DNA of 64,000 nucleotides from contig JADLAK010000036.1 of NCBI GenBank assembly GCA_020848275.1, forward strand, positions 96,271-160,270. Direction: 5' to 3'. How positions within the stretch are numbered: position 1 is the stretch's first letter; each line of letters begins with the position of its first letter. Positions 1 to 64,000 of the stretch are shown one piece after another. Below the pieces are notes generated by a model. That model had not been told where the DNA came from, made no database searches, and saw only the letters and a list, made by a program, of their open reading frames with translations. The position numbers and the translations under genes are program-made. The DNA is from Planctomycetota bacterium. GTDB lineage: Bacteria; Planctomycetota; UBA8742; UBA2392.

Positions 1-1221
1 GAGGCCATCGAGAACATCGATATCGGCGGGCCCTCGATGGTCCGTAGCGCCGCAAAGAACCACGATGCCGTCGCGGTTGTCACCGACCCTGACGACTACG
101 GCACGATCATCGAAGAGATGGAAGCCAACGACGGGACGCTTGGCCTCAACACCCGCAAAAAGCTCGCGCTCAAGGCCTTTCGCACGACATCGTGGTACGA
201 CCACGCCATTGCCGAACATCTCGCCGCGCAGGAGGACTACGGCGGTACGCTATTTTCGCCCGCAAAACTTCTCGCACTCTACCCTGCGCAGGAATTGCGC
301 TACGGCGAGAACCCGCACCAGAACGCCATGTTTCACCGCGTCGGCCGTCATCCCGTCGCGCTTGGTGCGCTCACGCAGGTCAGCGGCAAGGAACTTTCCT
401 ACAACAACCTGCTCGACCTCGACGCTGCGTTGCGCGTCAGCGGCGAATTTTCCGACGAGCCCTTTGCAGTCATCGTCAAACACACCAACCCCTGCGGCGC
501 CGCGGTGGGAGCAAGCACCGGCGAAGCGTTTGCGCGCGCCTATGCCTGCGACCCGTTGTCGGCATTCGGCGGCATCGTCGGGCTGAACCGTGCGTTTGAC
601 AAAGCCACGGCGATGCAATTACTCGAGGGCGAAAAATTCATCGAGGCGATTGTCGCGCCTGATTTCCTTCCCGACGCCATTGAGGCCGTCGTCGCCAAGA
701 GCGACAAGAAGTGGCGCAAGTCCATCCGTCTTGTGAAGGCGACGCCGATTGCCCAGGGCACGGAGTACCTCGAGTACCGCGCGGTTTGCGGCGGCATGCT
801 GGTGCAGACCGCCGACACGAGGCGCATGGACCCTGCGCAAATCAAGGTCGTGACTAAGGCCGTGCCTGACAACCGCACCATGGACGAGCTGATGTACGCC
901 TGGATTTTCTGCAAGCATTTCAAGTCCAACGCGATTGTGGTGGCTAACCACAAGTCGCTGCTGGGTTACGGCGCGGGCCAGACCAACCGCGTCGACGCTA
1001 CGGCCCAAGCCCTCAACCGCGCGGGCGCCAAAGCCAAAGGCGCGTTTCTGGCCAGCGACGCGTTCTTTCCCTTTCCTGACAGCGTCGAACTTGCGGCGAT
1101 GGCCGGCATTTCAGCGATTATCCAGCCCGGCGGCAGCGTCAACGACAAGGACGTGATTGCGTCCTGCGACCGCCACGGCGTGGCGATGGTGTTCACCGGC
1201 CTGCGGCATTTCAGGCACTAA
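1..1221 (+). CDS. purH: Bifunctional AICAR formyltransferase/IMP cyclohydrolase PurH, 3' part
   Basis: Catalyses the last two steps of IMP synthesis: formylation of AICAR with 10-formyl-THF, then ring closure. The frame is open from base 1, so the gene starts upstream of the window and most of the N-terminal cyclohydrolase (MGS-like) domain is missing; 'GGPSMVRSAAKNH' is the end of that domain. The rest is the AICAR transformylase domain, with 'RYGENPHQ', 'VIVKHTNPCGAA', 'DPLSAFGGIVGLNR', 'SNAIVVA' and the family C-terminus ending 'MVFTGLRHFRH'. The K-H motif for transformylase catalysis (in 'VKHTNPCG') is present. The gene ends in TAA and is followed by a short palindrome, then a CPBP protease gene on the same strand. 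Identification is secure. Confidence 0.97.
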   Translation, partial: EAIENIDIGGPSMVRSAAKNHDAVAVVTDPDDYGTIIEEMEANDGTLGLNTRKKLALKAFRTTSWYDHAIAEHLAAQEDYGGTLFSPAKLLALYPAQELRYGENPHQNAMFHRVGRHPVALGALTQVSGKELSYNNLLDLDAALRVSGEFSDEPFAVIVKHTNPCGAAVGASTGEAFARAYACDPLSAFGGIVGLNRAFDKATAMQLLEGEKFIEAIVAPDFLPDAIEAVVAKSDKKWRKSIRLVKATPIAQGTEYLEYRAVCGGMLVQTADTRRMDPAQIKVVTKAVPDNRTMDELMYAWIFCKHFKSNAIVVANHKSLLGYGAGQTNRVDATAQALNRAGAKAKGAFLASDAFFPFPDSVELAAMAGISAIIQPGGSVNDKDVIASCDRHGVAMVFTGLRHFRH

Positions 1222-1228
1222 TGCGTGC

Positions 1229-1250
1229 GGGCGGACAGGAATGTCCGCCC
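1229..1250. repeat. Dispersed palindrome, GCGGACA-type
   Basis: A 9-bp perfect stem GGGCGGACA/TGTCCGCCC closes a GGAA tetraloop just after purH. The same element recurs at 21843-21864 (loop TTCT) and 21908-21927 (loop GGAA), so it is a dispersed intergenic family rather than a purH-specific structure. It could work as a weak terminator or mRNA 3' end, but no T-run follows. Confidence 0.75.
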
Positions 1251-1271
1251 CACGGGATGTAATGTGGCCGC

Positions 1272-2159
1272 ATGCTTGCCGACGCCGCAAGGCCTGAGTG
1301 GCTTCAATGGATCCTCGATCCCCTTCGCGGCGATCCCGCGCTTGCTTCAGCGATGCTCGCGGCCTGCGCGCCGCTGGCCGTTGTGTTCACCGTCGCGCTC
1401 TTTCTCTGGATCCGTCGCCACGGGCCAAGCGGCGGCGCACTCTCGTTTGAAGGCTTCATCATCGGGCTGCCGCTTGCGGCGGCGGTGATGATCCTGCCGC
1501 AATTCATCGTGCCGCTGGGCGGCGAAAACATCGGCCATGCGCTGGCAAGCCGTTCACTCGAGTACGGCCTGACGCAGGTGGCGCTGACGCTGGCCGCGAT
1601 CATGATTCTATATCGCAACCCCATCGAGCGGGCCGAAACGCCGCGGCCGCAGTGGCTTGCCGTGCAGCCGCGCACGTTGTCGCGCACGATGATTGCGTGG
1701 GTTGTCGCGATATTTGCGCTGCAGACGGCGATCATCGCCTCGATTGCGATTGCACGCCTGTGGGGCGGGCAGGCTGAGGTGCAGCCGGTGTTGGGTTTCC
1801 TGATCGAACAGCGCAACGCGCGGAGCATCATCGGGGCCTATGTGCTTGTGGTTGCCGGTGCGGCGCTCAGCGAAGAATTTATCTTTCGACTGGTGCTGTA
1901 CGGCGGGCTGCGCCGCCTGTTCACATCGGTGGTAGGGGAGAACGGCGCGCACTGGATTGCGCTGGGGCTCTCAGTTGCGGCGTTTGTCGCGGTGCACGGC
2001 CTGCTTGCGCCGGCGCTGTGGTACCTGATTGCGCCGATGACGATTTTGTCCGTGGCGCTGACACTGACTTACGCGCACACGCGGTCGATCTGGCCAAGCG
2101 TTCTCATGCACGCGGTGCACAACGCGTTTACGCTGACGCTCGCGCTAACTTTGACTTGA
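1272..2159 (+). CDS. CPBP family intramembrane metalloprotease (CAAX protease-like)
   Basis: A 295-residue polytopic membrane protein of the CPBP/Abi family, whose members are intramembrane glutamyl metalloproteases. The motifs sit in the C-terminal half: 'SEEFIFR' (EExxxR) near residue 200, 'VAVHGL' near 240 and 'HAVHNAF' (HxxxN) near 280. Several hydrophobic segments precede them. The ATG at 1272 follows purH by 50 bp, so co-transcription is possible. The stop abuts the stop of the convergent sdhC-like gene with no gap. The substrate cannot be deduced; family members act in peptide maturation, bacteriocin immunity or protein processing. Confidence 0.85.
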   Translation: MLADAARPEWLQWILDPLRGDPALASAMLAACAPLAVVFTVALFLWIRRHGPSGGALSFEGFIIGLPLAAAVMILPQFIVPLGGENIGHALASRSLEYGLTQVALTLAAIMILYRNPIERAETPRPQWLAVQPRTLSRTMIAWVVAIFALQTAIIASIAIARLWGGQAEVQPVLGFLIEQRNARSIIGAYVLVVAGAALSEEFIFRLVLYGGLRRLFTSVVGENGAHWIALGLSVAAFVAVHGLLAPALWYLIAPMTILSVALTLTYAHTRSIWPSVLMHAVHNAFTLTLALTLT

Positions 2160-2906
2160 TTACTTGTCGTCTTTGGCGGGCGCGGGTTTCTTCGCGCCGC
2201 CCTGAAAGGTGCCCTGGTAGCCGTAGCCCATGTTTTTCTCGGCGGCCTTGCCGGCTTCGCTTTCGACAAACGGCGGTTTGATGGTCTGCGTGAGCGGCAA
2301 AAGCGCCGCGATGCCCGCCGCGGACATGAGCAAAAACAGGCCCATGAAAAGGCGGAAAGACCACTTCTGCGCGTTCTTGCTGATGGTGATGCCCCAGACA
2401 ATGCAGAACGTGAAGAAGCCGTTGCACAGGTGAAAGCTCGCGGCAACCACGCCGACGCCGTAAACGACCGCGAGCCAGCCCTTGTTCTTGTCGAACAATC
2501 CGACCATCGAGTTGTACATCAACTCCTTTTGCTCTTCCGAAAACGTGAAGCGCGTCTGCACCACGTGAAATACCACGTAGAACAGCGTGATCCACGCCGT
2601 GATGCGCTGAAGCGTGTACATGATGTTGCGTGCGTACGGGTATTTCGCCGGGTTGAACTTGTTGTCGAGCATGAAATACACGCCCAAGAGCGCGTGCGCC
2701 GCAAGGGGTGCAAACACGCCGCCGATTTCAAGCACAACCAGTAGCGGCTGGTGCGTGATGAAATGGACGTGTTCGTCGTATACCGCCGGGCCCCACATCG
2801 CTAGGAAGTTCGCGTAGATGTGCTGAAGCAAGAACACGCCGACGGGCACCACGCCCAGCAGGCTGTGGATGCGGCGCAAATAGAAATGTCTGTTGTCAGC
2901 GGTCAT
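2160..2906 (-). CDS. sdhC: Succinate dehydrogenase/fumarate reductase cytochrome b558-type subunit
   Basis: A 248-residue membrane protein resembling the di-heme cytochrome b subunit of Bacillus-type succinate:quinone reductases. It starts 'FYLRRIHSLLGVVPVGVF' and has about five membrane helices with histidines suitable as heme ligands near residues 14, 28, 70, 113 and 155. It would anchor SdhAB and pass electrons to quinone. No sdhA or sdhB lies in the window; instead it follows nuoL by 15 bp on the same strand, so it looks like the distal gene of a nuoJKL-sdhC transcript. The C-terminus adds a Lys/Ala/Pro-rich tail. The family is clear; the symbol follows the b558-type nomenclature. Confidence 0.85.
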   Translation of the reverse strand: MTADNRHFYLRRIHSLLGVVPVGVFLLQHIYANFLAMWGPAVYDEHVHFITHQPLLVVLEIGGVFAPLAAHALLGVYFMLDNKFNPAKYPYARNIMYTLQRITAWITLFYVVFHVVQTRFTFSEEQKELMYNSMVGLFDKNKGWLAVVYGVGVVAASFHLCNGFFTFCIVWGITISKNAQKWSFRLFMGLFLLMSAAGIAALLPLTQTIKPPFVESEAGKAAEKNMGYGYQGTFQGGAKKPAPAKDDK

Positions 2907-2921
2907 GGTGTTGCCCGTTGT

Positions 2922-4982
2922 CTATCTTACAAACAGGAACAGGGCCAGCAGTATTGCCGCTCCCGCCGCAAACGCGTACAGGTAGTGACGCACGACACCT
3001 GTCTGGACGCGCCGCGCGATGCGGCTGCCGGTGGCGACAGCCATGGCGCTGCCATTGACGAGAATCAGGTCGATGAAGATCACATCGATCATGACAAACG
3101 CGACGTCCGAAAGTATCTGGATCGGGCGCACAAAGAGAATCTGGTACAGCTCATCGATGTAATACTTGTTCAGCAGCAGGCGATAGGGCGCGCCCATCTT
3201 GCCGCTTGCCAGCGCCTGTTCGCGCGCCACGCCCTTGGGGCTGGAGTAAATCGAGAACGCAAAGAACGAAACGCCGATGGCCACGACGCTGCTGATGATC
3301 ATGTTGACCCATTCGCGCGCAATGCTGTCGGCGCTGTGTTCAGCGTGCAGCGCAAACACCGAATGGTTGTGGTGCAGGTGTTCCTGCCCCGCCGCAAACA
3401 CGGGCGCAAGGTAGTCGCTGAACGGCGCGTAGTTCAGCCACGCCGCGGGCATCCAGAGGTAGCCGGCCCCGATGGCCGCCAGCGCGAGGATGGCAAGCGG
3501 CAGCGTCATGCTGCGCGGCGATTCCTCGGCGTGGGCATAAGCCGCATCGGCGCCGCGCCACTTGCCAAAGAAGCACAGGCCGATCAGTCGGAAGCTGTAG
3601 AACGCCGTGCAAACGGCAGCTGCTACGCCCATGGCCCAGACGATGTAGCCGAGGTTGATGCCGCCGCCCATGGCCGAGCCAAGCTCAAAGGCGGTGTACA
3701 GGATTGCGTCTTTGCTGAAGAAGCCCGAGAACAACGGGATACCCGCAAGGCCGCAGGAGCCGACGATCATCACCATGCAGGTCACGGGCAGCTTCTTCTT
3801 GAGGCCGCCCATCTTGAAGAGGTCCTGGCTGTCGGGGTTGCCGTGGCCCAGCGTGTGCTCAAGCGAATGGATCACGCTGCCCGCGCCCAGGAAGAGCAAC
3901 GCCTTGAAGAACGCGTGCGTGAACAGGTGGAACACAGCGACGGGGTAATTTCCCAGGCCCAGCGCCATGAACATGAAGCCAAGCTGGCTGACGGTTGAAT
4001 AAGCGAGCACCTTCTTGATGTCGCGCTGCACCAGGCCAATGGTGCCGGCAAACAGCGCCGTGGCCGCGCCGACAATGGCCACAAGTTGCAGCGCCGCCTC
4101 GGCGTGCACCCAGATGAAATTCAGGCGCGCAATCATGTACACGCCCGCGGTCACCATGGTTGCGGCGTGGATCAGCGCCGAAACCGGCGTGGGGCCCGCC
4201 ATGGCGTCAGGCAGCCAGACGTAGAGCGGAATCTGTGCGCTCTTGCCGCAAGCGCCTATGAACAGGCACACGCAGGCCCAGTTAATGAGGTTGAGGTCCA
4301 TGTGGCCGTGGGAATTTTCGGCGACGATGCGATAAAGGCCGCCGGGCACAAACGGGTCATCCATGTAGCTGAGCGTCCCGAAATGCCAGAAAATCAGGAA
4401 CATGCCCAGCATGAAGCCGAAGTCGCCGATGCGGTTGACGATGAAGGCCTTTTTGCCCGCGTCGCTGTTCTTGCGTTCCTTGAACCAGAAGCCGATCAGC
4501 AGGTAGCTGCAAAGGCCCACGCCTTCCCAGCCCAAAAACAGCGTCACGAGTGAGTCGCCCAGCACCAGCATCAACATCGCGAAGCAGAACAGGTTGAGAT
4601 AGCTGAAATAACGGGCGAAACCTTCGTCGTGGCCCATGTAACCGACACTGTAGATGTGGATCAGGCTGCCGACGCCCGTGATAATCAGCGTCATCAGCAT
4701 CGACAATTGGTCGGCGTACAGCCGGAAGCTGACCGCGAAGCCGGCTTCCTGCACGACCATCCAGTTGTACCCGATGGATTGGATTGTGATGCCCTGCGAA
4801 ACGCGGCTGATGAACAACGATAGAGCAATAATGAACGCGCCGACGACGGCGCCGCAGGCAATGGCGCCGGACGACGCAATGTTGAACCGTTTGCCGAAAA
4901 GGCCGTTAGTCGCCGAGCCAAGCAGCGGCAGCAGCGGCACGAGCCACAGCAATACTTCGGGATTCTTGAACAGGTTGTCCAT
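2922..4982 (-). CDS. nuoL: NADH-quinone oxidoreductase subunit L
   Basis: A 686-residue antiporter-like membrane subunit of complex I that contributes to proton pumping. Diagnostic stretches are 'SVGYMGHDEGFARYF', 'LFLGWEGVGLCSYLLIGFW', 'PLYVWLPDAMAGPTPVSAL', 'HAATMVTAGVYM' and 'FTHAFFKALLFLGAGSVIH', including the conserved Glu of TM5 and Lys residues of the channel. Length and the C-terminal lateral helix region fit NuoL rather than NuoM or NuoN. Three bases separate the nuoK stop from this ATG, indicating translational coupling. NuoM and NuoN, which normally follow, are absent; an sdhC-like gene takes their place. Confidence 0.96.
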   Translation of the reverse strand: MDNLFKNPEVLLWLVPLLPLLGSATNGLFGKRFNIASSGAIACGAVVGAFIIALSLFISRVSQGITIQSIGYNWMVVQEAGFAVSFRLYADQLSMLMTLIITGVGSLIHIYSVGYMGHDEGFARYFSYLNLFCFAMLMLVLGDSLVTLFLGWEGVGLCSYLLIGFWFKERKNSDAGKKAFIVNRIGDFGFMLGMFLIFWHFGTLSYMDDPFVPGGLYRIVAENSHGHMDLNLINWACVCLFIGACGKSAQIPLYVWLPDAMAGPTPVSALIHAATMVTAGVYMIARLNFIWVHAEAALQLVAIVGAATALFAGTIGLVQRDIKKVLAYSTVSQLGFMFMALGLGNYPVAVFHLFTHAFFKALLFLGAGSVIHSLEHTLGHGNPDSQDLFKMGGLKKKLPVTCMVMIVGSCGLAGIPLFSGFFSKDAILYTAFELGSAMGGGINLGYIVWAMGVAAAVCTAFYSFRLIGLCFFGKWRGADAAYAHAEESPRSMTLPLAILALAAIGAGYLWMPAAWLNYAPFSDYLAPVFAAGQEHLHHNHSVFALHAEHSADSIAREWVNMIISSVVAIGVSFFAFSIYSSPKGVAREQALASGKMGAPYRLLLNKYYIDELYQILFVRPIQILSDVAFVMIDVIFIDLILVNGSAMAVATGSRIARRVQTGVVRHYLYAFAAGAAILLALFLFVR

Positions 4983-4985
4983 GCG

Positions 4986-5321
4986 TTAGTGCTTCAACTC
5001 GGTTGCTAAATCCGCGGCGCTTGTGTGTTTGCGCCTGAAGACCGCCACAATGATGGCCAGGCCGACGCCGACTTCCGCCGCCGCCACGGCCATCACCATC
5101 AAGGTGAAAAATTGTCCACTGTGCGCGCGCGAAAAATCGTCGGCCGCGCCGCCCATGCCCGCCCAGTAACGCGCCACGCCCACGAGCGCAACGTTGGCCG
5201 CGTTCAACATCAGCTCAAGCGACATCAGCAGCAGCACGAGGTTGCCGCGCGACAGCACGCCATAGAGGCCCACACTGAAGAGGACGGCTGCCAGCGCAAA
5301 GACTATCTTGGGCTCGAGCAT
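4986..5321 (-). CDS. nuoK: NADH-quinone oxidoreductase subunit K
   Basis: A 111-residue, three-helix complex I membrane subunit (MrpC-like). It carries the two conserved membrane glutamates, in 'LELMLNAANVAL' (TM2) and 'AAAEVGVGLAI' (TM3), needed for proton translocation. Its ATG overlaps the nuoJ stop in a TAATG arrangement, typical of coupled translation. The roughly ten residues after TM3 are an unremarkable hydrophilic tail. Order and spacing nuoJ-nuoK-nuoL match the canonical nuo operon. Confidence 0.96.
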   Translation of the reverse strand: MLEPKIVFALAAVLFSVGLYGVLSRGNLVLLLMSLELMLNAANVALVGVARYWAGMGGAADDFSRAHSGQFFTLMVMAVAAAEVGVGLAIIVAVFRRKHTSAADLATELKH

Positions 5322-5971
5322 TATTCGTCCTCCGTCGCCACGGCGGGCTCGGGTTCGGTCGCCTGCGCGGTGTGGCGCTTGGCAAGCAACACCGCACCCA
5401 GCACCGCCGCGAAAATCAGGATGCTGACGACTTCAAAGGCGAGCGGGAAATCCTGGAACGTCACCAGCGTAATTCCCGAGGCCGAGCCGAACTGGACCAT
5501 CGGCACAATGCCGTCGCGCGCAAGCCCTTCGCCCTCGACCAGCGGGCCGAACTTGCCGAAGCGTTCAGGCAGCTTGAAGATCGCAAACAGCATCGCCGCA
5601 AGCACGCCCAGCGAAATCAGCGCCGCCAGCGGGTTAGGCAGGACAAAGCGTTTTACGCGCGTGCCTGCTTCGGGCTTGGCGTCAGGGTTGAACACAGCGC
5701 GGCTGTCGACGACGCGCGGCGTGCCCATGCCCAGCACGGTGCGGGTGTCCGTGAACATCAACACGAACAAAAACAGCACGGCAATAGCGCCGGCATAGAT
5801 GAGGATCTGGCTTACGGCTACAAAGGAAGCGTCGAGGCAGAAGAACACGCCCGCCGTGCCGGCGAAGGAAACCAGGAGCGAAAGCAGCGAGTAGATCGCG
5901 TTGCGCTGGACTACGCACAACACACCGCCGATCAACGCCACAATCGCGCAGAAAACAAATAGAACTTCCAT
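5321..5971 (-). CDS. nuoJ: NADH-quinone oxidoreductase subunit J
   Basis: A 216-residue complex I membrane subunit with five predicted helices. The family signature is in the N-terminal half: 'RNAIYSLLSLLVSFAGTAG' followed by 'QILIYAGAIAVLFLFVLM'. The region between residues 85 and 125 is a longer hydrophilic loop than in E. coli NuoJ. It is the first gene of the nuoJKL-sdhC cluster. No nuoI or nuoH precedes it: the next upstream gene, 128 bp away, is an unrelated HEAT-repeat lipoprotein on the same strand. Any promoter would lie in 5972-6099; I recognise no clear one. Confidence 0.94.
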   Translation of the reverse strand: MEVLFVFCAIVALIGGVLCVVQRNAIYSLLSLLVSFAGTAGVFFCLDASFVAVSQILIYAGAIAVLFLFVLMFTDTRTVLGMGTPRVVDSRAVFNPDAKPEAGTRVKRFVLPNPLAALISLGVLAAMLFAIFKLPERFGKFGPLVEGEGLARDGIVPMVQFGSASGITLVTFQDFPLAFEVVSILIFAAVLGAVLLAKRHTAQATEPEPAVATEDE

Positions 5972-6099
5972 CCGCCGAGCCCCAGTGAAAGCGGCGGCAC
6001 ACTAGCAGCGCGCAAGAGTCGAAGCAAGCACGCGCGACGTGGTGGAAAACACAACCGGCCCGCGTGTGCGGGCCGGTCGGTTTCATGGATAATTTGAGC

Positions 6100-7500
6100 T
6101 TAGCGCGTGCGCGGAGTCGTGCGCGGGGTGTTCGTGCGCGGCGTCGTGCTGCTTGGGCGTGAGGGCGTGGTGCGCGGCGTCGTGCGCGGTTGTGTCGTGG
6201 GTTGCGTGTACGACGGACGCGAGCCGCTGCCCTGGAGGTTGCTCGTGATGCGCGGGCGGGGCTTGCCGACATAGGCGTTCTTGGGGTCGAGTTCGGGCCA
6301 GGCGGTGTAGAAGTACTGCCGCCACGACGGCATATCGGCGCCGAAATCCTTGGCCGTGACGCGCACAAGCGTCGAGGCCGCCGCGCGCTGGACGTCCGGG
6401 TTCTCATCTTCAATCAGGTCCACCAGCGGAAAGGCGTCCTTGGCTCGTTCACGGGTAATCAGGTCGCCAAGGGCAATCGCCGCCGCGCGGCGCACGACCG
6501 CGACGCGGTCGCCGGTGGCTTGCAGCAAGGGCTCAACGGCGCGCGCATCCTTGACGCGCGCCAGCGCCAGCGCGGCCGATTCACGCACAAGGTCGCTGAA
6601 GTCGCCCAGTGCAAGCTGGATAGCGTCGTAAACAACTTCGGGGTTGCTGCCGGCATGAGCAGCCAGCGAATTGACCGCTTCACGGCGTACCGCGCTGCTT
6701 TCGTCGGCGGCCGCGTTGACCAGCGCGGGCACAACAATCGAGCTGTCCGGCACGCGGCCCAGCGCAATGGCGGCAGCGATGCGGATGTCCACGCTAGGAT
6801 GAGTCAGGCCAATCTTCGTCAGGTCGGCAGCGGCAACGGGGTCGGCCACGCGGCCCAGGCCATTGACGGCCTCGATCTGCACGCCGAGGTCGTGGTCGGA
6901 AAGAAAGCGGTCGCGCAGGGGCTGGATGCCGTCGTTGAGCGCGCTGTCGTAGGCGCAGGCATAGGCCATGACGGCGGCGCGGCGCATAGCCGGCGAGCTG
7001 TCGCGGTCGTCCATCACCTTGGCCAGGCCGCGCATGAGCTCGGCATGTTTCGAGTAATCACGCAGTTTGTCGCCCAGCGTCGCAAGCCCGAGCGCCGCGT
7101 TGAGGCGAATACTCTCCGGTTCGTCCTGCAGCACTTTGGCCAGCAACGGGCCTACGACCGTCGAGTCGCCGGTGAAGCCAAGCAATACTCCCGCAATACG
7201 GCGGCGCGGCGTGCTGCTGTTGTCATTCAACGCGGAGATCAGCGCGGCCTGGTAACGCCGCGTTGATTCGCCCAGCTTGATGCGCAAGGACTGTTCGGCC
7301 GCTGTTTCGGCGCGGCGCACGGCGTTTGCCAGCGCGCGCAGGTCCGCGTCAAAACTCTCCAGCGTGGCGTCATCCAGGTACGCGTAGTTAGGCGTGCCGT
7401 CTTTGTTTTCGACATTGTCCTTGGGCTGCGATGCGCAACCAAAAGAGCAGCCAAGAAGCGCGAGCCCTGCCACCAACGCGACGCTTGCCTTGAGATTCAT
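6100..7500 (-). CDS. HEAT-repeat lipoprotein
   Basis: A 466-residue predicted lipoprotein. The N-terminus is a signal peptide with lipobox-like cysteines ('LALLGCS' and 'SFGCAS', near residues 18 and 22). Residues 85-400 are roughly eight HEAT/PBS-lyase-like repeats, seen as recurring blocks such as 'AVNGLGRV', 'AAAIALGRV' and 'SAALALARV'. The last 50 residues are a low-complexity Thr/Pro/Arg tail built from 'TTPRTTP'-like units, probably disordered. HEAT arrays usually bind proteins; no enzyme motif is visible. A Shine-Dalgarno AAAGGA lies upstream of the ATG at 7500. Partner and function unknown. Confidence 0.8.
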   Translation of the reverse strand: MNLKASVALVAGLALLGCSFGCASQPKDNVENKDGTPNYAYLDDATLESFDADLRALANAVRRAETAAEQSLRIKLGESTRRYQAALISALNDNSSTPRRRIAGVLLGFTGDSTVVGPLLAKVLQDEPESIRLNAALGLATLGDKLRDYSKHAELMRGLAKVMDDRDSSPAMRRAAVMAYACAYDSALNDGIQPLRDRFLSDHDLGVQIEAVNGLGRVADPVAAADLTKIGLTHPSVDIRIAAAIALGRVPDSSIVVPALVNAAADESSAVRREAVNSLAAHAGSNPEVVYDAIQLALGDFSDLVRESAALALARVKDARAVEPLLQATGDRVAVVRRAAAIALGDLITRERAKDAFPLVDLIEDENPDVQRAAASTLVRVTAKDFGADMPSWRQYFYTAWPELDPKNAYVGKPRPRITSNLQGSGSRPSYTQPTTQPRTTPRTTPSRPSSTTPRTNTPRTTPRTR

Positions 7501-7979
7501 CCGGGTCGTCCTTTGTGCGGAAGAAAAAATCGGGTAGTGGGTCCGGTCGGCTGCGAGACGCTAAGAAGTGGCTGGGGCGTCCCTGCCCCAATTCAAAACT
7601 CGCCTGGGCCACGGACACCCCGGCCACGTACTGCGCCGCCAAACGGACCCACAACCAAAAATCGCCGCAGTTAATACGCGTAATCCCAAACACGGTTTGG
7701 AATTAAATGCGACTTTGTTTGCGTGTCGGGGTCTTGGGGCCGCCGCTGTTTCGTAACTGTGGCGTTACCGGCCCGACACGGCGGGAGCCTTCGGCCGGTT
7801 GGGAGGGAGGAAACACCTCCGGTCTATCCAATGTTGAAAACACTGTAAGATCTTTTTTTGATGCAGGTTATAACGGTTGGCTGCCTGGGCCTCGGTATTC
7901 GTTCAGACCATTGCCGCCTGCGGCGCGGATGGCATAAAGGTTGCACCGAATTACCGCTGGCAGGGTCATCGAGGTTTAT
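7501..7979. other. 479-bp intergenic region without a convincing gene
   Basis: Lies between the minus-strand HEAT lipoprotein and the plus-strand vWA-like gene, so it should hold two divergent promoters; I cannot place either with confidence. It contains a dispersed repeat (7566-7590, near-identical to 38396-38420), a small hairpin GGAGG-AAACA-CCTCC at 7806-7820, and an AT-rich stretch around 7832-7880. Open frames here have no recognisable composition, start site or homology. I recognise no riboswitch class. Confidence 0.5.
7566..7590. repeat. Dispersed repeat TGGCTGGGGCGTCCC
   Basis: A 25-bp sequence beginning AAGTGGCTGGGGCGTCCC recurs at 38396-38420 with one or two mismatches. Each copy contains a small hairpin GGGGC/GCCCC. 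Both copies are intergenic. Confidence 0.65.
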
Positions 7980-8792
7980 GTGAGCACAGGGATTCAAATT
8001 CGTCGCGTGTTGCCTTCGGCCTTGCTGGTCGTGTTGCTGATGTTGGCCATTGTGCCCGTATCGACGGTGGCGCAGGCCACGTCGCCCTCGCCTCAGCCCT
8101 CCCTGGGCGAGGGCGACAAGCCGAAAACCGAACCTGTCGACCCGAGCCACACCGGCGGCGATCGCCCTGTGCCCTACCCGCGCGTGGCCTTTGGCAACGA
8201 AGAGAAAAAAGAAATCGAAAAGCCCGCGCGCGTGCGCGCGTACCTGATTGATTGCAGCGCCGACATGAGCAAAAAGTTTTCAATCAAGGAAAAAGACAAG
8301 GATGTTGAGACCACGCGCCTGGCGTATGTGCAGGGCCAGGTCAAGCTGAGCCTCGACCTTCTGCGCAACAACCCTCAAATCCTTTTTAATGTGATGTCCT
8401 ATGGCGACGGGGCTGACCTTGGCGGCAAGGTTGTGCCGTTCTCGGCGACCGTCGACGGCATCAACCAGGCCAAGGCTTGGCTTGACGACCGCAAGGCCCA
8501 GGGCACGGCGGACTTCTTTGCGGCGCTCAAGGGACTGTTTGACGACGACGTCGCCGAGGTGCGCCTGCTTGCGGGCACACTGCCTGTGCGCCCCGCAGGC
8601 GTCGATGAAAAGGAACTGGCCAAGGACGCCAAGGCCGCGGCAATCCAGGATTTCATCGTTGCGGCCGTCACCGCGTGGCGCAAGGCGGGCAAGAAGACTA
8701 CTCTGGACATCGTCGGTATCGACCTGGTGGACGATGCCAAGGCGTTTTACAAGCGGCTGGCCAAGGCCGGCGGCGGGCAGTACCTGGATTGA
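7980..8792 (+). CDS. Secreted protein with von Willebrand factor A-like domain
   Basis: Start chosen at GTG 7980, with GAGG five bases upstream, rather than the in-frame TTG at 7941. The 270-residue product begins with a signal peptide ('LPSALLVVLLMLAIVPV', cleavage after 'AQA'), then a Pro/Ser-rich linker. From about residue 70 there is a vWA-like fold: 'VRAYLIDCSADMS', a middle part with 'FNVMSYGDGADLGG', a 'GTADFFAALKGLF' helix and a C-terminal 'KAGGGQYLD', the usual vWA ending. The MIDAS motif is altered: DxSxS reads D-C-S-A-D, so metal binding is doubtful. It precedes the giant pseudopilin-like gene by 201 bp on the same strand. Confidence 0.7.
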   Translation: MSTGIQIRRVLPSALLVVLLMLAIVPVSTVAQATSPSPQPSLGEGDKPKTEPVDPSHTGGDRPVPYPRVAFGNEEKKEIEKPARVRAYLIDCSADMSKKFSIKEKDKDVETTRLAYVQGQVKLSLDLLRNNPQILFNVMSYGDGADLGGKVVPFSATVDGINQAKAWLDDRKAQGTADFFAALKGLFDDDVAEVRLLAGTLPVRPAGVDEKELAKDAKAAAIQDFIVAAVTAWRKAGKKTTLDIVGIDLVDDAKAFYKRLAKAGGGQYLD

Positions 8793-8993
8793 CGCGGGAT
8801 TGACGCGGGAACAAGAACTTGACGCGACGCGGCCGCCCCCGGCCGCAGGCGCGGCCCTGATACTGGCAGCGTCCTGAGGATGCGCCGACAACTTCCCCTC
8901 GCCATACGGGCAGAATTCAATGCCCGTAGGTTCTGTCCTGGTGTCCTGTTACGCCCTGTTGAGGCGATTGCGCCGTTTCATCGGAGGCTATCT

Positions 8994-11900
8994 GTGTCTA
9001 ATCCTGTCCTGAATTACCGGTCTCGCCGCAGAGGCAGTTTGCTCGTGGTGGTGCTGGGCCTGCTCGTGGCGTTGTTCATCATCGGCACCTCGTTCAGTTA
9101 TGTCACATTGACCGAACGCCGCGCCGCGGCCAATTACCTTGACCGCCAGCGTGCGCTGGACCTCGCGCTGGACGGCGTCGAGTACTCCATTGCGCGCCTG
9201 CGCGCCGGCGCCACCAGCCAGCACTACGAGGGCGTGGACGAAAGCATGTTTGAGTACTCGCCCAAGGACCGTGACGTCGAGCCCGCGACCTTTGGCGTAA
9301 ACACGCTGGATACGCCGCTTTGCCGCGCATCCTGGAACCGCGGCAGCACCGTGACCACCGGCGCCATTGGCGGCACCACGCCTGACGGCAAGTGGGTCGA
9401 CTTCAACAGCGATGGCGCGCAGGACGCCGGTGAAACGGAGTTTGGCGGCGACAAGTTTCCGCAATCGCCGCAAGTCGATGAACGCTCGTTCCTATCGTCG
9501 GTGTCGTTGTTCGGCGGCGAGGGCATCTGCATTGACGTGCATCCCCCGGGGCCCAAGGGCCAGGAACGCGCCTACCCCGAAGGCCGGCACTACACGGCCT
9601 CGGGCACCTACGAGGAGCTTGGCGACATCGCACGTTTGAAGGTGATTGACGCCTGCAGCCAGTTCAACCTCAATAACTTCAAGGGCCAGCGCCTGAAGGA
9701 CCTGTTGCTGGTGCTGGGTTTCGAGATCGACCGCTACATCGGAGGCAACAACCCGACGGGCATCTACAACCCGTTTACCCTTGAGCGCGCCCAGAAGATC
9801 ATGGAGTTGCACGAGACGCTGAACTTCCGGTTCACCAACAAGGAGCAGCTCCAGCCCTTGTTCTCGGATAACCCGACGCTTTACGACGTCGCCATGAACT
9901 TCGTGACGGTGCGCGGCTACAGCGACTTCCAGTACCGCGACTACGCCGGCAGCAACAACCGCGTCGATCCCGACAACACCCGCAACCCGCGCAAGAAGAC
10001 GGACATGGAGTTGCAGCGCGAGGGTTATTCCACCAGCACCGGCACCTTTGGCGGCCGCGACGGCAACGGCGACTGGCACCCGGGCGCCGACACCTACTGG
10101 CGCTCGCCCGTCAACCTCAACCGGGCGACCAAGCCCGTGCTGGTCACGCTGTTTGCGGGTCTGCAGGCCCGCGCGCGCCTTATGTTCTTCAAGAAGGCGA
10201 GTGAAATTACCGCCGACGACCTGTTGCAGAAAGAAGCGTGGGGCGCGGTGTTGAGGAAGCAGGTCACCGGCACCACCGACCTCGGTCGCCAGAACAACCA
10301 GGCCGCCACGCCCATCCCGGAAGACGACTGGTCGCCCGCGAACTGGGATAACCAGGCCGTCTACCAGCTTGTTCCCATCGGCCCGATCACCACGCCCGGC
10401 CTTTCGGGCGGCGGCTCAACCGGCACAGGCACCGATTACGCCGGCGCCCTGGCCGACCTCGTGATCACCGAACGCAAGATTCACCCGTTCACCAGTTGGC
10501 AGGATTTCGATTACCGCGTGCTGTATCGCGCGCTGCTGAACATGCCCGCCGAGCGCTCCGGCATCAGGGTGCCCGACATGGTGCACCTCAACCGCAGCGA
10601 CTTCACGCCCCAGGACGTCGACGGCAGCTTCCCTGTGAAGTACCTGCCCCGCGCTGACAACGTCAGCCACCCGGCCAGCCCGCTGCAGTCCATCGACGCC
10701 GCAATGCCGCCTTCGACCTTCCGCGCCTGGTATTGGAAGTCGGCCGTCGACATGATTCGTGCGGCGCTCAACCCCAACAACGTCGTCGCCCGTTACAACG
10801 CCGACTATCCGTATCACCAGAACGTCGATCGCATGGATCTCACCACGGCCAGTCAGCCCGTCTGCTTCAGCAGCATGGGCGTGTACGAGGTGATTTCGCA
10901 GGGCGAATTGCTGGCTTCCAAGACCATGGGCACGGGTATCGAGGCGTCAATGGGGGGCGCGACGCAAGCCGCCAAGCGCATCACCGTGGCGCGCCGGCAG
11001 GTGCGCACACTGGTCGAGGTCTATTCCGTGATGCGCCACACCAGCCAGCGCCAGTTCATGGGGGCATTGGACCCTGACTTCATCCTCGACGGCAAGACGC
11101 CCACGCCCAGCGTTGTCGGCATGCCGGCCATCCCGGAAAACGTCGTGGCCAACACTCGCTACGGCACCAAGTGCGGCCCGTATTCCATCGACGAGCGCAC
11201 CACCGGCAACTACACCGAGACGCCCGACTCCGATCCCACGGTGTTTAGCGACGATTGCAGCTACATCGGGCGGGTCCGCAAGAAGGGTTTTAACGAGCTC
11301 AGCTACGCCAGCGACGAGTTCGGCTACGTCACGCTCGACCCGCAGGACCGCACGCCGGTGCTGATCACACAGACGGGCATCCTCAATTTCCACGCGCGCT
11401 TCAACGAAGGCCTCAACGGTCGGTCGTCCACGGCGGGCGATGGCCAGCCCATCCAGGGCCTCAACAGCAAGAACACCGCCGACCGCGCGCTTTTCGGCGC
11501 TTATCCTTATGACACCGACGCGGTGTTCGACGACTTCATCAACAGCGCGTCTCCGCGCACCAAGAAGCCTGCGTTGGGCGGCGAAGGCACGTCGGAATTC
11601 GCGGCCTACGAAGGCGGCGACGAGTCGACCCGCTACGCGACGCTGCAAACCGACGGCGTGTTCCTGCGCGGCTGGCACTTGCGCGGCAAATACCGTGACG
11701 GCAACGGCACCATCACCAGCTACGGCCAGCGTGGTTTCAACCGCCCCGGCCGCCTCAAGATCCTGCGTTATCCCTGCGGCGCCAAGCGCGCGGACAACCC
11801 GCTCGATGACATCGAGGACGGCCCCAAGGATTCCGATCAGACCGGCGCCGGCACCACGCTCCTTCAGGTTTTTCAGCGCCTCAACGGCATCGGGCCCTAC

Positions 11901-13466
11901 TTCTCGGGCACCGACGAACACAACCACAACGTGCAGGCGGATCGCCAGGCCCGCAGCAACGTTCCTTATTATGAAGGAACAATCGATTTCTGGATCAAGT
12001 GGGACCTGCCGGCCCAGGGCAGTGAAAACTACATCGTCAGCATGGGCGAAGTGGACCCGGCCAGCCACAACTTCTCAGGCCTGTTCAGTTCGACCTGCTT
12101 TGGCCGCTTCGTCGACAGCGCAACCTACAAGCCCGCGGGCGCCACGCGCGACGACAAGGCCGACTTTGAGGGCGTGCAGTTCTGCATCTTCAAGGAACCG
12201 GCCGGCATCCTGCGTTTCTCGCGCCTCTATTTCTCCGAGGCCTGGGGCATGCAGGTGCAGGGTTCGCAGTACGCCGGCGGCCAGCTTGACGTCTTTGGCA
12301 ACGTGATGCGCCGCATCATGGACAGCCAGGACAACGGCGGCATCAACCAGTACACCGGCACCGGCGACATCTGCATCAAGGGCGACGCCAACGACAAGGG
12401 CTTCCGCTATGCCCGCGCTGACGCCTGGGTCGACCTGACCACCATCACCAGCATGACCATCAAGCCCCTGCGTGCGCACGACTGGCACCGCGTGACCATT
12501 GCCTACAACAGCAACACTGACACGCCCTATCGCCTGTGGCTTGACGGCCGCCTGGTGACCGTTGAGTTCCACGCCGATACCGAGGTCAACAACCCCAAGG
12601 GTTTCGTCAACGACGGCCACAAGTGGCCCGGCGACGGCCAGGACATGGCCCCGACGTCGGAATTCGACGTCGCGCGCTCGGCCTGCCGTATCCTCGAGAT
12701 CAACCCCGAGGATCGCCTGACCATCGGCTGCATCTTCCGCCGCCAGCTCAACGTCAACGACCAGCAGATGTTCGACAAGTACTTCGTCGAGAACCCGGAT
12801 TCGGCCAACGACAAGCCGCCGCGCCCGCTGTTCAAGTTCGACGCCAACTTCATTGCCGTCGCCAACGCCACCATCGACGACTTCCGCATCTGTTCGCGCC
12901 TGCCCGACCCCGGCTACGAGGTCGACACCACGAGCTACCGCGCCGCAAGCCGTTATGTCGCGTCGACGGGGCTCAACCCGGACACCTACTTCGAACAGGG
13001 CTTTGTCGCGCAGAGCGGCGGCCAGGAGCCCATCCGGCTGCCGACGTCGGTGCGACTCGGTTCGCTGTCCTGGACGGAGTACCGCCCGGACTGGGATCCC
13101 TATGACGGCATGGGCCTGAACCACAACAAGTCGGCCCGCCTGCTTGTGACATGGGCGATCTTCCCCAACATCCGCGACCTGAAGCGTTCGGGCTTCCGCC
13201 ACGACTACGCCAACGCGTCAGTCAGCGGCGAAGCGCCGGACTTCACCGGCGTTTCTGTCGAATCCGACAACTACTGGGCGCGTGGCGGCATTGCCCTGGG
13301 CGGAAAGCTGTTGCCCGCGGGCGATACCGTGGGTGCGTTCATTTATCGTGTGTACTTTGCCTGCCCCGACGGCGCGGCAGTCTCCAACGTCACGGCCTAT
13401 CTTGACGACATGACGCTGACGATGCTGACGCCGCCGCGCAAATTGGTGTTCAACGTGGAGTATTAA
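8994..13466 (+). CDS. Giant GspK-like pseudopilin with LamG-like domain
   Basis: Start chosen at GTG 8994, preceded by GGAGG with a 6-base spacer; the frame is open from 8880 but the extra residues look non-coding. The 1490-residue product begins like a type II secretion minor pseudopilin GspK: basic residues, 'RRRGSLLVVVLGLLVALF', then 'ALDLALDGVEYSIARLRAG'. Near residue 372 'VNLNRATKPVLVTLFAGL' resembles the GspK helix-hairpin-helix segment. Residues about 985-1250 ('GTIDFWIKW', 'HDWHRVTIAYN', 'YRLWLDGRLVTVEF') resemble a LamG/concanavalin-like jellyroll. Normal GspK is about 330 residues, so this is a very large fusion. No other T2SS gene is nearby. Probable role: envelope-anchored or pilus-tip adhesin or export factor; inferred only. 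Confidence 0.7.
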   Translation: MSNPVLNYRSRRRGSLLVVVLGLLVALFIIGTSFSYVTLTERRAAANYLDRQRALDLALDGVEYSIARLRAGATSQHYEGVDESMFEYSPKDRDVEPATFGVNTLDTPLCRASWNRGSTVTTGAIGGTTPDGKWVDFNSDGAQDAGETEFGGDKFPQSPQVDERSFLSSVSLFGGEGICIDVHPPGPKGQERAYPEGRHYTASGTYEELGDIARLKVIDACSQFNLNNFKGQRLKDLLLVLGFEIDRYIGGNNPTGIYNPFTLERAQKIMELHETLNFRFTNKEQLQPLFSDNPTLYDVAMNFVTVRGYSDFQYRDYAGSNNRVDPDNTRNPRKKTDMELQREGYSTSTGTFGGRDGNGDWHPGADTYWRSPVNLNRATKPVLVTLFAGLQARARLMFFKKASEITADDLLQKEAWGAVLRKQVTGTTDLGRQNNQAATPIPEDDWSPANWDNQAVYQLVPIGPITTPGLSGGGSTGTGTDYAGALADLVITERKIHPFTSWQDFDYRVLYRALLNMPAERSGIRVPDMVHLNRSDFTPQDVDGSFPVKYLPRADNVSHPASPLQSIDAAMPPSTFRAWYWKSAVDMIRAALNPNNVVARYNADYPYHQNVDRMDLTTASQPVCFSSMGVYEVISQGELLASKTMGTGIEASMGGATQAAKRITVARRQVRTLVEVYSVMRHTSQRQFMGALDPDFILDGKTPTPSVVGMPAIPENVVANTRYGTKCGPYSIDERTTGNYTETPDSDPTVFSDDCSYIGRVRKKGFNELSYASDEFGYVTLDPQDRTPVLITQTGILNFHARFNEGLNGRSSTAGDGQPIQGLNSKNTADRALFGAYPYDTDAVFDDFINSASPRTKKPALGGEGTSEFAAYEGGDESTRYATLQTDGVFLRGWHLRGKYRDGNGTITSYGQRGFNRPGRLKILRYPCGAKRADNPLDDIEDGPKDSDQTGAGTTLLQVFQRLNGIGPYFSGTDEHNHNVQADRQARSNVPYYEGTIDFWIKWDLPAQGSENYIVSMGEVDPASHNFSGLFSSTCFGRFVDSATYKPAGATRDDKADFEGVQFCIFKEPAGILRFSRLYFSEAWGMQVQGSQYAGGQLDVFGNVMRRIMDSQDNGGINQYTGTGDICIKGDANDKGFRYARADAWVDLTTITSMTIKPLRAHDWHRVTIAYNSNTDTPYRLWLDGRLVTVEFHADTEVNNPKGFVNDGHKWPGDGQDMAPTSEFDVARSACRILEINPEDRLTIGCIFRRQLNVNDQQMFDKYFVENPDSANDKPPRPLFKFDANFIAVANATIDDFRICSRLPDPGYEVDTTSYRAASRYVASTGLNPDTYFEQGFVAQSGGQEPIRLPTSVRLGSLSWTEYRPDWDPYDGMGLNHNKSARLLVTWAIFPNIRDLKRSGFRHDYANASVSGEAPDFTGVSVESDNYWARGGIALGGKLLPAGDTVGAFIYRVYFACPDGAAVSNVTAYLDDMTLTMLTPPRKLVFNVEY

Positions 13467-13505
13467 CCCCTGCGTAGGGCCCCCTTGGGAAGTCGAGCCG
13501 GTTTT

Positions 13506-15134
13506 ATGTCTGCGATCAAAACAACCCTGGCGTTGCTGGCGCTCTCCGCCATCGGCGCGGGGGTTTGCTGTGCCGAGTTCCCGGCCCATCGCGTGCGGCT
13601 GCAGCGCGACCAGATGCAGAACCCGCTGCCGCCGTCGATTTACATCGATAATCGCGTTGTGGTGCGCAACTTCCGGCTTGAGGCCAACGGCGCCGGGTCG
13701 GGCATCGTCATCAAGGGCGAGGTCTGGACCGACTTCGAAGTGGAAGCCGGCCACGGCTTGCCCGAAGGGCAGATGACGGGCTTGAAGGTCGAGGTGTCAC
13801 TGTCGGAAATGCGTACGGTGACCGAGCCCGGCCGCCAGGTTCCGAGCCAGTTCGCGACCGCAAACGTCAACGCGGTCGAGCAGGGCTTTGGCCTTGCCGG
13901 CTTCGAGTTGCCCGAGCTTTCAAAGCCGTTGCCCCCGGGCATGTATCTGCTGGCGGTGGCGGTCATTTTTGAACGCCAAACGGTCAAGATTCGCGAAACA
14001 CTGAAGTGGTGCCCTGACTGGTATGGCGACTACGGTAACCCCATCGAACACGAAAAGGCCTACCAGGAGTTGCTAAGGCTGGGGCGCGTCAAAGGCGACG
14101 CGATGTTGCATGTCGGCGACATTTGCAACGATGCCGGCGGCGTTGATTTCGGCCGGCCGGGCGCGGAGAAAGTGCTTTGCCGGGACCGCAGTTTTGACAC
14201 GGTTTCGTGGCTGGTTGTGTATGAAAAGCAGCGCGCGGACGTCGAGGCCGATTTCAAGGCAAAGAAGATCACCAAGCAGCAACGTGATCGTTTTATCGCG
14301 GGAATCGACCAGAACATTGCGGTACTCGGCGGCGCTGCTTCAAAAGAAGAATCAGCCGAGCACGTTCGCGTCGGCGAGGTGTCTGCCAAACTTGCGAAGC
14401 AGATTTCAGATTGGGAAGACAAGTTGCGGGAGAGCTACTGGGTGCTGCTTGACGGGCATATCTGGTACCAGGCTTGCAACTCGATCACCATCCCCGGCAA
14501 CAATGTCGCTGCGGCAGTCACGGCCAACAATAATCAGGCGGACAAAGATGCGCGAACCAAAGCAATGAATGACCCGGTGATTGCGGCCGACCGCGCCGCA
14601 AAAGTTGCCGAATACAAAGCCAGGAAGACTCCCGCGGCGATCACCGAAGCGGCGCTGAAGTTCTTTGACCGGCGCGACAATTCCGGCGATTGGGACAGCG
14701 AAAAGTTCACAACCGGCGGCGCGAAGATCGTTCTCGACGTCAAGAAGTGGCGCGAGCACGTGCTCAAGGTTGCGCGGCGGTGTATCAAGGACACGCAGCC
14801 GATACTCGATGTGCTGAACACGACTAACCGCTACTGCATCCAGAAGTGGCCCGAGGCTTACGACAGCGCCAAGGCCGCACGCGATGCTGTGTTGACCCTC
14901 GGCTTTGCCCACGAATTCACCGTCCGCACCGATAAAGTAATGAAGGACGCGGCCGATACAGTGAAAGACGACCTTGAAAGCCTTGCGGCGGCCAACGCAG
15001 ATGTCGCCGAGTACATCCGCGGGGCAAAAGGTGTGGGATACTCGACCGTTCAAGGCAGGATCAACGCAGGCGTGCAGGGTGCCAAGAACGGCGTCAAGCT
15101 GTTTCAGTTCATGGCCAAGTATGGAAAAAAGTAG
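13506..15134 (+). CDS. Secreted protein of unknown function, paralog A
   Basis: The ATG at 13506 gives a clean signal peptide ('TTLALLALSAIGAGVCCA') followed directly by 'EFPAHRVRL'; the longer frame from TTG 13485 is unlikely. The mature protein (542 residues in total) has a beta-rich N-terminal half to about residue 165 with 'WTDFEVEAGH' and 'FELPELSKPLPPGMY', then an alpha-helical, partly coiled-coil half with 'QISDWEDKLRESYWVLLDG', 'WDSEKF' and 'YCIQKWPEAYDSAKAARDA'. I recognise no family. It is a tandem duplicate of the next gene, sharing order and motifs throughout. A periplasmic or surface role is inferred from the signal peptide. Confidence 0.75.
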   Translation: MSAIKTTLALLALSAIGAGVCCAEFPAHRVRLQRDQMQNPLPPSIYIDNRVVVRNFRLEANGAGSGIVIKGEVWTDFEVEAGHGLPEGQMTGLKVEVSLSEMRTVTEPGRQVPSQFATANVNAVEQGFGLAGFELPELSKPLPPGMYLLAVAVIFERQTVKIRETLKWCPDWYGDYGNPIEHEKAYQELLRLGRVKGDAMLHVGDICNDAGGVDFGRPGAEKVLCRDRSFDTVSWLVVYEKQRADVEADFKAKKITKQQRDRFIAGIDQNIAVLGGAASKEESAEHVRVGEVSAKLAKQISDWEDKLRESYWVLLDGHIWYQACNSITIPGNNVAAAVTANNNQADKDARTKAMNDPVIAADRAAKVAEYKARKTPAAITEAALKFFDRRDNSGDWDSEKFTTGGAKIVLDVKKWREHVLKVARRCIKDTQPILDVLNTTNRYCIQKWPEAYDSAKAARDAVLTLGFAHEFTVRTDKVMKDAADTVKDDLESLAAANADVAEYIRGAKGVGYSTVQGRINAGVQGAKNGVKLFQFMAKYGKK

Positions 15135-15200
15135 GGCCGTAACGGGGCAACCAAGTTACAACTCAAGCCTTGCAACGATGGTTTGAAGGAGACCGGAATA

Positions 15201-16982
15201 ATGAAAAAGCTGATGATCGCCGCCGCCTTGTCGGCGCTTTGCGCCGTGGGCGCCAGTGCGTGTTTTGCGGAATTTCCCGCTCACCGCGTGAAGCTGGACC
15301 GCGCGGCGATGCAGAACCCGTTTCCGCCAACGGTGTACGACACCAACCACCTCGTGCTGAAAAACTTCACCCTTGAGGCCTCGGCGTCGGGCACGGGCGT
15401 AAAGGTTAAGGGCGAATTCTGGACCGACTTCGAGGTCGAGGGCGGCCATAAGCTCGAGGCCGGGCAAATGACCGGCATCAAGGTCGATGTCTCGCTGCTT
15501 GAGATGCGCAGCGCGACCGAGGCGGGGCGCATGGTCCCCGGCCAGTTCGTCACCAGCACCGTGAGCAGGGTTGAGCAGGACCTGGGCTGGGGGAGCTTCG
15601 AGCTGCCGGAACTCGCCAAGCCGCTGCCCCCGGGCAGCTACCAGATCCTCGTCATGATCACTTTCGGCGTCCAGGACACCAAGTTCCGCGAAGGCCTGAA
15701 GTGGTGCCCCAACTGGTATGGCGGCTGGACGCAAATGGATGACGACGGCAAGGTCATTGCCAGCGGCGACGTCTACGGCCACGAAACCGAGCACGAAAAG
15801 GCCTACCAGGGCCTGTTGAACTCGATGAAGTCCGTCAAGGACACGGGCGTGCTGATGGTCGGCGCCATGCGCGCCGACAGCGGTGCGCTGGACTTCGGCC
15901 GTGCGGGCTCCGAAACGTTCCTGTCCCAGGACCAGAGCTACCGCGTGATGGGCGAGTTGATCAACCTTGTCGACCAGCGCAAGAAGGCCGACGAAGATTA
16001 CAAGAAGGAAAAGCCTGTTCTTGAAAAGGAGTTGAAGGACGCAGCTAATGCCGCAGCCAAGGCCCAGGCCAAGCAGAAGCTGGACAAGCTTGAGGAACGC
16101 TACAAGATTGCCAAGGCCAGCACAGAGGCCATTACCGCCCTCAACGGCGGCGCGGCAACCAAGGATGAAATTTCCGAGTATGCGCGCATTGGCGCCATCC
16201 GCACGCGGCTGTCCGAGCAAATCAGCAACTGGGAAGACAAGCTGCGCGAGAAGTACTGGCTGCTGCTCGACGGTTACATCTGGTACAAGGCCTACAACGC
16301 CATCGCCACCGCGGGCTACAACGCCAGCGAGGCCATCAAGCTGGGGAACAACACCCAGGACTCCGAAAAGCGGCAGGCCGAACTCAAGAAGCGCAAGGAC
16401 GACGCGGCCTACAAGGCGACCAAGGACAAGGAAATCGAGGACAAGATCGGGCTGAGCCTGATGCCCGACAAGCTGAAGACCTGCGCGTCTGACTACTTCC
16501 GCAAGATGATCGAGAACGACGACTGGGACAGCTCGAAGTTCGTCATCAAGCAGGGGCCGAAGTACGTGTTGAACATCAAGGCCTGGCGCACGCACGTGAT
16601 TTCCGTGGCCACCACCTGTTACAACGAAACCAAGCCGATCCTCGAAGAGCTTAACACGGAGAACAACTACTGCGTGCAGAAGTGGCCTGACGCTTACGGC
16701 TCAGCCAAGGCCGCGCGCGACGCCGTGCTGTCGCTTGGCTTTGGCTACGAGTTCAGCATCCGCACCGACGCGGTGATGAAGGAATCGGTCGACATGGTCA
16801 ACGGCGACCTCGAGACGCTGGCGGCGACCAACCCGACCATCGAGTCCTACATCAAGGCGGCTGTGGGCAATGTGCACTCGGCGTTCCAGAGCAAGATTCA
16901 CTCCGGCCTCGACACGGCCAAGAAGGGCGTCAAGCTGCACGATTTCGTCAAACGCTGGAACAAGGCCAAGAAGCCAAAGTAG
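15201..16982 (+). CDS. Secreted protein of unknown function, paralog B
   Basis: Start at ATG 15201, preceded by AAGGAGA with an 8-base spacer. The 593-residue product has a signal peptide ending 'ASACFA' and then 'EFPAHRVKL', as in paralog A. Shared blocks include 'WTDFEVEGGH', 'FELPELAKPLPPGSY', 'LKWCPNWYGG', 'NGGAATKDEISEYARIG', 'QISNWEDKLREKYWLLLDG' and 'WPDAYGSAKAARDAVLSLG'. It is about 50 residues longer, mainly through a Lys/Glu/Ala-rich coiled-coil insert around residues 265-305 and a second near 385-410. Function unknown; the pair looks like a lineage-specific duplication 66 bp apart. Confidence 0.78.
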   Translation: MKKLMIAAALSALCAVGASACFAEFPAHRVKLDRAAMQNPFPPTVYDTNHLVLKNFTLEASASGTGVKVKGEFWTDFEVEGGHKLEAGQMTGIKVDVSLLEMRSATEAGRMVPGQFVTSTVSRVEQDLGWGSFELPELAKPLPPGSYQILVMITFGVQDTKFREGLKWCPNWYGGWTQMDDDGKVIASGDVYGHETEHEKAYQGLLNSMKSVKDTGVLMVGAMRADSGALDFGRAGSETFLSQDQSYRVMGELINLVDQRKKADEDYKKEKPVLEKELKDAANAAAKAQAKQKLDKLEERYKIAKASTEAITALNGGAATKDEISEYARIGAIRTRLSEQISNWEDKLREKYWLLLDGYIWYKAYNAIATAGYNASEAIKLGNNTQDSEKRQAELKKRKDDAAYKATKDKEIEDKIGLSLMPDKLKTCASDYFRKMIENDDWDSSKFVIKQGPKYVLNIKAWRTHVISVATTCYNETKPILEELNTENNYCVQKWPDAYGSAKAARDAVLSLGFGYEFSIRTDAVMKESVDMVNGDLETLAATNPTIESYIKAAVGNVHSAFQSKIHSGLDTAKKGVKLHDFVKRWNKAKKPK

Positions 16983-17001
16983 GCGGAAGTCCTCGCAGAA
17001 G

Positions 17002-17031
17002 TGTTCGGCCCCGGCGGTTTTGGCGGGGCCG
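17002..17031. terminator. Strong hairpin after the secreted paralog pair
   Basis: Arms TTCGGCCCC and GGGGCCGAA (9 bp, perfect) with a 12-base loop lie 20 bp after the paralog B stop. There is no long T-run, so it may be a hairpin-only or Rho-assisted terminator or an mRNA-stabilising end. Confidence 0.5.
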
Positions 17032-17164
17032 AAGCTTTGATGAGGTGTAGGGGCGCAATCAGCCCCGCGGCAGGGCGGGGGATTAACGTTGTTGCCCCGG
17101 CCTCCCGGCCGGGGCTGAATTCTGGAAACCATCTATGAATACGCCCTAAACCTAGCTGGACCTC

Positions 17165-18736
17165 ATGCCCAACCTTACCGCTGAAGAAACCATCCGCTTC
17201 CTCGCTGCCAAGGGCTTTTTGAGCCCCGGCGAGGTCGAACTCGTCAATGGCCGCTACCGCGAAACGCACGACGGCCCGCTGCTGGGTTTTCTCGGGCGCG
17301 AAAAAATCCTGCCGCACGAAGTCGTCAAGGACCTCAGCCTGCTGCTCAGCGACGGCCGCATGGACGGCCACGACCCGCACCTGCCCGGCCTGATGCTGCT
17401 GTCGCTGATTGGCCGCGGCGGCCGCGGCTCGGTGTTTCGCGCGTGGCAGCCAAGCCTCAAGCGCCTGGTCGCCGTCAAAATCCTGTCGCGCGAACTCGCC
17501 ACTAACCGCGAGTACATCCAGCGCTTTTTGCGCGAAGCCCGGGTGGCCAGCAAAGTCGCGCACAAGAACATCGTGCGCGCCTTTGACATCAACAAGGTCG
17601 ACGGAAACGTCTACCTCGTCATGGAGTACGTCTCGGGCCAATCCCTGGGCGATGTGCTGCGCCTCAAGGGCAAGTTGTCCGTCGCCTACGGCCTCGAGAT
17701 CGCCCGGCAGGTGGCCGAGGCGTTGTCCTATGCGGCGGGCGTGGGCCTGGTGCATCGCGACATTAAACCCGACAACATTATGATCGACCGGCACGGGCGT
17801 GTGAAACTCTGCGACCTGGGCCTTGCGCGCACCGTGGGCAGCACGCACCTGACCTCGCCCCTGATTGCGCAGGGAACGCCGGCCTACATGTCGCCCGAGG
17901 CGGCGACGGCGCCGGAAATCGACAGCCAGACCGACGTGTATTCGTTGGGCGCCACGCTGTATCGCGCGTTGTTGGGGCGTCTGCCCTTTGACCATTCCGA
18001 TCCGGTTGAAGTCCTGCGCATGCACGTTGAAGAGGAAGTCCGCGGCCTGGACAGCGGCGAAATCCCGGGCGCCGTCGGCGAACTCATCCGGCGCATGATG
18101 CAAAAGGACCCGAAAAAGCGCCCGCAGGCCAAGGCCCTGCCCAGCGAAATCGCGGCGCTTGCCAAGGCGCTGCCCGGGCTGGACAACCCCAAACTCTGGA
18201 CGCTGGTAGAGGGCGGCGAGCCGCCGCCGGTGGTCGCCGCGCCTCAGCCGTCAGTCGCCGAGCCGACCGAGCAGATTCCCGACGGCCTGTCGCGTGTCGA
18301 CGCCAAAGAACTGCCGCGGCCTGTGGTCAGCGGGCGCATGCCCGCCGCGCCCACGCCCACGGCGCCCGTGGCGGCAGGCGGCTCGCGCATGGTGATGGTT
18401 TCATTTGGCGTGATGACGTTGGCGCTGGCGATGTGCCTGGTTTACATCATGGTCTCCAGCCTCGCTCCGCCGCCGGCCCCTGTGGCCGACCCGCAGGCCG
18501 AGACCTGGCGCAAACAGGCTGTGGAGGGGCAACAGCGGGCGGAATCGGCCGAACGCAAACGCGCCGCGCTTGCCGCGTCTATGGCCGACGCCGCGGCCCG
18601 TTTGAGCGCCGAGGATGCCCGCGACGCCGAACGCGCCAGAAGTGGTTCGCGCCGCGAGACTGTCGATGGCGTGATGTCCGGCATTGAACACCTGCGCAAG
18701 GCAACGGCGCTCAAGGACATGCCCGGGGGCGATTAG
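17165..18736 (+). CDS. Membrane-anchored Hanks-type serine/threonine protein kinase
   Basis: A 523-residue kinase. After a helical N-terminal extension of about 75 residues comes the kinase core: glycine loop 'GRGGRGS' (83-89), catalytic lysine in 'VAVK' (K105), 'HRDIKPDN' (D199), 'DLG' in place of DFG (217-219, common in bacterial kinases) and 'YMSPE' (241-245). A Pro/Ala-rich linker leads to one transmembrane segment near 390-412 and a short, probably coiled-coil tail that should face the periplasm. This layout fits a sensor kinase reading an envelope signal. It lies between the secreted paralogs and atpD. Substrates unknown. Confidence 0.93.
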   Translation: MPNLTAEETIRFLAAKGFLSPGEVELVNGRYRETHDGPLLGFLGREKILPHEVVKDLSLLLSDGRMDGHDPHLPGLMLLSLIGRGGRGSVFRAWQPSLKRLVAVKILSRELATNREYIQRFLREARVASKVAHKNIVRAFDINKVDGNVYLVMEYVSGQSLGDVLRLKGKLSVAYGLEIARQVAEALSYAAGVGLVHRDIKPDNIMIDRHGRVKLCDLGLARTVGSTHLTSPLIAQGTPAYMSPEAATAPEIDSQTDVYSLGATLYRALLGRLPFDHSDPVEVLRMHVEEEVRGLDSGEIPGAVGELIRRMMQKDPKKRPQAKALPSEIAALAKALPGLDNPKLWTLVEGGEPPPVVAAPQPSVAEPTEQIPDGLSRVDAKELPRPVVSGRMPAAPTPTAPVAAGGSRMVMVSFGVMTLALAMCLVYIMVSSLAPPPAPVADPQAETWRKQAVEGQQRAESAERKRAALAASMADAAARLSAEDARDAERARSGSRRETVDGVMSGIEHLRKATALKDMPGGD

Positions 18737-18743
18737 AGGACGG

Positions 18744-20238
<1,495 letters not shown>

Positions 20239-20244
20239 TGTGCG

Positions 20245-20286
20245 GTGGGCTTCAAGCCCGCGTGTGTTGTGGGCCTCCGGCCCGCA
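20245..20286. repeat. Two GYGGGC...GCCCGC palindromes after atpD
   Basis: GTGGGCTTCAAGCCCGC (20245-20261) and GTGGGCCTCCGGCCCGC (20270-20286) are two tandem hairpins of a dispersed family. Relatives are at 36020-36139, 36724-36741 and 63905-63990. They may end atpD transcription or protect the mRNA end. Confidence 0.6.
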
Positions 20287-20345
20287 AGCCTTGAATTTAT
20301 GCGTGAGTGCGGCCAAGATGGCCACAACACAAACAGGAGACTCTC

Positions 20346-20756
20346 ATGGCGGGCGGCTATCCTCCTCCGGGACCTAATCAGCAGCAACCGAACTACCAGC
20401 AGCAGCCTCAGGGCCAATATCAGCCGCCGCCGCAGGGCTACCCCCCGCAGCAGGGCTACGCGCAGCCGATGGCTTATCCGCCGGGTATGGCCGATCCCAA
20501 TGCGCCCTACGGCATTGATCCTAAGACCGGCCTGCCGTTTTCGGACAAACAGAAGATCGTCGCGGGCCTGTTGCAGATTTTCCTCGGTGGTTTTGGCGCC
20601 GGTCGTTTCTACACCGGCCATACCGGCATCGCGATCTGGCAGATCGTGGCGACTTGGCTCACCTGCGGCGCGGGTGCACTATGGCCGCTGATCGACGGCA
20701 TTATGATGCTGACGGGCAGCGTGACTGACGCGCAGGGCCGCCCGCTGCGAGACTGA
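20346..20756 (+). CDS. TM2 domain-containing membrane protein
   Basis: Start at ATG 20346, preceded by AGGAGA with a 5-base spacer. The 136-residue product has a Pro/Gln/Tyr-rich, probably disordered N-terminus of about 60 residues with 'QGYPPQQGY'-type repeats. A TM2 domain follows: 'SDKQKIVAGLLQIFLGGFG', then 'AGRFYTGHTGIAIWQI' and a second helix ending 'LWPLIDGIMML'. TM2 domains are two-helix hairpins of unclear biochemical role. The gene sits inside the atpD-atpC pair, but a functional link with ATP synthase is not shown. Confidence 0.85.
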   Translation: MAGGYPPPGPNQQQPNYQQQPQGQYQPPPQGYPPQQGYAQPMAYPPGMADPNAPYGIDPKTGLPFSDKQKIVAGLLQIFLGGFGAGRFYTGHTGIAIWQIVATWLTCGAGALWPLIDGIMMLTGSVTDAQGRPLRD

Positions 20757-20762
20757 TGGCTG

Positions 20763-20841
20763 TTACGAGCCTCGAGCGCCAGCGAGGGGTCTGAAGAATC
20801 AGGATTGGCCGGGAGCGCTCGCTGGCGTTCGCGGCTCGTAA
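20763..20841. repeat. 79-bp inverted-repeat element between TM2 gene and atpC
   Basis: Two 24-bp arms, left 20763-20786 beginning TTACGAGCC and right 20818-20841 ending GGCTCGTAA, match at 22 of 24 positions around a 31-base loop. The right arm ends 9 bp before the atpC ATG, so in mRNA the hairpin would adjoin the atpC ribosome-binding region. It could be a small MITE/REP-type element or a control hairpin for epsilon-subunit expression. Confidence 0.7.
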
Positions 20842-20850
20842 GGGACTCAA

Positions 20851-21267
20851 ATGGCTGACCTGCAGGTCGACATCATTAGCCCCGAGAAGCCCGTGTACTC
20901 GGGCACGGCGCTGTCGGTTGTGGCCAAGGCATGGGACGGCGAAGTCGGCATTTTGCCCGGCCACGCCCCCATGATCACCAAACTTGGCGCGGGCGAAGTG
21001 CGCATCACGCGCGGAACCCTGGCCAATGCGGTTACCGACCGCTTCGCCATCGCACACGGTTTTTTGGAAGTCGCCAACGACCATGTCGTGCTGCTGACCG
21101 AACGCGCCGCCGCCGTGAAGGACCTTGCGGGCGTGAAGCAGGAGGACGTCGACGCACTCGTGAAGCAGATCGCCGAGGAACGCGACGCGGAAAAACGAAC
21201 CGAGCTTGAACAGCGCCTCGAATGGCTTCGCGCCAGCGAAAAGCTGCGCTCGAGCGCCAAGGCGTAA
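20851..21267 (+). CDS. atpC: F1 ATP synthase subunit epsilon
   Basis: A 138-residue central-stalk subunit that couples rotation and restrains ATP hydrolysis. The N-terminal beta-sandwich is clear: 'LQVDIISPEKPVYSG', 'WDGEVGILPGHAPMITKLGAGEVRI', 'FLEVANDHVVLLTERA'. The C-terminal part is the two-helix inhibitory hairpin, Glu/Arg/Lys-rich. It starts at ATG 20851 with AAGGGA nearby and directly follows a long inverted repeat. A hairpin terminator candidate lies about 50 bp after its stop. Confidence 0.95.
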   Translation: MADLQVDIISPEKPVYSGTALSVVAKAWDGEVGILPGHAPMITKLGAGEVRITRGTLANAVTDRFAIAHGFLEVANDHVVLLTERAAAVKDLAGVKQEDVDALVKQIAEERDAEKRTELEQRLEWLRASEKLRSSAKA

Positions 21268-21318
21268 AAGAGCCCCGCGCGTGAGCGCGAGGGTTTGAGA
21301 ACCGGTTGATTCTGGAAA

Positions 21319-21338
21319 CCCGGCCCTGATGGGCCGGG
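21319..21338. terminator. Hairpin terminator candidate after atpC
   Basis: A perfect 8-bp stem CCCGGCCC/GGGCCGGG with a TGAT loop, followed by GTCCGTTT. The T-run is short, so strength is uncertain. Confidence 0.5.
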
Positions 21339-21407
21339 GTCCGTTTAATCAATGGGTGGGGCCGATTCCGTAATCTGCTACACTTGAGGGCCCACACGGG
21401 AGATCCC

Positions 21408-21812
21408 ATGAGCGGACACAATCCCTACCAGCAACGCCCCAACAGTTACGGCGCGCCGCAGCACAATCCCTACGGCAACGCGCCGGGCGTGCAACCAGGT
21501 TACCCGCAGCAATACGGCCAGCCGATGTATCCGCAACAGGCGTATGTAAAGCCGCACCGTGCGGGCACGGTCAAGTTGATGGCGTGGATAGGTATTTTCA
21601 TGTGGATACTGGCGCTGATCGCGCTGATTTTCGCCAACCAGGACCTCGGCGAAATGCGCCGTGGCGCCATGGACGCGTCGGGTTACGCCGAGACCGAGGG
21701 CGCCAAGAAGGTCGCGATTGGCGTGCTGATTTTCCACGCCTGCATGATCCCGCTGGTAATGATTTTCTACTTCTGGCTGGCGTTCTCGAGCAGCAGCTTT
21801 CGGCGACTCTAA
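21408..21812 (+). CDS. Small two-helix membrane protein with Pro/Gln-rich N-terminus
   Basis: Start at ATG 21408, preceded by GGGAG with a 5-base spacer. The 134-residue product begins with about 50 residues rich in Pro, Gln, Tyr and Gly ('NPYQQRPNSYGAPQHNPYG'), resembling the N-terminus of the nearby TM2 protein. Two transmembrane helices follow ('LMAWIGIFMWILALIALIF' and 'IGVLIFHACMIPLVMIFYF'), separated by a short polar loop. It lacks the TM2 motif. No family recognised; the shared N-terminal style suggests a common localisation or phase-forming property with the TM2 protein, which is inference. Confidence 0.65.
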   Translation: MSGHNPYQQRPNSYGAPQHNPYGNAPGVQPGYPQQYGQPMYPQQAYVKPHRAGTVKLMAWIGIFMWILALIALIFANQDLGEMRRGAMDASGYAETEGAKKVAIGVLIFHACMIPLVMIFYFWLAFSSSSFRRL

Positions 21813-21842
21813 GCGGTCCTGCATATATTCTGAGCAGTTGTG

Positions 21843-21927
21843 GGGCGGACATTCTTGTCCGCCCGACCGGCGTAGCCGGTCGAATTGTGGCTCGCAAAGC
21901 TTGCCACCGCGGACAGGAATGTCCGCG
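21843..21927. repeat. Two further GCGGACA-type palindromes
   Basis: GGGCGGACA-TTCT-TGTCCGCCC (21843-21864) and CGCGGACA-GGAA-TGTCCGCG (21908-21927) flank a short spacer between convergent genes. They belong to the family of 1229-1250 and could act as a bidirectional transcript end. Confidence 0.7.
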
Positions 21928-21955
21928 CCACCTAAAGACAATTATCTTGGACCGC

Positions 21956-22453
21956 TTAGCCGCGCCGGGTCACCGGCCGGCCGCTCAGCACGCGGCCGAC
22001 TTGCTTGATGTGCGCCTCGATGTGGATGGCGAGGTAGGCCGCAAGGTCGCGTACGGAGATCGCGTGGCCTTCACGGCGCATGCCCGTGCGCTTCATCAGG
22101 TCCGGCGTCAGCATTTCAATGACCGCGATGTTCAATGCGCTGGTCGCGCGCAGGCTGTCCAGCGCCAGGCCGACGTCGCCGTGGGCGGGGCGCAGCGCGC
22201 GCGACCATGCGTCGAGATCCATGCTGCCCATGGTCGGGTTGGGCTCGGCGATCAGCTTGCGCAGCCGCAAGCCCAGCACCTGGTCCACGGTCGCGACGTG
22301 GAAGGCGATATCGCGCGCCGACCACGTACTGGCGTCGGGCCGGAAGTCGAGCTGATCGGGTGCAACTTTGGCCACGCGCTCGCAGAATTGCTCGACGGCG
22401 GACAGGTATTTCTCGGCCAGGTCATCGGGATCGGGAGTCATGGCGGGAATCAT
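21956..22453 (-). CDS. DinB-like superfamily protein
   Basis: A 165-residue helical protein (161 if started at the ATG at 22441). The pattern fits the DinB/YfiT four-helix metal-binding fold: 'WSARDIAFHVATVDQVLGLRL' carries the first histidine, and 'LAIHIEAHIKQVGRVL' in the last helix supplies the HxxxH pair. Family members are metal-dependent transferases or hydrolases, often acting in thiol metabolism or stress, but the substrate is not predictable. It lies between the small membrane gene and the RND permease and has no clear Shine-Dalgarno. Confidence 0.75.
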   Translation of the reverse strand: MIPAMTPDPDDLAEKYLSAVEQFCERVAKVAPDQLDFRPDASTWSARDIAFHVATVDQVLGLRLRKLIAEPNPTMGSMDLDAWSRALRPAHGDVGLALDSLRATSALNIAVIEMLTPDLMKRTGMRREGHAISVRDLAAYLAIHIEAHIKQVGRVLSGRPVTRRG

Positions 22454-22516
22454 ACAGGCGTCAGGCGACAGGCGTCAGGCCGCAGTTAAAGGCCGTTAAC
22501 TGTCGCCTGTCGCCTG
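22450..22516. repeat. Inverted word-cluster repeat (GTCAGGCGACAG words)
   Basis: The left side repeats CAGGCGTCAGGCGACAGGCG; the right side repeats the complement CTGTCGCCTGTCGCCTGA, with a short unrelated centre. It spans the end of the RND gene and the start of the DinB gene. One of a class of gene-boundary elements described in the findings. Confidence 0.7.
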
Positions 22517-25500
22517 AAGCTTGCCTCCTTGATTGTCCTTCCTCCCGTTCACCCATGCCCAGAGCGTCGGGACCACCAGCAACGTGAGTAGCGTGCTGGT
22601 GGTTAAACCCACCATCACCGTCACCGCCAGCGGCTTGCGCACTTCGGCGCCTTCGCCTCCGCCCACCAGCATGTTCAGCCCGTTCTTGAACGAGAAGCTC
22701 CAGCCGCCGATCAGCGGCCACTCCATCGGCGCTGAGAGTCCGCGGCCCATCGAGGCCGCAATGCCCCCTATCCAGCCGTCGATGCCCTGCGCGGCGCCCT
22801 GCATAGGGCCGATGGCGAAGTCCATCCAGCCACTCATCGGCAAAAGGCCCAGGACGGTGGTCAAGGTTGTGATCGCAATCGGCCGCAGACGCAGCTTGCC
22901 CGCCGCAAGCGCGGCCTCGCGCGAAGTCATGCCGCGCGTTCGTAGCAAATTTGCGTAATCGACCAGCACAATGGCGTTGTTGACCACGATGCCCGCAAGC
23001 ACGATCAGGCCCAGCAGCACCATGATCGACACGGGCTGGCGCAATATAAGCAGCATCATTACCACGCCCACGCCCGCAAACGGCACGCTGAACATGATCA
23101 CCAGCGGGTCGATCAGATTCTCGAATTGCACGGCCATCACCACGTAGACCAGGAATACCGCGAGCGTCAGCGCCAGCACGAGGCTGAGGATGCTTTCCTC
23201 CATCTCGCCCGCCTGGCCCGAGAAGCCGATTGCCGCGCCGCTGAGTTCCGCCGCGGCCGCAAGCTCCTCGATGCGTTTTTTGCTTGCGCCCAGCGCGACA
23301 CCGTTGGGCTGCGCGAACACGAGCACCGCGCGTTCGTTGCCGACGCGGCGGATTTCACTGGGGCCCTCGGTGATTTCAGGCCGCGATCCCGGCGGCAGCA
23401 CGTCTTTCAAACGCGCGCCGGGCGCGACTTCCATGTCCAGCACGCGGTCGAGCGTCGATTTGTCGGCGCCGCCAAGCTCGACGAAAACGTCGATGTCCTC
23501 GCCGCGCGAACTGAACTGCGTGCTGACTTCGCCGCCGACCTTGATGCGCACCGCGCGGGTGACGGCCTCGGCGGTCAGGCCGTAACGCTCGAGTTGTTCG
23601 CGGTCAAAGCGCAGGGCAACTTGCGGCCGCCCGGCGCTGAGGCTCACGCGCACTTCGCTGAACATCGGCTTGCCGTCGTCGCGTTTGGCGCGCTCCATGG
23701 CCGCGGCCAGTATGCGGGCCGCATCGCCGAGCAGTTCGAAATTTTCTCCGCGCAGTTCAACGGCCAGCCCCGTGTTGAGGCTGAACAGCACCGGCGCGGA
23801 AAACTCCGCCGAGCCCTGCAGCAGCGGGTCGTCGTCGATTGCTGCGCGTATGCGCGTGTGGACGCGTTCAACGGTTTTTGCGGGCTCGGCGCGCGACGCG
23901 AGCGTAACCACCATGCGGGCGCGGTGGGGGCCCAGCGGGCGGTTGTCGCCGGCGTTGCCCTCGCCACCGCTTTCCGCCGAGATGCGCGCGACGTCTGCCC
24001 GCAACGCCGGCGACTTCAGGGCGTCCTCAACGACGCGCTTGACCTGCGCATCCGTGACTTCGATGCGCGTGCCCTCGGGCGCGCTGACGTCGGCGTAGAT
24101 TTCATCCTGCTGGAAGCTGGGCAACAGCTCGGTTTCCAGCCCGCGCGCCATCGACAACGTGATGACGGCGGCGGCCAGCACCGCCGCAAGCATTAGCAGG
24201 GGTTGATGCAGCAAGGGGCGCAGAATCAGCGGGTAAATTTCTTCCAGCGCCTTCCAGCCCAGGTCAAACGCAAAGCCAATCGGCCGGAACACGACGTGCA
24301 GCACGCGTTTAATGACGCGCACCGCGCCGCCAATCGCCGCCGTGACCGCATCGAGGATCGCGACAATCACCAGCGCGACGATCCACAGCGGCAACTGCGG
24401 AATCAGCGACAACCAGAAGACGACGCGTTGGCCGCGTGTGAACTCGGGCTTCGGCTTCGCAAACGTCACCACGCGCCGCGTCAGCGAAAACGCGCCGCCG
24501 CCGGTGGCGGCTGCGTGCAGGCCAAAAAACGGTGGGACCACGAACAACGCCACGACCAGCGACGCCAGCAGCGCAAACACCACCGTCAGCGCCTGGTCGC
24601 GGAACACCTGCCCCGCGATGCCCGTGACGAACACGATGGGGAAGAACACCGCCACCGAAGTCATGGTGCTGGCGACGATCGCGCCGCCGACTTCGCTTGT
24701 GCCGCGGATGGCGGCCGTCAGCGGGCCGTCGCCCTCATCGCGGCAGCGCGAAATGCTCTCGAGCACGACCGTCGAGTTGTCGACCACCATGCCAACGCCC
24801 ATGGCCAGCCCGCCCAGGGACATCAGGTTCAGCGAGATATTGAAAATGCGCATCGGGATGAACGTAACCGCGATGCAAAGTGGAATCGAAACCGCGTTAA
24901 GCAGCGTGATCTTGCCGCTGCGCAGGAAAACGAAAATCACCAGGATGCTCAATATTGCGCCGAGTGCCGCGTTGCTGGCTACATCGTTGACGGCGTCCTC
25001 GATGAAATAGCTCTGGTCCGAAATCACGCGCAGCCCAAAGCCCTCGGGCAATTGGTCCACCAGCGAACGACTGCTGGAAAACGAAAAGCTGCTGCTGCGC
25101 GCGCCGCCCATGCTGCCGCCGCGCATCGAAAAGCCGCCGCGGCTGCTGCTGCGCGTGGCGCCGGGCGTTGAGCCGCCGCGCGGTGCAGGTTCGGCCTCGC
25201 CGCGTTTCTTGCGGATCGGTTCGTAGCGGTCGGCGCCGTAGAGCGCCGCCCACACCGCGCGCGCGACTTTGACGACGTTGGCGTCGCCGACCTTCAATAT
25301 TTCCAGCATCACGCCTTCGCGCGCCGCGAAGTTCGTGTCGGCGCCCGCAAATCGCGTAACCGTGTCGCGCTCTTTCTCCATGACCGACACGTCGGCGATG
25401 TCTTTAAGAAGCACGCGACCGCGCTCGCCCCCGGCTGCGATTTCCAAGTCCTTGAGAACATCCAGCGCCTCGTAGGTGCTGACAACGCGCAGGATCACGT

Positions 25501-26200
25501 CTTGGCCCGCAAGGTTGATCGTGCCTGCCGAGACATCAACGCGCGCGTTGCGCAGCCGCGTGACCACTTCGGCGGCGGTGATCTTGTTGCGGTTCAGTTC
25601 GGGCTCGCGCAGGGCAATGCGCACCTGGCGCTCCGCGCCGCCGCTCACGCGCACGGCGGCAACGCCGTCGATTTTGCCGAGTTCGGACTTCAGCACGTCG
25701 TCGGCGAACGCCCGCAAATCCATCAGCGAGACGTCGCTGCCTGTCGCGTACAACATCAGGCGCATCGTCGCGTCCTGCGCCGGGTCGTAGCGCAATATTT
25801 GCGGCCGACCGACGCCGGTGTCGAGGCGCGCGCGGTCGACGCGGTCGCGCACGTCGGCCGTCGCCTGGAGCATGTTGGTGCCCCAGGCAAATTCGAGCAG
25901 CACGTCCGATTGCTCGGCGCGGCTGATTGAGCTGCGCCGCACCAGCCCTGGCACGCTGCCAAGCCGGTCCTCGATTTCGCGGCTGACTTTTTCCTCGACG
26001 TCGGCAGGCGCTGCGGCGGGATAATCCGTGCGCACGGTCAGTGTCGGGTAATTGATGTCCGGCATCAGCGTTATCGGCAGTTGCGTCAGGCTGACGAAGC
26101 CGAAGACCAGAAACGCCGCGACCACGCAAAGCACCGCCACGGGTCGCCTGGCGACGACCCGGAAAATACCGCCTGTGCGGTCGGGGTTTGCCTCGTTCAT
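22496..26200 (-). CDS. RND-family efflux transporter permease (HAE1/AcrB-like)
   Basis: Start set at ATG 26200 because AAGGT lies 7 bp upstream; the ATG at 26206 abuts that site. The 1234-residue permease shows the RND pattern: 'RRPVAVLCVVAAFLVFGFVSL' (TM1), 'PITLMPDINYPTLTVRTDYP', 'GMVVDNSTVVLESISR' (TM4, one Asp where AcrB has two), and 'GIVVNNAIVLVDYANLLR' with 'PLAVTVMVGLTTSTLLTLLVVP' near the C-terminus. It exceeds the usual 1040 residues through three insertions: a Gly/Ser/Arg-rich stretch near 335-382, about 100 residues with extra hydrophobic segments near 557-665, and about 55 residues near 1123-1185. No adaptor or TolC-type gene is adjacent. Substrate unknown. Confidence 0.93.
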   Translation of the reverse strand: MNEANPDRTGGIFRVVARRPVAVLCVVAAFLVFGFVSLTQLPITLMPDINYPTLTVRTDYPAAAPADVEEKVSREIEDRLGSVPGLVRRSSISRAEQSDVLLEFAWGTNMLQATADVRDRVDRARLDTGVGRPQILRYDPAQDATMRLMLYATGSDVSLMDLRAFADDVLKSELGKIDGVAAVRVSGGAERQVRIALREPELNRNKITAAEVVTRLRNARVDVSAGTINLAGQDVILRVVSTYEALDVLKDLEIAAGGERGRVLLKDIADVSVMEKERDTVTRFAGADTNFAAREGVMLEILKVGDANVVKVARAVWAALYGADRYEPIRKKRGEAEPAPRGGSTPGATRSSSRGGFSMRGGSMGGARSSSFSFSSSRSLVDQLPEGFGLRVISDQSYFIEDAVNDVASNAALGAILSILVIFVFLRSGKITLLNAVSIPLCIAVTFIPMRIFNISLNLMSLGGLAMGVGMVVDNSTVVLESISRCRDEGDGPLTAAIRGTSEVGGAIVASTMTSVAVFFPIVFVTGIAGQVFRDQALTVVFALLASLVVALFVVPPFFGLHAAATGGGAFSLTRRVVTFAKPKPEFTRGQRVVFWLSLIPQLPLWIVALVIVAILDAVTAAIGGAVRVIKRVLHVVFRPIGFAFDLGWKALEEIYPLILRPLLHQPLLMLAAVLAAAVITLSMARGLETELLPSFQQDEIYADVSAPEGTRIEVTDAQVKRVVEDALKSPALRADVARISAESGGEGNAGDNRPLGPHRARMVVTLASRAEPAKTVERVHTRIRAAIDDDPLLQGSAEFSAPVLFSLNTGLAVELRGENFELLGDAARILAAAMERAKRDDGKPMFSEVRVSLSAGRPQVALRFDREQLERYGLTAEAVTRAVRIKVGGEVSTQFSSRGEDIDVFVELGGADKSTLDRVLDMEVAPGARLKDVLPPGSRPEITEGPSEIRRVGNERAVLVFAQPNGVALGASKKRIEELAAAAELSGAAIGFSGQAGEMEESILSLVLALTLAVFLVYVVMAVQFENLIDPLVIMFSVPFAGVGVVMMLLILRQPVSIMVLLGLIVLAGIVVNNAIVLVDYANLLRTRGMTSREAALAAGKLRLRPIAITTLTTVLGLLPMSGWMDFAIGPMQGAAQGIDGWIGGIAASMGRGLSAPMEWPLIGGWSFSFKNGLNMLVGGGEGAEVRKPLAVTVMVGLTTSTLLTLLVVPTLWAWVNGRKDNQGGKLQATGDS

Positions 26201-26254
26201 CGTCATACCTTGTACGCGGGATCATTGACGACGGGGAGTGATTTGTATGCGTCC

Positions 26255-26345
26255 TGAGTGCCGAGTTCAGGGTTCCGGGTCAGCCACCCTCGATGCTTGA
26301 CCCGAGACACGCGACACGGGACCCGGAACACGGAACACGAGACCC
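26255..26345. repeat. Inverted word-cluster repeat (ACACGGGAC words)
   Basis: Near-repeats of ACACGAGAC/GACACGGGACC face GAGTTCAGGGTTCCGGGTCAG across the divergent RND/nuoG intergenic region. A related but separate cluster with TCTCGGGTCTCGAGTC words is at 42537-42628. Confidence 0.6.
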
Positions 26346-26411
26346 GCGACGCCTCTACACAAGCCTGTTCTCAATAGGTAAAACACCCGCGACCACACCA
26401 GAGAGCATGAC

Positions 26412-28196
26412 ATGGCAGGCACCGCCACACCCCAGACGCCCGCTGCGCCCGTTGCACCGGCATTGGTGAACATCAAGATCGACGGCGTGCCCTACCAGGT
26501 GCCCAAAGGCGCCAACCTGCTCGACGTCTGCCTCAAAGCCGGCCAGAAGAACAAGGATTATCCTGACCAGCGCGAGGGCGGCCCGCACTACGTGCCGCAC
26601 TTCTGCTACCACCCGGGGCTGACGGTCGCGGGCAACTGCCGCATGTGCTTTGTAAAGACCACGACGCAGATGAAGCAGCCCGACGGCAGTTTCAAGCCGA
26701 TGGTGCAGTACACGACGTCATGCACGAACACGGCGGCGGAAGGCCTCGAGGTCGACACCAAGTCGGCCGACGTGACCAAGATCCAGGCCGGCATCATGGA
26801 CCTTCTACTCATTAATCACCCTCTGGATTGCCCGGAGTGCGACAAGGCGGGCGAGTGCCGCCTGCAGGATTACGACTTCGACTACGGCCACGACCACAGC
26901 AAGTTCGAGTTCGAGAAGGTCGACCGCCACATCAAGAGCCTCGGCAACAAGATCACGATCTGGGGCACGCGCTGCATCCAGTGCTCGCGCTGTATCCGCG
27001 TGTGCGACGAAGTCACTGGCACCAGCGAACTCGCGTTCGTCAACCGCGGCGACCGCACGGTCATCGACATCTTCCCCGGCAAGCCGATCGAGAACCCGCT
27101 GACGCTGAACACCGTCGAGGTCTGCCCCGTCGGCGCGCTCAAGAACAAAGACTTCCTTTATACCGCGCGCGTCTGGAACCTCGACGAAATGCCCGGTGTC
27201 TGCGGCCTGTGCGCCAAAGGCTGCGCCATTCGGGTCGACAGCCTCAAGGGTGACATCAAACGCGTGATGGCGCGCGAGAACCTTGACGTCAACGGCTTCT
27301 GGGTCTGCGACAACACGCGTCTCGATTTCAAGTGGGCCAACAGCCCCAAGCGCATGGACCGGCCGCACACGCGCCAGGGCGACGTGAGCTGGGAGAAAGG
27401 TTTAACTTTGGCTCACGACGCGCTGACAAAAGCGCGCTCGGATAAAGAGTCTGCGTGGGCGCTCATTCATGCGTCAGCCACCAACGAAGAACTCTATCTC
27501 TTCCGCAAGTTGTTCAAGGAAACGCTGGGCATCGAAAACATTGCGGTGATGGCGCTGCCTGACGGCGAGGCGCTCAACTTCCCGCAGTTCAAGTCGCCCG
27601 CAGACCGCAATGCAAATCGTTTCGGCGCGCAGATGATCCTGGGCGTAAAAAACGCCGAGGAATCGACGGCGAAGTTCATCGCCGCGGCTGAAGCCGGTAC
27701 GGTCAAACATGCCATCGTGTGCGCAGGTTTTGCGCACGGCGTGCAGGGCATCGAGCCCGTCGCCAAGGCTCTTGGCAGCCAGTCGGTCCAGAACATCACC
27801 GTGATCGACTTCCAGCAAAGCCTGCTGACGGAACTCGCGCACCTGACGCTGCCGTCGCAGACCTACTTTGAGACCGGGGGAAGCTGGGTGAACTGCGACC
27901 TGCGACTGCAGGCCTTCCGCGCGTCACTGCCGTTTCCGCTCAAGGGCCGCGCGATGACGGAGATTTTCCAGGATCTCATTGCGAAGCTTGCGACGCCTGA
28001 ACAACCGTCCGCAACAACCACCATCGGCGACAACGGTGTGGCAGTCGCGGTTGCTGTCGCTGCTTCGACTACCGTTAAACCGCGCGTGATCATCGGCGCC
28101 GCGGCGATCTTCGACGAACTGGTCAAGGCCGTGCCGCAATTCGCCGGCCACAGCCACCTGTCACTGATCCGCAGCAAGGGCGCGAAGTTGCTGTGA
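26412..28196 (+). CDS. nuoG: NADH-quinone oxidoreductase subunit G
   Basis: A 594-residue iron-sulfur subunit of the complex I peripheral arm. N-terminal 2Fe-2S ligands are C65, C76, C79 and C104; the His-Cys cluster is H136, C140, C143 and C149; a 4Fe-4S cluster is C188, C191, C194 and C238. C264, C267, C271 and C299 fit CxxCxxxCx27C, the N7-cluster signature found only in some bacterial NuoG proteins. The molybdopterin-like domain is shortened and ends in an Ala/Val/Thr-rich tail, so the protein is smaller than E. coli NuoG (about 900 residues). The gene stands alone, about 20 kb from nuoJKL. Confidence 0.93.
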   Translation: MAGTATPQTPAAPVAPALVNIKIDGVPYQVPKGANLLDVCLKAGQKNKDYPDQREGGPHYVPHFCYHPGLTVAGNCRMCFVKTTTQMKQPDGSFKPMVQYTTSCTNTAAEGLEVDTKSADVTKIQAGIMDLLLINHPLDCPECDKAGECRLQDYDFDYGHDHSKFEFEKVDRHIKSLGNKITIWGTRCIQCSRCIRVCDEVTGTSELAFVNRGDRTVIDIFPGKPIENPLTLNTVEVCPVGALKNKDFLYTARVWNLDEMPGVCGLCAKGCAIRVDSLKGDIKRVMARENLDVNGFWVCDNTRLDFKWANSPKRMDRPHTRQGDVSWEKGLTLAHDALTKARSDKESAWALIHASATNEELYLFRKLFKETLGIENIAVMALPDGEALNFPQFKSPADRNANRFGAQMILGVKNAEESTAKFIAAAEAGTVKHAIVCAGFAHGVQGIEPVAKALGSQSVQNITVIDFQQSLLTELAHLTLPSQTYFETGGSWVNCDLRLQAFRASLPFPLKGRAMTEIFQDLIAKLATPEQPSATTTIGDNGVAVAVAVAASTTVKPRVIIGAAAIFDELVKAVPQFAGHSHLSLIRSKGAKLL

Positions 28197-28205
28197 TGTG
28201 GGCGT

Positions 28206-28226
28206 CCCGCCGCATACGACGGCGGG
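28206..28226. terminator. Hairpin after nuoG
   Basis: A 7-bp stem CCCGCCG/CGGCGGG with a CATACGA loop lies 10 bp after the nuoG stop. No T-run follows, so its termination strength is uncertain. Confidence 0.45.
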
Positions 28227-28312
28227 CAAGATGCCGACCGCACATTTCCAAGCTATGATATTTGCCCTATTCAAGCGGGGCTGTGACGGCATTGGACTGC
28301 TAAGGAGACGGC

Positions 28313-30508
28313 ATGCGTTCAAACATGGTGCGTTGGGGTATCGGTGCGGCGAGTTTAATCATCGCGGTCGTTGCGGCGCTCACGTTGCAGGGAGGGTCGG
28401 TGCGCGCGGCCGACAGCGCAAACCTGACTGAAAAGGTAACGCCGGGCCTGGTGCGCATGTTCACGGCCAAGCGCATGATCAAGTTTGAAATGTCCCAGTG
28501 GGTGATGGAGGACTACAAGACCAAGACCACGGGCGAAGCCACGCGCGACTATGTCGCCCACGACTGGTTCACCCATGTCTCCAACGGCGTGCCGACCGAA
28601 ATCGTGCGCAGCTACGAGGCCATTACCGGCAAAGAGAAAACCAAAAGCGGCGACATGGATGCCATCGAGCTTGATGCCGTCGACAGCCGCGCCAACAACA
28701 CCATCGCCATCAATATCAGCGGCGGCAAACGCACCCTCAAGGGCGAAGCGGGCCCCGCGATGCAGGAAAAGGACACGGCCAATGCGCTGGCGGATCTCTC
28801 GCCGCGGCTGCTTCCCGGCAAAACTGTCAGCGTCGGCGACAAGTGGTCGGTGCCGGCCGATAACCTGAGCGTGCCCTATGGCTGCGCAGGCGGCGAGGTG
28901 ATCAAAAGCGCCGATTGCACCGTCGAACTGAAGTCCTTCGCCGAGGAAAACGGCCAGCGTGCGGCGATCCTCGCCATTGGCTGCAAGATGACGACCTACC
29001 TCGAGATCATCAATCCCTACGACGACAACGCGTCGACGAAGATGACAACCGAATGGGAAATCGGCGGCGAAGCCGCCGTCGACCCGGACGACGGGCGTCT
29101 GCTGGCGCTGGCGCTCCAAAGCAAGGGCACGGCCACCGGCAAAATGGGCGGCATGAACTGCAGTATCAGCGGCGAAAGCTTCGAACGCAACGATTACACC
29201 TACGGCGTAGTCACCGATAACCCCGTCGACAACGGCTCCGAGGGTCCCGACAGCGTCAAGGAAACCTACACCGCCAAACTCGGCAAAATCGCGGAGGGGC
29301 ACATCGTGATCGCCCGAAACGACGGCACGACCAGCCGCTTGCAGGTATTCGACCCGTCCACGGGCAAAATCGTCAAGACGCTGTGCGCGCTGCCCAAGGG
29401 GATAATGATCGACGACCTCGCGATAAACGCCGCGCGCGACAAAATTGCGTTCGTTTCGACGGGAAACAGCGAAATATCCATTGCCGACGCCAACGTGTTC
29501 ACTTTCGAGACCGCCACGGCCAAGATCAACCAGATCACGCCCGAGTGGGCGACCGGCGACGGGCTTGCCACGGCGTTGAAGTCCGAAAAAACCGGCACGA
29601 TCACGGGCCGCCTGGTCTGGCGCGACACCGAGGAAAACCGCGACCGCAGCGACGGCCTGAACATCGGCGCCGTGCGTGTGGACCACACGTTGTGCTTCTC
29701 GACCATCGGCAGCGATGGCCGCTTCGAGATCAAGGACGTCCCGGTCGGCGCCAGCTTGTTCGTTTATGCCTGGGCGCGCCTGCCAAACTTCAAAAACGGC
29801 AAACCCCGGCACATCCTCAGCAACACGGCAACGGGTAATACCGTGCTGATCATGCCCGAGGGAAACAAGGACATCGGTGATCTGCAGATCGCGCCGCCGA
29901 TCGTCGACCAGGGTTACATGAACCCGACATTTGCGGGCGACAGCCTGTGGTGCAACCACACCGGCTTTTCGACCAGCTACCGCGTCGGCCTGGGCAAGCG
30001 CGAATGGAAGCAATTCCCCTTCGGCACGCAGGTGCAGTCCGGCGCGCTGTCTATCAGCAGCGACGGCAAGCAGCTTTGCATGGTCACGGACGGCTCGCTG
30101 CGCTTCTTCGACACCGGCAGCGGCAGTGAAATCTGGAGCACCGGCGTCGCGGCCAAGGTCGGCTATAATTCGAGTTCCGCGTGGCTGCCCGGCGATCACG
30201 GCTGCGTGGTTAGCGGCAACATCGACGGCTTCTATGGATCGGGCAAGTTCGGCGTGCCGGTCCTGTTGTACGCAAACACCGACAAAAAGAGCCTCGTGTT
30301 TGCCCGCAAGTGGCCGCAGTTCACGGGCAGCGAGATGAAATCGGTCGCCGTTGCCGGCGCCGATGTCGCTTACTTCGTGCTGCACACGCCCGATGTCGCC
30401 AAAAACGTCACCTACGGCAACCTCTTCAAGTGGGACGCCAACACCAACATCGTCACGCGCCTGACCAGCCTCAACGACGTCATCAGTGTCGCGGCGCTTG
30501 GACGATAA
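28313..30508 (+). CDS. Large secreted protein of unknown function
   Basis: Start at ATG 28313 with AAGGAG six bases upstream. The 731-residue product has a Sec signal peptide ('ASLIIAVVAALTLQG', cleavage near 'VRAA'). Residues 35-300 form a beta-rich domain with 'LSPRLLPGKTVSVGDKWSVP', resembling secreted proteins that test a stress or lipid threshold, but I cannot name the family. Residues 330-720 look like irregular beta-propeller blades ('VIARNDGTTSRLQVFDPSTG', 'ALSISSDGKQLCMVTDG'), interrupted near 440-530 by a segment resembling a carboxypeptidase-regulatory/CNA-B-like fold ('GTITGRLVW ... GRFEIKDVPVGASLFVYAW'). Four bases separate it from the next gene, suggesting co-transcription. Confidence 0.75.
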   Translation: MRSNMVRWGIGAASLIIAVVAALTLQGGSVRAADSANLTEKVTPGLVRMFTAKRMIKFEMSQWVMEDYKTKTTGEATRDYVAHDWFTHVSNGVPTEIVRSYEAITGKEKTKSGDMDAIELDAVDSRANNTIAINISGGKRTLKGEAGPAMQEKDTANALADLSPRLLPGKTVSVGDKWSVPADNLSVPYGCAGGEVIKSADCTVELKSFAEENGQRAAILAIGCKMTTYLEIINPYDDNASTKMTTEWEIGGEAAVDPDDGRLLALALQSKGTATGKMGGMNCSISGESFERNDYTYGVVTDNPVDNGSEGPDSVKETYTAKLGKIAEGHIVIARNDGTTSRLQVFDPSTGKIVKTLCALPKGIMIDDLAINAARDKIAFVSTGNSEISIADANVFTFETATAKINQITPEWATGDGLATALKSEKTGTITGRLVWRDTEENRDRSDGLNIGAVRVDHTLCFSTIGSDGRFEIKDVPVGASLFVYAWARLPNFKNGKPRHILSNTATGNTVLIMPEGNKDIGDLQIAPPIVDQGYMNPTFAGDSLWCNHTGFSTSYRVGLGKREWKQFPFGTQVQSGALSISSDGKQLCMVTDGSLRFFDTGSGSEIWSTGVAAKVGYNSSSAWLPGDHGCVVSGNIDGFYGSGKFGVPVLLYANTDKKSLVFARKWPQFTGSEMKSVAVAGADVAYFVLHTPDVAKNVTYGNLFKWDANTNIVTRLTSLNDVISVAALGR

Positions 30509-30511
30509 ATC

Positions 30512-31216
30512 GTGGACATCGCCTGCAAGCGTTGCGGCGCCGCCCTCACGGTAAAGGACATACGGCCGGACCAGAACCTGGCCGTATGTTCCTATTGCGG
30601 CGCCGTGATGCGCTTTGCTTCGCCGCAGGCGGGGGTTCAGACTGCCCGCCCGGCCGTCCCGATGCCCGAGAAATTCAAGTTTGAGCGCGGGGCCGGCGGC
30701 ATCAGTTGGACCTGGCGCTGGTTTTCGCCGGTATTCCTGTTCCTGGTTTTCTTCTGTATCGCTTGGGACAGCTTTCTCTTGTTCTGGTACGGCGTGGGCA
30801 TCGTCGGCGCGGGACAAATGGGCGCCGGCGCGATTATCATGTTCGTGTTTCCCGTCGCGCACGTTGCCGTCGGCGTCTTTCTCACTTACTACACGATTTG
30901 CGGGTTTGTGAACTCGACGACGGTTTCGGTGTCGTCGCGCGAGATCAGCGTCAAGCACGCACCGCTGCCATGGAAGGGGCAGATGACCGTAACCTGCGGC
31001 GACATCAAGCAGTTGTTCAGCGAGATGAAAACGCACCAGAGCAAGAACGGCCAGACCTTCAGCTATAACGTCAACTTTGTCACCCGTGACGGCCGCAAGA
31101 AAACGCTGCTGTCGGGCCTGCAGGAGGCGGACCAGGCGCTTTACGTCGAGCAGCAGATCGAGCAATACCTCGGCATCAAGGACTCGCCAGTGGCCGGCGA
31201 ATTGCCGCGCAACTAA
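30512..31216 (+). CDS. Zinc-ribbon membrane protein
   Basis: A 234-residue protein starting at GTG 30512, three bases after the previous stop. The N-terminus is a zinc ribbon, C-x2-C ... C-x2-C ('ACKRCGAAL' and 'VCSYCGAVM'). Two membrane segments follow ('FSPVFLFLVFFCIAWDSFLLF' and 'IIMFVFPVAHVAVGVFLTYY', blocks approximate). The C-terminal 90 residues are a beta-rich soluble part ('TTVSVSSREISVKHAPLPW', 'DIKQLFSEM') resembling membrane-associated PH-like domains. Function unknown; probably operonic with the preceding secreted protein. Confidence 0.72.
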   Translation: MDIACKRCGAALTVKDIRPDQNLAVCSYCGAVMRFASPQAGVQTARPAVPMPEKFKFERGAGGISWTWRWFSPVFLFLVFFCIAWDSFLLFWYGVGIVGAGQMGAGAIIMFVFPVAHVAVGVFLTYYTICGFVNSTTVSVSSREISVKHAPLPWKGQMTVTCGDIKQLFSEMKTHQSKNGQTFSYNVNFVTRDGRKKTLLSGLQEADQALYVEQQIEQYLGIKDSPVAGELPRN

Positions 31217-31337
31217 ACATCGTATGGGCCCGCCGGTTGATACCGTTACGCGAGGCGTCGAGCTTTGGGCGGGTTTTTCTGGGCGGCGTCGCGTGCAGCC
31301 CCGTTATCATCGCGGCCCGGGCAAATCGGGGGAGACC

Positions 31338-33227
31338 ATGAAATTTACGGCAACTTTGCGGCTGCTGGTCGCTATGGCCGCTATCGTCCTGGTTTCACAG
31401 GTGGCGGGCGCGGACGTTTCGCCGCCCCAACTCGTGTCAGCGGCGGATGACTCTTACGCGGAGGGAGTGCGGCTGGAGGGCGAGGGCAAGCTCGAGGACG
31501 CGCTCGATGCCTACAACCGCGCGATCAAGCTCGATCCCAAACATGCGCTGGCGCACAACGGCCGCGGCGTGCTGCATGTTCGCGCCTCGCGATTTGCCGA
31601 GGCGCTCAAGGACTTCAACAAGGCCATCGAGCTCGACGACAAGGTGGCTACTTTCTGGAGCAACCGCGCCAGCCTGCGCTCGGAGCAAGGGCGGCTCGAT
31701 GACGCCCTGGCGGACGCGCGCCAGGCGGTGAAGCTTGGCCCGGGCGACGGCGGGGCGCGTTATCGCCTCGCGGAAGTGCTGCTGTCGCTGGGCGAACTCC
31801 ATGAAGCCGAGACGGAGCGCGCCGAGGGCGTGCGCCTGGGCGGCGAAAAATCGTGGGGTGAATTCCTGCGCGGCCGCCTCGCCTCTGAGCGAGGCGATAA
31901 CGAGGAGGCGCTGGAGTGCTTCAACACCCTGCTGAAGAAGACCCCCGGCGACGTCGATGTGCTGGTCACCCGCGCAGCATTGTATTGCGACCTCGGCAAG
32001 TTCGAGGAAGCGGCCGCAGATTGCCGCGCGGCGCTTGCCTCGTACCCCGACCATCAGACTGCGCACAACAACCTTGCAATGGCGCTCAACTCGCTGGGCG
32101 AAAACGACGAGGCGCTCGATCACATTAACCTCGCCATCAAGCGCGTGGCGACGTCGCCGCGATTTCTCACCAACCGCGCCATCATTTACAAGGACATGTG
32201 GGAGCACGAGAAGGCGCTGGCCGATTGCGATGCGGCATTGAAGATGCAACCGGCGTTCATCGATGCGATCATCACCCGCGCGGAGATTTTCTACGACCAG
32301 GACGAAAACGAAAAGGCGCTGCAGGAAGTCGCGCGCGCCCTGAAGCTTAACCCGAAGTCCGTCGATGCGCTGATGTTGCGCGGGCGCATCCACTATGACG
32401 GCGGCGATTACAAGGACGCCGTTGAAGACTATAGCGCCGTGGTCAAGCTTGACGCCTCGCGTGCGGTCGCCTTCAGCTCCCGCGGACTGCTGTACATGTA
32501 TTTGTCCGAATGGGACAAGTCGATCGCCGATTACACCGCCGCCATCAAGCTTGATCCCGGGGTTGCGGTGCTGCACAGCAACCGTGGCAACGTCTATCGC
32601 GAAAGCGGCCGGCACGAGCTTGCTCTTTCGGACTACGCCCGGTCGCTGGCGCTTGACAGCGAATACACCAACGCGCTTTCAGGCCGCGCCGAAGTCTACC
32701 GGCGCACCGGCAAACTGGCCGAAGCGGCGGCAGACATCGATCTTGCGCTGAAGCAAACGCCCTACGACGGCGACGTCCTGGCGCTCCGCGGCGCCATCAA
32801 TCGCCAACGCAAGGAATTCGACGCGGCGGTCGAGGACTATTCGATGGCCTACGGCATCAACCGCGACAACTGTTTTGCGCTGCTGGGCCGTGCGGCGGCC
32901 TATGTGGGCAAGTCGAATTTCTCGCGCGCCGAGTCGGACTGTAATGCCGCGGCCAAGTTGCTTGAAGAGCAAGCCAGGGAACCCTCCTCGACGGACATCG
33001 ATGGCCAGGCCGACTACCGCCTCGCGTGCGTCCACGCCATGCTGGCCGAGGCGCACGCCGACGACGCATCCGGAAAATTGGCGAAGGCCGACCGCGAAAA
33101 GGCGCTTGAGTATCTAACCGCGGCGGTGAAGAAGGGTTATCGCTGGCTGGAGATGTTCAAACACGACCTGGACCTGCGTGCGCTTCGAAATGAAGCCCGG
33201 TTCAAGGATTTGATTGCCGGCAAGTAA
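31338..33227 (+). CDS. Secreted TPR-repeat protein
   Basis: Start at ATG 31338 with GGGGGAG upstream; the frame is open from 31077 but that part overlaps the previous gene. The 629-residue product has a signal peptide ('LLVAMAAIVLVSQVAGA') and then about fifteen tetratricopeptide repeats covering nearly the whole protein. Typical blades read 'ALDAYNRAIKLDPKHALAHN', 'ALKDFNKAIELD' and 'AIKLDPGVAVLHSNRG'. TPR arrays are protein-binding scaffolds. A short C-terminal region ('YLTAAVKKGYRWLEMFKHD', 'LRALRNEARFKDLIAGK') matches the usual ending of such secreted TPR proteins. Partner unknown. Confidence 0.88.
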   Translation: MKFTATLRLLVAMAAIVLVSQVAGADVSPPQLVSAADDSYAEGVRLEGEGKLEDALDAYNRAIKLDPKHALAHNGRGVLHVRASRFAEALKDFNKAIELDDKVATFWSNRASLRSEQGRLDDALADARQAVKLGPGDGGARYRLAEVLLSLGELHEAETERAEGVRLGGEKSWGEFLRGRLASERGDNEEALECFNTLLKKTPGDVDVLVTRAALYCDLGKFEEAAADCRAALASYPDHQTAHNNLAMALNSLGENDEALDHINLAIKRVATSPRFLTNRAIIYKDMWEHEKALADCDAALKMQPAFIDAIITRAEIFYDQDENEKALQEVARALKLNPKSVDALMLRGRIHYDGGDYKDAVEDYSAVVKLDASRAVAFSSRGLLYMYLSEWDKSIADYTAAIKLDPGVAVLHSNRGNVYRESGRHELALSDYARSLALDSEYTNALSGRAEVYRRTGKLAEAAADIDLALKQTPYDGDVLALRGAINRQRKEFDAAVEDYSMAYGINRDNCFALLGRAAAYVGKSNFSRAESDCNAAAKLLEEQAREPSSTDIDGQADYRLACVHAMLAEAHADDASGKLAKADREKALEYLTAAVKKGYRWLEMFKHDLDLRALRNEARFKDLIAGK

Positions 33228-33244
33228 CGCCACACGCCGCTGAG

Positions 33245-33865
33245 TCAGTTCCCCAACAAATCGGTAATGTCGGTGACGTAAGGGTCGAGCGCGGGAACAT
33301 GAACGACCGGCTTGTTCATCACGGTTTCGGCCCAGCTTTTGTCTGAGAACATCACGTCCGCAGCACTCGCGCTGAGCGCGTAGTCCTGCAGCGTCAGGTT
33401 GAACCCCTTGGCGTCGGCGTATTTGACGGCCTTGTCGAGCACCAGTTGCAGAACCTCCGCCAGGTACATGTCGCGTATCTCGGCCATGTTGTGTTTATAG
33501 AACTCGTCGGCGAACTCAATCTCCTGCTCTTTGGCTTTGACATGCACTTCCAGCACGCGATCTGAACCGTCGTCTTTTCGCTTCGCGTCCTCAAGTTGAG
33601 ATTTGAGGTCATTGAGTTCGTACTTTCGTTTGCGTCTTTCGGCGTTCAACGCCGCCTGGTGCTTTTCGTAATCGACCTTACGTTGCGAAAAAAGCTTCGT
33701 GCGTCTGGAGGCACGTTCGAGATTCACCAGTGCAATTTTGATCGGCGCGGCCGGCGCGGCGGCTACGGGGGTCGCGTTGGTGATCAGCAAACCGCCGATA
33801 AGCACGCCGACGAGCCCAAAAACGCACGACGACACCATCACCAGCACCCACGCCAGTTTGGTCAT
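33245..33865 (-). CDS. OmpH/Skp-like periplasmic chaperone
   Basis: A 206-residue protein with an N-terminal membrane or signal segment ('GLVGVLIGGLLITNATPVAAA') followed by 'KIALVNLERASRRTKLF', the OmpH family opening strand. A long, highly charged coiled coil (residues about 60-145) forms the Skp-like tentacles, and 'VLQLVLDKAVKYADAKGFNLTL' fits the returning helix and strand. Skp-type proteins hold unfolded outer-membrane proteins. GGGAG precedes the ATG by 7 bases. It lies downstream of citrate synthase but beyond a strong terminator, so it is probably transcribed separately. A C-terminal extension of about 40 residues is not typical. Confidence 0.8.
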   Translation of the reverse strand: MTKLAWVLVMVSSCVFGLVGVLIGGLLITNATPVAAAPAAPIKIALVNLERASRRTKLFSQRKVDYEKHQAALNAERRKRKYELNDLKSQLEDAKRKDDGSDRVLEVHVKAKEQEIEFADEFYKHNMAEIRDMYLAEVLQLVLDKAVKYADAKGFNLTLQDYALSASAADVMFSDKSWAETVMNKPVVHVPALDPYVTDITDLLGN

Positions 33866-33886
33866 GTTCGTTCTCCCGGGAAAGAA

Positions 33887-33913
33887 AGCAGCCGCGATTT
33901 GATCGCGGCTGCT
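33887..33913 (-). terminator. Rho-independent terminator of citrate synthase
   Basis: On the minus strand a perfect 12-bp stem AGCAGCCGCGAT/ATCGCGGCTGCT with a 3-base loop is followed by TTCTTTC. It lies 20 bp after the citrate synthase stop and just before the OmpH-like gene. It is the clearest intrinsic terminator in the window. Confidence 0.85.
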
Positions 33914-33932
33914 TGATCGCCTTCTTTGAAGT

Positions 33933-35090
33933 CTAGCGTTTGTCGAGCGGAATAAACGGCGCGTCCATCACGCCGATGTAGGCGCAATCGGGCCGGATCA
34001 GCCGGTTGTGCGACTGCTGCTCCATCACGTGCGCGCACCAGCCCGCCACGCGCGAAACCGCGAAGATCGGCGTGAAGATTTCCGGCGGCAGGCCCATCGT
34101 GTAGTAGGTGCTGGCCGAATAGAAATCGACGTTGGGATACAGCGGCTTTTCGCGCGTCTTCATCATCGCTTCGATCTTGACGCTCATGTCAAACCACTTC
34201 GTGACGCCGTGTTCCTTGCCGCTCTTTTCGCTGTACTTCTTTAGCACGACCGCGCGCGGGTCCAGCGTCTTGTAAACGCGGTGGCCAAAGCCCATCAGTC
34301 TGAAACCCTTCTCCTTGAACTTCTCGTTCAGCCAGGGCTCGACCTTGCTCACGTCGCCAATCTCGACCAGCGTCTTGATCACGCCCTCGTTGGCGCCGCC
34401 GTGCAGCGGTCCCTTGAGCGCGCCAATGGCGCCCGTGACCGCCGAATACATGTCCGACAGCGTCGCCGCAATCACGCGTGCGGTAAATGTGCTGGCATTG
34501 AAACTGTGCTCGGCGTGCAGCACCAGCGCGACGTCCATGGTTTTCGCCGCACTCGGGCCTGGCTCCTTGCCGTGCAGCAGGAACAGGAAGTTGCTGGCAT
34601 GGCCAAGCTTGGGGTTGGGTTTATTCGGCGCTTCGCCACGGCGATTGCGGTAATCAGCGGCGACGATTTCCGGGAACAGCGCGGTCAGGCGGATCGACTT
34701 GCGATAACGCCCTTCGGGCGTGTCGTCGTTTGGTTTTGGATCGCTAAGCGCAAGCTGGCTCACGCAGGTGCGCAGCACATCCATCGGGATGCTGGACTTA
34801 GGCGCGTGTTTGATGGTCTCGAACACTTCGGCCGGCAGGCCGCGTGCGGCGACGAGGTCGGTGCTGATCTTGGCGAGTTCGGCCTTGTTGGGCAGCTTGC
34901 CGTTGAGCAGCAGGTAGACGATTTCCTCGTAGCTGCAATTTTCGGCGAGATCGTGGATGTTGTAGCCGTAGTAGAGCAGCTTGGGCGCAACTCCATCGAT
35001 GAAACAGATCTTGGATTCGTCCACTACAACGTCCTGGAGTCCAAGGGCGATCTGCAAACGCCCGCTGCTGAAGTTCTCTGGAGTACTCAT
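33933..35090 (-). CDS. gltA: Citrate synthase (type II-like/2-methylcitrate synthase family)
   Basis: A 385-residue enzyme condensing oxaloacetate with acetyl-CoA; at this length it belongs to the shorter CitZ/PrpC-like group, so activity on propionyl-CoA is possible. Catalytic residues are visible: H230 in 'GPLHGGANE', H270 in 'GFGHRVYK' and D322 in 'NVDFYSAS'; 'LHAEHSFNASTF' is also conserved. The ATG at 35090 follows AGGG by 6 bases. It is divergent from pyrH across 201 bp and closed by a strong terminator. No aconitase or prp gene is nearby, which favours a plain TCA-cycle role. Confidence 0.93.
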   Translation of the reverse strand: MSTPENFSSGRLQIALGLQDVVVDESKICFIDGVAPKLLYYGYNIHDLAENCSYEEIVYLLLNGKLPNKAELAKISTDLVAARGLPAEVFETIKHAPKSSIPMDVLRTCVSQLALSDPKPNDDTPEGRYRKSIRLTALFPEIVAADYRNRRGEAPNKPNPKLGHASNFLFLLHGKEPGPSAAKTMDVALVLHAEHSFNASTFTARVIAATLSDMYSAVTGAIGALKGPLHGGANEGVIKTLVEIGDVSKVEPWLNEKFKEKGFRLMGFGHRVYKTLDPRAVVLKKYSEKSGKEHGVTKWFDMSVKIEAMMKTREKPLYPNVDFYSASTYYTMGLPPEIFTPIFAVSRVAGWCAHVMEQQSHNRLIRPDCAYIGVMDAPFIPLDKR

Positions 35091-35291
35091 GTCAAACCCT
35101 TGCCGTGGCCGCGTGTCTGTCTCGTGTTTAGTCCCATTCTAACCTGTCCGCAATGGGGTGTCGCGAATCTAGCCCACTGCGTGTGGAATCTTGACCGCCG
35201 GGTCAAAGGTGGCCAGGGTCTTGGGGTCGCTACGCCGGTGCGCGGGACACGCTTGTATCCCTTGCTATTGAGCGGTAGAACCGCAACCGCC

Positions 35292-36014
35292 ATGGGCCTC
35301 GAAAAGTGCAAGTTCAAGCGGCCGTTGATCAAGATTTCGGGCGAGGCGTTCTGCAAGCCCGGCGGCTTTGGCGTTGACGGCGACGAAGTGCTGGCGCTGG
35401 CGAAATCGATCAAGAAAGTCCACGAACTCGGCATCCAGCTCGCGGTCGTGGTCGGCGGCGGCAACTTTGTGCGCGGCGCGCAGCTCAATATCCCGCACAT
35501 CCAGCGCGCGACCGCCGACTACATGGGCATGCTCGCCACGGTGATGAACGCCATGGCGCTGCAGGACACCTGCGAAAGCATCGGCCTGGACACCCGCGTA
35601 CTCTCAAGCCTCGATGTGCCCAACGTCGCCGAGAAGTGGATTCGCCGCCGCGCCATGCGCCATTTGGAAAAGCGCCGCGTGGTGGTGATTGCCGCGGGCA
35701 CAGGCAACCCGCACTTCACCACTGACACAGCAGCGGCGCAGCGCGCGATCGAACTCAGTTGCGACGTGATTATGAAGGCGACGAAGGTCGACGGCGTCTA
35801 CGACAAAGACCCCATGAAGCACAAGGACGCAAAGAAGTTCGACCAGATCACCTATCTTGAGGCGTTGCAGAAGGGCCTGCGCTTCATGGATGCGACGGCG
35901 GTGGCGCTGTGCATGGAGCACCGAATGCCGCTGATGGTGATGGACATGAAGCGCGAGGGTGAAATTGAGCGTGCGATTTTGGGCAAGAAGGTCGGGACGC
36001 TGATCGAGGCGTAG
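35292..36014 (+). CDS. pyrH: UMP kinase
   Basis: A 240-residue amino-acid-kinase-family enzyme phosphorylating UMP to UDP. Start at ATG 35292; the open frame extends far upstream but that part is antisense to citrate synthase. Motifs: 'LIKISGEAF' (phosphate loop), 'LAVVVGGGNFVRG', 'ATADYMGMLATVMNAMALQD', 'VVIAAGTGNPHFTTDTAAAQRA' and 'ATKVDGVYDKDP'. It is the usual partner of frr, which follows after a 137-bp spacer packed with palindromic repeats. Secure. Confidence 0.97.
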   Translation: MGLEKCKFKRPLIKISGEAFCKPGGFGVDGDEVLALAKSIKKVHELGIQLAVVVGGGNFVRGAQLNIPHIQRATADYMGMLATVMNAMALQDTCESIGLDTRVLSSLDVPNVAEKWIRRRAMRHLEKRRVVVIAAGTGNPHFTTDTAAAQRAIELSCDVIMKATKVDGVYDKDPMKHKDAKKFDQITYLEALQKGLRFMDATAVALCMEHRMPLMVMDMKREGEIERAILGKKVGTLIEA

Positions 36015-36019
36015 TGACG

Positions 36020-36139
36020 TGGTGCGGGCGATCCGCCCGCATTTGTGAGACACGCGGGCCGGGCGCTCGCGCTACTGTGAGACACGCGGGCGAGGCGCCC
36101 GCGCTACTTTGAGGCACGCGGGCGAGGCGCCCGCGCCAC
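36020..36139. repeat. Three 32-bp tandem palindromic repeats between pyrH and frr
   Basis: Exact 32-bp period: 36044-36075, 36076-36107 and 36108-36139, each holding a GCGGGC...GCCCGC dyad and beginning TGTGAGACACGCGGGC or a close variant. A partial unit lies at 36020-36043. They end 2 bp before the frr Shine-Dalgarno AGGAG. Each unit can form a stem of about 7 bp in mRNA, so the array may affect pyrH-frr transcription or frr translation. Confidence 0.85.
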
Positions 36140-36151
36140 CAGGAGCAAGTC

Positions 36152-36718
36152 ATGGGTATCAGTGCGGCTGACATTCTCAAGACGGCGGAGGCGGCGATGA
36201 ACAAGGCCGTCACGCACCTGCAGGAGCAGTTCCGGGGCATCAGCGCCGGGCGCGCAAGCCCCGCGATGGTCGAGAACGTGAAGTTCGATTACTACGGCAC
36301 GCCCACGCCGCTGAAGGGCGCGGCGCAGATCGCGACGCCCGACGCCGGCACTATCACGATCAAACCCTTTGACATCAGCCAGGTGCGCGCGATTTCCAAG
36401 GCGATCATGGAAGCCAACATCGGCTTCACGCCGACCGACGACGGCAAGCAGGTGATCTGCCGCCTGCCGCAGATGACGACGGAAAACCGCCAGAAACTCG
36501 CAAAGCAGGTGAAGGAATTTGGCGAGGCGGCAAAGCTCCCGATTAAAAATGCCAGGCACGAGGCTTTAAAACACGGCGAGGCGAGCCAGAAGGACGCGAC
36601 GCTGACGGAAGACACGCACCGCAAGCTCAAGGACGACGTCCAGAAGCTGACGGACAAGTACAACAAGCAGCTCGAAGAGGTCCTCAAGAAGAAGACGGAA
36701 GAGGTACTCAAGGCTTAG
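36152..36718 (+). CDS. frr: Ribosome recycling factor
   Basis: A 188-residue factor that, with EF-G, splits post-termination ribosomes. Start at ATG 36152 with AGGAG 6 bases upstream. Recognisable blocks: 'HLQEQFRGISAGRASPAMVENVKFDYYG', 'QIATPDAGTITIKPFD', 'IGFTPTDDGKQVICRLPQMTTENR' (shown by parts) and a C-terminal three-helix bundle ending 'EEVLKA'. Gene order pyrH-frr is conserved across bacteria. Secure. Confidence 0.97.
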   Translation: MGISAADILKTAEAAMNKAVTHLQEQFRGISAGRASPAMVENVKFDYYGTPTPLKGAAQIATPDAGTITIKPFDISQVRAISKAIMEANIGFTPTDDGKQVICRLPQMTTENRQKLAKQVKEFGEAAKLPIKNARHEALKHGEASQKDATLTEDTHRKLKDDVQKLTDKYNKQLEEVLKKKTEEVLKA

Positions 36719-36741
36719 CGTGGCGTGGGCCTCTGGCCCGC

Positions 36742-36768
36742 GGTGGCGAGCCCAGAGGGCTCGCCACC
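36742..36768. terminator. Strong hairpin after frr
   Basis: A perfect 12-bp stem GGTGGCGAGCCC/GGGCTCGCCACC with an AGA loop lies 24 bp after the frr stop, preceded by the palindrome GTGGGCCTCTGGCCCGC. No T-run follows. Confidence 0.6.
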
Positions 36769-36811
36769 ATCCGTTACAGGTCAGCAATTCGCTTCCCGGA
36801 GATTTTTCAAT

Positions 36812-38395
36812 ATGCCACGCTTCGCCGCCGCAGTGTTGCTGGCTCTCTTTATCGTTCCTTCATCATTGGCGGCGCAGGCAAGTATCGAGCAGCTTGAGCG
36901 CGAAGCCGCCGTGTTGCGGGCGGAAGTCGACCGGCTCAAAGCCATGGACCGCGCCGCGGCGGGCGAGGGTGAAGCCATCCGCATGCGTCTGAAACACGAC
37001 GTGTTCAACTGGGTTACCGACGACGGCGCGTTTGCGTTTCATTGGAAAACCGTCGCGCAGGCGCGCTTCACATACCACGACGTGCGCGGCAACAGCGGGC
37101 GCGGGGGCGACAACGGCGGCGATTTCTCGAATTTCCGCATCCCGCACATGCGCTTCACGATGGAGGGCAACTTCTTCGCGCCCGAATTTCTCTACAAGGC
37201 GCAGTGGCGGCCCATGAACGACGGCGCGGGCGTGCGCATCGACGACCTCTGGTTCTGCTGGGCGCCGACGATGCTGTTTAACCTGACGGCGGGGCAGATG
37301 CGCGTGCCCGCGACGTACGAGACTTTGATCGACCCAGAGAATTACTCGCTGATGGATCGTTCGGCGGCGGACCAGGCCTTCGACCAGGACTGGGGCAAAG
37401 GCATTTTGCTCACGAGCGCGCTCGACCTTTGGGGCACGCGCGTGCTGGCGATCAACCTGGGCCTGTTCAATGGCGCGGTCACGGGCGCAAACGCGCAGGG
37501 CGCGGGCTTTCTCGATGTCGGCAGCGGCAACTCCGACGGCGTGCGCGTGACTGACGCCGACCGCACCGACAACTTCACAGGCGGCTTTCGCAACCGCGAC
37601 GGTGCGACCACTAGCCAGACCTTCGGCCAGCGCGTCGATAATGACCTGATGCCCGCTTTCCGCATCGAGTTTCAGCCCATGGGCAACATGGCGCGCCACA
37701 ATGCCGACACCCGCACCACGCGCAACATCGAGGAGTGGCAACTGATGATCGCGTGCGCCGTGAACTGGTTTTCCGCGCGTATCCAGGCGCAGGGCACGGG
37801 CGGCGGGACGTTTCTCGGCAACACCTCGCGCCCGCGCGAAATCGGCACCGACGGCACGCCGCTGGGACCGACGGGCAGCGGCCGTTCGCGCTACGGCATG
37901 GACGCGCTGAACGCGACGCTCGACGGCCATTTCCGCTGGATGGGTTTTGGCGTCAACTGGTCGATCCACTGGCGGCGCGTGAGCTTCCATAACTTCGGCG
38001 CAATGGAGGGCAGCAACACCATCGACCCGTACATTCCCGCCGCAGTTGAAGACTCAGCCTACTCGGTGGAGATCAACTACTACGCCCTGCCGCGCCAGTT
38101 GCTGTTCGCCTTTCGCATCAGCGCGGTCAACTTCGACGAGTTCGGCAGCCTGACCGGCGGCGGCCAGCGTGTGGACGGCGACAGCTTCGGCTCCGACGCG
38201 ACGGAATACAACGGCGGCCTGTGCTACGAGTTCCACGGCGACAACATGAAGCTGTCGTTTGATTATCGCTACGTCGTGCAGCAGATGCCGCACGGCGTGG
38301 CCAAGGGCAACAAGCTTTCATTCGACGCCATCGAACGCATCAGCGAATACCGCGCGATCTCGGAAATCCGCTTCCAGTTCCAGTGGATCTTCTAG
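36812..38395 (+). CDS. Outer-membrane porin, OprP/OprO-like
   Basis: Start at ATG 36812, giving a signal peptide ('FAAAVLLALFIVPSSLAAQA'); 527 residues. The mature N-terminus is a short coiled coil (residues about 22-45), as in OprO/OprP-type porins. The remainder is a beta-barrel: alternating aromatic strands such as 'PHMRFTMEGNFFAPEFLYKA', 'MLFNLTAGQMRVPATYETL', 'LMDRSAADQAFDQDWGKGI', and a final strand 'ISEIRFQFQWIF' ending in phenylalanine, the BAM-recognition signature. It would allow diffusion of small solutes, perhaps anions, across the outer membrane; specificity is not predictable. It shows that the host has an outer membrane. Confidence 0.85.
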   Translation: MPRFAAAVLLALFIVPSSLAAQASIEQLEREAAVLRAEVDRLKAMDRAAAGEGEAIRMRLKHDVFNWVTDDGAFAFHWKTVAQARFTYHDVRGNSGRGGDNGGDFSNFRIPHMRFTMEGNFFAPEFLYKAQWRPMNDGAGVRIDDLWFCWAPTMLFNLTAGQMRVPATYETLIDPENYSLMDRSAADQAFDQDWGKGILLTSALDLWGTRVLAINLGLFNGAVTGANAQGAGFLDVGSGNSDGVRVTDADRTDNFTGGFRNRDGATTSQTFGQRVDNDLMPAFRIEFQPMGNMARHNADTRTTRNIEEWQLMIACAVNWFSARIQAQGTGGGTFLGNTSRPREIGTDGTPLGPTGSGRSRYGMDALNATLDGHFRWMGFGVNWSIHWRRVSFHNFGAMEGSNTIDPYIPAAVEDSAYSVEINYYALPRQLLFAFRISAVNFDEFGSLTGGGQRVDGDSFGSDATEYNGGLCYEFHGDNMKLSFDYRYVVQQMPHGVAKGNKLSFDAIERISEYRAISEIRFQFQWIF

Positions 38396-38470
38396 GAGTG
38401 GCTGGGGCGTCCCCGCCCCAGGGCATAGGCATTGACGTTCGATCGGCTGGAGCCGGCGGCCCCAGCCACC
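38396..38470. terminator. Bidirectional hairpin between convergent genes
   Basis: TGGCTGGGGC (38399-38408) pairs with GCCCCAGCCA (38459-38468), and an inner GGGGC/GCCCC hairpin is present. The first 25 bases repeat the element at 7566-7590. Located between the porin and the convergent coiled-coil gene, it probably ends both transcripts. Confidence 0.55.
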
Positions 38471-38471
38471 C

Positions 38472-39860
38472 TTACTTCTTGTTGATGTACATCAGGTAGA
38501 TCGACGTGTCGTCGCGCATGGCCTTGCTGCCCGCCTCGTCGAGATTCAGCGCCTCCTTGAGGCTTGCCGCCGCCTTCAGTTGCGCCCGGGCGAACACCAG
38601 CACGGTGCTGACCAGCGGCACGGCGCGGTCGGCCGGAGCGGCGGGTTCAAGGTGCGCCGCAACCTCGTCCAACCAGCGGTCAAATACAAATGCGGCGCCG
38701 TCCAGCTTGGTGCGCTCGATGCCCCAGTCCTTGGCCAGCCGATCCAGCAACGCGCCGCGCACAAGCTCGCGTGTGTCGGCCGTGAGCGGCGACAGGCCCA
38801 TGACCAGCATCGTGCCTGGCGAGTACAAGTCCAGTTGCACCCGGCCGCGCACGCTTTCATCCCACAGTTCCGCCCGCTGCTCGGCCGTTAGTGCTTCGTA
38901 AAGGCGGTCGGCAAACCACTGTTTGAGCTCGATTTCGTCCACGAGCTTGACGAGTTGCGGCGTCGCCGCCGTGTAACCCTTTTGCAGCTTGTCCCAGCGT
39001 TTTTCGTACTCCTCGCCCTGTTCGGTAAGCGTCGCGATCTGCTGCTCCGTCAGCGCCTTGTCCGCCGCCGCAAGTTGTGCCGCGGCGAGGTTTACGAACG
39101 TGATGGGGTGGGCGAATTCGCCGTTGACCGGCGCGTTGGTGGGAATTTTGCCGCGGATCTTGAGGTAATAGTCGATCAGCGTGGCGTTGTGCTTTTGCAG
39201 TTCCTTGACGAGCGCCGGGTCCGGCGGGCGGCCTTCGCTGATGGCTTTCAGCACCTCGGCCATCGCGGGGCGCATGGCGCGCGAAGCGCCGCCCATTTCG
39301 TTCCACTTGGCGCTGGTGACGGCTTCACTCTGGTCCCACTTGCCAAATTTGACGGCGAGTTTGCCCGTGACGGCGGGTTGGTGATCGGCCAGTTGCTGTT
39401 TGAGATCGGCGATTTCCTTGTCTTTGGCCTCGATTTCCTTTTTCAGCGATTCGACCAGCAGTTCAGCCGTCTTGCGGGCTTGCTCGGAAGCAGCGATCTC
39501 GGCGCCGTTGCCGCCCTTCAACTTCAACACTTCGTATTCCTGCTCAATTTTCATCAGACGCGCGATCTCTCTGTTCTTCTCGGCCAGCGCGAGTTTGGCG
39601 GCCGCAAGGTCGTCTTCGAGCCGGCGGATTTCCTTGTTCAGGCGCGAATTTTCGCCGCCTTTGTCGTACAGCGACGTCTTGAGGTCGCCGGCCTCTTTTT
39701 TCAGGTCGGCAATTTCGCCCTCGCGTGCGACGAGGTCTTCTTCAGCCTTGGTCGTTTTGGCCTTGTAGCCCCAGGATTGCTCACGGCCAATCGCCCAGCC
39801 GCCGACGAGCGCGCCCGCGCTTGCGACTATGGCAACGATCCAGATCATCCAGGATTTCAT
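38472..39860 (-). CDS. Membrane-anchored coiled-coil protein of unknown function
   Basis: Start set at the ATG at 39860, with AGAGG 5 bases upstream, rather than 39908. The 462-residue product has one N-terminal transmembrane segment ('MIWIVAIVASAGALVGGWAIG'; block approximate), then a long coiled coil, residues about 35-155, rich in Glu, Lys and Leu. The C-terminal 300 residues are helical and soluble ('FVNLAAAQLAAADKALTEQQ', 'TLTEQGEEYEKRWDKL', 'LYEALTAEQRAELW') with a style seen in secreted planctomycete-like proteins carrying metal-sensor or Spy/CpxP-type helices. No enzyme motif is evident. It is the last gene of the minus-strand run hpt-dynamin-coiled coil. Confidence 0.7.
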   Translation of the reverse strand: MKSWMIWIVAIVASAGALVGGWAIGREQSWGYKAKTTKAEEDLVAREGEIADLKKEAGDLKTSLYDKGGENSRLNKEIRRLEDDLAAAKLALAEKNREIARLMKIEQEYEVLKLKGGNGAEIAASEQARKTAELLVESLKKEIEAKDKEIADLKQQLADHQPAVTGKLAVKFGKWDQSEAVTSAKWNEMGGASRAMRPAMAEVLKAISEGRPPDPALVKELQKHNATLIDYYLKIRGKIPTNAPVNGEFAHPITFVNLAAAQLAAADKALTEQQIATLTEQGEEYEKRWDKLQKGYTAATPQLVKLVDEIELKQWFADRLYEALTAEQRAELWDESVRGRVQLDLYSPGTMLVMGLSPLTADTRELVRGALLDRLAKDWGIERTKLDGAAFVFDRWLDEVAAHLEPAAPADRAVPLVSTVLVFARAQLKAAASLKEALNLDEAGSKAMRDDTSIYLMYINKK

Positions 39861-39884
39861 GGCGACCTCTGAAAACAACTTTAG

Positions 39885-40006
39885 CCACGAATCATCACGA
39901 ATTGACACGAATCAAGGCAATGAAATTCGTGGAGATTCGTGGAGATTCGTGGCCAGCCCGTTTTTTCTTCTCTCCGTGCCACTCCGTGTTCTCCGTGGCA
40001 AAACCT
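39885..40006. repeat. Inverted word-cluster repeat (CACGAAT and CTCCGTG words)
   Basis: CACGAATCATCACGAATTGACACGAAT words face ATTCGTGGAGATTCGTGG words, followed by a separate set TCTCCGTGCCACTCCGTG. It lies between the dynamin-like gene and the coiled-coil gene. Confidence 0.7.
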
Positions 40007-41824
40007 TTATGAATCCTTTTCGAGGCGCTTGGTGTCTTTGACTTTCAGTGCGTCCTTTTCCTCGGTCAGCGTCATGTTGAAGCGCGAACGCAGGCCCACA
40101 AATCCTTCGCGGATCGCCTTGACCCTGCCGCGCGATTCCTCGACGCTGCCGACTGTCCGCTGAACGTAATCGAAGAACGGGCCGAAGCTCTCGCGGATCT
40201 TTTCGATCGCGTCGCGCGACTCCTTGTTGATCTGCTCCTGCAACACCGTCGTCAGCGCGGCCTTGAGCGCAATCACTTTGTCGGCGAATTGCGCCTTGAT
40301 GCGGCGGCGCTGCATCGGCAGCACAAACAGGCCGGTGGTGGCGAGCACGAGCCCCGAAACGATGCCGGTGATGTCGAGCGCGAGGCCCGCAGTGAAAATC
40401 ACGATCAGCGCGCCGACGCCGACGCCAATGGCGCCCATGCCCAGCGCCGCGGTGATGCCGGTGCCCGCGCGGCCCATGAAGTCGCGCACCTGCTGCTCGT
40501 AATCGAAGTGTTTGATCTTGTCGCGGGCGTTGGCGCGTACGAGGTCGTAAATCTGCTCGCGGTTGTACTCAAAGCGCTGCGTGACCTTGCCGACCATGCC
40601 CTCGTGTTTGCGCTTGGCCGCCTGGTCGGCGAAATATTCAGTTGTGTCCTGCCAGACTTTTAAATATTTCTTCATGAACCAGTCGACGGCGCGCGAGAGC
40701 ACCTCGTCGATTTTGATCTCGTAATCTTTGATGACTTCTTCTTTGAAACGCGCACGGAAACGCTCGGCCGAGCGCAAAATGCCGATGTTCGTGATCTTGA
40801 CCGTGTCGTCGATCCAGTTGCGGCCGCGGCGTTCCATCTCGTATATGACGTTGTCGATCTCGAGGATGAAGCGGCCGTAGTTTTCTTTGAGGTCCGCCTC
40901 GCTCTGGTCAAGCTGCTGCTTGATGTTCTCCAGCACCTTCTTGTCGTCCTTGAGCGCGCTGATGCGGCGGTCGAATTCAGCCAGCGACTGGTCGCAGATG
41001 CTGATCGCGCTGTTGACGGGGCTTTCGAGTTTGAGCTGGAGTTTCTCGCCCTCGCTCAGCGTCGTGAACAGGTAATCCTCGAGCGCCTTGAAACCCGAGG
41101 ACTCGTAGAGCGCCGCGTCCTGGCTTTGCTTGGCGACGCGCGCCTGTTTGGCGCTGACCATGAAAATCTTGGGCTCGAAATCGAAGAACTTCTTGGTGCT
41201 CTCGGCGACGAACTTCTGGATTTCCTCGAGTTCGTGGGGCTCCTTGATGTCCTTCTTGGTGACGATGAAGAGAATTTTCTTGGCCCACTGGCGCACGATC
41301 AGTTCGAGGAACTGGTGTTCGGTTTCGGAAAAGGGGCGGTCGACGCTGGTGGTGAACAGCACGAGGTCGCAGCGTGGGATGAAGCTTTCGGTGATTTCGC
41401 CGTGGCGCTTGACGATGCTGTTGGTGCCGGGCGTGTCGACGATGTTGATGTTTTTCAGCGAATCGTAGGGCAACTGGCGCTCGACCAGGAATTCCTCGTG
41501 GATGCGCTCGCGCTCGACCTCGCCGTGCTTGAGCACGTGGATCTTGTCGGTGGTCGGGATCGCACCGACCTTGCAGACGTCGGCGTTGAGCAGGGTGTTG
41601 ATGAAGCTGGACTTGCCGGCTTTGACTTCGCCGACGATCACGAGCAAGAACAAGTCCTCCAGGTGATCCTTCAGGCCGGTGACTTGCTCGACGATTAAAT
41701 TGTCGAAGTCCTGTTTGACCAACATGTCGCGCAGGTCGCCGAGCAACTTGCGCTCTTCGGCGATTCCCGCGGCGATCTTTTCGTCCAGCCGCTGCGTGAG
41801 TGTGTTGGGCGCTGCGTCAGCCAT
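40007..41824 (-). CDS. Dynamin-like GTPase
   Basis: A 605-residue bacterial dynamin-like protein. The GTPase domain is at the N-terminus: P-loop 'GEVKAGKS' (65-72), switch I threonine in 'IPTTD', G3 'DTPG' (130-133) and G4 'TKKD' (189-192). Long helices with coiled-coil character follow, and near residues 455-505 a Gly/Ala/Val-rich double hydrophobic segment could be the membrane-inserting paddle. Such proteins remodel or protect membranes using GTP. It lies alone rather than as the common tandem pair of bacterial dynamins. The ATG at 41824 is well placed; upstream is a tiny signal-peptide-like ORF and hpt. Confidence 0.9.
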   Translation of the reverse strand: MADAAPNTLTQRLDEKIAAGIAEERKLLGDLRDMLVKQDFDNLIVEQVTGLKDHLEDLFLLVIVGEVKAGKSSFINTLLNADVCKVGAIPTTDKIHVLKHGEVERERIHEEFLVERQLPYDSLKNINIVDTPGTNSIVKRHGEITESFIPRCDLVLFTTSVDRPFSETEHQFLELIVRQWAKKILFIVTKKDIKEPHELEEIQKFVAESTKKFFDFEPKIFMVSAKQARVAKQSQDAALYESSGFKALEDYLFTTLSEGEKLQLKLESPVNSAISICDQSLAEFDRRISALKDDKKVLENIKQQLDQSEADLKENYGRFILEIDNVIYEMERRGRNWIDDTVKITNIGILRSAERFRARFKEEVIKDYEIKIDEVLSRAVDWFMKKYLKVWQDTTEYFADQAAKRKHEGMVGKVTQRFEYNREQIYDLVRANARDKIKHFDYEQQVRDFMGRAGTGITAALGMGAIGVGVGALIVIFTAGLALDITGIVSGLVLATTGLFVLPMQRRRIKAQFADKVIALKAALTTVLQEQINKESRDAIEKIRESFGPFFDYVQRTVGSVEESRGRVKAIREGFVGLRSRFNMTLTEEKDALKVKDTKRLEKDS

Positions 41825-41855
41825 GAACCCGTTATCGCTGGATGCATGGCGAAAG

Positions 41856-41951
41856 TCAAAGGCGCATCAGGCTGTGCGCCGGCGCCTGACCGCAGAGCGA
41901 GGCGGCGCACAACACAGCCAGCAGCGGCAGCACCAGGCGTCCGATGGACAC
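41856..41951 (-). CDS. Possible 31-residue signal-peptide-like small protein
   Basis: GTG at 41951 with GGAG and a 6-base spacer opens a 31-codon frame ending in TGA. The product is almost entirely a signal peptide or single membrane helix ('RLVLPLLAVLCAASLCG' followed by 'QAPAHSLM'). It fills the gap between hpt and the dynamin-like gene. It could be a true small membrane protein, a remnant of a secreted protein that lost its body, or chance. There is no homology evidence. Confidence 0.3.
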   Translation of the reverse strand: MSIGRLVLPLLAVLCAASLCGQAPAHSLMRL

Positions 41952-41966
41952 AGTTGGCTCCAGAAT

Positions 41967-42533
41967 TTACACGATCTCGCGGATGTCGGGCAGGGTGCGC
42001 TGTTTGCCGTCGTTGTCCATGCCGTAGCCGACGAGGAAGCTGTCGCGCTCTAGGTCGAACGCCACGTATTCGCATTCAAAGGGCACTTCGCGGCGGGCCT
42101 TTTTGTCCACGCAGATCGCATAACGCAGCGAGCGCGGGCCCTGCGCCTTCAGCGCCTCGTCCAGGCTCGCCAGCGTGCGGCCGGTGTCCACGAGGTCCTC
42201 GATCACCAGCACTTCGCGCCCGCTGACCGACGGCAGTTGTCCGCGGAAGTCGATGCGGCCGCTGCTGCGCGTGCCGGCGTAGCTGGCGAGCTTCACGAAC
42301 TCGAGCTCGACCTCAACGTTCTTCAGCCGCCGAATAAGATCTGACGCGAAGAAGAATCCGCCGCGCAAAATCGTCAGGCAGACCAGCGCTTTTCCGGCGT
42401 AATCGCGCGAAATCTTCGCCGCAAGTTCGCCCACGCGTTTGTCAATCTGCGCGGTGGTGAAAACGACCTTGGTCTTCGGGAGTTTTTGACTCTCGGCGGT
42501 GGGTTTGACCTGGTAGGAAGTTTTGCCCGGCAT
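41967..42533 (-). CDS. hpt: Hypoxanthine phosphoribosyltransferase
   Basis: A 188-residue purine salvage enzyme converting hypoxanthine or guanine plus PRPP to IMP or GMP. The PRPP-binding loop is 'VLVIEDLVDTGRTL', and 'LTILRGGFFFASDLIRRL' and 'EFVKLASYAGTRSSG' are typical of Hpt. The N-terminal 20 residues are a short extension. It follows the ApgM-like gene on the minus strand across a repeat-rich gap and precedes the dynamin-like gene. Confidence 0.94.
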   Translation of the reverse strand: MPGKTSYQVKPTAESQKLPKTKVVFTTAQIDKRVGELAAKISRDYAGKALVCLTILRGGFFFASDLIRRLKNVEVELEFVKLASYAGTRSSGRIDFRGQLPSVSGREVLVIEDLVDTGRTLASLDEALKAQGPRSLRYAICVDKKARREVPFECEYVAFDLERDSFLVGYGMDNDGKQRTLPDIREIV

Positions 42534-42536
42534 AGT

Positions 42537-42628
42537 TACCTGTCTCGGGTCTCGAGTCGCGTGTCACGAGTCGAAAGGCCGTTCGTTGCTTTTGACGCGG
42601 GACACGAGACTCGCGACTCGGAACTGTT
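42537..42628. repeat. Inverted word-cluster repeat (CTCGGGTCTCGAGTC words)
   Basis: TCTCGGGTCTCGAGTCGCGT on the left faces GACACGAGACTCGCGACTCGG on the right (shown by words), with a centre of about 25 bases. It lies between the ApgM-like gene and hpt and touches the end of the former. Confidence 0.65.
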
Positions 42629-43886
42629 ATATCCCATGCAACAGGTTATCAATTAACCGCGTGCCGTCCTCAATGTGCTTGCGGGCGGTTTCGGCGTTGG
42701 ATTCGGTGAAAGTCAGTTTGCCCGCGTTGGGCTCGATGCCCGGCCCCCACATCAAATACGGCACCGCGCGCTCATCGTGCATGCGCGTCTCGACGCGCGA
42801 CATCAGCGTCGAAATCACCAACAGGCGCGTGTCCTTCTGCGTCTCCAGCACCTTCAGCACCGGCTTGAAGAAGTGCTTGTCGATCAGGCCGATCGCCTTC
42901 ACTTTGCCCAGGACGTCGCCCTGATGCGAGTGGTCGTCCGGGTAACTGAAATGCGCCAGCACGAACTCGAAGTTCTGCAGCGCGCTTTCCGTCGTCACAC
43001 GGAGCTTGTTGATTTCGTCGGTCTCGTGGTCGCGCTTCTTTAAAGTCTCGATATCGACCTTGACCATGCGGCCGCTGGGGTCGCTCAGGCCGGTGGTCGC
43101 CGTGCCGCCGGGGTTGGGTACCGCAAGCCCCGTGGCGACACCTACGCCGCGAAACAGGTTCGAATAACTCACCATCGCGCCCTTGATGCCAAAGGTCTTG
43201 TGGAAGCCCGGCACCTCGATAGTTGTCCCGCCGCCCCAGATCCAGACCGCGTTGGCGGCAAGTTTGCCCTTGGCGACTCGCGCCCTGTTGACTTCGTGTT
43301 TGGCCAGCACCGCGGGCGCTTCATCGATTATCTTGCTCAGCAACTCCTGCCCCGGTCCCTGAGGCATCTGCTCGGCCAGCGGCTGGTTGATCAGGTTGAT
43401 CGCGCTGACGTCCCGCAGGCCGTGGAAATCAATGCCGTCGATAATGAGAAGATGGTTGTGGCCGGCGACCGGCACAAAGCGCAGGCGCGGCAGGTTGAAA
43501 TGCTTGGAGAGCGCCATCACGAGCTGGCTGCCCTCGATGTCGCTCAGGCCGCCGGCGCGCGAGTCCGCGAGTTTCCCGTTCTGGACGTTCACAAGTTGCA
43601 GCCGAAAGGCCCATTCACCCTCGGCCAGCACCTGGCCTGTCGCCAGCGCCTCGTAGTAGCCGCGGCCGGTGCGGTAGGGGCCCGGCGGGTAGCCAAGCAC
43701 GGTAAACAGCGCCGAGAGCGTCTCGGCTTCCTCGCCCTTGCGAATGGTGCGCACGGTGCCGATCTCGCCCGCCGCCGAAAGCTTGTCCAGCACAGGCGTT
43801 GTGGCGTGTTCCAATGGCGTCTTGCCCCCCAGTTCGGCCAGAGGGGTGTCGGCGAGGCCATCGATCATAACCAGCAGGTGGCGCAT
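42627..43886 (-). CDS. Divergent ApgM-like phosphoglycerate mutase/alkaline-phosphatase superfamily protein
   Basis: Start set at ATG 43886 ('MRHLLVMIDGLADTPLAELG'); 419 residues. The sequence follows archaeal-type 2,3-bisphosphoglycerate-independent mutase: 'MIDGLAD', 'GKTPLEHATTPVLDKL', 'LGYPPGPYRTGRGYYEALATG', 'NPGGTATTGLSD', 'HSHQGDVLGKVKAIGLIDK' and 'AVPYLMWGPGI'. Compared from memory with ApgM, two active-site features differ: the 'SDT' nucleophile segment reads 'TLS', and the 'DHST' metal motif before 'VPYLMW' reads 'LMSR'. It may therefore be inactive or have another function. If active, it would interconvert 3- and 2-phosphoglycerate. Confidence 0.75.
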   Translation of the reverse strand: MRHLLVMIDGLADTPLAELGGKTPLEHATTPVLDKLSAAGEIGTVRTIRKGEEAETLSALFTVLGYPPGPYRTGRGYYEALATGQVLAEGEWAFRLQLVNVQNGKLADSRAGGLSDIEGSQLVMALSKHFNLPRLRFVPVAGHNHLLIIDGIDFHGLRDVSAINLINQPLAEQMPQGPGQELLSKIIDEAPAVLAKHEVNRARVAKGKLAANAVWIWGGGTTIEVPGFHKTFGIKGAMVSYSNLFRGVGVATGLAVPNPGGTATTGLSDPSGRMVKVDIETLKKRDHETDEINKLRVTTESALQNFEFVLAHFSYPDDHSHQGDVLGKVKAIGLIDKHFFKPVLKVLETQKDTRLLVISTLMSRVETRMHDERAVPYLMWGPGIEPNAGKLTFTESNAETARKHIEDGTRLIDNLLHGI

Positions 43887-44026
43887 TGCAGTTTGGTGAC
43901 GATAACGGGGCGCGGGCGCGATGCAAGTAGCGCCGCGGCTGGGTAGCATGCCCCCGCGTCGGAAAATCCGGAAGCTTTGCGCTCGCCGCACGTTAAGATG
44001 GGACAGCCGGCTCAATTGGGGAATCC

Positions 44027-47000
44027 ATGCGTTGGATAGTGCTGCTGTTGACGTTACTTGCAGCGCCGCTGCTTGGCGCCAAAGACACGGAACTTTTGTC
44101 GGCGTCGGCGAAGTTTGACCCGGCGGAGGTTGTGGCGGGCGCGGAAGTGACGTTGAAGGTTAGCTTCACGGTCGCGCCGGGCTACCACGCGTATCACAAA
44201 GACAATCCCGGCATCGGCCAGGGCATGACGCCGAAGCTTACTGAGCTTGCGGGCATGGAGACCGTCGGCGAGATCAAGTGGCCGGATTATGTGGTGAAGA
44301 CGGACCCGGACCTCGGCGACGACTGGGTGCTGGAGGACAGCTTTAACCTGGTGTGGACGCTGAAGGCTCCCGCGAGCGCCAAGGACAAGCTGACGGTGAA
44401 GGGCAAGTACGAAGCGCAAGTGTGCAATGATGACGGATGCACGATGCAGGAAGGGAAGTTCGAAGCGACGCTGACGATCAAAGCCGCCGAGACGCCGAAA
44501 GAAGCGCCGCCTAAAGAGACGCCGAAGGAAACGCCCAAGAAGGATGGTTCGCCTAAAGAAGGCAAATCGGGCGGGAACGTTGAACCGACGGAACAATCGA
44601 GGTTTGAAGATGAAATCGCGTTGCTTCGCGCCGAGGTAAGCGCACTGAAGAACAACAATTCAACCGTGTTCGACTTCAAAGACGTCGGACCGTTCGGCGG
44701 GCTCAAGACTGGCGAGACCTTTAGGCTGGTTTACGCGGACGAGCCGCGCGTCATCGCCGACAACACCTTCCAAAGCGGCTGGAACACCTGGGCCAATGCC
44801 AAAAAGGGCGACTGGGTTGAATACAAGTTCGCCGCGGGCATGACCAAGAAATTTGAAGTCACAGATGTCAGCGACGCGGGCGTCAGCGTCACCGTCACAT
44901 TGACGCCGCCCGAAGGCGCCAAACCTGTCGTGACGCCCGCCAAGGGCCAGCCGTGGTCGAAGATTTCGCTCGTTAGCGGACTTATACCATCTGAGGCCGA
45001 GTGGCCCTTTGAGCCCGTCAAACGCAAGATCGGCGAGCGCGAAATCGAGTGTGTCGTTTCGAAGTGGTCCAGCGGCGACACCACTGTCACCAACCTTTAC
45101 AGCACCGCCATCCCGTGCGGCGGCGTCGTTTGCTGCACCACCAATGGAGAGGAACGCATCTGGCTGAGTGCGTGGGGCACGGTGGCCGCCGAGGCTCCCA
45201 AGCCCGTAGAAGCGCCGAAACCGGATGCGCCCAAGGGCGAGGAAAAAGTCGAATGGCCCAAGGACTTGCCTGCCGGGCCCAACGCGCAGGTGTTGGCGCG
45301 TTTCAAGATGACGCCGCGCTTTGCCGCCGAGAAAGTCAAACCGGGCGCAGAAATCACGCTCGAACTCGCGTTTGAAACCTTCGATCTCGGCATCAAGGAC
45401 GAGTCCACCGGCAAGACTGCCGGCCTGAATCACCTTTATCACCCGAAGTCGCCGTCCGGACAGGTGCTTGACCTGCAATTGCTGAACACCGCGGGGCTTG
45501 AGCCCGCGGGCGATTGGCAGTACCCGCCCCATCATGTCACGCCCGCCGATCCCGAAAATTTCATCGATGAAGCCTGGGTGTGGGACGGCAAGTTCAGCAT
45601 CACGCGCAAGTTCAAAGTCCCGGCTGACGCAAAGCTCGGAAAGATACTGCTGACCGGCACGGCCAACGGCCAGGTCTGTGACGAGGCCGGCTGCCTGCCG
45701 CTACGCAAGTTCGGCTGGTTTGCGTCGGTCGAAGTTTCTGCCGACGCGCCCGCCATCGTCGACCCGCCCAAAGACGGCGGCAAGGTCGACCCGCCGAAAG
45801 ATGGCGGCAAGGTCGATCCACCCAAAGACGGCGGCAAAATTGAACCGCCCAAGAACAACGGCGGGGCCGGGACTCCCCAGACACAGGACAGCGGGCTGCT
45901 CGCGTTTTTGCTGACGGCTTTTGGCGCGGGACTGCTCTCGCTGCTGACGCCGTGCGTGCTACCGGTGCTGCCGCTGACGATCGGATTCTTCGTCAAGCAG
46001 AGCGAACAAAAGCGTTCGCCGCTGGTCACGGCCGGCATCTATGCAAGTTGCATCATGGGCAGCTACGTCGCCATCGGCCTGATCACCACGCTGGCGCTGG
46101 GCAAACAGGGCGCGCAGTTGTTCTCGACCAACGGCTACGTCAACGTCGCGCTGGGCCTGATGTTCGTCGTGTTCGCCCTCAGTTTCCTTGGTTTGTTTGA
46201 GCTGCGCGTGCCGGTGTTCATCACCAGCAAGTTCTCGCGTGCGCAGTTCGGCGCAACCAAGCAGGGCAAGGGTTACGTCGCAGCGTTGCTCAGCGGCTCG
46301 TCGTTTTCGCTCATTTCGTTTTCGTGCACGGCGCCGATTGCGGCGCTGATCCTGGCCAAGGCCGCGGCAGGCGATTACTGGACGCCGACCCTGGGCATGC
46401 TGGCTTACTCGGCGGGCATGGCGATGCCGATCTTCATCATGGGCCAGTTCCCCGCCCTGATGAAGAAGCTGCCGAAATCCGGCGGCTGGATGAACGCGAT
46501 CAAGGTCGTGTTCGGCTTTGTCGAGATCGCGCTGGCCATCAATTACTTCGCCAACGCCGACATGGCGTTTCAGGGCAAGATCGCGCCGACGATCATCACG
46601 CGCGAAATCGTCATGGCCACCTGGATCGTCTGCGCGGGCCTTTCGGGCTTCTACCTGCTCGGGCGCTTCCGCCTGCCCCACGACCACGAACCCGTCGAAC
46701 AAATCGGCGTCGTGCGCACGCTCATCGCCGCGGTGTTCCTGGTCTTTGCGCTGTTCCTGACGCCGGGCCTGATCAACGGCACGAACATGGGCTTTGTACT
46801 CGAAGGAATCCTGCCGCCGCCCGGTGAAAACCACAGCGCCGGGGGCAATGGTTCCGGCGGAGGCACGGTCAGCAACGACCCGCACAAACTTCCGTGGCTG
46901 CGCGATTACGAAGCCGGCCTGAAAGCCGCCAAGGCGCAGGGCAAACCGATATTCGTCGATTTCACGGGCATCAACTGAAAAAACTGCCGCACGATTGAGC

Positions 47001-47269
47001 GGACGATCTTCCCTCAACAAGCGGTATTCGGCCAGTTGGCCAAAGATTTCATCCTGGTGCAGCAGTTCACCGATGACGACACCGACCTCAAGGCCCGCGA
47101 AATCTGGGACAAATACGGCGGCAAGGCGGTGCCGTTTTACGTCATCCTCGACAAGGACGGCAACTTCGTCGACGAACTTGTTCCCGACGCGAGCCTGTCG
47201 AATGTCGCGGCGGAAAAGTTCGCGGCATTTTTGCAGCGCGGCAAGGCGGGCGGGCACGTCGCGAAATAG
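44027..47269 (+). CDS. dsbD: Selenocysteine-containing DsbD-type thiol:disulfide interchange protein
   Basis: A 1080-residue product if the TGA at 46976-46978 is read as selenocysteine (residue 984). Order: signal peptide; DsbD-alpha-like domain with 'QVCNDDGCTM' (to about 155); Glu/Lys/Pro linker; an unassigned domain (about 215-390) with 'AIPCGGVVCC'; a second DsbD-alpha-like domain with 'GQVCDEAGCLPL' (to about 575); three 'DPPKDGGK' repeats (577-612); the DsbD-beta membrane domain (about 622-875) with C643 in 'TPCVLP' and C767 in 'SFSCTAP'; and a thioredoxin domain. Its active site reads 'FVDFTGIN-U-KNC-R' (U984, C987), where homologs have CxxC. The frame runs on through 'GKAVPFYVILDKDG' to TAG. 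A bSECIS-like hairpin follows the TGA. Role: carries electrons from cytoplasmic thioredoxin to periplasmic thiol proteins. Alternative: nonsense mutation. Confidence 0.85.
46995..47017 (+). promoter_or_regulatory. Candidate bacterial SECIS element
   Basis: In mRNA, UUGAG (46995-46999) pairs with CUCAA (47013-47017) and GGA (47001-47003) with UCC (47010-47012), leaving C47000 bulged on the 5' side. The apical loop is CGAUCU (47004-47009) with G at its second position. The loop starts 26 bases after the UGA. An 8-bp stem, a 5'-side bulge, a small loop with G in the first two positions and a distance of 16-37 bases all match the published bSECIS description. Confidence 0.7.
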
Positions 47270-47317
47270 CGGCGTTGCTTTAGGCCTAATCCACTTTCGC
47301 CAACGAATTGCATTGAG

Positions 47318-47348
47318 TTGGAGCGTTTATTCCGGCGATAGTTACAAT
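47318..47348 (+). promoter_or_regulatory. Possible promoter for the first GGDEF gene
   Basis: TACAAT (47343-47348) is a good -10 box. TTGGAG (47318-47323) is a poor -35 at a long 19-bp spacing. It lies 48 bp before the chosen start. Confidence 0.3.
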
Positions 47349-47395
47349 ACGTTGGACCCGGGCAGGGGCACGACACGCGAGTGTTGAGCAAGCCA

Positions 47396-49219
47396 ATGCC
47401 TCCGCCCGACAACACGTCTGCCAGAACTCGCGCCGTCAGCGGCTCCCACGCCGTTCCCGCGCCCGTTGACCCCAACGCTCAGCTACTGCACTCGGTGCTT
47501 GACCAGATTTCGCTCGTCGCCATCGTGCTCGACATCCAGTTGCGCATCCTGCGCCTGAATCCCGCGGGCGAGAAGTTGTTCGGCGTCTTTGCGGCCAACG
47601 TGCAGTACCAGCCGTTTTCGCGAGCCCTGCCGATCCTGGCCGAGATCAACGCCGACCACGCATTTCAACGCGTGATCGCCTCGGGCGCGCCGGCGCAGGT
47701 CAAGGAGGTCGCGCTGCAAAGCGCCGACGGCAAGCGCCTGTTCTTCGACTTCGAACTCGACCCGATCCGCGACGAAACCGGCGCGGTCGCGGGCATGAGC
47801 ATCATCGGCCAGGAAGTCACCGAGCGTGTGAAGTTGCGCCGCGAGGTCGCGCGCCAGGTCGCCGACCTTGTCGGCGCCAACCAGGTCTCGACCGAGCTTC
47901 GCGCGCGGCTGGCGCGCCAGAACGACGACCTGATGGCGCTCAACATGGTCAGCAACATCCTTCGCCGCACCATGGACCTCGACCGCGCGTTTGTCATCAT
48001 CGCCAGCGCCTTGACGAGTCAAGAGGGCGGCGGCTACGATCACGCCATGATCTTCCTCGCCGACGCCGAGCGCAAAAACCTGGTCGGCCAGATCGCCGTT
48101 GATTCCGTGGGCCAGCGCGACGCGTTTGACATCTGGCGCGACCTCACGCGCCACGACGCGCCCATGGAAAAGACACTGGAGTCCACGCATCCCGGGCTCG
48201 CCCACCGCTGGGGCGACAAGACCAAAATCCTGCGCACCATCCGCATTCCGCTCGATGACGCCGGCAGCATCCTCGTGCACGCCATGAAAACCGGCCACAC
48301 CGTCACCGACGACACGCGCCGCCAGAAGGGATTTTCGGAACTGCGCATGCATCCCGACATCATCAAACATTTCGGGACCACCAGCTTCGCCGCAGCACCC
48401 CTGCTGACCGACACCGAGGCCCTTGGCATCGTGGTCGTCGATTCATCAAGCCGCCCGCACAAGTTTTCGTCCGATCGCCTGACCATGCTGCAGATGTTCG
48501 CCAACCAGGCGGCGCTGGCCATCCAGAACGGCATGATGTTCGCCAACGTGCTGGACCGCGCGCAGCGCGACAGCCTCACGCGCCTGTACAACCACGGCCA
48601 CTTCCAGGACACGCTGCGCGCCGAGCTCGCCCGCTCGCAGCGTTACGGCTTCCCGGTCAGCCTTATCATGGTCGACATCGACCATTTCAAGAAATTCAAC
48701 GACAACCACGGCCACCAGACCGGCGACGTCGTGCTGCAGGAAATGGCAAGGCTGCTTTCGGCCCATGTGCGCGCCGCCGACGTCGTGGCCCGCTACGGCG
48801 GCGAGGAATTTGCGGTGCTGTTGCCGCAAACCACGCACGAAAACGCGCTCGACCTCGCCACGCGCCTGTGCCGCGACGTAAAGGAAGAAATCGCCATACG
48901 CGGCACGCGAGGCGAGCGCCTCACCGTCACTGCAAGCTTCGGCGTCGCCACCTTCCCGCAACATGCGCAGGACGCCGCGGCGCTGGTGTCGCTGGCCGAT
49001 ACCGCGCTGTATGTGGCCAAGGACCAGGGCCGCAACCGCGTGATTTCGGCGGGCAACGAGTTGCCCAAGCGCGTCGACAAGATGGCGCCGCCGACTTTCA
49101 GCGGCGTCGGCATCCCGCCGATGTCGACCAGCAGTTCCGGCGCTTATTCACCCGTGGACATGAACACCATCAGCGTGACCAAACCCCGCGGCACGACGCG
49201 GCGCTCCGGCCGTCCCTAG
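47396..49219 (+). CDS. PAS-GAF-GGDEF diguanylate cyclase, copy 1
   Basis: A probable cyclic-di-GMP synthase of 607 residues from ATG 47396 (GTG 47381 is an alternative; neither has a strong Shine-Dalgarno). A PAS domain spans about 20-135 ('VLDIQLRILRLNPAGEKLFG', 'GMSIIGQEVTERVKLRREV'), a GAF-like domain about 170-375 ('RTMDLDRAFVIIASALTSQ', 'FAAAPLLTDTEALGIVVVD'), then GGDEF about 385-550. The active site is 'GGEEF' (468-472) and the inhibitory I-site 'RAAD' (459-462) lies five residues before it, so product inhibition is expected. A Ser/Thr/Pro-rich tail ends the protein. No transmembrane segment: a cytoplasmic sensor. It is tandem with a second copy. Confidence 0.92.
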   Translation: MPPPDNTSARTRAVSGSHAVPAPVDPNAQLLHSVLDQISLVAIVLDIQLRILRLNPAGEKLFGVFAANVQYQPFSRALPILAEINADHAFQRVIASGAPAQVKEVALQSADGKRLFFDFELDPIRDETGAVAGMSIIGQEVTERVKLRREVARQVADLVGANQVSTELRARLARQNDDLMALNMVSNILRRTMDLDRAFVIIASALTSQEGGGYDHAMIFLADAERKNLVGQIAVDSVGQRDAFDIWRDLTRHDAPMEKTLESTHPGLAHRWGDKTKILRTIRIPLDDAGSILVHAMKTGHTVTDDTRRQKGFSELRMHPDIIKHFGTTSFAAAPLLTDTEALGIVVVDSSSRPHKFSSDRLTMLQMFANQAALAIQNGMMFANVLDRAQRDSLTRLYNHGHFQDTLRAELARSQRYGFPVSLIMVDIDHFKKFNDNHGHQTGDVVLQEMARLLSAHVRAADVVARYGGEEFAVLLPQTTHENALDLATRLCRDVKEEIAIRGTRGERLTVTASFGVATFPQHAQDAAALVSLADTALYVAKDQGRNRVISAGNELPKRVDKMAPPTFSGVGIPPMSTSSSGAYSPVDMNTISVTKPRGTTRRSGRP

Positions 49220-49267
49220 CCTCCGTTTTGGGCTCCCCGGCCAATGTTCGGCTGATAGACTGGCGGA

Positions 49268-51337
49268 ATGCCCGAACCGGACGAGACGGTCAACGAAACC
49301 AAGACAATGCTTGAGGAGCGGCTGGCGCGCGAGCGCGCGTCGTCGCAAAGCGGTCGTTTAATTGGCGGCGGCCAGATTCCCAAGGGCATTTTCGACCAGA
49401 TCTCGCTGGTCGCGTTCGTGCTGGACTGCAACCTGCGCATCATGCGTTTCAACAACGCGGCCGAGCGCCTGTTTGGCAAACGCTTTGGCGACGTGCAGGG
49501 CAAAGCTTACTTCGAGTGCGTGCCCGTGTTGTCGGAAATCAACCACGACCACGCTTTCCAACGCGCGATCGCGCTTGGCGCGCCCGCCGAGGTCAAGGAA
49601 GTCTCGCTGGTCAACCTCGAGTCCCGCCGCCAGTTGTTCTTTGACTTCGAAATCGACCCGATCCTCGACGAGGCCGGGCGGCTGGCCGGCATCTCGGTGA
49701 TCGGGCTTGACGTCACCGAGCGCGTCAAGCTGCGCCGCAAACTCGCGCGCCAGAACGAAGACCTGATCGCGCTCAATCAAGTTTCCAACGCGCTGCGCCG
49801 CACCATGGACCTCGAGAAGGCGTTCTGCATCATCGCCAGCGCCTTGACGAGTCAAGAGGGCGGCGGTTACGACCACGCCATGATCTTTTTGGTCGACCAG
49901 GAGCGCGAAAACATCGTCGGCCAGATCGCCGTCGATTCCGTGGGCCTGCGCGACGCCTGGGCCATCTGGCGCGACCTCACCCGCCACGACGGGCCCCTGC
50001 AGAAAACGCTGGAGGCGACGCAGCCTGTTCTGGCGCGCCGCTGGGGCGACCTGACCAAGACCGTGCGCCAGATCAAGCTGCCTATGAACGACAGCTCCAG
50101 CGTGCTCGTCCACGCCGTCAAGACCGGCCATACCGTAACGCAGGAGACGCGAAACGAAGAGGGCCTCAGCCACCTGCGGCTGCAGCCCGAAGTCTTCAAA
50201 CATTTTGCGATGACGAGTTTCGCCGCCGCGCCCTTGCTTACCGACACTGAGGCGATCGGCGTCGTAGTTGTTGATTCTTCAAGCCGCCCGCGCAAGTTCA
50301 GCCCCGAACGCCTGACGATGCTCGAGATGTTCGCCAACCAGGCGGCGCTGGCGATCAACAACGGCATCATCTTCGCCAACGTGCTTGATCGCGCCCAGCG
50401 CGACAGCCTCACGCGCCTCTACAACCACGGCCACTTCCAGGACCAGCTCAAGATCGAGCTCGAGCGCTCGCGGCGTTACAGCTATCCCGTCAGCCTCATC
50501 ATGCTCGACATCGACCACTTCAAGAAGTTCAACGACAACTTCGGCCACCAGACCGGCGACCTCGTGCTCAAGCAGATGGCGCTGGTGCTGGCCGCGGGCC
50601 TGCGCGTGTCCGACGTCGTCGCGCGTTACGGCGGCGAGGAATTCGCCATGCTGCTGCCGCAAACCAGCCACGAAAACGCTGTTGAGCTCGCCACGCGCCT
50701 GTGCGCCGGCGTTTCGCGCAAGGTCGTCGTGCAGGGTCCCAAGGGCGAACGCCTGAACGTGACCGCGAGCTTCGGCGTCGCGACCTACCCGCAACATGCG
50801 GCGGAGCCCGCAGCGCTGGTGTCAATTGCCGACGACGCGCTGTATGCGGCCAAGGACCAGGGCCGCAACCGCGTGGTCTCGGCCAACAACCTGCCGCCGC
50901 CGGGATCTACCACCGTCAACCTGACCTCGCAGACCTCCAGCGGCACCAGCGTGCCGGCAATGTCGCAGACCAGCGCCGGTACATCGGTGGCGCCGGGCCC
51001 GCCGACGCTCGACCTCAGCAAGACTCTGCCGCCGCCGTCCTCGGTGCGCCGTATTCCCAGGCCCAGCGCGAGCTCGAGCGACATCACCCAGTCGTTCCCG
51101 ACCGACGCAGCGGGCGAAACCGAAAGCGGCGAAACCTCCGTGCCTGCCACCGAGCGCGAGCGCGGCGGCCGCAAGACCTTCAAGGTGACGGACCATCTCA
51201 CGCCACCCAAACACCGCACCGACACGATGCCGCCGACGATGATCGAGCTTCCGCGAAAAAGCAGCCATGCGGAAACCGACCGCGAGCGCCCGCCGACGCG
51301 CGCCCCGCGCCGCTCGGCCAAGCACAAGAAGAAGTGA
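49268..51337 (+). CDS. PAS-GAF-GGDEF diguanylate cyclase, copy 2
   Basis: A 689-residue paralog of the preceding gene, beginning 48 bp after it. PAS about 35-145 ('FVLDCNLRIMRFNNAAERLFG'; block approximate), GAF about 155-360, GGDEF about 370-535 with 'GGEEF' (455-459) and I-site 'RVSD' (446-449). The C-terminal 150 residues are a long Ser/Thr/Pro-rich tail that becomes basic at the end ('RRSAKHKKK'), probably disordered. Lack of membrane segments suggests a cytoplasmic sensor. The two copies may differ in ligand through their PAS domains, or could form heterodimers. No c-di-GMP phosphodiesterase or PilZ gene is nearby. Confidence 0.92.
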   Translation: MPEPDETVNETKTMLEERLARERASSQSGRLIGGGQIPKGIFDQISLVAFVLDCNLRIMRFNNAAERLFGKRFGDVQGKAYFECVPVLSEINHDHAFQRAIALGAPAEVKEVSLVNLESRRQLFFDFEIDPILDEAGRLAGISVIGLDVTERVKLRRKLARQNEDLIALNQVSNALRRTMDLEKAFCIIASALTSQEGGGYDHAMIFLVDQERENIVGQIAVDSVGLRDAWAIWRDLTRHDGPLQKTLEATQPVLARRWGDLTKTVRQIKLPMNDSSSVLVHAVKTGHTVTQETRNEEGLSHLRLQPEVFKHFAMTSFAAAPLLTDTEAIGVVVVDSSSRPRKFSPERLTMLEMFANQAALAINNGIIFANVLDRAQRDSLTRLYNHGHFQDQLKIELERSRRYSYPVSLIMLDIDHFKKFNDNFGHQTGDLVLKQMALVLAAGLRVSDVVARYGGEEFAMLLPQTSHENAVELATRLCAGVSRKVVVQGPKGERLNVTASFGVATYPQHAAEPAALVSIADDALYAAKDQGRNRVVSANNLPPPGSTTVNLTSQTSSGTSVPAMSQTSAGTSVAPGPPTLDLSKTLPPPSSVRRIPRPSASSSDITQSFPTDAAGETESGETSVPATERERGGRKTFKVTDHLTPPKHRTDTMPPTMIELPRKSSHAETDRERPPTRAPRRSAKHKKK

Positions 51338-51339
51338 GC

Positions 51340-51428
51340 CAATAGCGGTCAGCGGATAGCAGATAGCGGCGACGGCGTTTTTTTGCTATCCGCTATGTCC
51401 TATCCGCTATCTGCTAACCGCCAACTGC
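51340..51428. repeat. Inverted word-cluster repeat (AGCGGATAGC words)
   Basis: AGCGGTCAGCGGATAGCAG words face TATCCGCTATCTGCTAACCGC words (right side 51385-51425), with GACGGCGTTTTTTT in the centre. It lies between the second cyclase and the EVE gene. Confidence 0.75.
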
Positions 51429-51440
51429 TGGAGCATCTCC

Positions 51441-51905
51441 ATGCCCAAACGTTACTGGCTCCTCAAATGTGAACCGTCGGCTTACAGCATCGACGATCTT
51501 GAGCGCGACGGCAGCGCAAGCTGGGAGGGCGTGCGCAATTACCAGGCGCGCAACCTGCTTCGCGACGAGATCAAACCCGGCGACGGCGTGCTGTTCTATG
51601 CATCGAGCGCCGACCCGACCGGCGTGAGCGGCATCGCCGAGGTCAGCAAGGGCGGCTACCCCGATCCGACCGCCTTCAAGAAGGGCCACGCGTACTTCGA
51701 CCCGAAATCGAAGAAGGACAACCCCACCTGGTTTGTGGTCGACATCCGCTTCGTCAAGAAACTGCCTGCGGTCGTGACACTTGATCAGCTCAAGGCCGAG
51801 CCCGCACTGAAAAACATGATGGTTGTGCGCAAGGGCAGCCGCCTGAGCGTGCAGCCCGTGACGGAAGCCGAGTGGAACACCGTGCTGAAGATGCGCGGCG
51901 AGTAA
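51441..51905 (+). CDS. EVE domain-containing protein
   Basis: A 154-residue protein covering a full EVE domain, a PUA/YTH-like fold that binds modified bases in DNA or RNA. Typical elements: 'YWLLKCEPSAYSIDDLE', 'WEGVRNYQARNLLRDEIKPGDGVLFY' (by parts), 'GIAEVSKGGYPDPTAF', 'WFVVDIRFVKKLP' and the ending 'SRLSVQPVTEAEW'. The aromatic cage residues W, Y and F of the family are kept. Such proteins are single-domain housekeeping readers as well as parts of restriction systems; here no restriction gene is adjacent. Confidence 0.92.
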   Translation: MPKRYWLLKCEPSAYSIDDLERDGSASWEGVRNYQARNLLRDEIKPGDGVLFYASSADPTGVSGIAEVSKGGYPDPTAFKKGHAYFDPKSKKDNPTWFVVDIRFVKKLPAVVTLDQLKAEPALKNMMVVRKGSRLSVQPVTEAEWNTVLKMRGE

Positions 51906-51926
51906 CGCCGGCGCGGTGGCATTGGT

Positions 51927-51995
51927 GGCTTGGGCTTATAACCCAAGCCGAGTATCCAGGGCGCCTCGGCTTGGATTGAAAATCCAAGCCACGCA
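51927..51995. repeat. Two GGCTTGG palindromes after the EVE gene
   Basis: GGCTTGGGCTTATAACCCAAGCC-type (51927-51949, 9-bp arms) and a GGCTTGGATT...AATCCAAGCC hairpin (about 51972-51993) lie between the convergent EVE and thioesterase genes. Likely a bidirectional transcript end. Confidence 0.65.
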
Positions 51996-52006
51996 CAGCA
52001 ACGACG

Positions 52007-52483
52007 CTACTTCTTCTTGATCCGCGTGCCCTTGCGCGCTTCGTAACGCGCGCGGCCCTCGGCGTTGAGACGCCGGTCTTCATCGGATTCCAGCTCAATC
52101 TGCGGCACTTCCGTGGGGTTGTCGTCGCCGTCCAGCGCGACGAAAGAAAACAGCGCCTCGCACACGAGTTTGCGGTCGCCCGTCAGCGGGTTTTCGCCCA
52201 TCGCCGTCACTTTGATTTCCATGCTCGTGCGCGCCGTGAAGTGTACGCGCGCCGTGCAATCCAGCAAAAACCCCTGCTTGATCGGCGCTTTGAATTCGAC
52301 GCGGTCGATGCTGACGGTCACGCAGTTGCGCCGCGAGTGCCGCATGGCGGCCATGGCAGCCACTTTGTCGGCGAGTGACAACAGCCGGCCGCCGAACAGG
52401 TTGCCGTGCATGTTGAGATCTTCCGGCTGCACGATCCACGTCAGGTGGCTCTGGCTCTCGGATGCTTTTTTGGTCGTGGGCAT
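52007..52483 (-). CDS. Acyl-CoA thioesterase, hotdog fold (YciA-like)
   Basis: Start set at ATG 52483 (a GTG lies two codons upstream); 158 residues. The hotdog signature is 'PEDLNMHGNLFGGRLLSLAD' with the catalytic Asp/Asn region, followed by 'VTVSIDRVEFKAPIKQGFLL' and 'TSMEIKVTAMGENPLTGD'. Family members hydrolyse acyl-CoA esters to free fatty acid and CoA. The Lys/Arg-rich C-terminus is a tail. Chain-length preference is not predictable. It is convergent with the EVE gene. Confidence 0.88.
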   Translation of the reverse strand: MPTTKKASESQSHLTWIVQPEDLNMHGNLFGGRLLSLADKVAAMAAMRHSRRNCVTVSIDRVEFKAPIKQGFLLDCTARVHFTARTSMEIKVTAMGENPLTGDRKLVCEALFSFVALDGDDNPTEVPQIELESDEDRRLNAEGRARYEARKGTRIKKK

Positions 52484-52494
52484 GGGCACAGCCT

Positions 52495-52610
52495 AAAAGG
52501 CTAAAAGCGAAAAGCTAAAGGCTAAAACAGCTTTCTCGCGGAGATCGCAGAGCGTCCAACCAGCGTTGTCTCTCTGCGACCTCTGCGAGATGCTGTTGCA
52601 GTTTTTCCGG
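52495..52610. repeat. Inverted word-cluster repeats (CTAAAAGG and CTCTGCGA words)
   Basis: Tandem words AAAGCTAAAGGCTAAAA lie next to an inverted pair TCTCGCGGAGATCGCAGAG / CTCTGCGACCTCTGCGAGA. They separate the thioesterase from the TrmH-family gene. Confidence 0.65.
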
Positions 52611-52614
52611 CAAC

Positions 52615-53445
52615 CTACTTGTCCTTGGCCTGATACCGGTTGGCCATGAAGATGCTTGCCGCGACCGCCGCATTCAGACTTTCAACTTTGTCCGTCTGCG
52701 GGATGCCGACCTTGATGACGTCGCGCTCGTTCCAGAAGGGCTGAACGCCCTCGGTTTCGCCGCCGATGACGAACGCGGTCTTGGGCGGAAAGCTGATGGA
52801 AAACGCGCTCGCGCCGCCGCGCGCAGCCACGTAGGGCCACACGCCGTATTGCGTGAGTTTTCCCATCACGTCTTCGGGCGTGAGTTCGTCGAAGATCGGT
52901 ACGTGGAAGATGCCGCCCATCGTGGCGCGCACGGCCTTGTTGTTGTAGGCGTCGACGCAGCCCTTAATAAGCAAAAGCGCGCCGCAATCGAACGCCGCGG
53001 CTTGCCTGATAATTGTCCCGAGGTTGCCGGGCTCGCGCATGTTGTCGAGTACCAGCAGCGTGATGTCGGGCTTTTCCATCAAAGGCGGCAGCGAGTATTT
53101 CGGGATGCCATAAACCGCGAGGATGCCCTGGCTGTTAACGGTGTCGGCGCCCTCGGCGAATTCCTCGGGTGTTGCGTTGCAGACGTCGATGTTTTCCTGC
53201 TTGCAGCGCGCGATCAGCTTGTCGGTCAGCGTCGATGCGTCCTTGATCATTACCGTGTCGCGCGGCGCGTCGTGTGGTTTGCCGGGCGAATCGCTGACCA
53301 CCACGTAGCGCGGGAACACGCCCGCCTTGAAACCCTCTTCGATGATTAGCGGCCCTTCGGCGATAAACAGGCCCGCTTCTTCGCGCCCCTTGCGTGAGGT
53401 GAGGGATCTAAGTTGCTTCAGCTTGGCCTTGGAAACCGGTTCCAT
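52615..53445 (-). CDS. TrmH/SpoU-family RNA 2'-O-methyltransferase
   Basis: A 276-residue SPOUT-class enzyme transferring methyl from SAM to a ribose 2'-OH in rRNA or tRNA. All three SpoU motifs are present: motif 1 'LDNMREPGNLGTIIRQAAAFD' (by parts), motif 2 'FVIGGETEGV' and motif 3 'IPQTDKVESLNAAVAASI'. The N-terminal 100 residues form the substrate-binding domain found in RlmB/TsnR-like members ('GLFIAEGPLIIEEGFKAG'). The exact target nucleotide cannot be assigned. Confidence 0.92.
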   Translation of the reverse strand: MEPVSKAKLKQLRSLTSRKGREEAGLFIAEGPLIIEEGFKAGVFPRYVVVSDSPGKPHDAPRDTVMIKDASTLTDKLIARCKQENIDVCNATPEEFAEGADTVNSQGILAVYGIPKYSLPPLMEKPDITLLVLDNMREPGNLGTIIRQAAAFDCGALLLIKGCVDAYNNKAVRATMGGIFHVPIFDELTPEDVMGKLTQYGVWPYVAARGGASAFSISFPPKTAFVIGGETEGVQPFWNERDVIKVGIPQTDKVESLNAAVAASIFMANRYQAKDK

Positions 53446-53499
53446 CGGTGTGATTTCTAACGGGTGGGAGACTTGTCGGCAAGGTCGGAAAACTCATCC

Positions 53500-53582
53500 G
53501 TGAGGTTCCAGGTTTTAGGTGCTAGGTTTTAGGACGACCCCGGTATTTACTAGCAACCAGAACCCAACACCTAGAACCTGAT
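53500..53582. repeat. Inverted word-cluster repeat (CTAGGTTTTAGG words)
   Basis: GGTTCCAGGTTTTAGGTGCT words on the left face AACCCAACACCTAGAACCTG on the right. It occupies the divergent space upstream of the CobW-type gene and ends 4 bp before its ATG. Confidence 0.65.
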
Positions 53583-53585
53583 CTA

Positions 53586-54533
53586 ATGCGCACCCCCGTC
53601 ATCCTTCTTTCCGGCTTTCTTGGCGCCGGGAAAACCACGCTGCTCACGCGGCTGATTCCCGCCGCACATCGTGCGGGGATTAAAGCCGCGGTGCTGATGA
53701 ACGAATCCGGCGCGGTCAGCATCGACGGGCCGGTTGCGCAGGGCGCGGGCATCGACGTCGTCGACGTGCTTGGCGGCTGCGTTTGCTGCGAGCTCAAGGG
53801 CGAGTTGCACGCGGCGCTCAAGGAAATACTCGACCGGTTCTCGCCGCAACTGGTGATTGTCGAAACCACCGGGATCGCCGACCCGCTCGAGGTCGTGGAC
53901 GCCTGCACGGCGACGGACCTTGTCATGCGGCTGGACCCGCGCGGCGTCGTGACGGTCGTGGATGCGGCGCACGGCAGTGCGGCGTTGCAGATCAACGAAC
54001 TCGCGCGGCGGCAGGTCGAACTCGCGGACATCCTGATCGTGAACAAGGTGGACCTGGCCAAGCCGGATTCGCTCGTGCCCCTGTGGATGGAACTGAAAGC
54101 AGCGAATCCGCGTGCGGAAATTATCGAGACCACGCAAGCCAATGTCGACGCGGACAAGCTGCTGGCCGGATTGATGGATGTGGCGCGGCCGCCCCGGCCG
54201 CGTGCGGATGCGGCGCCCGCACCACATCACCATCATGGCAATCGCCACGGCTATCTGGCGCTCAGTTATCGCGTGCAGCCGGCGCAGAGCAAACAGGCGC
54301 TGTTGGAAATTCTGCGCGGCTTGCCGAGCAACGTTGTGCGCGCCAAGGGCTTTTTGCGTTTGGTGGGGGACGAACGCCTGTACATCTGCCAGCTTGCGGG
54401 CGGGTACGCGCAGGCGAGCGTTTTTCCGCTGGCGGGTTTCGACCCGGAGCCGGTGCTGGTTGTGATTGGCAAGGCGCTCGACCGCGCCGCGGTCGAAGCC
54501 GTGCTCGCGCCCCTGATGCCTGAAGAACTTTAA
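53586..54533 (+). CDS. CobW/COG0523-family GTPase (metallochaperone)
   Basis: A 315-residue G3E GTPase. Walker A 'GFLGAGKTT' (10-18), the metal-binding 'GGCVCC' (63-68, CxCC), Walker B-type 'ETTGIADP' and 'NKVD' are all present. A His-rich stretch near residue 215 ('PHHHHGNRHG') and a CobW C-terminal domain ('FLRLVGDERLYICQLAGG') follow. Such proteins deliver Zn, Co or similar metals to client enzymes using GTP. The His-rich linker favours zinc or nickel. No Zur-type site or client gene is obvious nearby. It has no clear Shine-Dalgarno. Confidence 0.9.
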   Translation: MRTPVILLSGFLGAGKTTLLTRLIPAAHRAGIKAAVLMNESGAVSIDGPVAQGAGIDVVDVLGGCVCCELKGELHAALKEILDRFSPQLVIVETTGIADPLEVVDACTATDLVMRLDPRGVVTVVDAAHGSAALQINELARRQVELADILIVNKVDLAKPDSLVPLWMELKAANPRAEIIETTQANVDADKLLAGLMDVARPPRPRADAAPAPHHHHGNRHGYLALSYRVQPAQSKQALLEILRGLPSNVVRAKGFLRLVGDERLYICQLAGGYAQASVFPLAGFDPEPVLVVIGKALDRAAVEAVLAPLMPEEL

Positions 54534-54534
54534 G

Positions 54535-54607
54535 AACCTACATGGATGAACATGATTTACAGGATGGGCGGCCAATTCTGACCATCCTGTCTATCCGTGT
54601 AAGCTGT
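54535..54607. repeat. Inverted word-cluster repeat (ATGGATGAACATG words)
   Basis: CTACATGGATGAACATGATT and TACAGGATGGG face CCATCCTGTCTATCCGTGTA. It lies between convergent genes. Confidence 0.6.
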
Positions 54608-54614
54608 TGGAGTG

Positions 54615-55070
54615 CTACGTTTTCGACATCGGGTATTCGTCCGTCGGCGTCGGTTGCGGCTTGGCCGGCGGCTTGATGCTGGCCGTGTCGGCTTTCTCCG
54701 GCGTCATTTCAGGCACGGTAAGAATGATTTCCAGTGCGCGTTTAATGTCTTCAACCTGCTCCAGAAGCCTGTCAGGTTGAGCGACGAGTTCCTGGATGGT
54801 GTGCGCCGCCTGTCCGCCGAACAGCTTCTTGGTCAGCATCGCCATGTGCGCGCAGACCACCGTTTCAAGCGCGTTAAGCCAGGCGATCACCCAGGCGCGA
54901 AACGCCGCCTGGTCGTACTCAAGCAGCTTGCCGCGCGGGTTCACGATGTGGTCGAGGCGAACCATCTTGAGCGTCTCGATGGTTTCCTCGGCGACAAGGC
55001 CGCGCAGGCGCAGGATGTGCTCGCGCAGCTCGGCGTCGTCGATTTCCGGGATGGGCATCCGGTCGCTCAT
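54615..55070 (-). CDS. Helical protein of unknown function, second gene of the HTH operon
   Basis: Start at ATG 55070, which overlaps the upstream stop as ATGA, so translation is coupled; the longer open frame upstream is antiparallel noise. The 151-residue product is mostly helical ('ELREHILRLRGLVAEETIE', 'FRAWVIAWLNALETVVCAH', 'LEQVEDIKRALEIILTV') with a Pro/Thr/Lys-rich tail. No family recognised. Being tied to a CII-like regulator, it may be its partner or modulator; that is inference. Confidence 0.7.
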   Translation of the reverse strand: MSDRMPIPEIDDAELREHILRLRGLVAEETIETLKMVRLDHIVNPRGKLLEYDQAAFRAWVIAWLNALETVVCAHMAMLTKKLFGGQAAHTIQELVAQPDRLLEQVEDIKRALEIILTVPEMTPEKADTASIKPPAKPQPTPTDEYPMSKT

Positions 55071-55633
55071 TCTTCTTCGTCCTTGCCCGCGATGTTGAAC
55101 TTGCCTTCCTCGCACGCCAGCACGAAGTGTTCGAGGCGCCCCTTGAGCTGGTCCCAATGCCCGCGCAACTTGGCCGATTCCATCGGGTCGATGCGGCCGT
55201 CGTTGGTCAGCGCCTTCTCGGCAAACTGCAGCATGTCGGCGAAGTCGTTGAGCGCGTTGACGGTTTCGCTGACGAAGCTTACGCGCGTCTGGCCCTTGGG
55301 CTTGGGATTGGGCGTGTAGTAGCCGCGCGCGATGCGGCACAGGAAATGGATCAGCTCCAGGTCCTGGCTCAGGTCGAAAATCGCGATCAGTTTATCCAGC
55401 GGGTTGCGCGCGCCCGATGCGGCGGGATTGGCCTTGCTGCGCGCGGGCTGCGTCCATTTGTAGACGAGGCTCAGGCTGATATCGAGCGCGCGCGCGACGC
55501 GCTTGGGCCCGGCGCGATCCACGGCGGCCTTGAGCACGCGGTGGGTGTCGTCCATCCACTTCTGCATGTCAGCGCTCGGCTCCGGCACAGCTTGCGCCGC
55601 GGCGGGCTTTTCGCTGGAGGTCGGCTTGGGCAT
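55067..55633 (-). CDS. Phage CII-like helix-turn-helix regulator
   Basis: Start set at ATG 55633 with GGCGGAG upstream; the ATG at 55654 lies inside a likely operator. The 188-residue product has a disordered N-terminus of about 35 residues, then 'VARALDISLSLVYKWTQP', a helix-turn-helix like that of phage regulatory CII proteins, and a helical C-terminal domain ('DLELIHFLCRIARGYYTPNP'). It probably binds DNA and may autoregulate through the palindrome between it and mtnA. No other phage gene is present, so it appears domesticated. Confidence 0.75.
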   Translation of the reverse strand: MPKPTSSEKPAAAQAVPEPSADMQKWMDDTHRVLKAAVDRAGPKRVARALDISLSLVYKWTQPARSKANPAASGARNPLDKLIAIFDLSQDLELIHFLCRIARGYYTPNPKPKGQTRVSFVSETVNALNDFADMLQFAEKALTNDGRIDPMESAKLRGHWDQLKGRLEHFVLACEEGKFNIAGKDEEE

Positions 55634-55653
55634 GGTTTTCTCCGCCGAAATCA

Positions 55654-55677
55654 TAGTGTCTTGGGCCAAGCTCACTA
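55654..55677. promoter_or_regulatory. Palindromic operator candidate between HTH gene and mtnA
   Basis: TAGTG-T-CTTGG-G-CCAAG-CT-CACTA: two 10-bp half-sites, with one extra base on the right side, around a central G. It lies 21 bp before the HTH start and 36 bp before the mtnA ATG, where it could control both genes. Confidence 0.45.
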
Positions 55678-55712
55678 TACGATGCGCTGCCGCCTCAATA
55701 CAGGAGCGATAG

Positions 55713-56726
55713 ATGAGCCTTCCGCCGACCGTGACATGGCAAGGGGGCGCCGCAAAGGGCGACCTCGTGATTATCGACCAGACGCGCCTGCCGCGCGAAC
55801 TGATTGAGTTGCGTCTTAACAATCTCGATTCCGTGATCGACGCGATCAAACGCCTTGCGGTGCGCGGCGCGCCGGCCATTGGCGTTGCGGGCGCTTACGG
55901 CTGCGTGATCGCGCTGCGGTCGGGGCTCGGCGACAAGGGTTTAACCAGGCTCGCCGAGGCGCGGCCCACTGCGGTCAATCTCAAATGGGCAGTGGATCGT
56001 GTGCGTGCCGCGGCCAAGGGCGACCCGGCCAGGGCGCTGAAGGAAGCGAAGCTGATCCATGAATCGGATATCGAAACCTGCGCGGCTATTGGCAGACACG
56101 GCGCGAAGCTCATCAAGAACGGCAGCGGCGTGTTGACGCACTGCAATGCCGGCGCGCTTGCCACGGCGGGCATGGGCACGGCGCTTGCCCCAATGTTCAC
56201 CGCGCACAAGGCCGGCAGAAAATTTTCGGTTTTCGCCGACGAAACGCGTCCCCTGGCCCAAGGCGCGCGGCTGACGTCGTTTGAACTAGCGCAGAGCGGC
56301 ATCGACGTCACGGTGATTACGGACAGCATGGCCGCGGTGGTGATGCGCGAGGGCCGCGTGCAACTCGCGATCGTCGGCGCCGACCGCATCGCGCGCAACG
56401 GCGACACGGCCAACAAGATCGGCACGTATGGCGTGGCGACGCTGTGCAAAGCCCACGACATTCCGTTTTACGTTGCGGCGCCCAAGAGCACGTTTGACGC
56501 CAAGCTCAAGAGCGGCAAGGAAATCCCGATTGAGCAGCGCGACGAAAACGAAATCCGGCGGCCCGGCGGCGTGCAACTCGTGCCGGACAAGGCGAAGGTC
56601 TACAACCCCGCGTTTGACGTCACGCCGGCCAGGCTGATCGCGGGGTTTATCACCGAAGACGGCATCCTGCAGGCTGACGACCTTGCCGACTGGCTCTCAG
56701 CCCCGCCCGGCAGGGCGGGGGTTTAA
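55713..56726 (+). CDS. mtnA: S-methyl-5-thioribose-1-phosphate isomerase
   Basis: A 337-residue enzyme of the methionine salvage pathway converting methylthioribose-1-phosphate to methylthioribulose-1-phosphate. Family motifs: 'RGAPAIGVAGAYG', the catalytic Cys in 'THCNAGALATAG' (C144), 'DETRPLAQGARLT', catalytic Asp in 'GADRIARNGDTANKIGTYG' (D224) and 'PFYVAAPKSTFD'. Start at ATG 55713 with AGGAG 6 bases upstream. No other mtn gene is in the window. It is divergent from the HTH operon. Homologous eIF2B-like proteins exist, but the motifs favour MtnA. Confidence 0.94.
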   Translation: MSLPPTVTWQGGAAKGDLVIIDQTRLPRELIELRLNNLDSVIDAIKRLAVRGAPAIGVAGAYGCVIALRSGLGDKGLTRLAEARPTAVNLKWAVDRVRAAAKGDPARALKEAKLIHESDIETCAAIGRHGAKLIKNGSGVLTHCNAGALATAGMGTALAPMFTAHKAGRKFSVFADETRPLAQGARLTSFELAQSGIDVTVITDSMAAVVMREGRVQLAIVGADRIARNGDTANKIGTYGVATLCKAHDIPFYVAAPKSTFDAKLKSGKEIPIEQRDENEIRRPGGVQLVPDKAKVYNPAFDVTPARLIAGFITEDGILQADDLADWLSAPPGRAGV

Positions 56727-56762
56727 TCCCAATCTCCCGGCCTTCCGGCCAGGGCTGAACGG

Positions 56763-57332
56763 CTATTTCGGCGGGTCGACATCTTCGTAGGTGCTGACGC
56801 CGGTTTTCAAGCTCGCGATGCGCATGACGCCCCATCGGGGGTCGTGAAGCTCGGGGTTGTCGGGCTTCCAGGTCAGCGTGACCTCCGCCGATTTGTCGGT
56901 CGGAAACTGGATGCTGTAGTCTGACGCCTTCGTCCACTTGCCTGCGAGTTCTGTTGCGGTGGCAAGGTCTGTGATCGTCCACGCGCTGTCGAGCTTATCG
57001 CCGTTGCCGATGTACTTCACGCGCAGCCGGTCCTTGATAGTGCCAAGCGCTGCACGGGCCTCGCTCCGCGAGGGTTCGAAATTGGGTCAACCGACAAGCG
57101 TTGACGAAGCGAGATACAGGAAGCCGACGATTCCAGCGATAAACAGCACCAGACAGCCCACGCCCATCTTGCGCTTCTTGGTAAAGGCTGCGACGAGACC
57201 CTTGCCTTCCGGCGCTTCGCTAACGAATGCGGTTTCCACGGGATTACTCGGTGAGGGACATCGCGCGCAACAACAACATATCCCACCAACCGGCTCTGCG
57301 TCGGCCTTTGCCGTGAAATCCGCCCCCGGCAA
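56763..57332 (-). CDS. UGA-interrupted small membrane protein with pilin-like C-terminal domain
   Basis: Two minus-strand frames join in phase across a single TGA (57087-57089). Upstream (TTG start at 57332 is uncertain): a Cys-rich segment 'GGICCCCARCPSPS', a basic stretch and one membrane helix ('GVGCLVLFIAGIVGFLYLA'). Downstream: 'PNFEPSRSEARAALGTIKDR' then 'YIGNGDKLDSAWTITDL', resembling the head of type IV pilin-like proteins after their N-terminal helix; the frame ends at 56763. A hairpin CCTCGC-GGA-GCGAGG lies 14-28 bases after the TGA and fits bSECIS geometry. Alternatives are a nonsense-mutated gene (CGA or GGA to TGA) or two small genes, the second starting at GTG 57020. The adjoining toxin gene is broken, which favours decay. 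Confidence 0.4.
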
Positions 57333-57362
57333 TTTGTAATCAGATCGCGCCCAAACGCCGGA

Positions 57363-57667
57363 CTATGGCCGCGTTCGTTCGCGAAGGATGCGGTCCACAT
57401 CGCGGGAATGATGGACAAAACCGACAAAGAAAATCCACGCGTCGTCGACCGCATAAAGCAAATGATGATGAAACTGCCTCACGTGATAACGCCGAATGTC
57501 GCGGCGAAGCTTCGCGTAAGACTCCGGAAATTCGAGAATGTGATTGATGGCGGCTTCAGCGACATCGAGAAACTCGTTGCCGAGGCCGGAACGCTTTGAT
57601 TCGTACCAGTCTTTCGATGGTCGATGTCTTGCCAGAACTGTGGCAGGTAAATGGGACGCCGGTTCAC
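57363..57667 (-). pseudogene. ParE/RelE-type toxin, frameshifted
   Basis: GTG at 57667 overlaps the antitoxin stop (GTGA). The first 16 codons encode 'RRPIYLPQFWQDID', the usual toxin start, then the frame is lost around 57617-57620. The remaining toxin continues in another frame: 'SKDWYESKRSGLGNEFL', 'HILEFPESYAKLRRDIRR', 'HHLLYAVDDAWIFFVGFVHH' and 'SRDVDRILRER'. Every ParE landmark is present, so one base was lost or two gained. The intact sister module is 300 bp upstream. A sequencing error is possible and should be excluded. Confidence 0.75.
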
Positions 57668-57894
57668 GTCCGGGCACCGCGGAGTTTCTGCATGAACTGA
57701 TCGTGCGTGAGGCACTTGTCAGGATTGGCGCGGGCCCACTCCAGCCGGCGATCCATCTCGTCAAGAATCTCAGGCGCTATCGGGAGGTCTTCTTCCGACC
57801 TCAGCAAGGTTTGCCAAATCAAGTCAATCAGCTTTAGCCGCTCATCGACGGTGAGCTTGAGAATGTCCTTCTTTGCCATCAGCGTTGCCATCAA
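57664..57894 (-). CDS. Addiction-module antitoxin, TIGR02574-like (partner of broken toxin)
   Basis: A 76-residue protein (71 if started at the ATG at 57879). It matches the short helical antitoxin family 'addiction module component': 'LTVDERLKLIDLIWQTLL', 'PIAPEILDEMDRRLEWARAN' and a C-terminal 'THDQFMQKLRG'. It would bind and neutralise the ParE-type toxin encoded immediately downstream, with overlapping stop and start. Because that toxin is frameshifted, this antitoxin may now be solitary, possibly protecting against the neighbouring module. Confidence 0.8.
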   Translation of the reverse strand: MMATLMAKKDILKLTVDERLKLIDLIWQTLLRSEEDLPIAPEILDEMDRRLEWARANPDKCLTHDQFMQKLRGART

Positions 57895-57922
57895 AGTAGT
57901 TTAACACCCTTTAGATGGCCTT

Positions 57923-57944
57923 ACATCGGGATTTTGAACGGGGG
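57923..57944. repeat. Direct repeat of the hutU 3' end, copy A
   Basis: ACATCGGGATTTTGAACGGG matches 58517-58536 (the last codons of hutU) except for one extra base. Together the copies bracket the intact toxin-antitoxin module. Confidence 0.6.
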
Positions 57945-57964
57945 CCTGAGTGCGGCCGTGCTTG

Positions 57965-58279
57965 TTATTCTTCCTCAAGGCCGAAGCGAAGCTTCAACCA
58001 GAGGCCAAAGTCCTGCGCGAAATGCATGACGCCAACGACCACGGTTTCTTTTGTGTCGGTGAAGTAGACCACAGTAAAGGGAAAGTTTTTGAGGCCTTTC
58101 CGGCGAACATCTTGCCGAATGACGTGGCAACTTTCAGGCCAGTCGCGTATGTGCCGAACCGCCGCGTCCACTTCTTGCTTGAACTTCGCACCGGCCTGCG
58201 TTGATCGAAGGTCGTACCACAGCTTTTGCTCGCGGACATCTCGAAAGAAGCCGCCAAGAAAGCGGATTCTGCGCTTCAT
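57965..58279 (-). CDS. ParE/RelE-type toxin
   Basis: Start at ATG 58279, overlapping the antitoxin stop as ATGA. The 104-residue product fits the ParE/RelE plasmid-stabilisation fold: 'FFRDVREQKLWYDLRSTQAG', 'KFKQEVDAAVRHIRDWPES', 'VIRQDVRRKGLKNFPFTVVY' and 'VVVGVMHFAQD'. Family toxins inhibit gyrase (ParE) or cleave mRNA on the ribosome (RelE); the sequence alone does not decide. It forms a complete module with the gene upstream. Confidence 0.85.
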   Translation of the reverse strand: MKRRIRFLGGFFRDVREQKLWYDLRSTQAGAKFKQEVDAAVRHIRDWPESCHVIRQDVRRKGLKNFPFTVVYFTDTKETVVVGVMHFAQDFGLWLKLRFGLEEE

Positions 58280-58491
58280 AGGTCGCGCATCTTCTTCTGA
58301 TATTGTTTGTACGTGAACGCCGAAGCCGGGTTTTTGCGGTAGGCTCGCAGGCGTCGTTGGATGACCGACCACTGCTGGGGCGTAAACGGCAGTTCTTCAG
58401 CGTCGATGGTCTTCCAGATCGCGCTGATCAACTTCAGCCGTTTCTTGACGGTTAGATTTTCTACCGTGTCGAGATCAATGGTTTGCGCCAT
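58276..58491 (-). CDS. Addiction-module antitoxin, TIGR02574-like
   Basis: A 71-residue antitoxin: 'LTVKKRLKLISAIWKTI', 'LPFTPQQWSVIQRRLRAYRK' and 'FTYKQYQKKMRDL'. It is the equivalent of the antitoxin at 57664-57894 and precedes its toxin with an ATGA overlap. AGGTGAAAC upstream of the ATG provides a Shine-Dalgarno. The module lies just after hutU and is bracketed by short direct repeats of the hutU 3' end. Confidence 0.85.
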   Translation of the reverse strand: MAQTIDLDTVENLTVKKRLKLISAIWKTIDAEELPFTPQQWSVIQRRLRAYRKNPASAFTYKQYQKKMRDL

Positions 58492-58514
58492 GTTTCACCT
58501 CGCTAAACATCATA

Positions 58515-60206
58515 TCACATCGGGATTTTGACGGGGCTGGCGGCGTGGGCGTTGAACGATTTCGCTTCGTCGTAGCCCGCGTCGATGTGGCGCGCGATGC
58601 CCATGCCGGGGTCCGCCGTCAGCACGCGCTCGAGCCTGCGCGCCGCGGCGTCCGTGCCGTCAGCGACGATCACTTGCCCCGCGTGCAGAGAATAGCCGAT
58701 GCCGACGCCGCCGCCGTGGTGAAAGCTCACCCAGGTCGCGCCGCAAGCCGTGTTCACCAGCGCGTTTAATATGGGCCAGTCGGCGATCGCGTCCGATCCG
58801 TCCTTCATGGATTCGGTTTCGCGGTTGGGGCTCGCCACGCTGCCGCAATCGAGGTGATCGCGGCCGATCACAATCGGCGCGCTGACAATCTTGCGGCGCA
58901 CGAGGTCGTTGAACAGCAGGCCGGCCTTGGCGCGTTCGCCGTAGCCCAGCCAGCAGATGCGCGCCGGCAGTCCCTGGAACTGCACGTGTTTACGGGCTTT
59001 GTCGAGCCAATTGTTGAGATGTTTGTTCTTCGGGAACAGCCGCGCAAGTTCGCGGTCGGTGGTGTAGATGTCCTCGGGATCGCCGGAAAGCGCGACCCAG
59101 CGGAAGGGGCCTTTGCCCTCGCAGAACAAGGGACGCACATAGGCGGGCACAAAACCGGGAAAATCGAAAGCGTTCTGCACGCCGGCCTGCAACGCGTGGC
59201 CGCGCAGGTTGTTGCCATAGTCAAAGGTGTGGGCGCCGCGCTTTTGCAGTTCGAGCATCTGGCGGCAATGGCGCGCCATGGTGCGGAAACTCTCGGACTT
59301 GTAACGCTCGGGACTGAGGCGCCGCAGCTCGCTTGCGTCCTCGACGCTCAGGCCTTCAGGCACGTAACTCAGCGGGTCGTGGGCGCTGGTCTGGTCCGTG
59401 AGCAGGTCGGGCGTGACCTCGCGGTCGATCAGGCGCTGCAGCAGTTCAACGGCGTTGCAACAAACGCCGATGGAGACCGCCTGCTTCTTCTTGGCGCAAG
59501 CAAGCGCGCGGTCAATCGCTTTGTCGACGCCGTCTATTGACTCGTCAAGATATTTGGTCTGCAGGCGGCGTTTAATACGCGCGGGGTCGATCTCGGCCGC
59601 CAGCATCACACCGCCGTTGAGCGTACACGCCAGCGGTTGCGCGCCGCCCATGCCGCCCAGGCCCGCGGTGACCGTCAGCTTGCCGGCGAGATCGGCCTTT
59701 TCGCCGAAGTGCTTGCGTGCCGCCGCGCCGAATGTCTCGTAGGTGCCCTGAAGGATTCCCTGCGTGCCGATGTAGATCCAGGAGCCCGCGGTCATCTGGC
59801 CGAACATGATCAGGCCGCGATCGCGCAGCTTGTTGAACTCGTCCCAGTTCGCCCAGTGGCCCACGAGGTTGCTGTTGGCGATCAGCACGCGCGGTGCGTC
59901 GGGGTGCGTGCGGAAGACCGCGACGGGCTTGCCGCTTTGCACCAGCAACGTCTCGTCGGCGTCGAGTTTCTTGAGCTCCGCGACGATCGCCTCGTAGCAC
60001 TGCCAATTGCGGGCAGCTTGTCCCGACCCGCCGTAGACGATGAGATTCGCCGGGTCCTCGGCCACCTCCGGGTCGAGGTTGTTCATCAGCATGCGCAGGG
60101 GCGCTTCAGTCAGCCAGGATTTCGCCGACAACTTTGTGCCGCGCGGCGCGCGGATGACGGGGGCTTTTGCAGCTTTGGCGGGTTTTTTCGAGGTGGCGGC
60201 GGGCAT
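58515..60206 (-). CDS. hutU: Urocanate hydratase
   Basis: A 563-residue NAD-dependent enzyme of histidine degradation converting urocanate to imidazolone propionate. Recognisable blocks: '[15 protein letters not shown]', '[18 protein letters not shown]', '[15 protein letters not shown]', '[15 protein letters not shown]', '[15 protein letters not shown]', '[16 protein letters not shown]' (catalytic Cys region) and '[15 protein letters not shown]'. The N-terminus has an extra 20-residue Lys/Ala/Pro-rich stretch. GGAGAAGATC precedes the ATG. No hutH, hutI or hutG is in the window. Confidence 0.97.
58517..58536. repeat. Direct repeat at the hutU 3' end, copy B
   Basis: ACATCGGGATTTTGACGGGG contains the hutU stop and its last five codons. 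Copy A lies at 57923-57944. Confidence 0.6.
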
Positions 60207-60239
60207 GATCTTCTCCGGCTATTTGCGCCCGATACTAAG

Positions 60240-60412
60240 AAGCAATGTTCCCGGAGGACACGGAGTTACACGGAAAACTGCAAGGGCAAAAGACAACCGC
60301 ATTTCCCACAGATGAACACAGATGACGCAGATAGCTGTTTTTATCTGTGTCATCTGCGACATCTGTGGGCTGCTTTTTCTCCGTGAATTCCGTGTCTTCC
60401 GTGGAAACAGTT
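60240..60412. repeat. Nested inverted word-cluster repeats upstream of hutU
   Basis: The outer pair GGAGGACACGGAGTTACACGG faces TCTCCGTGAATTCCGTGTCT (by words). The inner pair CACAGATGAACACAGATGAC faces TATCTGTGTCATCTGCGACA. The whole unit folds as two concentric hairpins and separates hutU from the zinc-ribbon gene. Confidence 0.75.
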
Positions 60413-60730
60413 TTACCGCTTTTCCACATCGAGAAACACGAGTTTGAGTGCGGCGCCGCAAGCGCAGCAGGCGATGGAGCCATCGTCGAGGGAGACGACA
60501 TCGATCGAGCGGCATTTCGCGCAGCGGGCGGTTGGCTCGCCGCTTTCTTTTTCGCCGGGCGATTCAATAGGCCCTTCGACTTTGACGCCGGTGAATTCGG
60601 TCGAGGTCTGGAAGGAGGCCTTGCAGGCCGTGCAGACGTGGTTGAAACAGCAACGCGGCTCGCAGGTGTAGAGGATTTCGTGCGAGCCGCAGAGCGGACA
60701 ACCCAGGTCGAGCTTTCGAGCCGTCATCAT
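60413..60730 (-). CDS. Double zinc-ribbon small protein
   Basis: A 105-residue protein with two cysteine-knuckle pairs: 'CPLCG' with 'CCFNHVCTACK', and 'CAKC' with 'CCACG'. The ATG at 60730 overlaps the upstream stop (ATGA), so it is translationally coupled to the secreted propeller-like gene. It probably binds two zinc ions. Role unknown; the nearest analogues are small nucleic-acid or protein adaptors. Confidence 0.75.
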   Translation of the reverse strand: MMTARKLDLGCPLCGSHEILYTCEPRCCFNHVCTACKASFQTSTEFTGVKVEGPIESPGEKESGEPTARCAKCRSIDVVSLDDGSIACCACGAALKLVFLDVEKR

Positions 60731-62139
60731 TTAGGCAACTTCACAATGTGCGGGCGGCCTTCGTCGAGCCAGCTTTCCAGCAGGCCGTTTTTGTTGGTGT
60801 CGTCGACCTGGATGTAGGCGATGGTCATGCCGTCCTTGCTGGCGACAAAGCCGCGCGCGTCGAAGTCAAAGGTCGCGAGTTCGTGGAATTTCATCGCGCG
60901 GTCAAGCAGCAGCAGGTGTTTGGTCAGGCGGCCGTGCTCCACGGCAACCAGGCCGCGATTTTCGAGCCAGCCCAGCGCGAGGTAATCGTAGCGCGCCTGG
61001 TTGAGCTTGGTGTCGCGGTGGTCCTTGTCGTCGACGATCACGAGCTCAAAGCCCAGGCTGCTTTCACGCCGATAGCCGCCGCCCCAGGGGTTGTAATAAG
61101 TGTTGGCCTGGCGAACGTACTCCTGGTGGCCGAAAAACGAACCTTCGCCGGTGATAAACAGGTGCGAACGCTGGCTTGCGCCGTAGAGCGGCACTTCGCT
61201 GCCGTCGGCGGGGTTGAAGATGATGTGGTCGTTGGCGTCGAGCAGCCCGGCCATGGCCTCACGCGGCTCCTCGGCGCTGTCGTCGACATCGTCGTTGCGC
61301 CGGTTCCAGCGCGCCCAGGGATTGGCAACCGGCTGCGTTTCGGGCGCGGGCGTTTGCTTGCGCTCGATCAGCAGCCTGTCATCAGGCAGCACCATCTCGA
61401 CGTTGAAGCCCTTCACGACCTGCGAGCGCTTCTTGCCCCGCACCAGCGGAAGGGTGTTGATCCAGCCGTTGACGTCGTGGCGCGTGAAGTCGGTAACCAG
61501 GACTTCCTTGCCGCCTTTCCACACCGCAAGCACCGACTCCGTGGCGGCCAGCACATCCACTTCGTAGGGCGAGGTGCCGTCGGCCTGGCACAGCACCAGC
61601 GAATGTTCATCGAGCTCCGTCACTTCGCCGTCGCCGTCGGTGTCGAGCTTGCGCACCATCACCACCAGGCGCCCGTCCGGCAGAAACAGCGGCGGCTGGC
61701 AGTTGATGCCGGTTTCGATGATGCGGCTTTCGGATTGGTTCAGGCCCGCGCAGCACAGCACGTAGTTGCCGGGGTCGGGCAATTTCACTTCGCCATCGTC
61801 ATCGTCGTCGCCGCGCGCCGGTTCTTCAGGCGGCGGCCATTTGCGCTTGAGGTCGCGGAAGAAATACAGGCGCGAGCCGTCAGGCGAAAGCGTGTGGTAC
61901 AAAATCGGCCCTTTGTCGACGCTGAGCGGCTGCGGCTTGGGGCTGCCCAGCTTGCCGACCCAAGTCGCGGCTTCTACGTCCGTCTCGGGGCGCGGCTTGA
62001 GGGTGCCCGCGGTCTTGGCCTTTTCATCCTTGACCGGCGGCATCTCCGGGTCGTCCTGGGCGCTGGTGCGGCCGGCGGAAACAATCACGCCCAGCAGCAA
62101 TCCCGCCGCAACCAGACATGCAAGCTTGGTACGCTCCAT
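60727..62139 (-). CDS. Secreted WD40/PD40-like protein with EF-hand-like loop
   Basis: A 470-residue protein with a signal peptide ('LACLVAAGLLLGVIVSAG', cleavage after 'TSA'). The body looks like an irregular beta-propeller ('LYHTLSPDGSRLYFFRDL', 'LFLPDGRLVVMV', 'GFVASKDGMTIAYIQVDDT'). Near residue 167 'DTDGDGEVTELDE' is a calcium-binding EF-hand-like loop, and near 450 'DDTNKNGLLESW' is another. Acidic runs and a Pro-rich N-terminus flank it. No enzyme family recognised. It lies between a histidine kinase (8 bp upstream) and the zinc-ribbon gene, forming a three-gene operon. Confidence 0.75.
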   Translation of the reverse strand: MERTKLACLVAAGLLLGVIVSAGRTSAQDDPEMPPVKDEKAKTAGTLKPRPETDVEAATWVGKLGSPKPQPLSVDKGPILYHTLSPDGSRLYFFRDLKRKWPPPEEPARGDDDDDGEVKLPDPGNYVLCCAGLNQSESRIIETGINCQPPLFLPDGRLVVMVRKLDTDGDGEVTELDEHSLVLCQADGTSPYEVDVLAATESVLAVWKGGKEVLVTDFTRHDVNGWINTLPLVRGKKRSQVVKGFNVEMVLPDDRLLIERKQTPAPETQPVANPWARWNRRNDDVDDSAEEPREAMAGLLDANDHIIFNPADGSEVPLYGASQRSHLFITGEGSFFGHQEYVRQANTYYNPWGGGYRRESSLGFELVIVDDKDHRDTKLNQARYDYLALGWLENRGLVAVEHGRLTKHLLLLDRAMKFHELATFDFDARGFVASKDGMTIAYIQVDDTNKNGLLESWLDEGRPHIVKLPK

Positions 62140-62147
62140 GTTTTCCC

Positions 62148-63797
62148 CTAGCCTGGTTCCTTGGCCGCCGGTGTTTCCGCGCGCGCGACGATTTCGCGCG
62201 TGCTGGTGCGCTCCGACCGCCCCGCGGCGCGCACCTTGGGCGCCTTGTAGGGAAGCCAGACGATGAAGCGGCTGCCCTTGCCGCGCGCCGAATCGACCTC
62301 GATTTTCCCGCCGTGGGCCTTCACGATTTCAAGGCTGATGGTCAGCCCCAGTCCCGTGCCATCCACTCTACGAGTGAGCGCCTCGTCCACCCGATAAAAC
62401 TTCTCGAAAATCCGTTTGTGGTCGATGGGGTCAATGCCGATGCCGCGGTCGGTGAACTCGATGAAAAGCAGGTCCTTGTCGGGCTCATAGCCCGCGCGCA
62501 CGGTGACGAACTTTTCCTCGCCGCTGTATTTGATCGCGTTGCTTAACAGGTTCAGGATCACTTCGCGGATCGCGTCCTTGTCGAACTCCGCTTGCGGCGG
62601 GATGCCGGGCAGCACGAACAGGCGGATCACGCCGTCCTGGTCGCGCATCTGGGCCTTGAACAGGTTGACGGTGTCGCGCACGACGTGCGAGAGGTCCTCG
62701 GGTTTCAAGTTGAACTTCTTCACCTGGTTCTCGATGCGCGAGAAGCTCAGAACGTGGTCGATCAGCGTGCCCAGGCGGTTGGTCTCCTGCAAAATCGTGT
62801 CGAGGCAGGCGTCGACCTGTTCCTTTTGCTGCACGCGGCCAAGCTTGAGCGTCTCGACGAACATGCGAATCGACGTCAGCGGCGTTTTCAGCTCGTGCGT
62901 CACGTTGCTGACGAAGTCGACTTTCTTGCGGGCCTCGGCGGCTTCGCGCAGGATCATCTGCACGGCGTACAACGTCGCGGCCACGACAATCGGCACGCCC
63001 AGCACGGCAATCACGATGAAGATGCCGGACAGCATGGTGTCGTCGGCCCACAGGCGCGCGGTGGTGTCGCGCCGCAATTCAAGCGCCAGCCAGGGCATGA
63101 CGTCGGGGTGCACCGAGGCGATCGCAAGCGCCTCCTGGTTGTTGCCAAGGGGCGCGAGTTCGGGCGATGAAAGGTCGACGACCTCGACCCACAACACTTT
63201 TGTGGGCAGGCGGGTGGTCGACAGCACGGTTTGCGTCGCCGAGGCGATGGCGTCGCTCTTGAGTTCCCAGGCGATGCTGCCGCCACTTTTGGCGTCGGTG
63301 TAGATGACAAAACATGTCTTGACGGGTAAAGGGCCGCCGCGCTCGCGGTTGATGGTGTGGCGCACCGGGGTGCTTTCGGCCTTGTCGTTGGGTTTGATCA
63401 GCGAAAAGAATTCCACGAGTTCGCTGGGATCGGCGTGGGCGGCGGCTTGCGCCGGCTTGGCGACGAGACGCCCGCCAAAGCCGACATAGGCGCGTTGGGC
63501 CACCGCTCGGGCGTAGGCTGACAGATATTTCTCGGCGTCAGCGCTTGCGCGTGCGATGTCGTCGGCGCTCGCGGGCGGCGTAATCGCCTGCAGCGGAACC
63601 AGCAGGTTGTCGATTTCCGTGCGCGCGCGGTCCTGCACTTCGCGCAGTTCATTGCGGTGGCCTGCGGGGCGCGTCTCGATTTCGCGCAGGGCCCAGGTGC
63701 CGTAGAGTGCCATCAGCACCGTGGGCACAATGACCGCGAACACCGCTATAGGATATAGCAGCTTGCGTTGCGACCACCGCATGACACGAAGGGCCAT
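62148..63797 (-). CDS. Sensor histidine kinase
   Basis: A 549-residue HisKA-type kinase. Transmembrane helices at about 12-34 and 257-280 enclose a periplasmic sensor domain of about 220 residues with no recognised fold. The H-box is 'VSNVTHELKTPLTSI' (phospho-acceptor H301), followed by N-box 'NLLSNAIKYS', G1 'DRGIGI', F-box 'FEKFYR' and G2 'GTGLGL'. A basic 40-residue tail ends it. GGAG with a 5-base spacer supports the ATG at 63797. No response regulator is adjacent on either side within the window. Confidence 0.95.
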   Translation of the reverse strand: MALRVMRWSQRKLLYPIAVFAVIVPTVLMALYGTWALREIETRPAGHRNELREVQDRARTEIDNLLVPLQAITPPASADDIARASADAEKYLSAYARAVAQRAYVGFGGRLVAKPAQAAAHADPSELVEFFSLIKPNDKAESTPVRHTINRERGGPLPVKTCFVIYTDAKSGGSIAWELKSDAIASATQTVLSTTRLPTKVLWVEVVDLSSPELAPLGNNQEALAIASVHPDVMPWLALELRRDTTARLWADDTMLSGIFIVIAVLGVPIVVAATLYAVQMILREAAEARKKVDFVSNVTHELKTPLTSIRMFVETLKLGRVQQKEQVDACLDTILQETNRLGTLIDHVLSFSRIENQVKKFNLKPEDLSHVVRDTVNLFKAQMRDQDGVIRLFVLPGIPPQAEFDKDAIREVILNLLSNAIKYSGEEKFVTVRAGYEPDKDLLFIEFTDRGIGIDPIDHKRIFEKFYRVDEALTRRVDGTGLGLTISLEIVKAHGGKIEVDSARGKGSRFIVWLPYKAPKVRAAGRSERTSTREIVARAETPAAKEPG

Positions 63798-64000
63798 TAG
63801 GACTCCGGCGTCGGGACGCCCGACCCATCAAGTATCCGGCGTTACCCCGCAGGGGTCAAGCACGGTCATTTTGGGGTAGTGGGTCAGTTTGATTGATGCA
63901 GGCTTCCAGCCTGCGGGTAGCGCGGCCATCTTGGCCGCAATCGTCGCAGGCCTTTGGCCCGCGACTGCGGGCGAGACGCCCGCGCTACGAAAGGCATTCG
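63798..64000. other. Intergenic end of window with palindromic repeats
   Basis: No gene seen. From about 63898 it holds consecutive palindromes: GCAGGCTTCCAGCCTGC, GCGGCCATCTTGGCCGC, GCAGGCCTTTGGCCCGC and GCGGGCGAGACGCCCGC, the same families as at 20245-20286 and 36020-36139. Confidence 0.6.

Follow-up and report, generated by a model that had tools for sequence, protein, structure and literature searches.

A predicted selenocysteine-containing DsbD in a planctomycete genome, and the alternation of UGA and cysteine codons at its active site among relatives

The window analysed here is a stretch of 64,000 nucleotides from one contig of a Planctomycetota bacterium. A long reading frame lies on its forward strand at 44027-47269, with neighbouring genes at 42627-43892 (reverse strand) and 47381-49219 (forward strand). 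Translation confirmed the original observation that a single TGA, at 46976-46978, falls on the first position of a thioredoxin CxxC motif in a frame otherwise open to its terminal TAG. In the standard reading the product stops after 983 residues; with UGA read as selenocysteine (Sec) it has 1080 residues, and the codon becomes residue 984, which opens the gamma-domain motif (FTGIN-U-KNC-R).

The Pfam models DsbD_N, DsbD_TM and Thioredoxin_7 all matched the protein above their cut-offs. A first alpha (nDsbD-like) domain, with strands in the structural model, occupies residues 22-148 (44090-44470; PF11412, E = 1.6e-13, 51.1 bits against a cut-off of 25) and contains the cysteine pair C133-x4-C138. 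It is followed by a lineage-specific insert of about residues 212-391 (44660-45199), in the region that in relatives holds additional alpha domains and one more thioredoxin-like domain. A Pfam search gave no match for the insert, and it was poorly modelled, with low pLDDT; it is homologous (47% identity) to an open reading frame on another contig of the same genome (C58, L043) and has matches elsewhere in the genomes of the family. When used as a query, that reading frame retrieved two other proteins besides itself and no more. The second alpha-like domain (about residues 426-570, 45302-45736; C551-x4-C556) was not recognised by Pfam and is assigned from strands in the model and from its invariant cysteine pair. 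A short repeated linker of DPPKDGGKV units (45764-45850) joins it to the membrane part. The DsbD membrane domain spans residues 626-839 (45902-46543; PF02683, E = 1.5e-30, 106.6 bits against a cut-off of 27.1) and carries C643 and C767, which, like C551 and C556, were invariant across 55 aligned sequences, the window's protein among them. The gamma thioredoxin domain (residues 957-1042, 46895-47152; PF13899) contains U984-x2-C987, and its fold matched the gamma domain of Escherichia coli DsbD (2fwe). The frame thus encodes the architecture of a DsbD: an alpha domain with a cysteine pair, a membrane domain with two cysteines, and a C-terminal thioredoxin domain with UxxC.

The database entry for this protein is 983 amino acids long. 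Truncation at the UGA by automatic annotation had been anticipated and was borne out, as 26 of 44 close database homologues (P0003-P0046) stop exactly at that site. Names given to the homologues include 'sulfite exporter TauE/SafE family protein', 'cytochrome c biogenesis protein CcdA' and 'hypothetical protein'. The closest complete Cys homologue (P0003, 62%) is labelled Nitrospira sp.; it comes from a 2.3-kb contig and is possibly mis-binned.

The membrane-plus-gamma part was used to search 392 planctomycete genomes, a sample of this single phylum consisting mostly of draft assemblies. Matches at E ≤ 1e-45 were obtained in 152 genomes and the site was examined in 131; among the 21 left out were matches ending before the gamma domain or at a contig end. 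The column holds UGA in 87 homologues, TGC in 35 and TGT in 9. TAA, TAG or a sense codon for any residue other than Cys occurred in none of the 131, and so the non-Cys codons or further stops that would have spoken against the original prediction are absent from this site. The placement of UGA at the gamma motif is far beyond chance, and more of the planctomycete DsbDs examined have UGA than Cys. The 87 UGA genomes are spread over 30 family codes; in the window's own family of 16 genomes, 12 have UGA and 4 have Cys. The expected alignment of U with Cys was found in two comparisons: the column falls on the first CxxC cysteine of a Bacteroides cytochrome-c-biogenesis thioredoxin domain (3f9u), and the family profile places it on the first Cys of the E. 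coli DsbD gamma domain (2fwe). A TAG was seen within the matched DsbD stretch of two genomes (L076 in G277, and G058), unlike the UGA cases; L076 has TGC at the column.

Downstream of the UGA, dN/dS was 0.08-0.19 in five of six diverged pairs. The sixth pair (G001/G010) gave 0.55 downstream in an ungapped comparison that is probably misaligned, as is probably the case for the upstream value of 0.81 for pair 009/010, also from ungapped strings; a seventh pair (013/014) had too few changes and was set aside. On a quick FastTree tree of the 131 sequences, with the active-site letter masked, 12 U/C changes were needed, at least 8 of them forced by well-supported branches, as compared with a mean of 36.8 when labels were shuffled on the same tree. 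On this tree Sec and Cys have replaced one another several times. A GGDEF gene 3' of DsbD is common to the window, to another UGA relative (L022) and to a Cys relative (L026), and a phosphoglycerate mutase gene 5' of DsbD is common to the window, L022 and a relative with Cys in its gamma motif (L018). These shared neighbours indicate that Cys and UGA forms occupy the same locus in at least some cases. The order phosphoglycerate mutase, DsbD, PAS-GAF-GGDEF is retained in L022. No functional partner was recognised among the few neighbours inspected, these two genes included.

The search for selA, selB, selC and selD that had been proposed as a check found all four in this assembly (4.41 Mb, 111 contigs, 88% complete). 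The match to selA scored 468 bits. That to selB (306 bits against a cut-off of 242) is on the same contig as the window and ends about 2.3 kb short of the window's first base. The tRNA-Sec (70.8 bits, anticodon UCA) lies 820 bases from selA, and selD (L016, G000:C98:15986-16903) carries an in-frame UGA of its own in GAGUGCK (GAGUGCKIP). A second tRNA-Sec match above the cut-off (C42, 48.2 bits) was identified by ARAGORN as tRNA-Ser and was rejected. SelA (E ≤ 1e-60) was present in 240 of the 392 sampled genomes overall, and in 84 of 87 with UGA-DsbD as compared with 37 of 44 with Cys-DsbD (Fisher p = 0.03). The three UGA genomes in which SelA was not found (L087 in G078, L112 in G266 and L167 in G221; completeness 90, 91 and 67%) are possibly incomplete assemblies. 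All 16 genomes of the window's family have SelA, its four Cys-DsbD genomes included, and thus the Cys forms in this family are not due to loss of SelA.

Other in-frame UGA codons were also seen. The window's genome contains a likely further selenoprotein (L188, G000:C48, near 22414-22743) with a thioredoxin domain and the motif FTGEFUVPCRR, in a frame of 366 codons that is open apart from the UGA. Some relatives of the window's protein have, in the same frame, a second thioredoxin-like domain (DFNGxYUGxCRKMER) that itself contains UGA. Two of these proteins would have two Sec residues, U335 and U998 in L021 (G007) and U389 and U882 in L040 (G015); another, L018 (G003), has U903 in the second domain and Cys in the gamma motif.

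The RNA immediately downstream of the codon was examined for a bacterial Sec insertion element (bSECIS). At 46995-47017 the window can fold into a bSECIS-like hairpin, UUGAG[C]GGA-CGAUCU-UCCCUCAA, with 5+3 base pairs, one bulged C on the 5' side and a six-base loop (CGAUCU, 47004-47009) with G second. The eight stem pairs, 5' bulge and loop were as originally described; the distance from the UGA, given as 26 bases, is actually 25. Folding of 46976-47030 (55 nt) gave -17.2 kcal/mol (z = -3.15; 1 of 200 shuffles as good). The inner 44 nt reached only z = -0.93 (27 of 200 shuffles as good), and so the window's hairpin by itself is weak evidence. An Rfam scan of 43000-49000 returned two sub-threshold matches elsewhere and none at the hairpin.

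Comparisons among the homologues support such an element in relatives. In the 47 nt 3' of the codon the mean fold z was -1.63 for the 87 UGA genes and -0.48 for the 44 Cys genes (Mann-Whitney p = 4e-7, in a comparison that ignores kinship), while control regions of the UGA genes gave -0.12 upstream and -0.31 further downstream. The UGA genes have more RNA structure 3' of the codon than chance would give, and the Cys genes show this to a lesser degree. Kinship again ignored, bulge-free stems of at least 6 bp occurred near the expected place in 67 of 87 UGA genes and 18 of 44 Cys genes; the window, whose stem is bulged, is therefore among the 20 UGA genes without such a stem. Eight of the 12 UGA genomes in the window's family, forming one clade in the tree with 4 distinct sequences, share a 7-bp hairpin, with loop GGA, which begins ten bases 3' of the UGA; that of the window lies further downstream. 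Across the 4 sequences 28 of 28 cells were paired and three of the seven pairs were changed on both sides, so that the arm residues change together (Thr-Ser, Leu-Asp, Thr-Phe); the same positions in the family's four Cys homologues were paired in 17 of 28 cells. In shuffles of the four sequences the number of paired cells was equalled in 1 of 500, the covariation score in 1 of 500 and the count of pairs changed on both sides in 232 of 500. Adding G105 and G256, both picked for the same register, brought the count to 42 of 42 cells paired and 6 of 7 pairs compensatory. Column pairing at a fixed register across all 87 UGA genes gave no clean stem (top z about 4, over unrelated column pairs), probably because hairpin registers differ between clades. 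The third base of a Glu codon was coupled to the first base of a Phe/Leu codon in UGA genes (33,2/23,16; p = 4e-4) and not in Cys genes (9,2/18,5; p = 1), a post hoc finding that ignores kinship.

That the UGA is simply a stop, leaving a truncated DsbD of alpha and membrane parts with a gamma domain that is dead or separately made, is how gene finders treat it, both in the 983-residue entry and in the 26 homologues with the same end, and NCBIfam offers no Sec-DsbD model that the window's protein passes. A broken gene, however, would be expected to yield TAA, TAG and other sense codons, and the column contains only UGA and Cys; the low dN/dS downstream in five of the six diverged pairs, the Sec machinery and the structured RNA after the codon likewise argue against a stop, which we consider very improbable. 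Still more remote is a changed genetic code with UGA reassigned to an ordinary amino acid. A tRNA with a UCA anticodon is indeed present, but it is the tRNA-Sec near selA; moreover, in 50 of 87 UGA relatives the first stop codon beyond the site is itself UGA (TAG in the window), and the alternative residue is always Cys, never Trp or Gly. Reassignment, a pseudogene and an assembly error were accordingly rejected, given the identity of this tRNA and the strict UGA/Cys column in 131 homologues.

A different kind of alternative accepts Sec insertion and supposes that the protein is dedicated to a single substrate, such as an envelope partner peculiar to the lineage, with the extra alpha domain and the insert setting specificity. 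The two alpha-like domains and the insert fit such a role, as do relatives whose single chain combines several alpha domains with another thioredoxin-like domain, and the protein misses the cut-off of the DsbD subfamily model NF001419. Against it, the protein retains the cysteines of the DsbD redox relay and the neighbours inspected yielded no recognisable dedicated partner gene. We consider a dedicated role a real but lesser possibility.

The reading that we prefer is Sec insertion into a DsbD, and the original interpretation as a Sec-dependent DsbD is supported by the presence of the machinery and by a column of UGA or Cys in 131 of 131 homologues. From the codon, its strict alternation with Cys, the machinery genes, the domains and the cysteines, all directly computed, we infer Sec incorporation: the UGA at 46976-46978 is very probably read as Sec by this genome's SelA, SelB, tRNA-Sec and SelD, with the hairpin likely helping, and the predicted product is a full-length DsbD with a UxxC gamma domain. 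The two alpha CX4C pairs, the membrane cysteines and the gamma motif are all present, and the protein therefore likely relays electrons as a DsbD does, with Sec making the attack. We infer the electron path, its partners and the kinetic benefit as follows. The membrane pair C643/C767 would carry electrons from a cytoplasmic thiol donor to Sec984 and Cys987, which form a pair outside the membrane. In the model Sec984 sits at the start of helix 985-993, and as the attacking nucleophile it would pass electrons on to both alpha domains, at C551/C556 in one and C133/C138 in the other, each a CX4C pair. These domains may in turn reduce envelope partners, the candidates being disulfide isomerases and cytochrome c maturation or peroxide-reducing proteins. 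Sec, being ionised at neutral pH, would speed the exchange and make oxidative damage reversible. Were selenium absent, translation would end after residue 983, and the relay would lack a functional gamma domain.

DsbD is the gate for reducing power into the cell envelope. With UGA in 87 and a Cys codon in 44 of the 131 homologues, selenium likely feeds an envelope reducing pathway in many members of the phylum. We lean, by a small margin of confidence, towards a broader reading in which selenium does the work of the trans-membrane reductant relay across much of the Planctomycetota, with Sec-DsbD in the majority, repeated swaps between Sec and Cys despite retained machinery, bSECIS elements steering the residues after the active site, and some relays using two seleniums. 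If the predicted reading holds for most planctomycetes with such a DsbD, the quality of envelope proteins and the assembly of cytochromes would depend on the selenium available to the cell, and a great many database proteins would be missing their active domain. The natural UGA and Cys homologues, some with common neighbour genes, allow a direct test, within one membrane enzyme, of what is gained by having Sec in place of Cys; they are also material for deriving bSECIS rules by covariation.

Among known systems, E. coli DsbD (2fwe, 2fwf and others) shares with the window's protein the alpha-membrane-gamma order, a cysteine pair in the alpha domain, two membrane cysteines, and a thioredoxin gamma domain with its active motif at the same aligned place. 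The window's protein differs in its length of 1080 residues, in having Sec where E. coli DsbD has the first Cys of gamma, and in carrying two alpha-like domains and an additional insert. Its alpha pairs are CX4C; that of E. coli we take to be CX5C. The NCBI subfamily model for DsbD (NF001419) scored 145.6 bits, below its cut-off of 330. TsoB, a rhodanese/DsbD fusion-like selenoprotein (NF045694), is similar in being a Sec protein with a DsbD-like membrane part; its model scored 142.6 bits, below the cut-off of 805, with the best stretch at residues 617-911. TsoB has two Sec in a UxxxxU motif, as opposed to UxxC in gamma, and no rhodanese domain was among the Pfam matches of the window's protein. 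CcdA (5vkv) resembles the membrane domain (E = 5.5e-05) and presumably has neither alpha nor gamma domains.

Sec in thioredoxin domains of this kind has a longer record, part of it filed under cd02953, which we take to be the DsbD gamma domain. A 2006 survey lists three Sec 'thiol:disulfide interchange proteins' and, in the text available, names two Geobacter species and Syntrophus (PMC1794560); the available text of the 2008 GOS survey has 22 'Trx-like 2 (Thiol disulfide interchange protein)' sequences under cd02953 with UxxC (PMC2398784). Table 1 of a 2026 review of prokaryotic selenoproteins (PMC13188914) gives the predicted selenoprotein family 'Thiol:disulfide interchange protein' (PF13098, UxxC; representative WP_011366075.1) as well as TsoB, and in the main text available the word DsbD occurs once, for TsoB. 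The window's gamma domain also matches PF13098 (28.0 bits against a cut-off of 27.0) and has UxxC (UKNC), the domain and motif of that family. The portions of these three sources that were available describe neither a membrane DsbD architecture nor a planctomycete distribution. A planctomycete genome paper (PMC4807772) places its selenoprotein candidates in a supplementary table, according to its available text; a term search of the deep-Sep article (PMC12013277), as far as its text was available, gave no match to such a protein; and literature searches of similarly partial texts found no paper announcing a full-length Sec-DsbD. The original statement that no Sec-DsbD of this layout has been characterised thus stands for the layout in the literature searched, partial as those texts are, and needs amending for predicted Sec interchange proteins with UxxC, listings of which go back to 2006-2008. 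What is known already is Sec in a domain of the DsbD-gamma type; what is new, against the literature searched, is the whole relay and how widely it occurs in the phylum.
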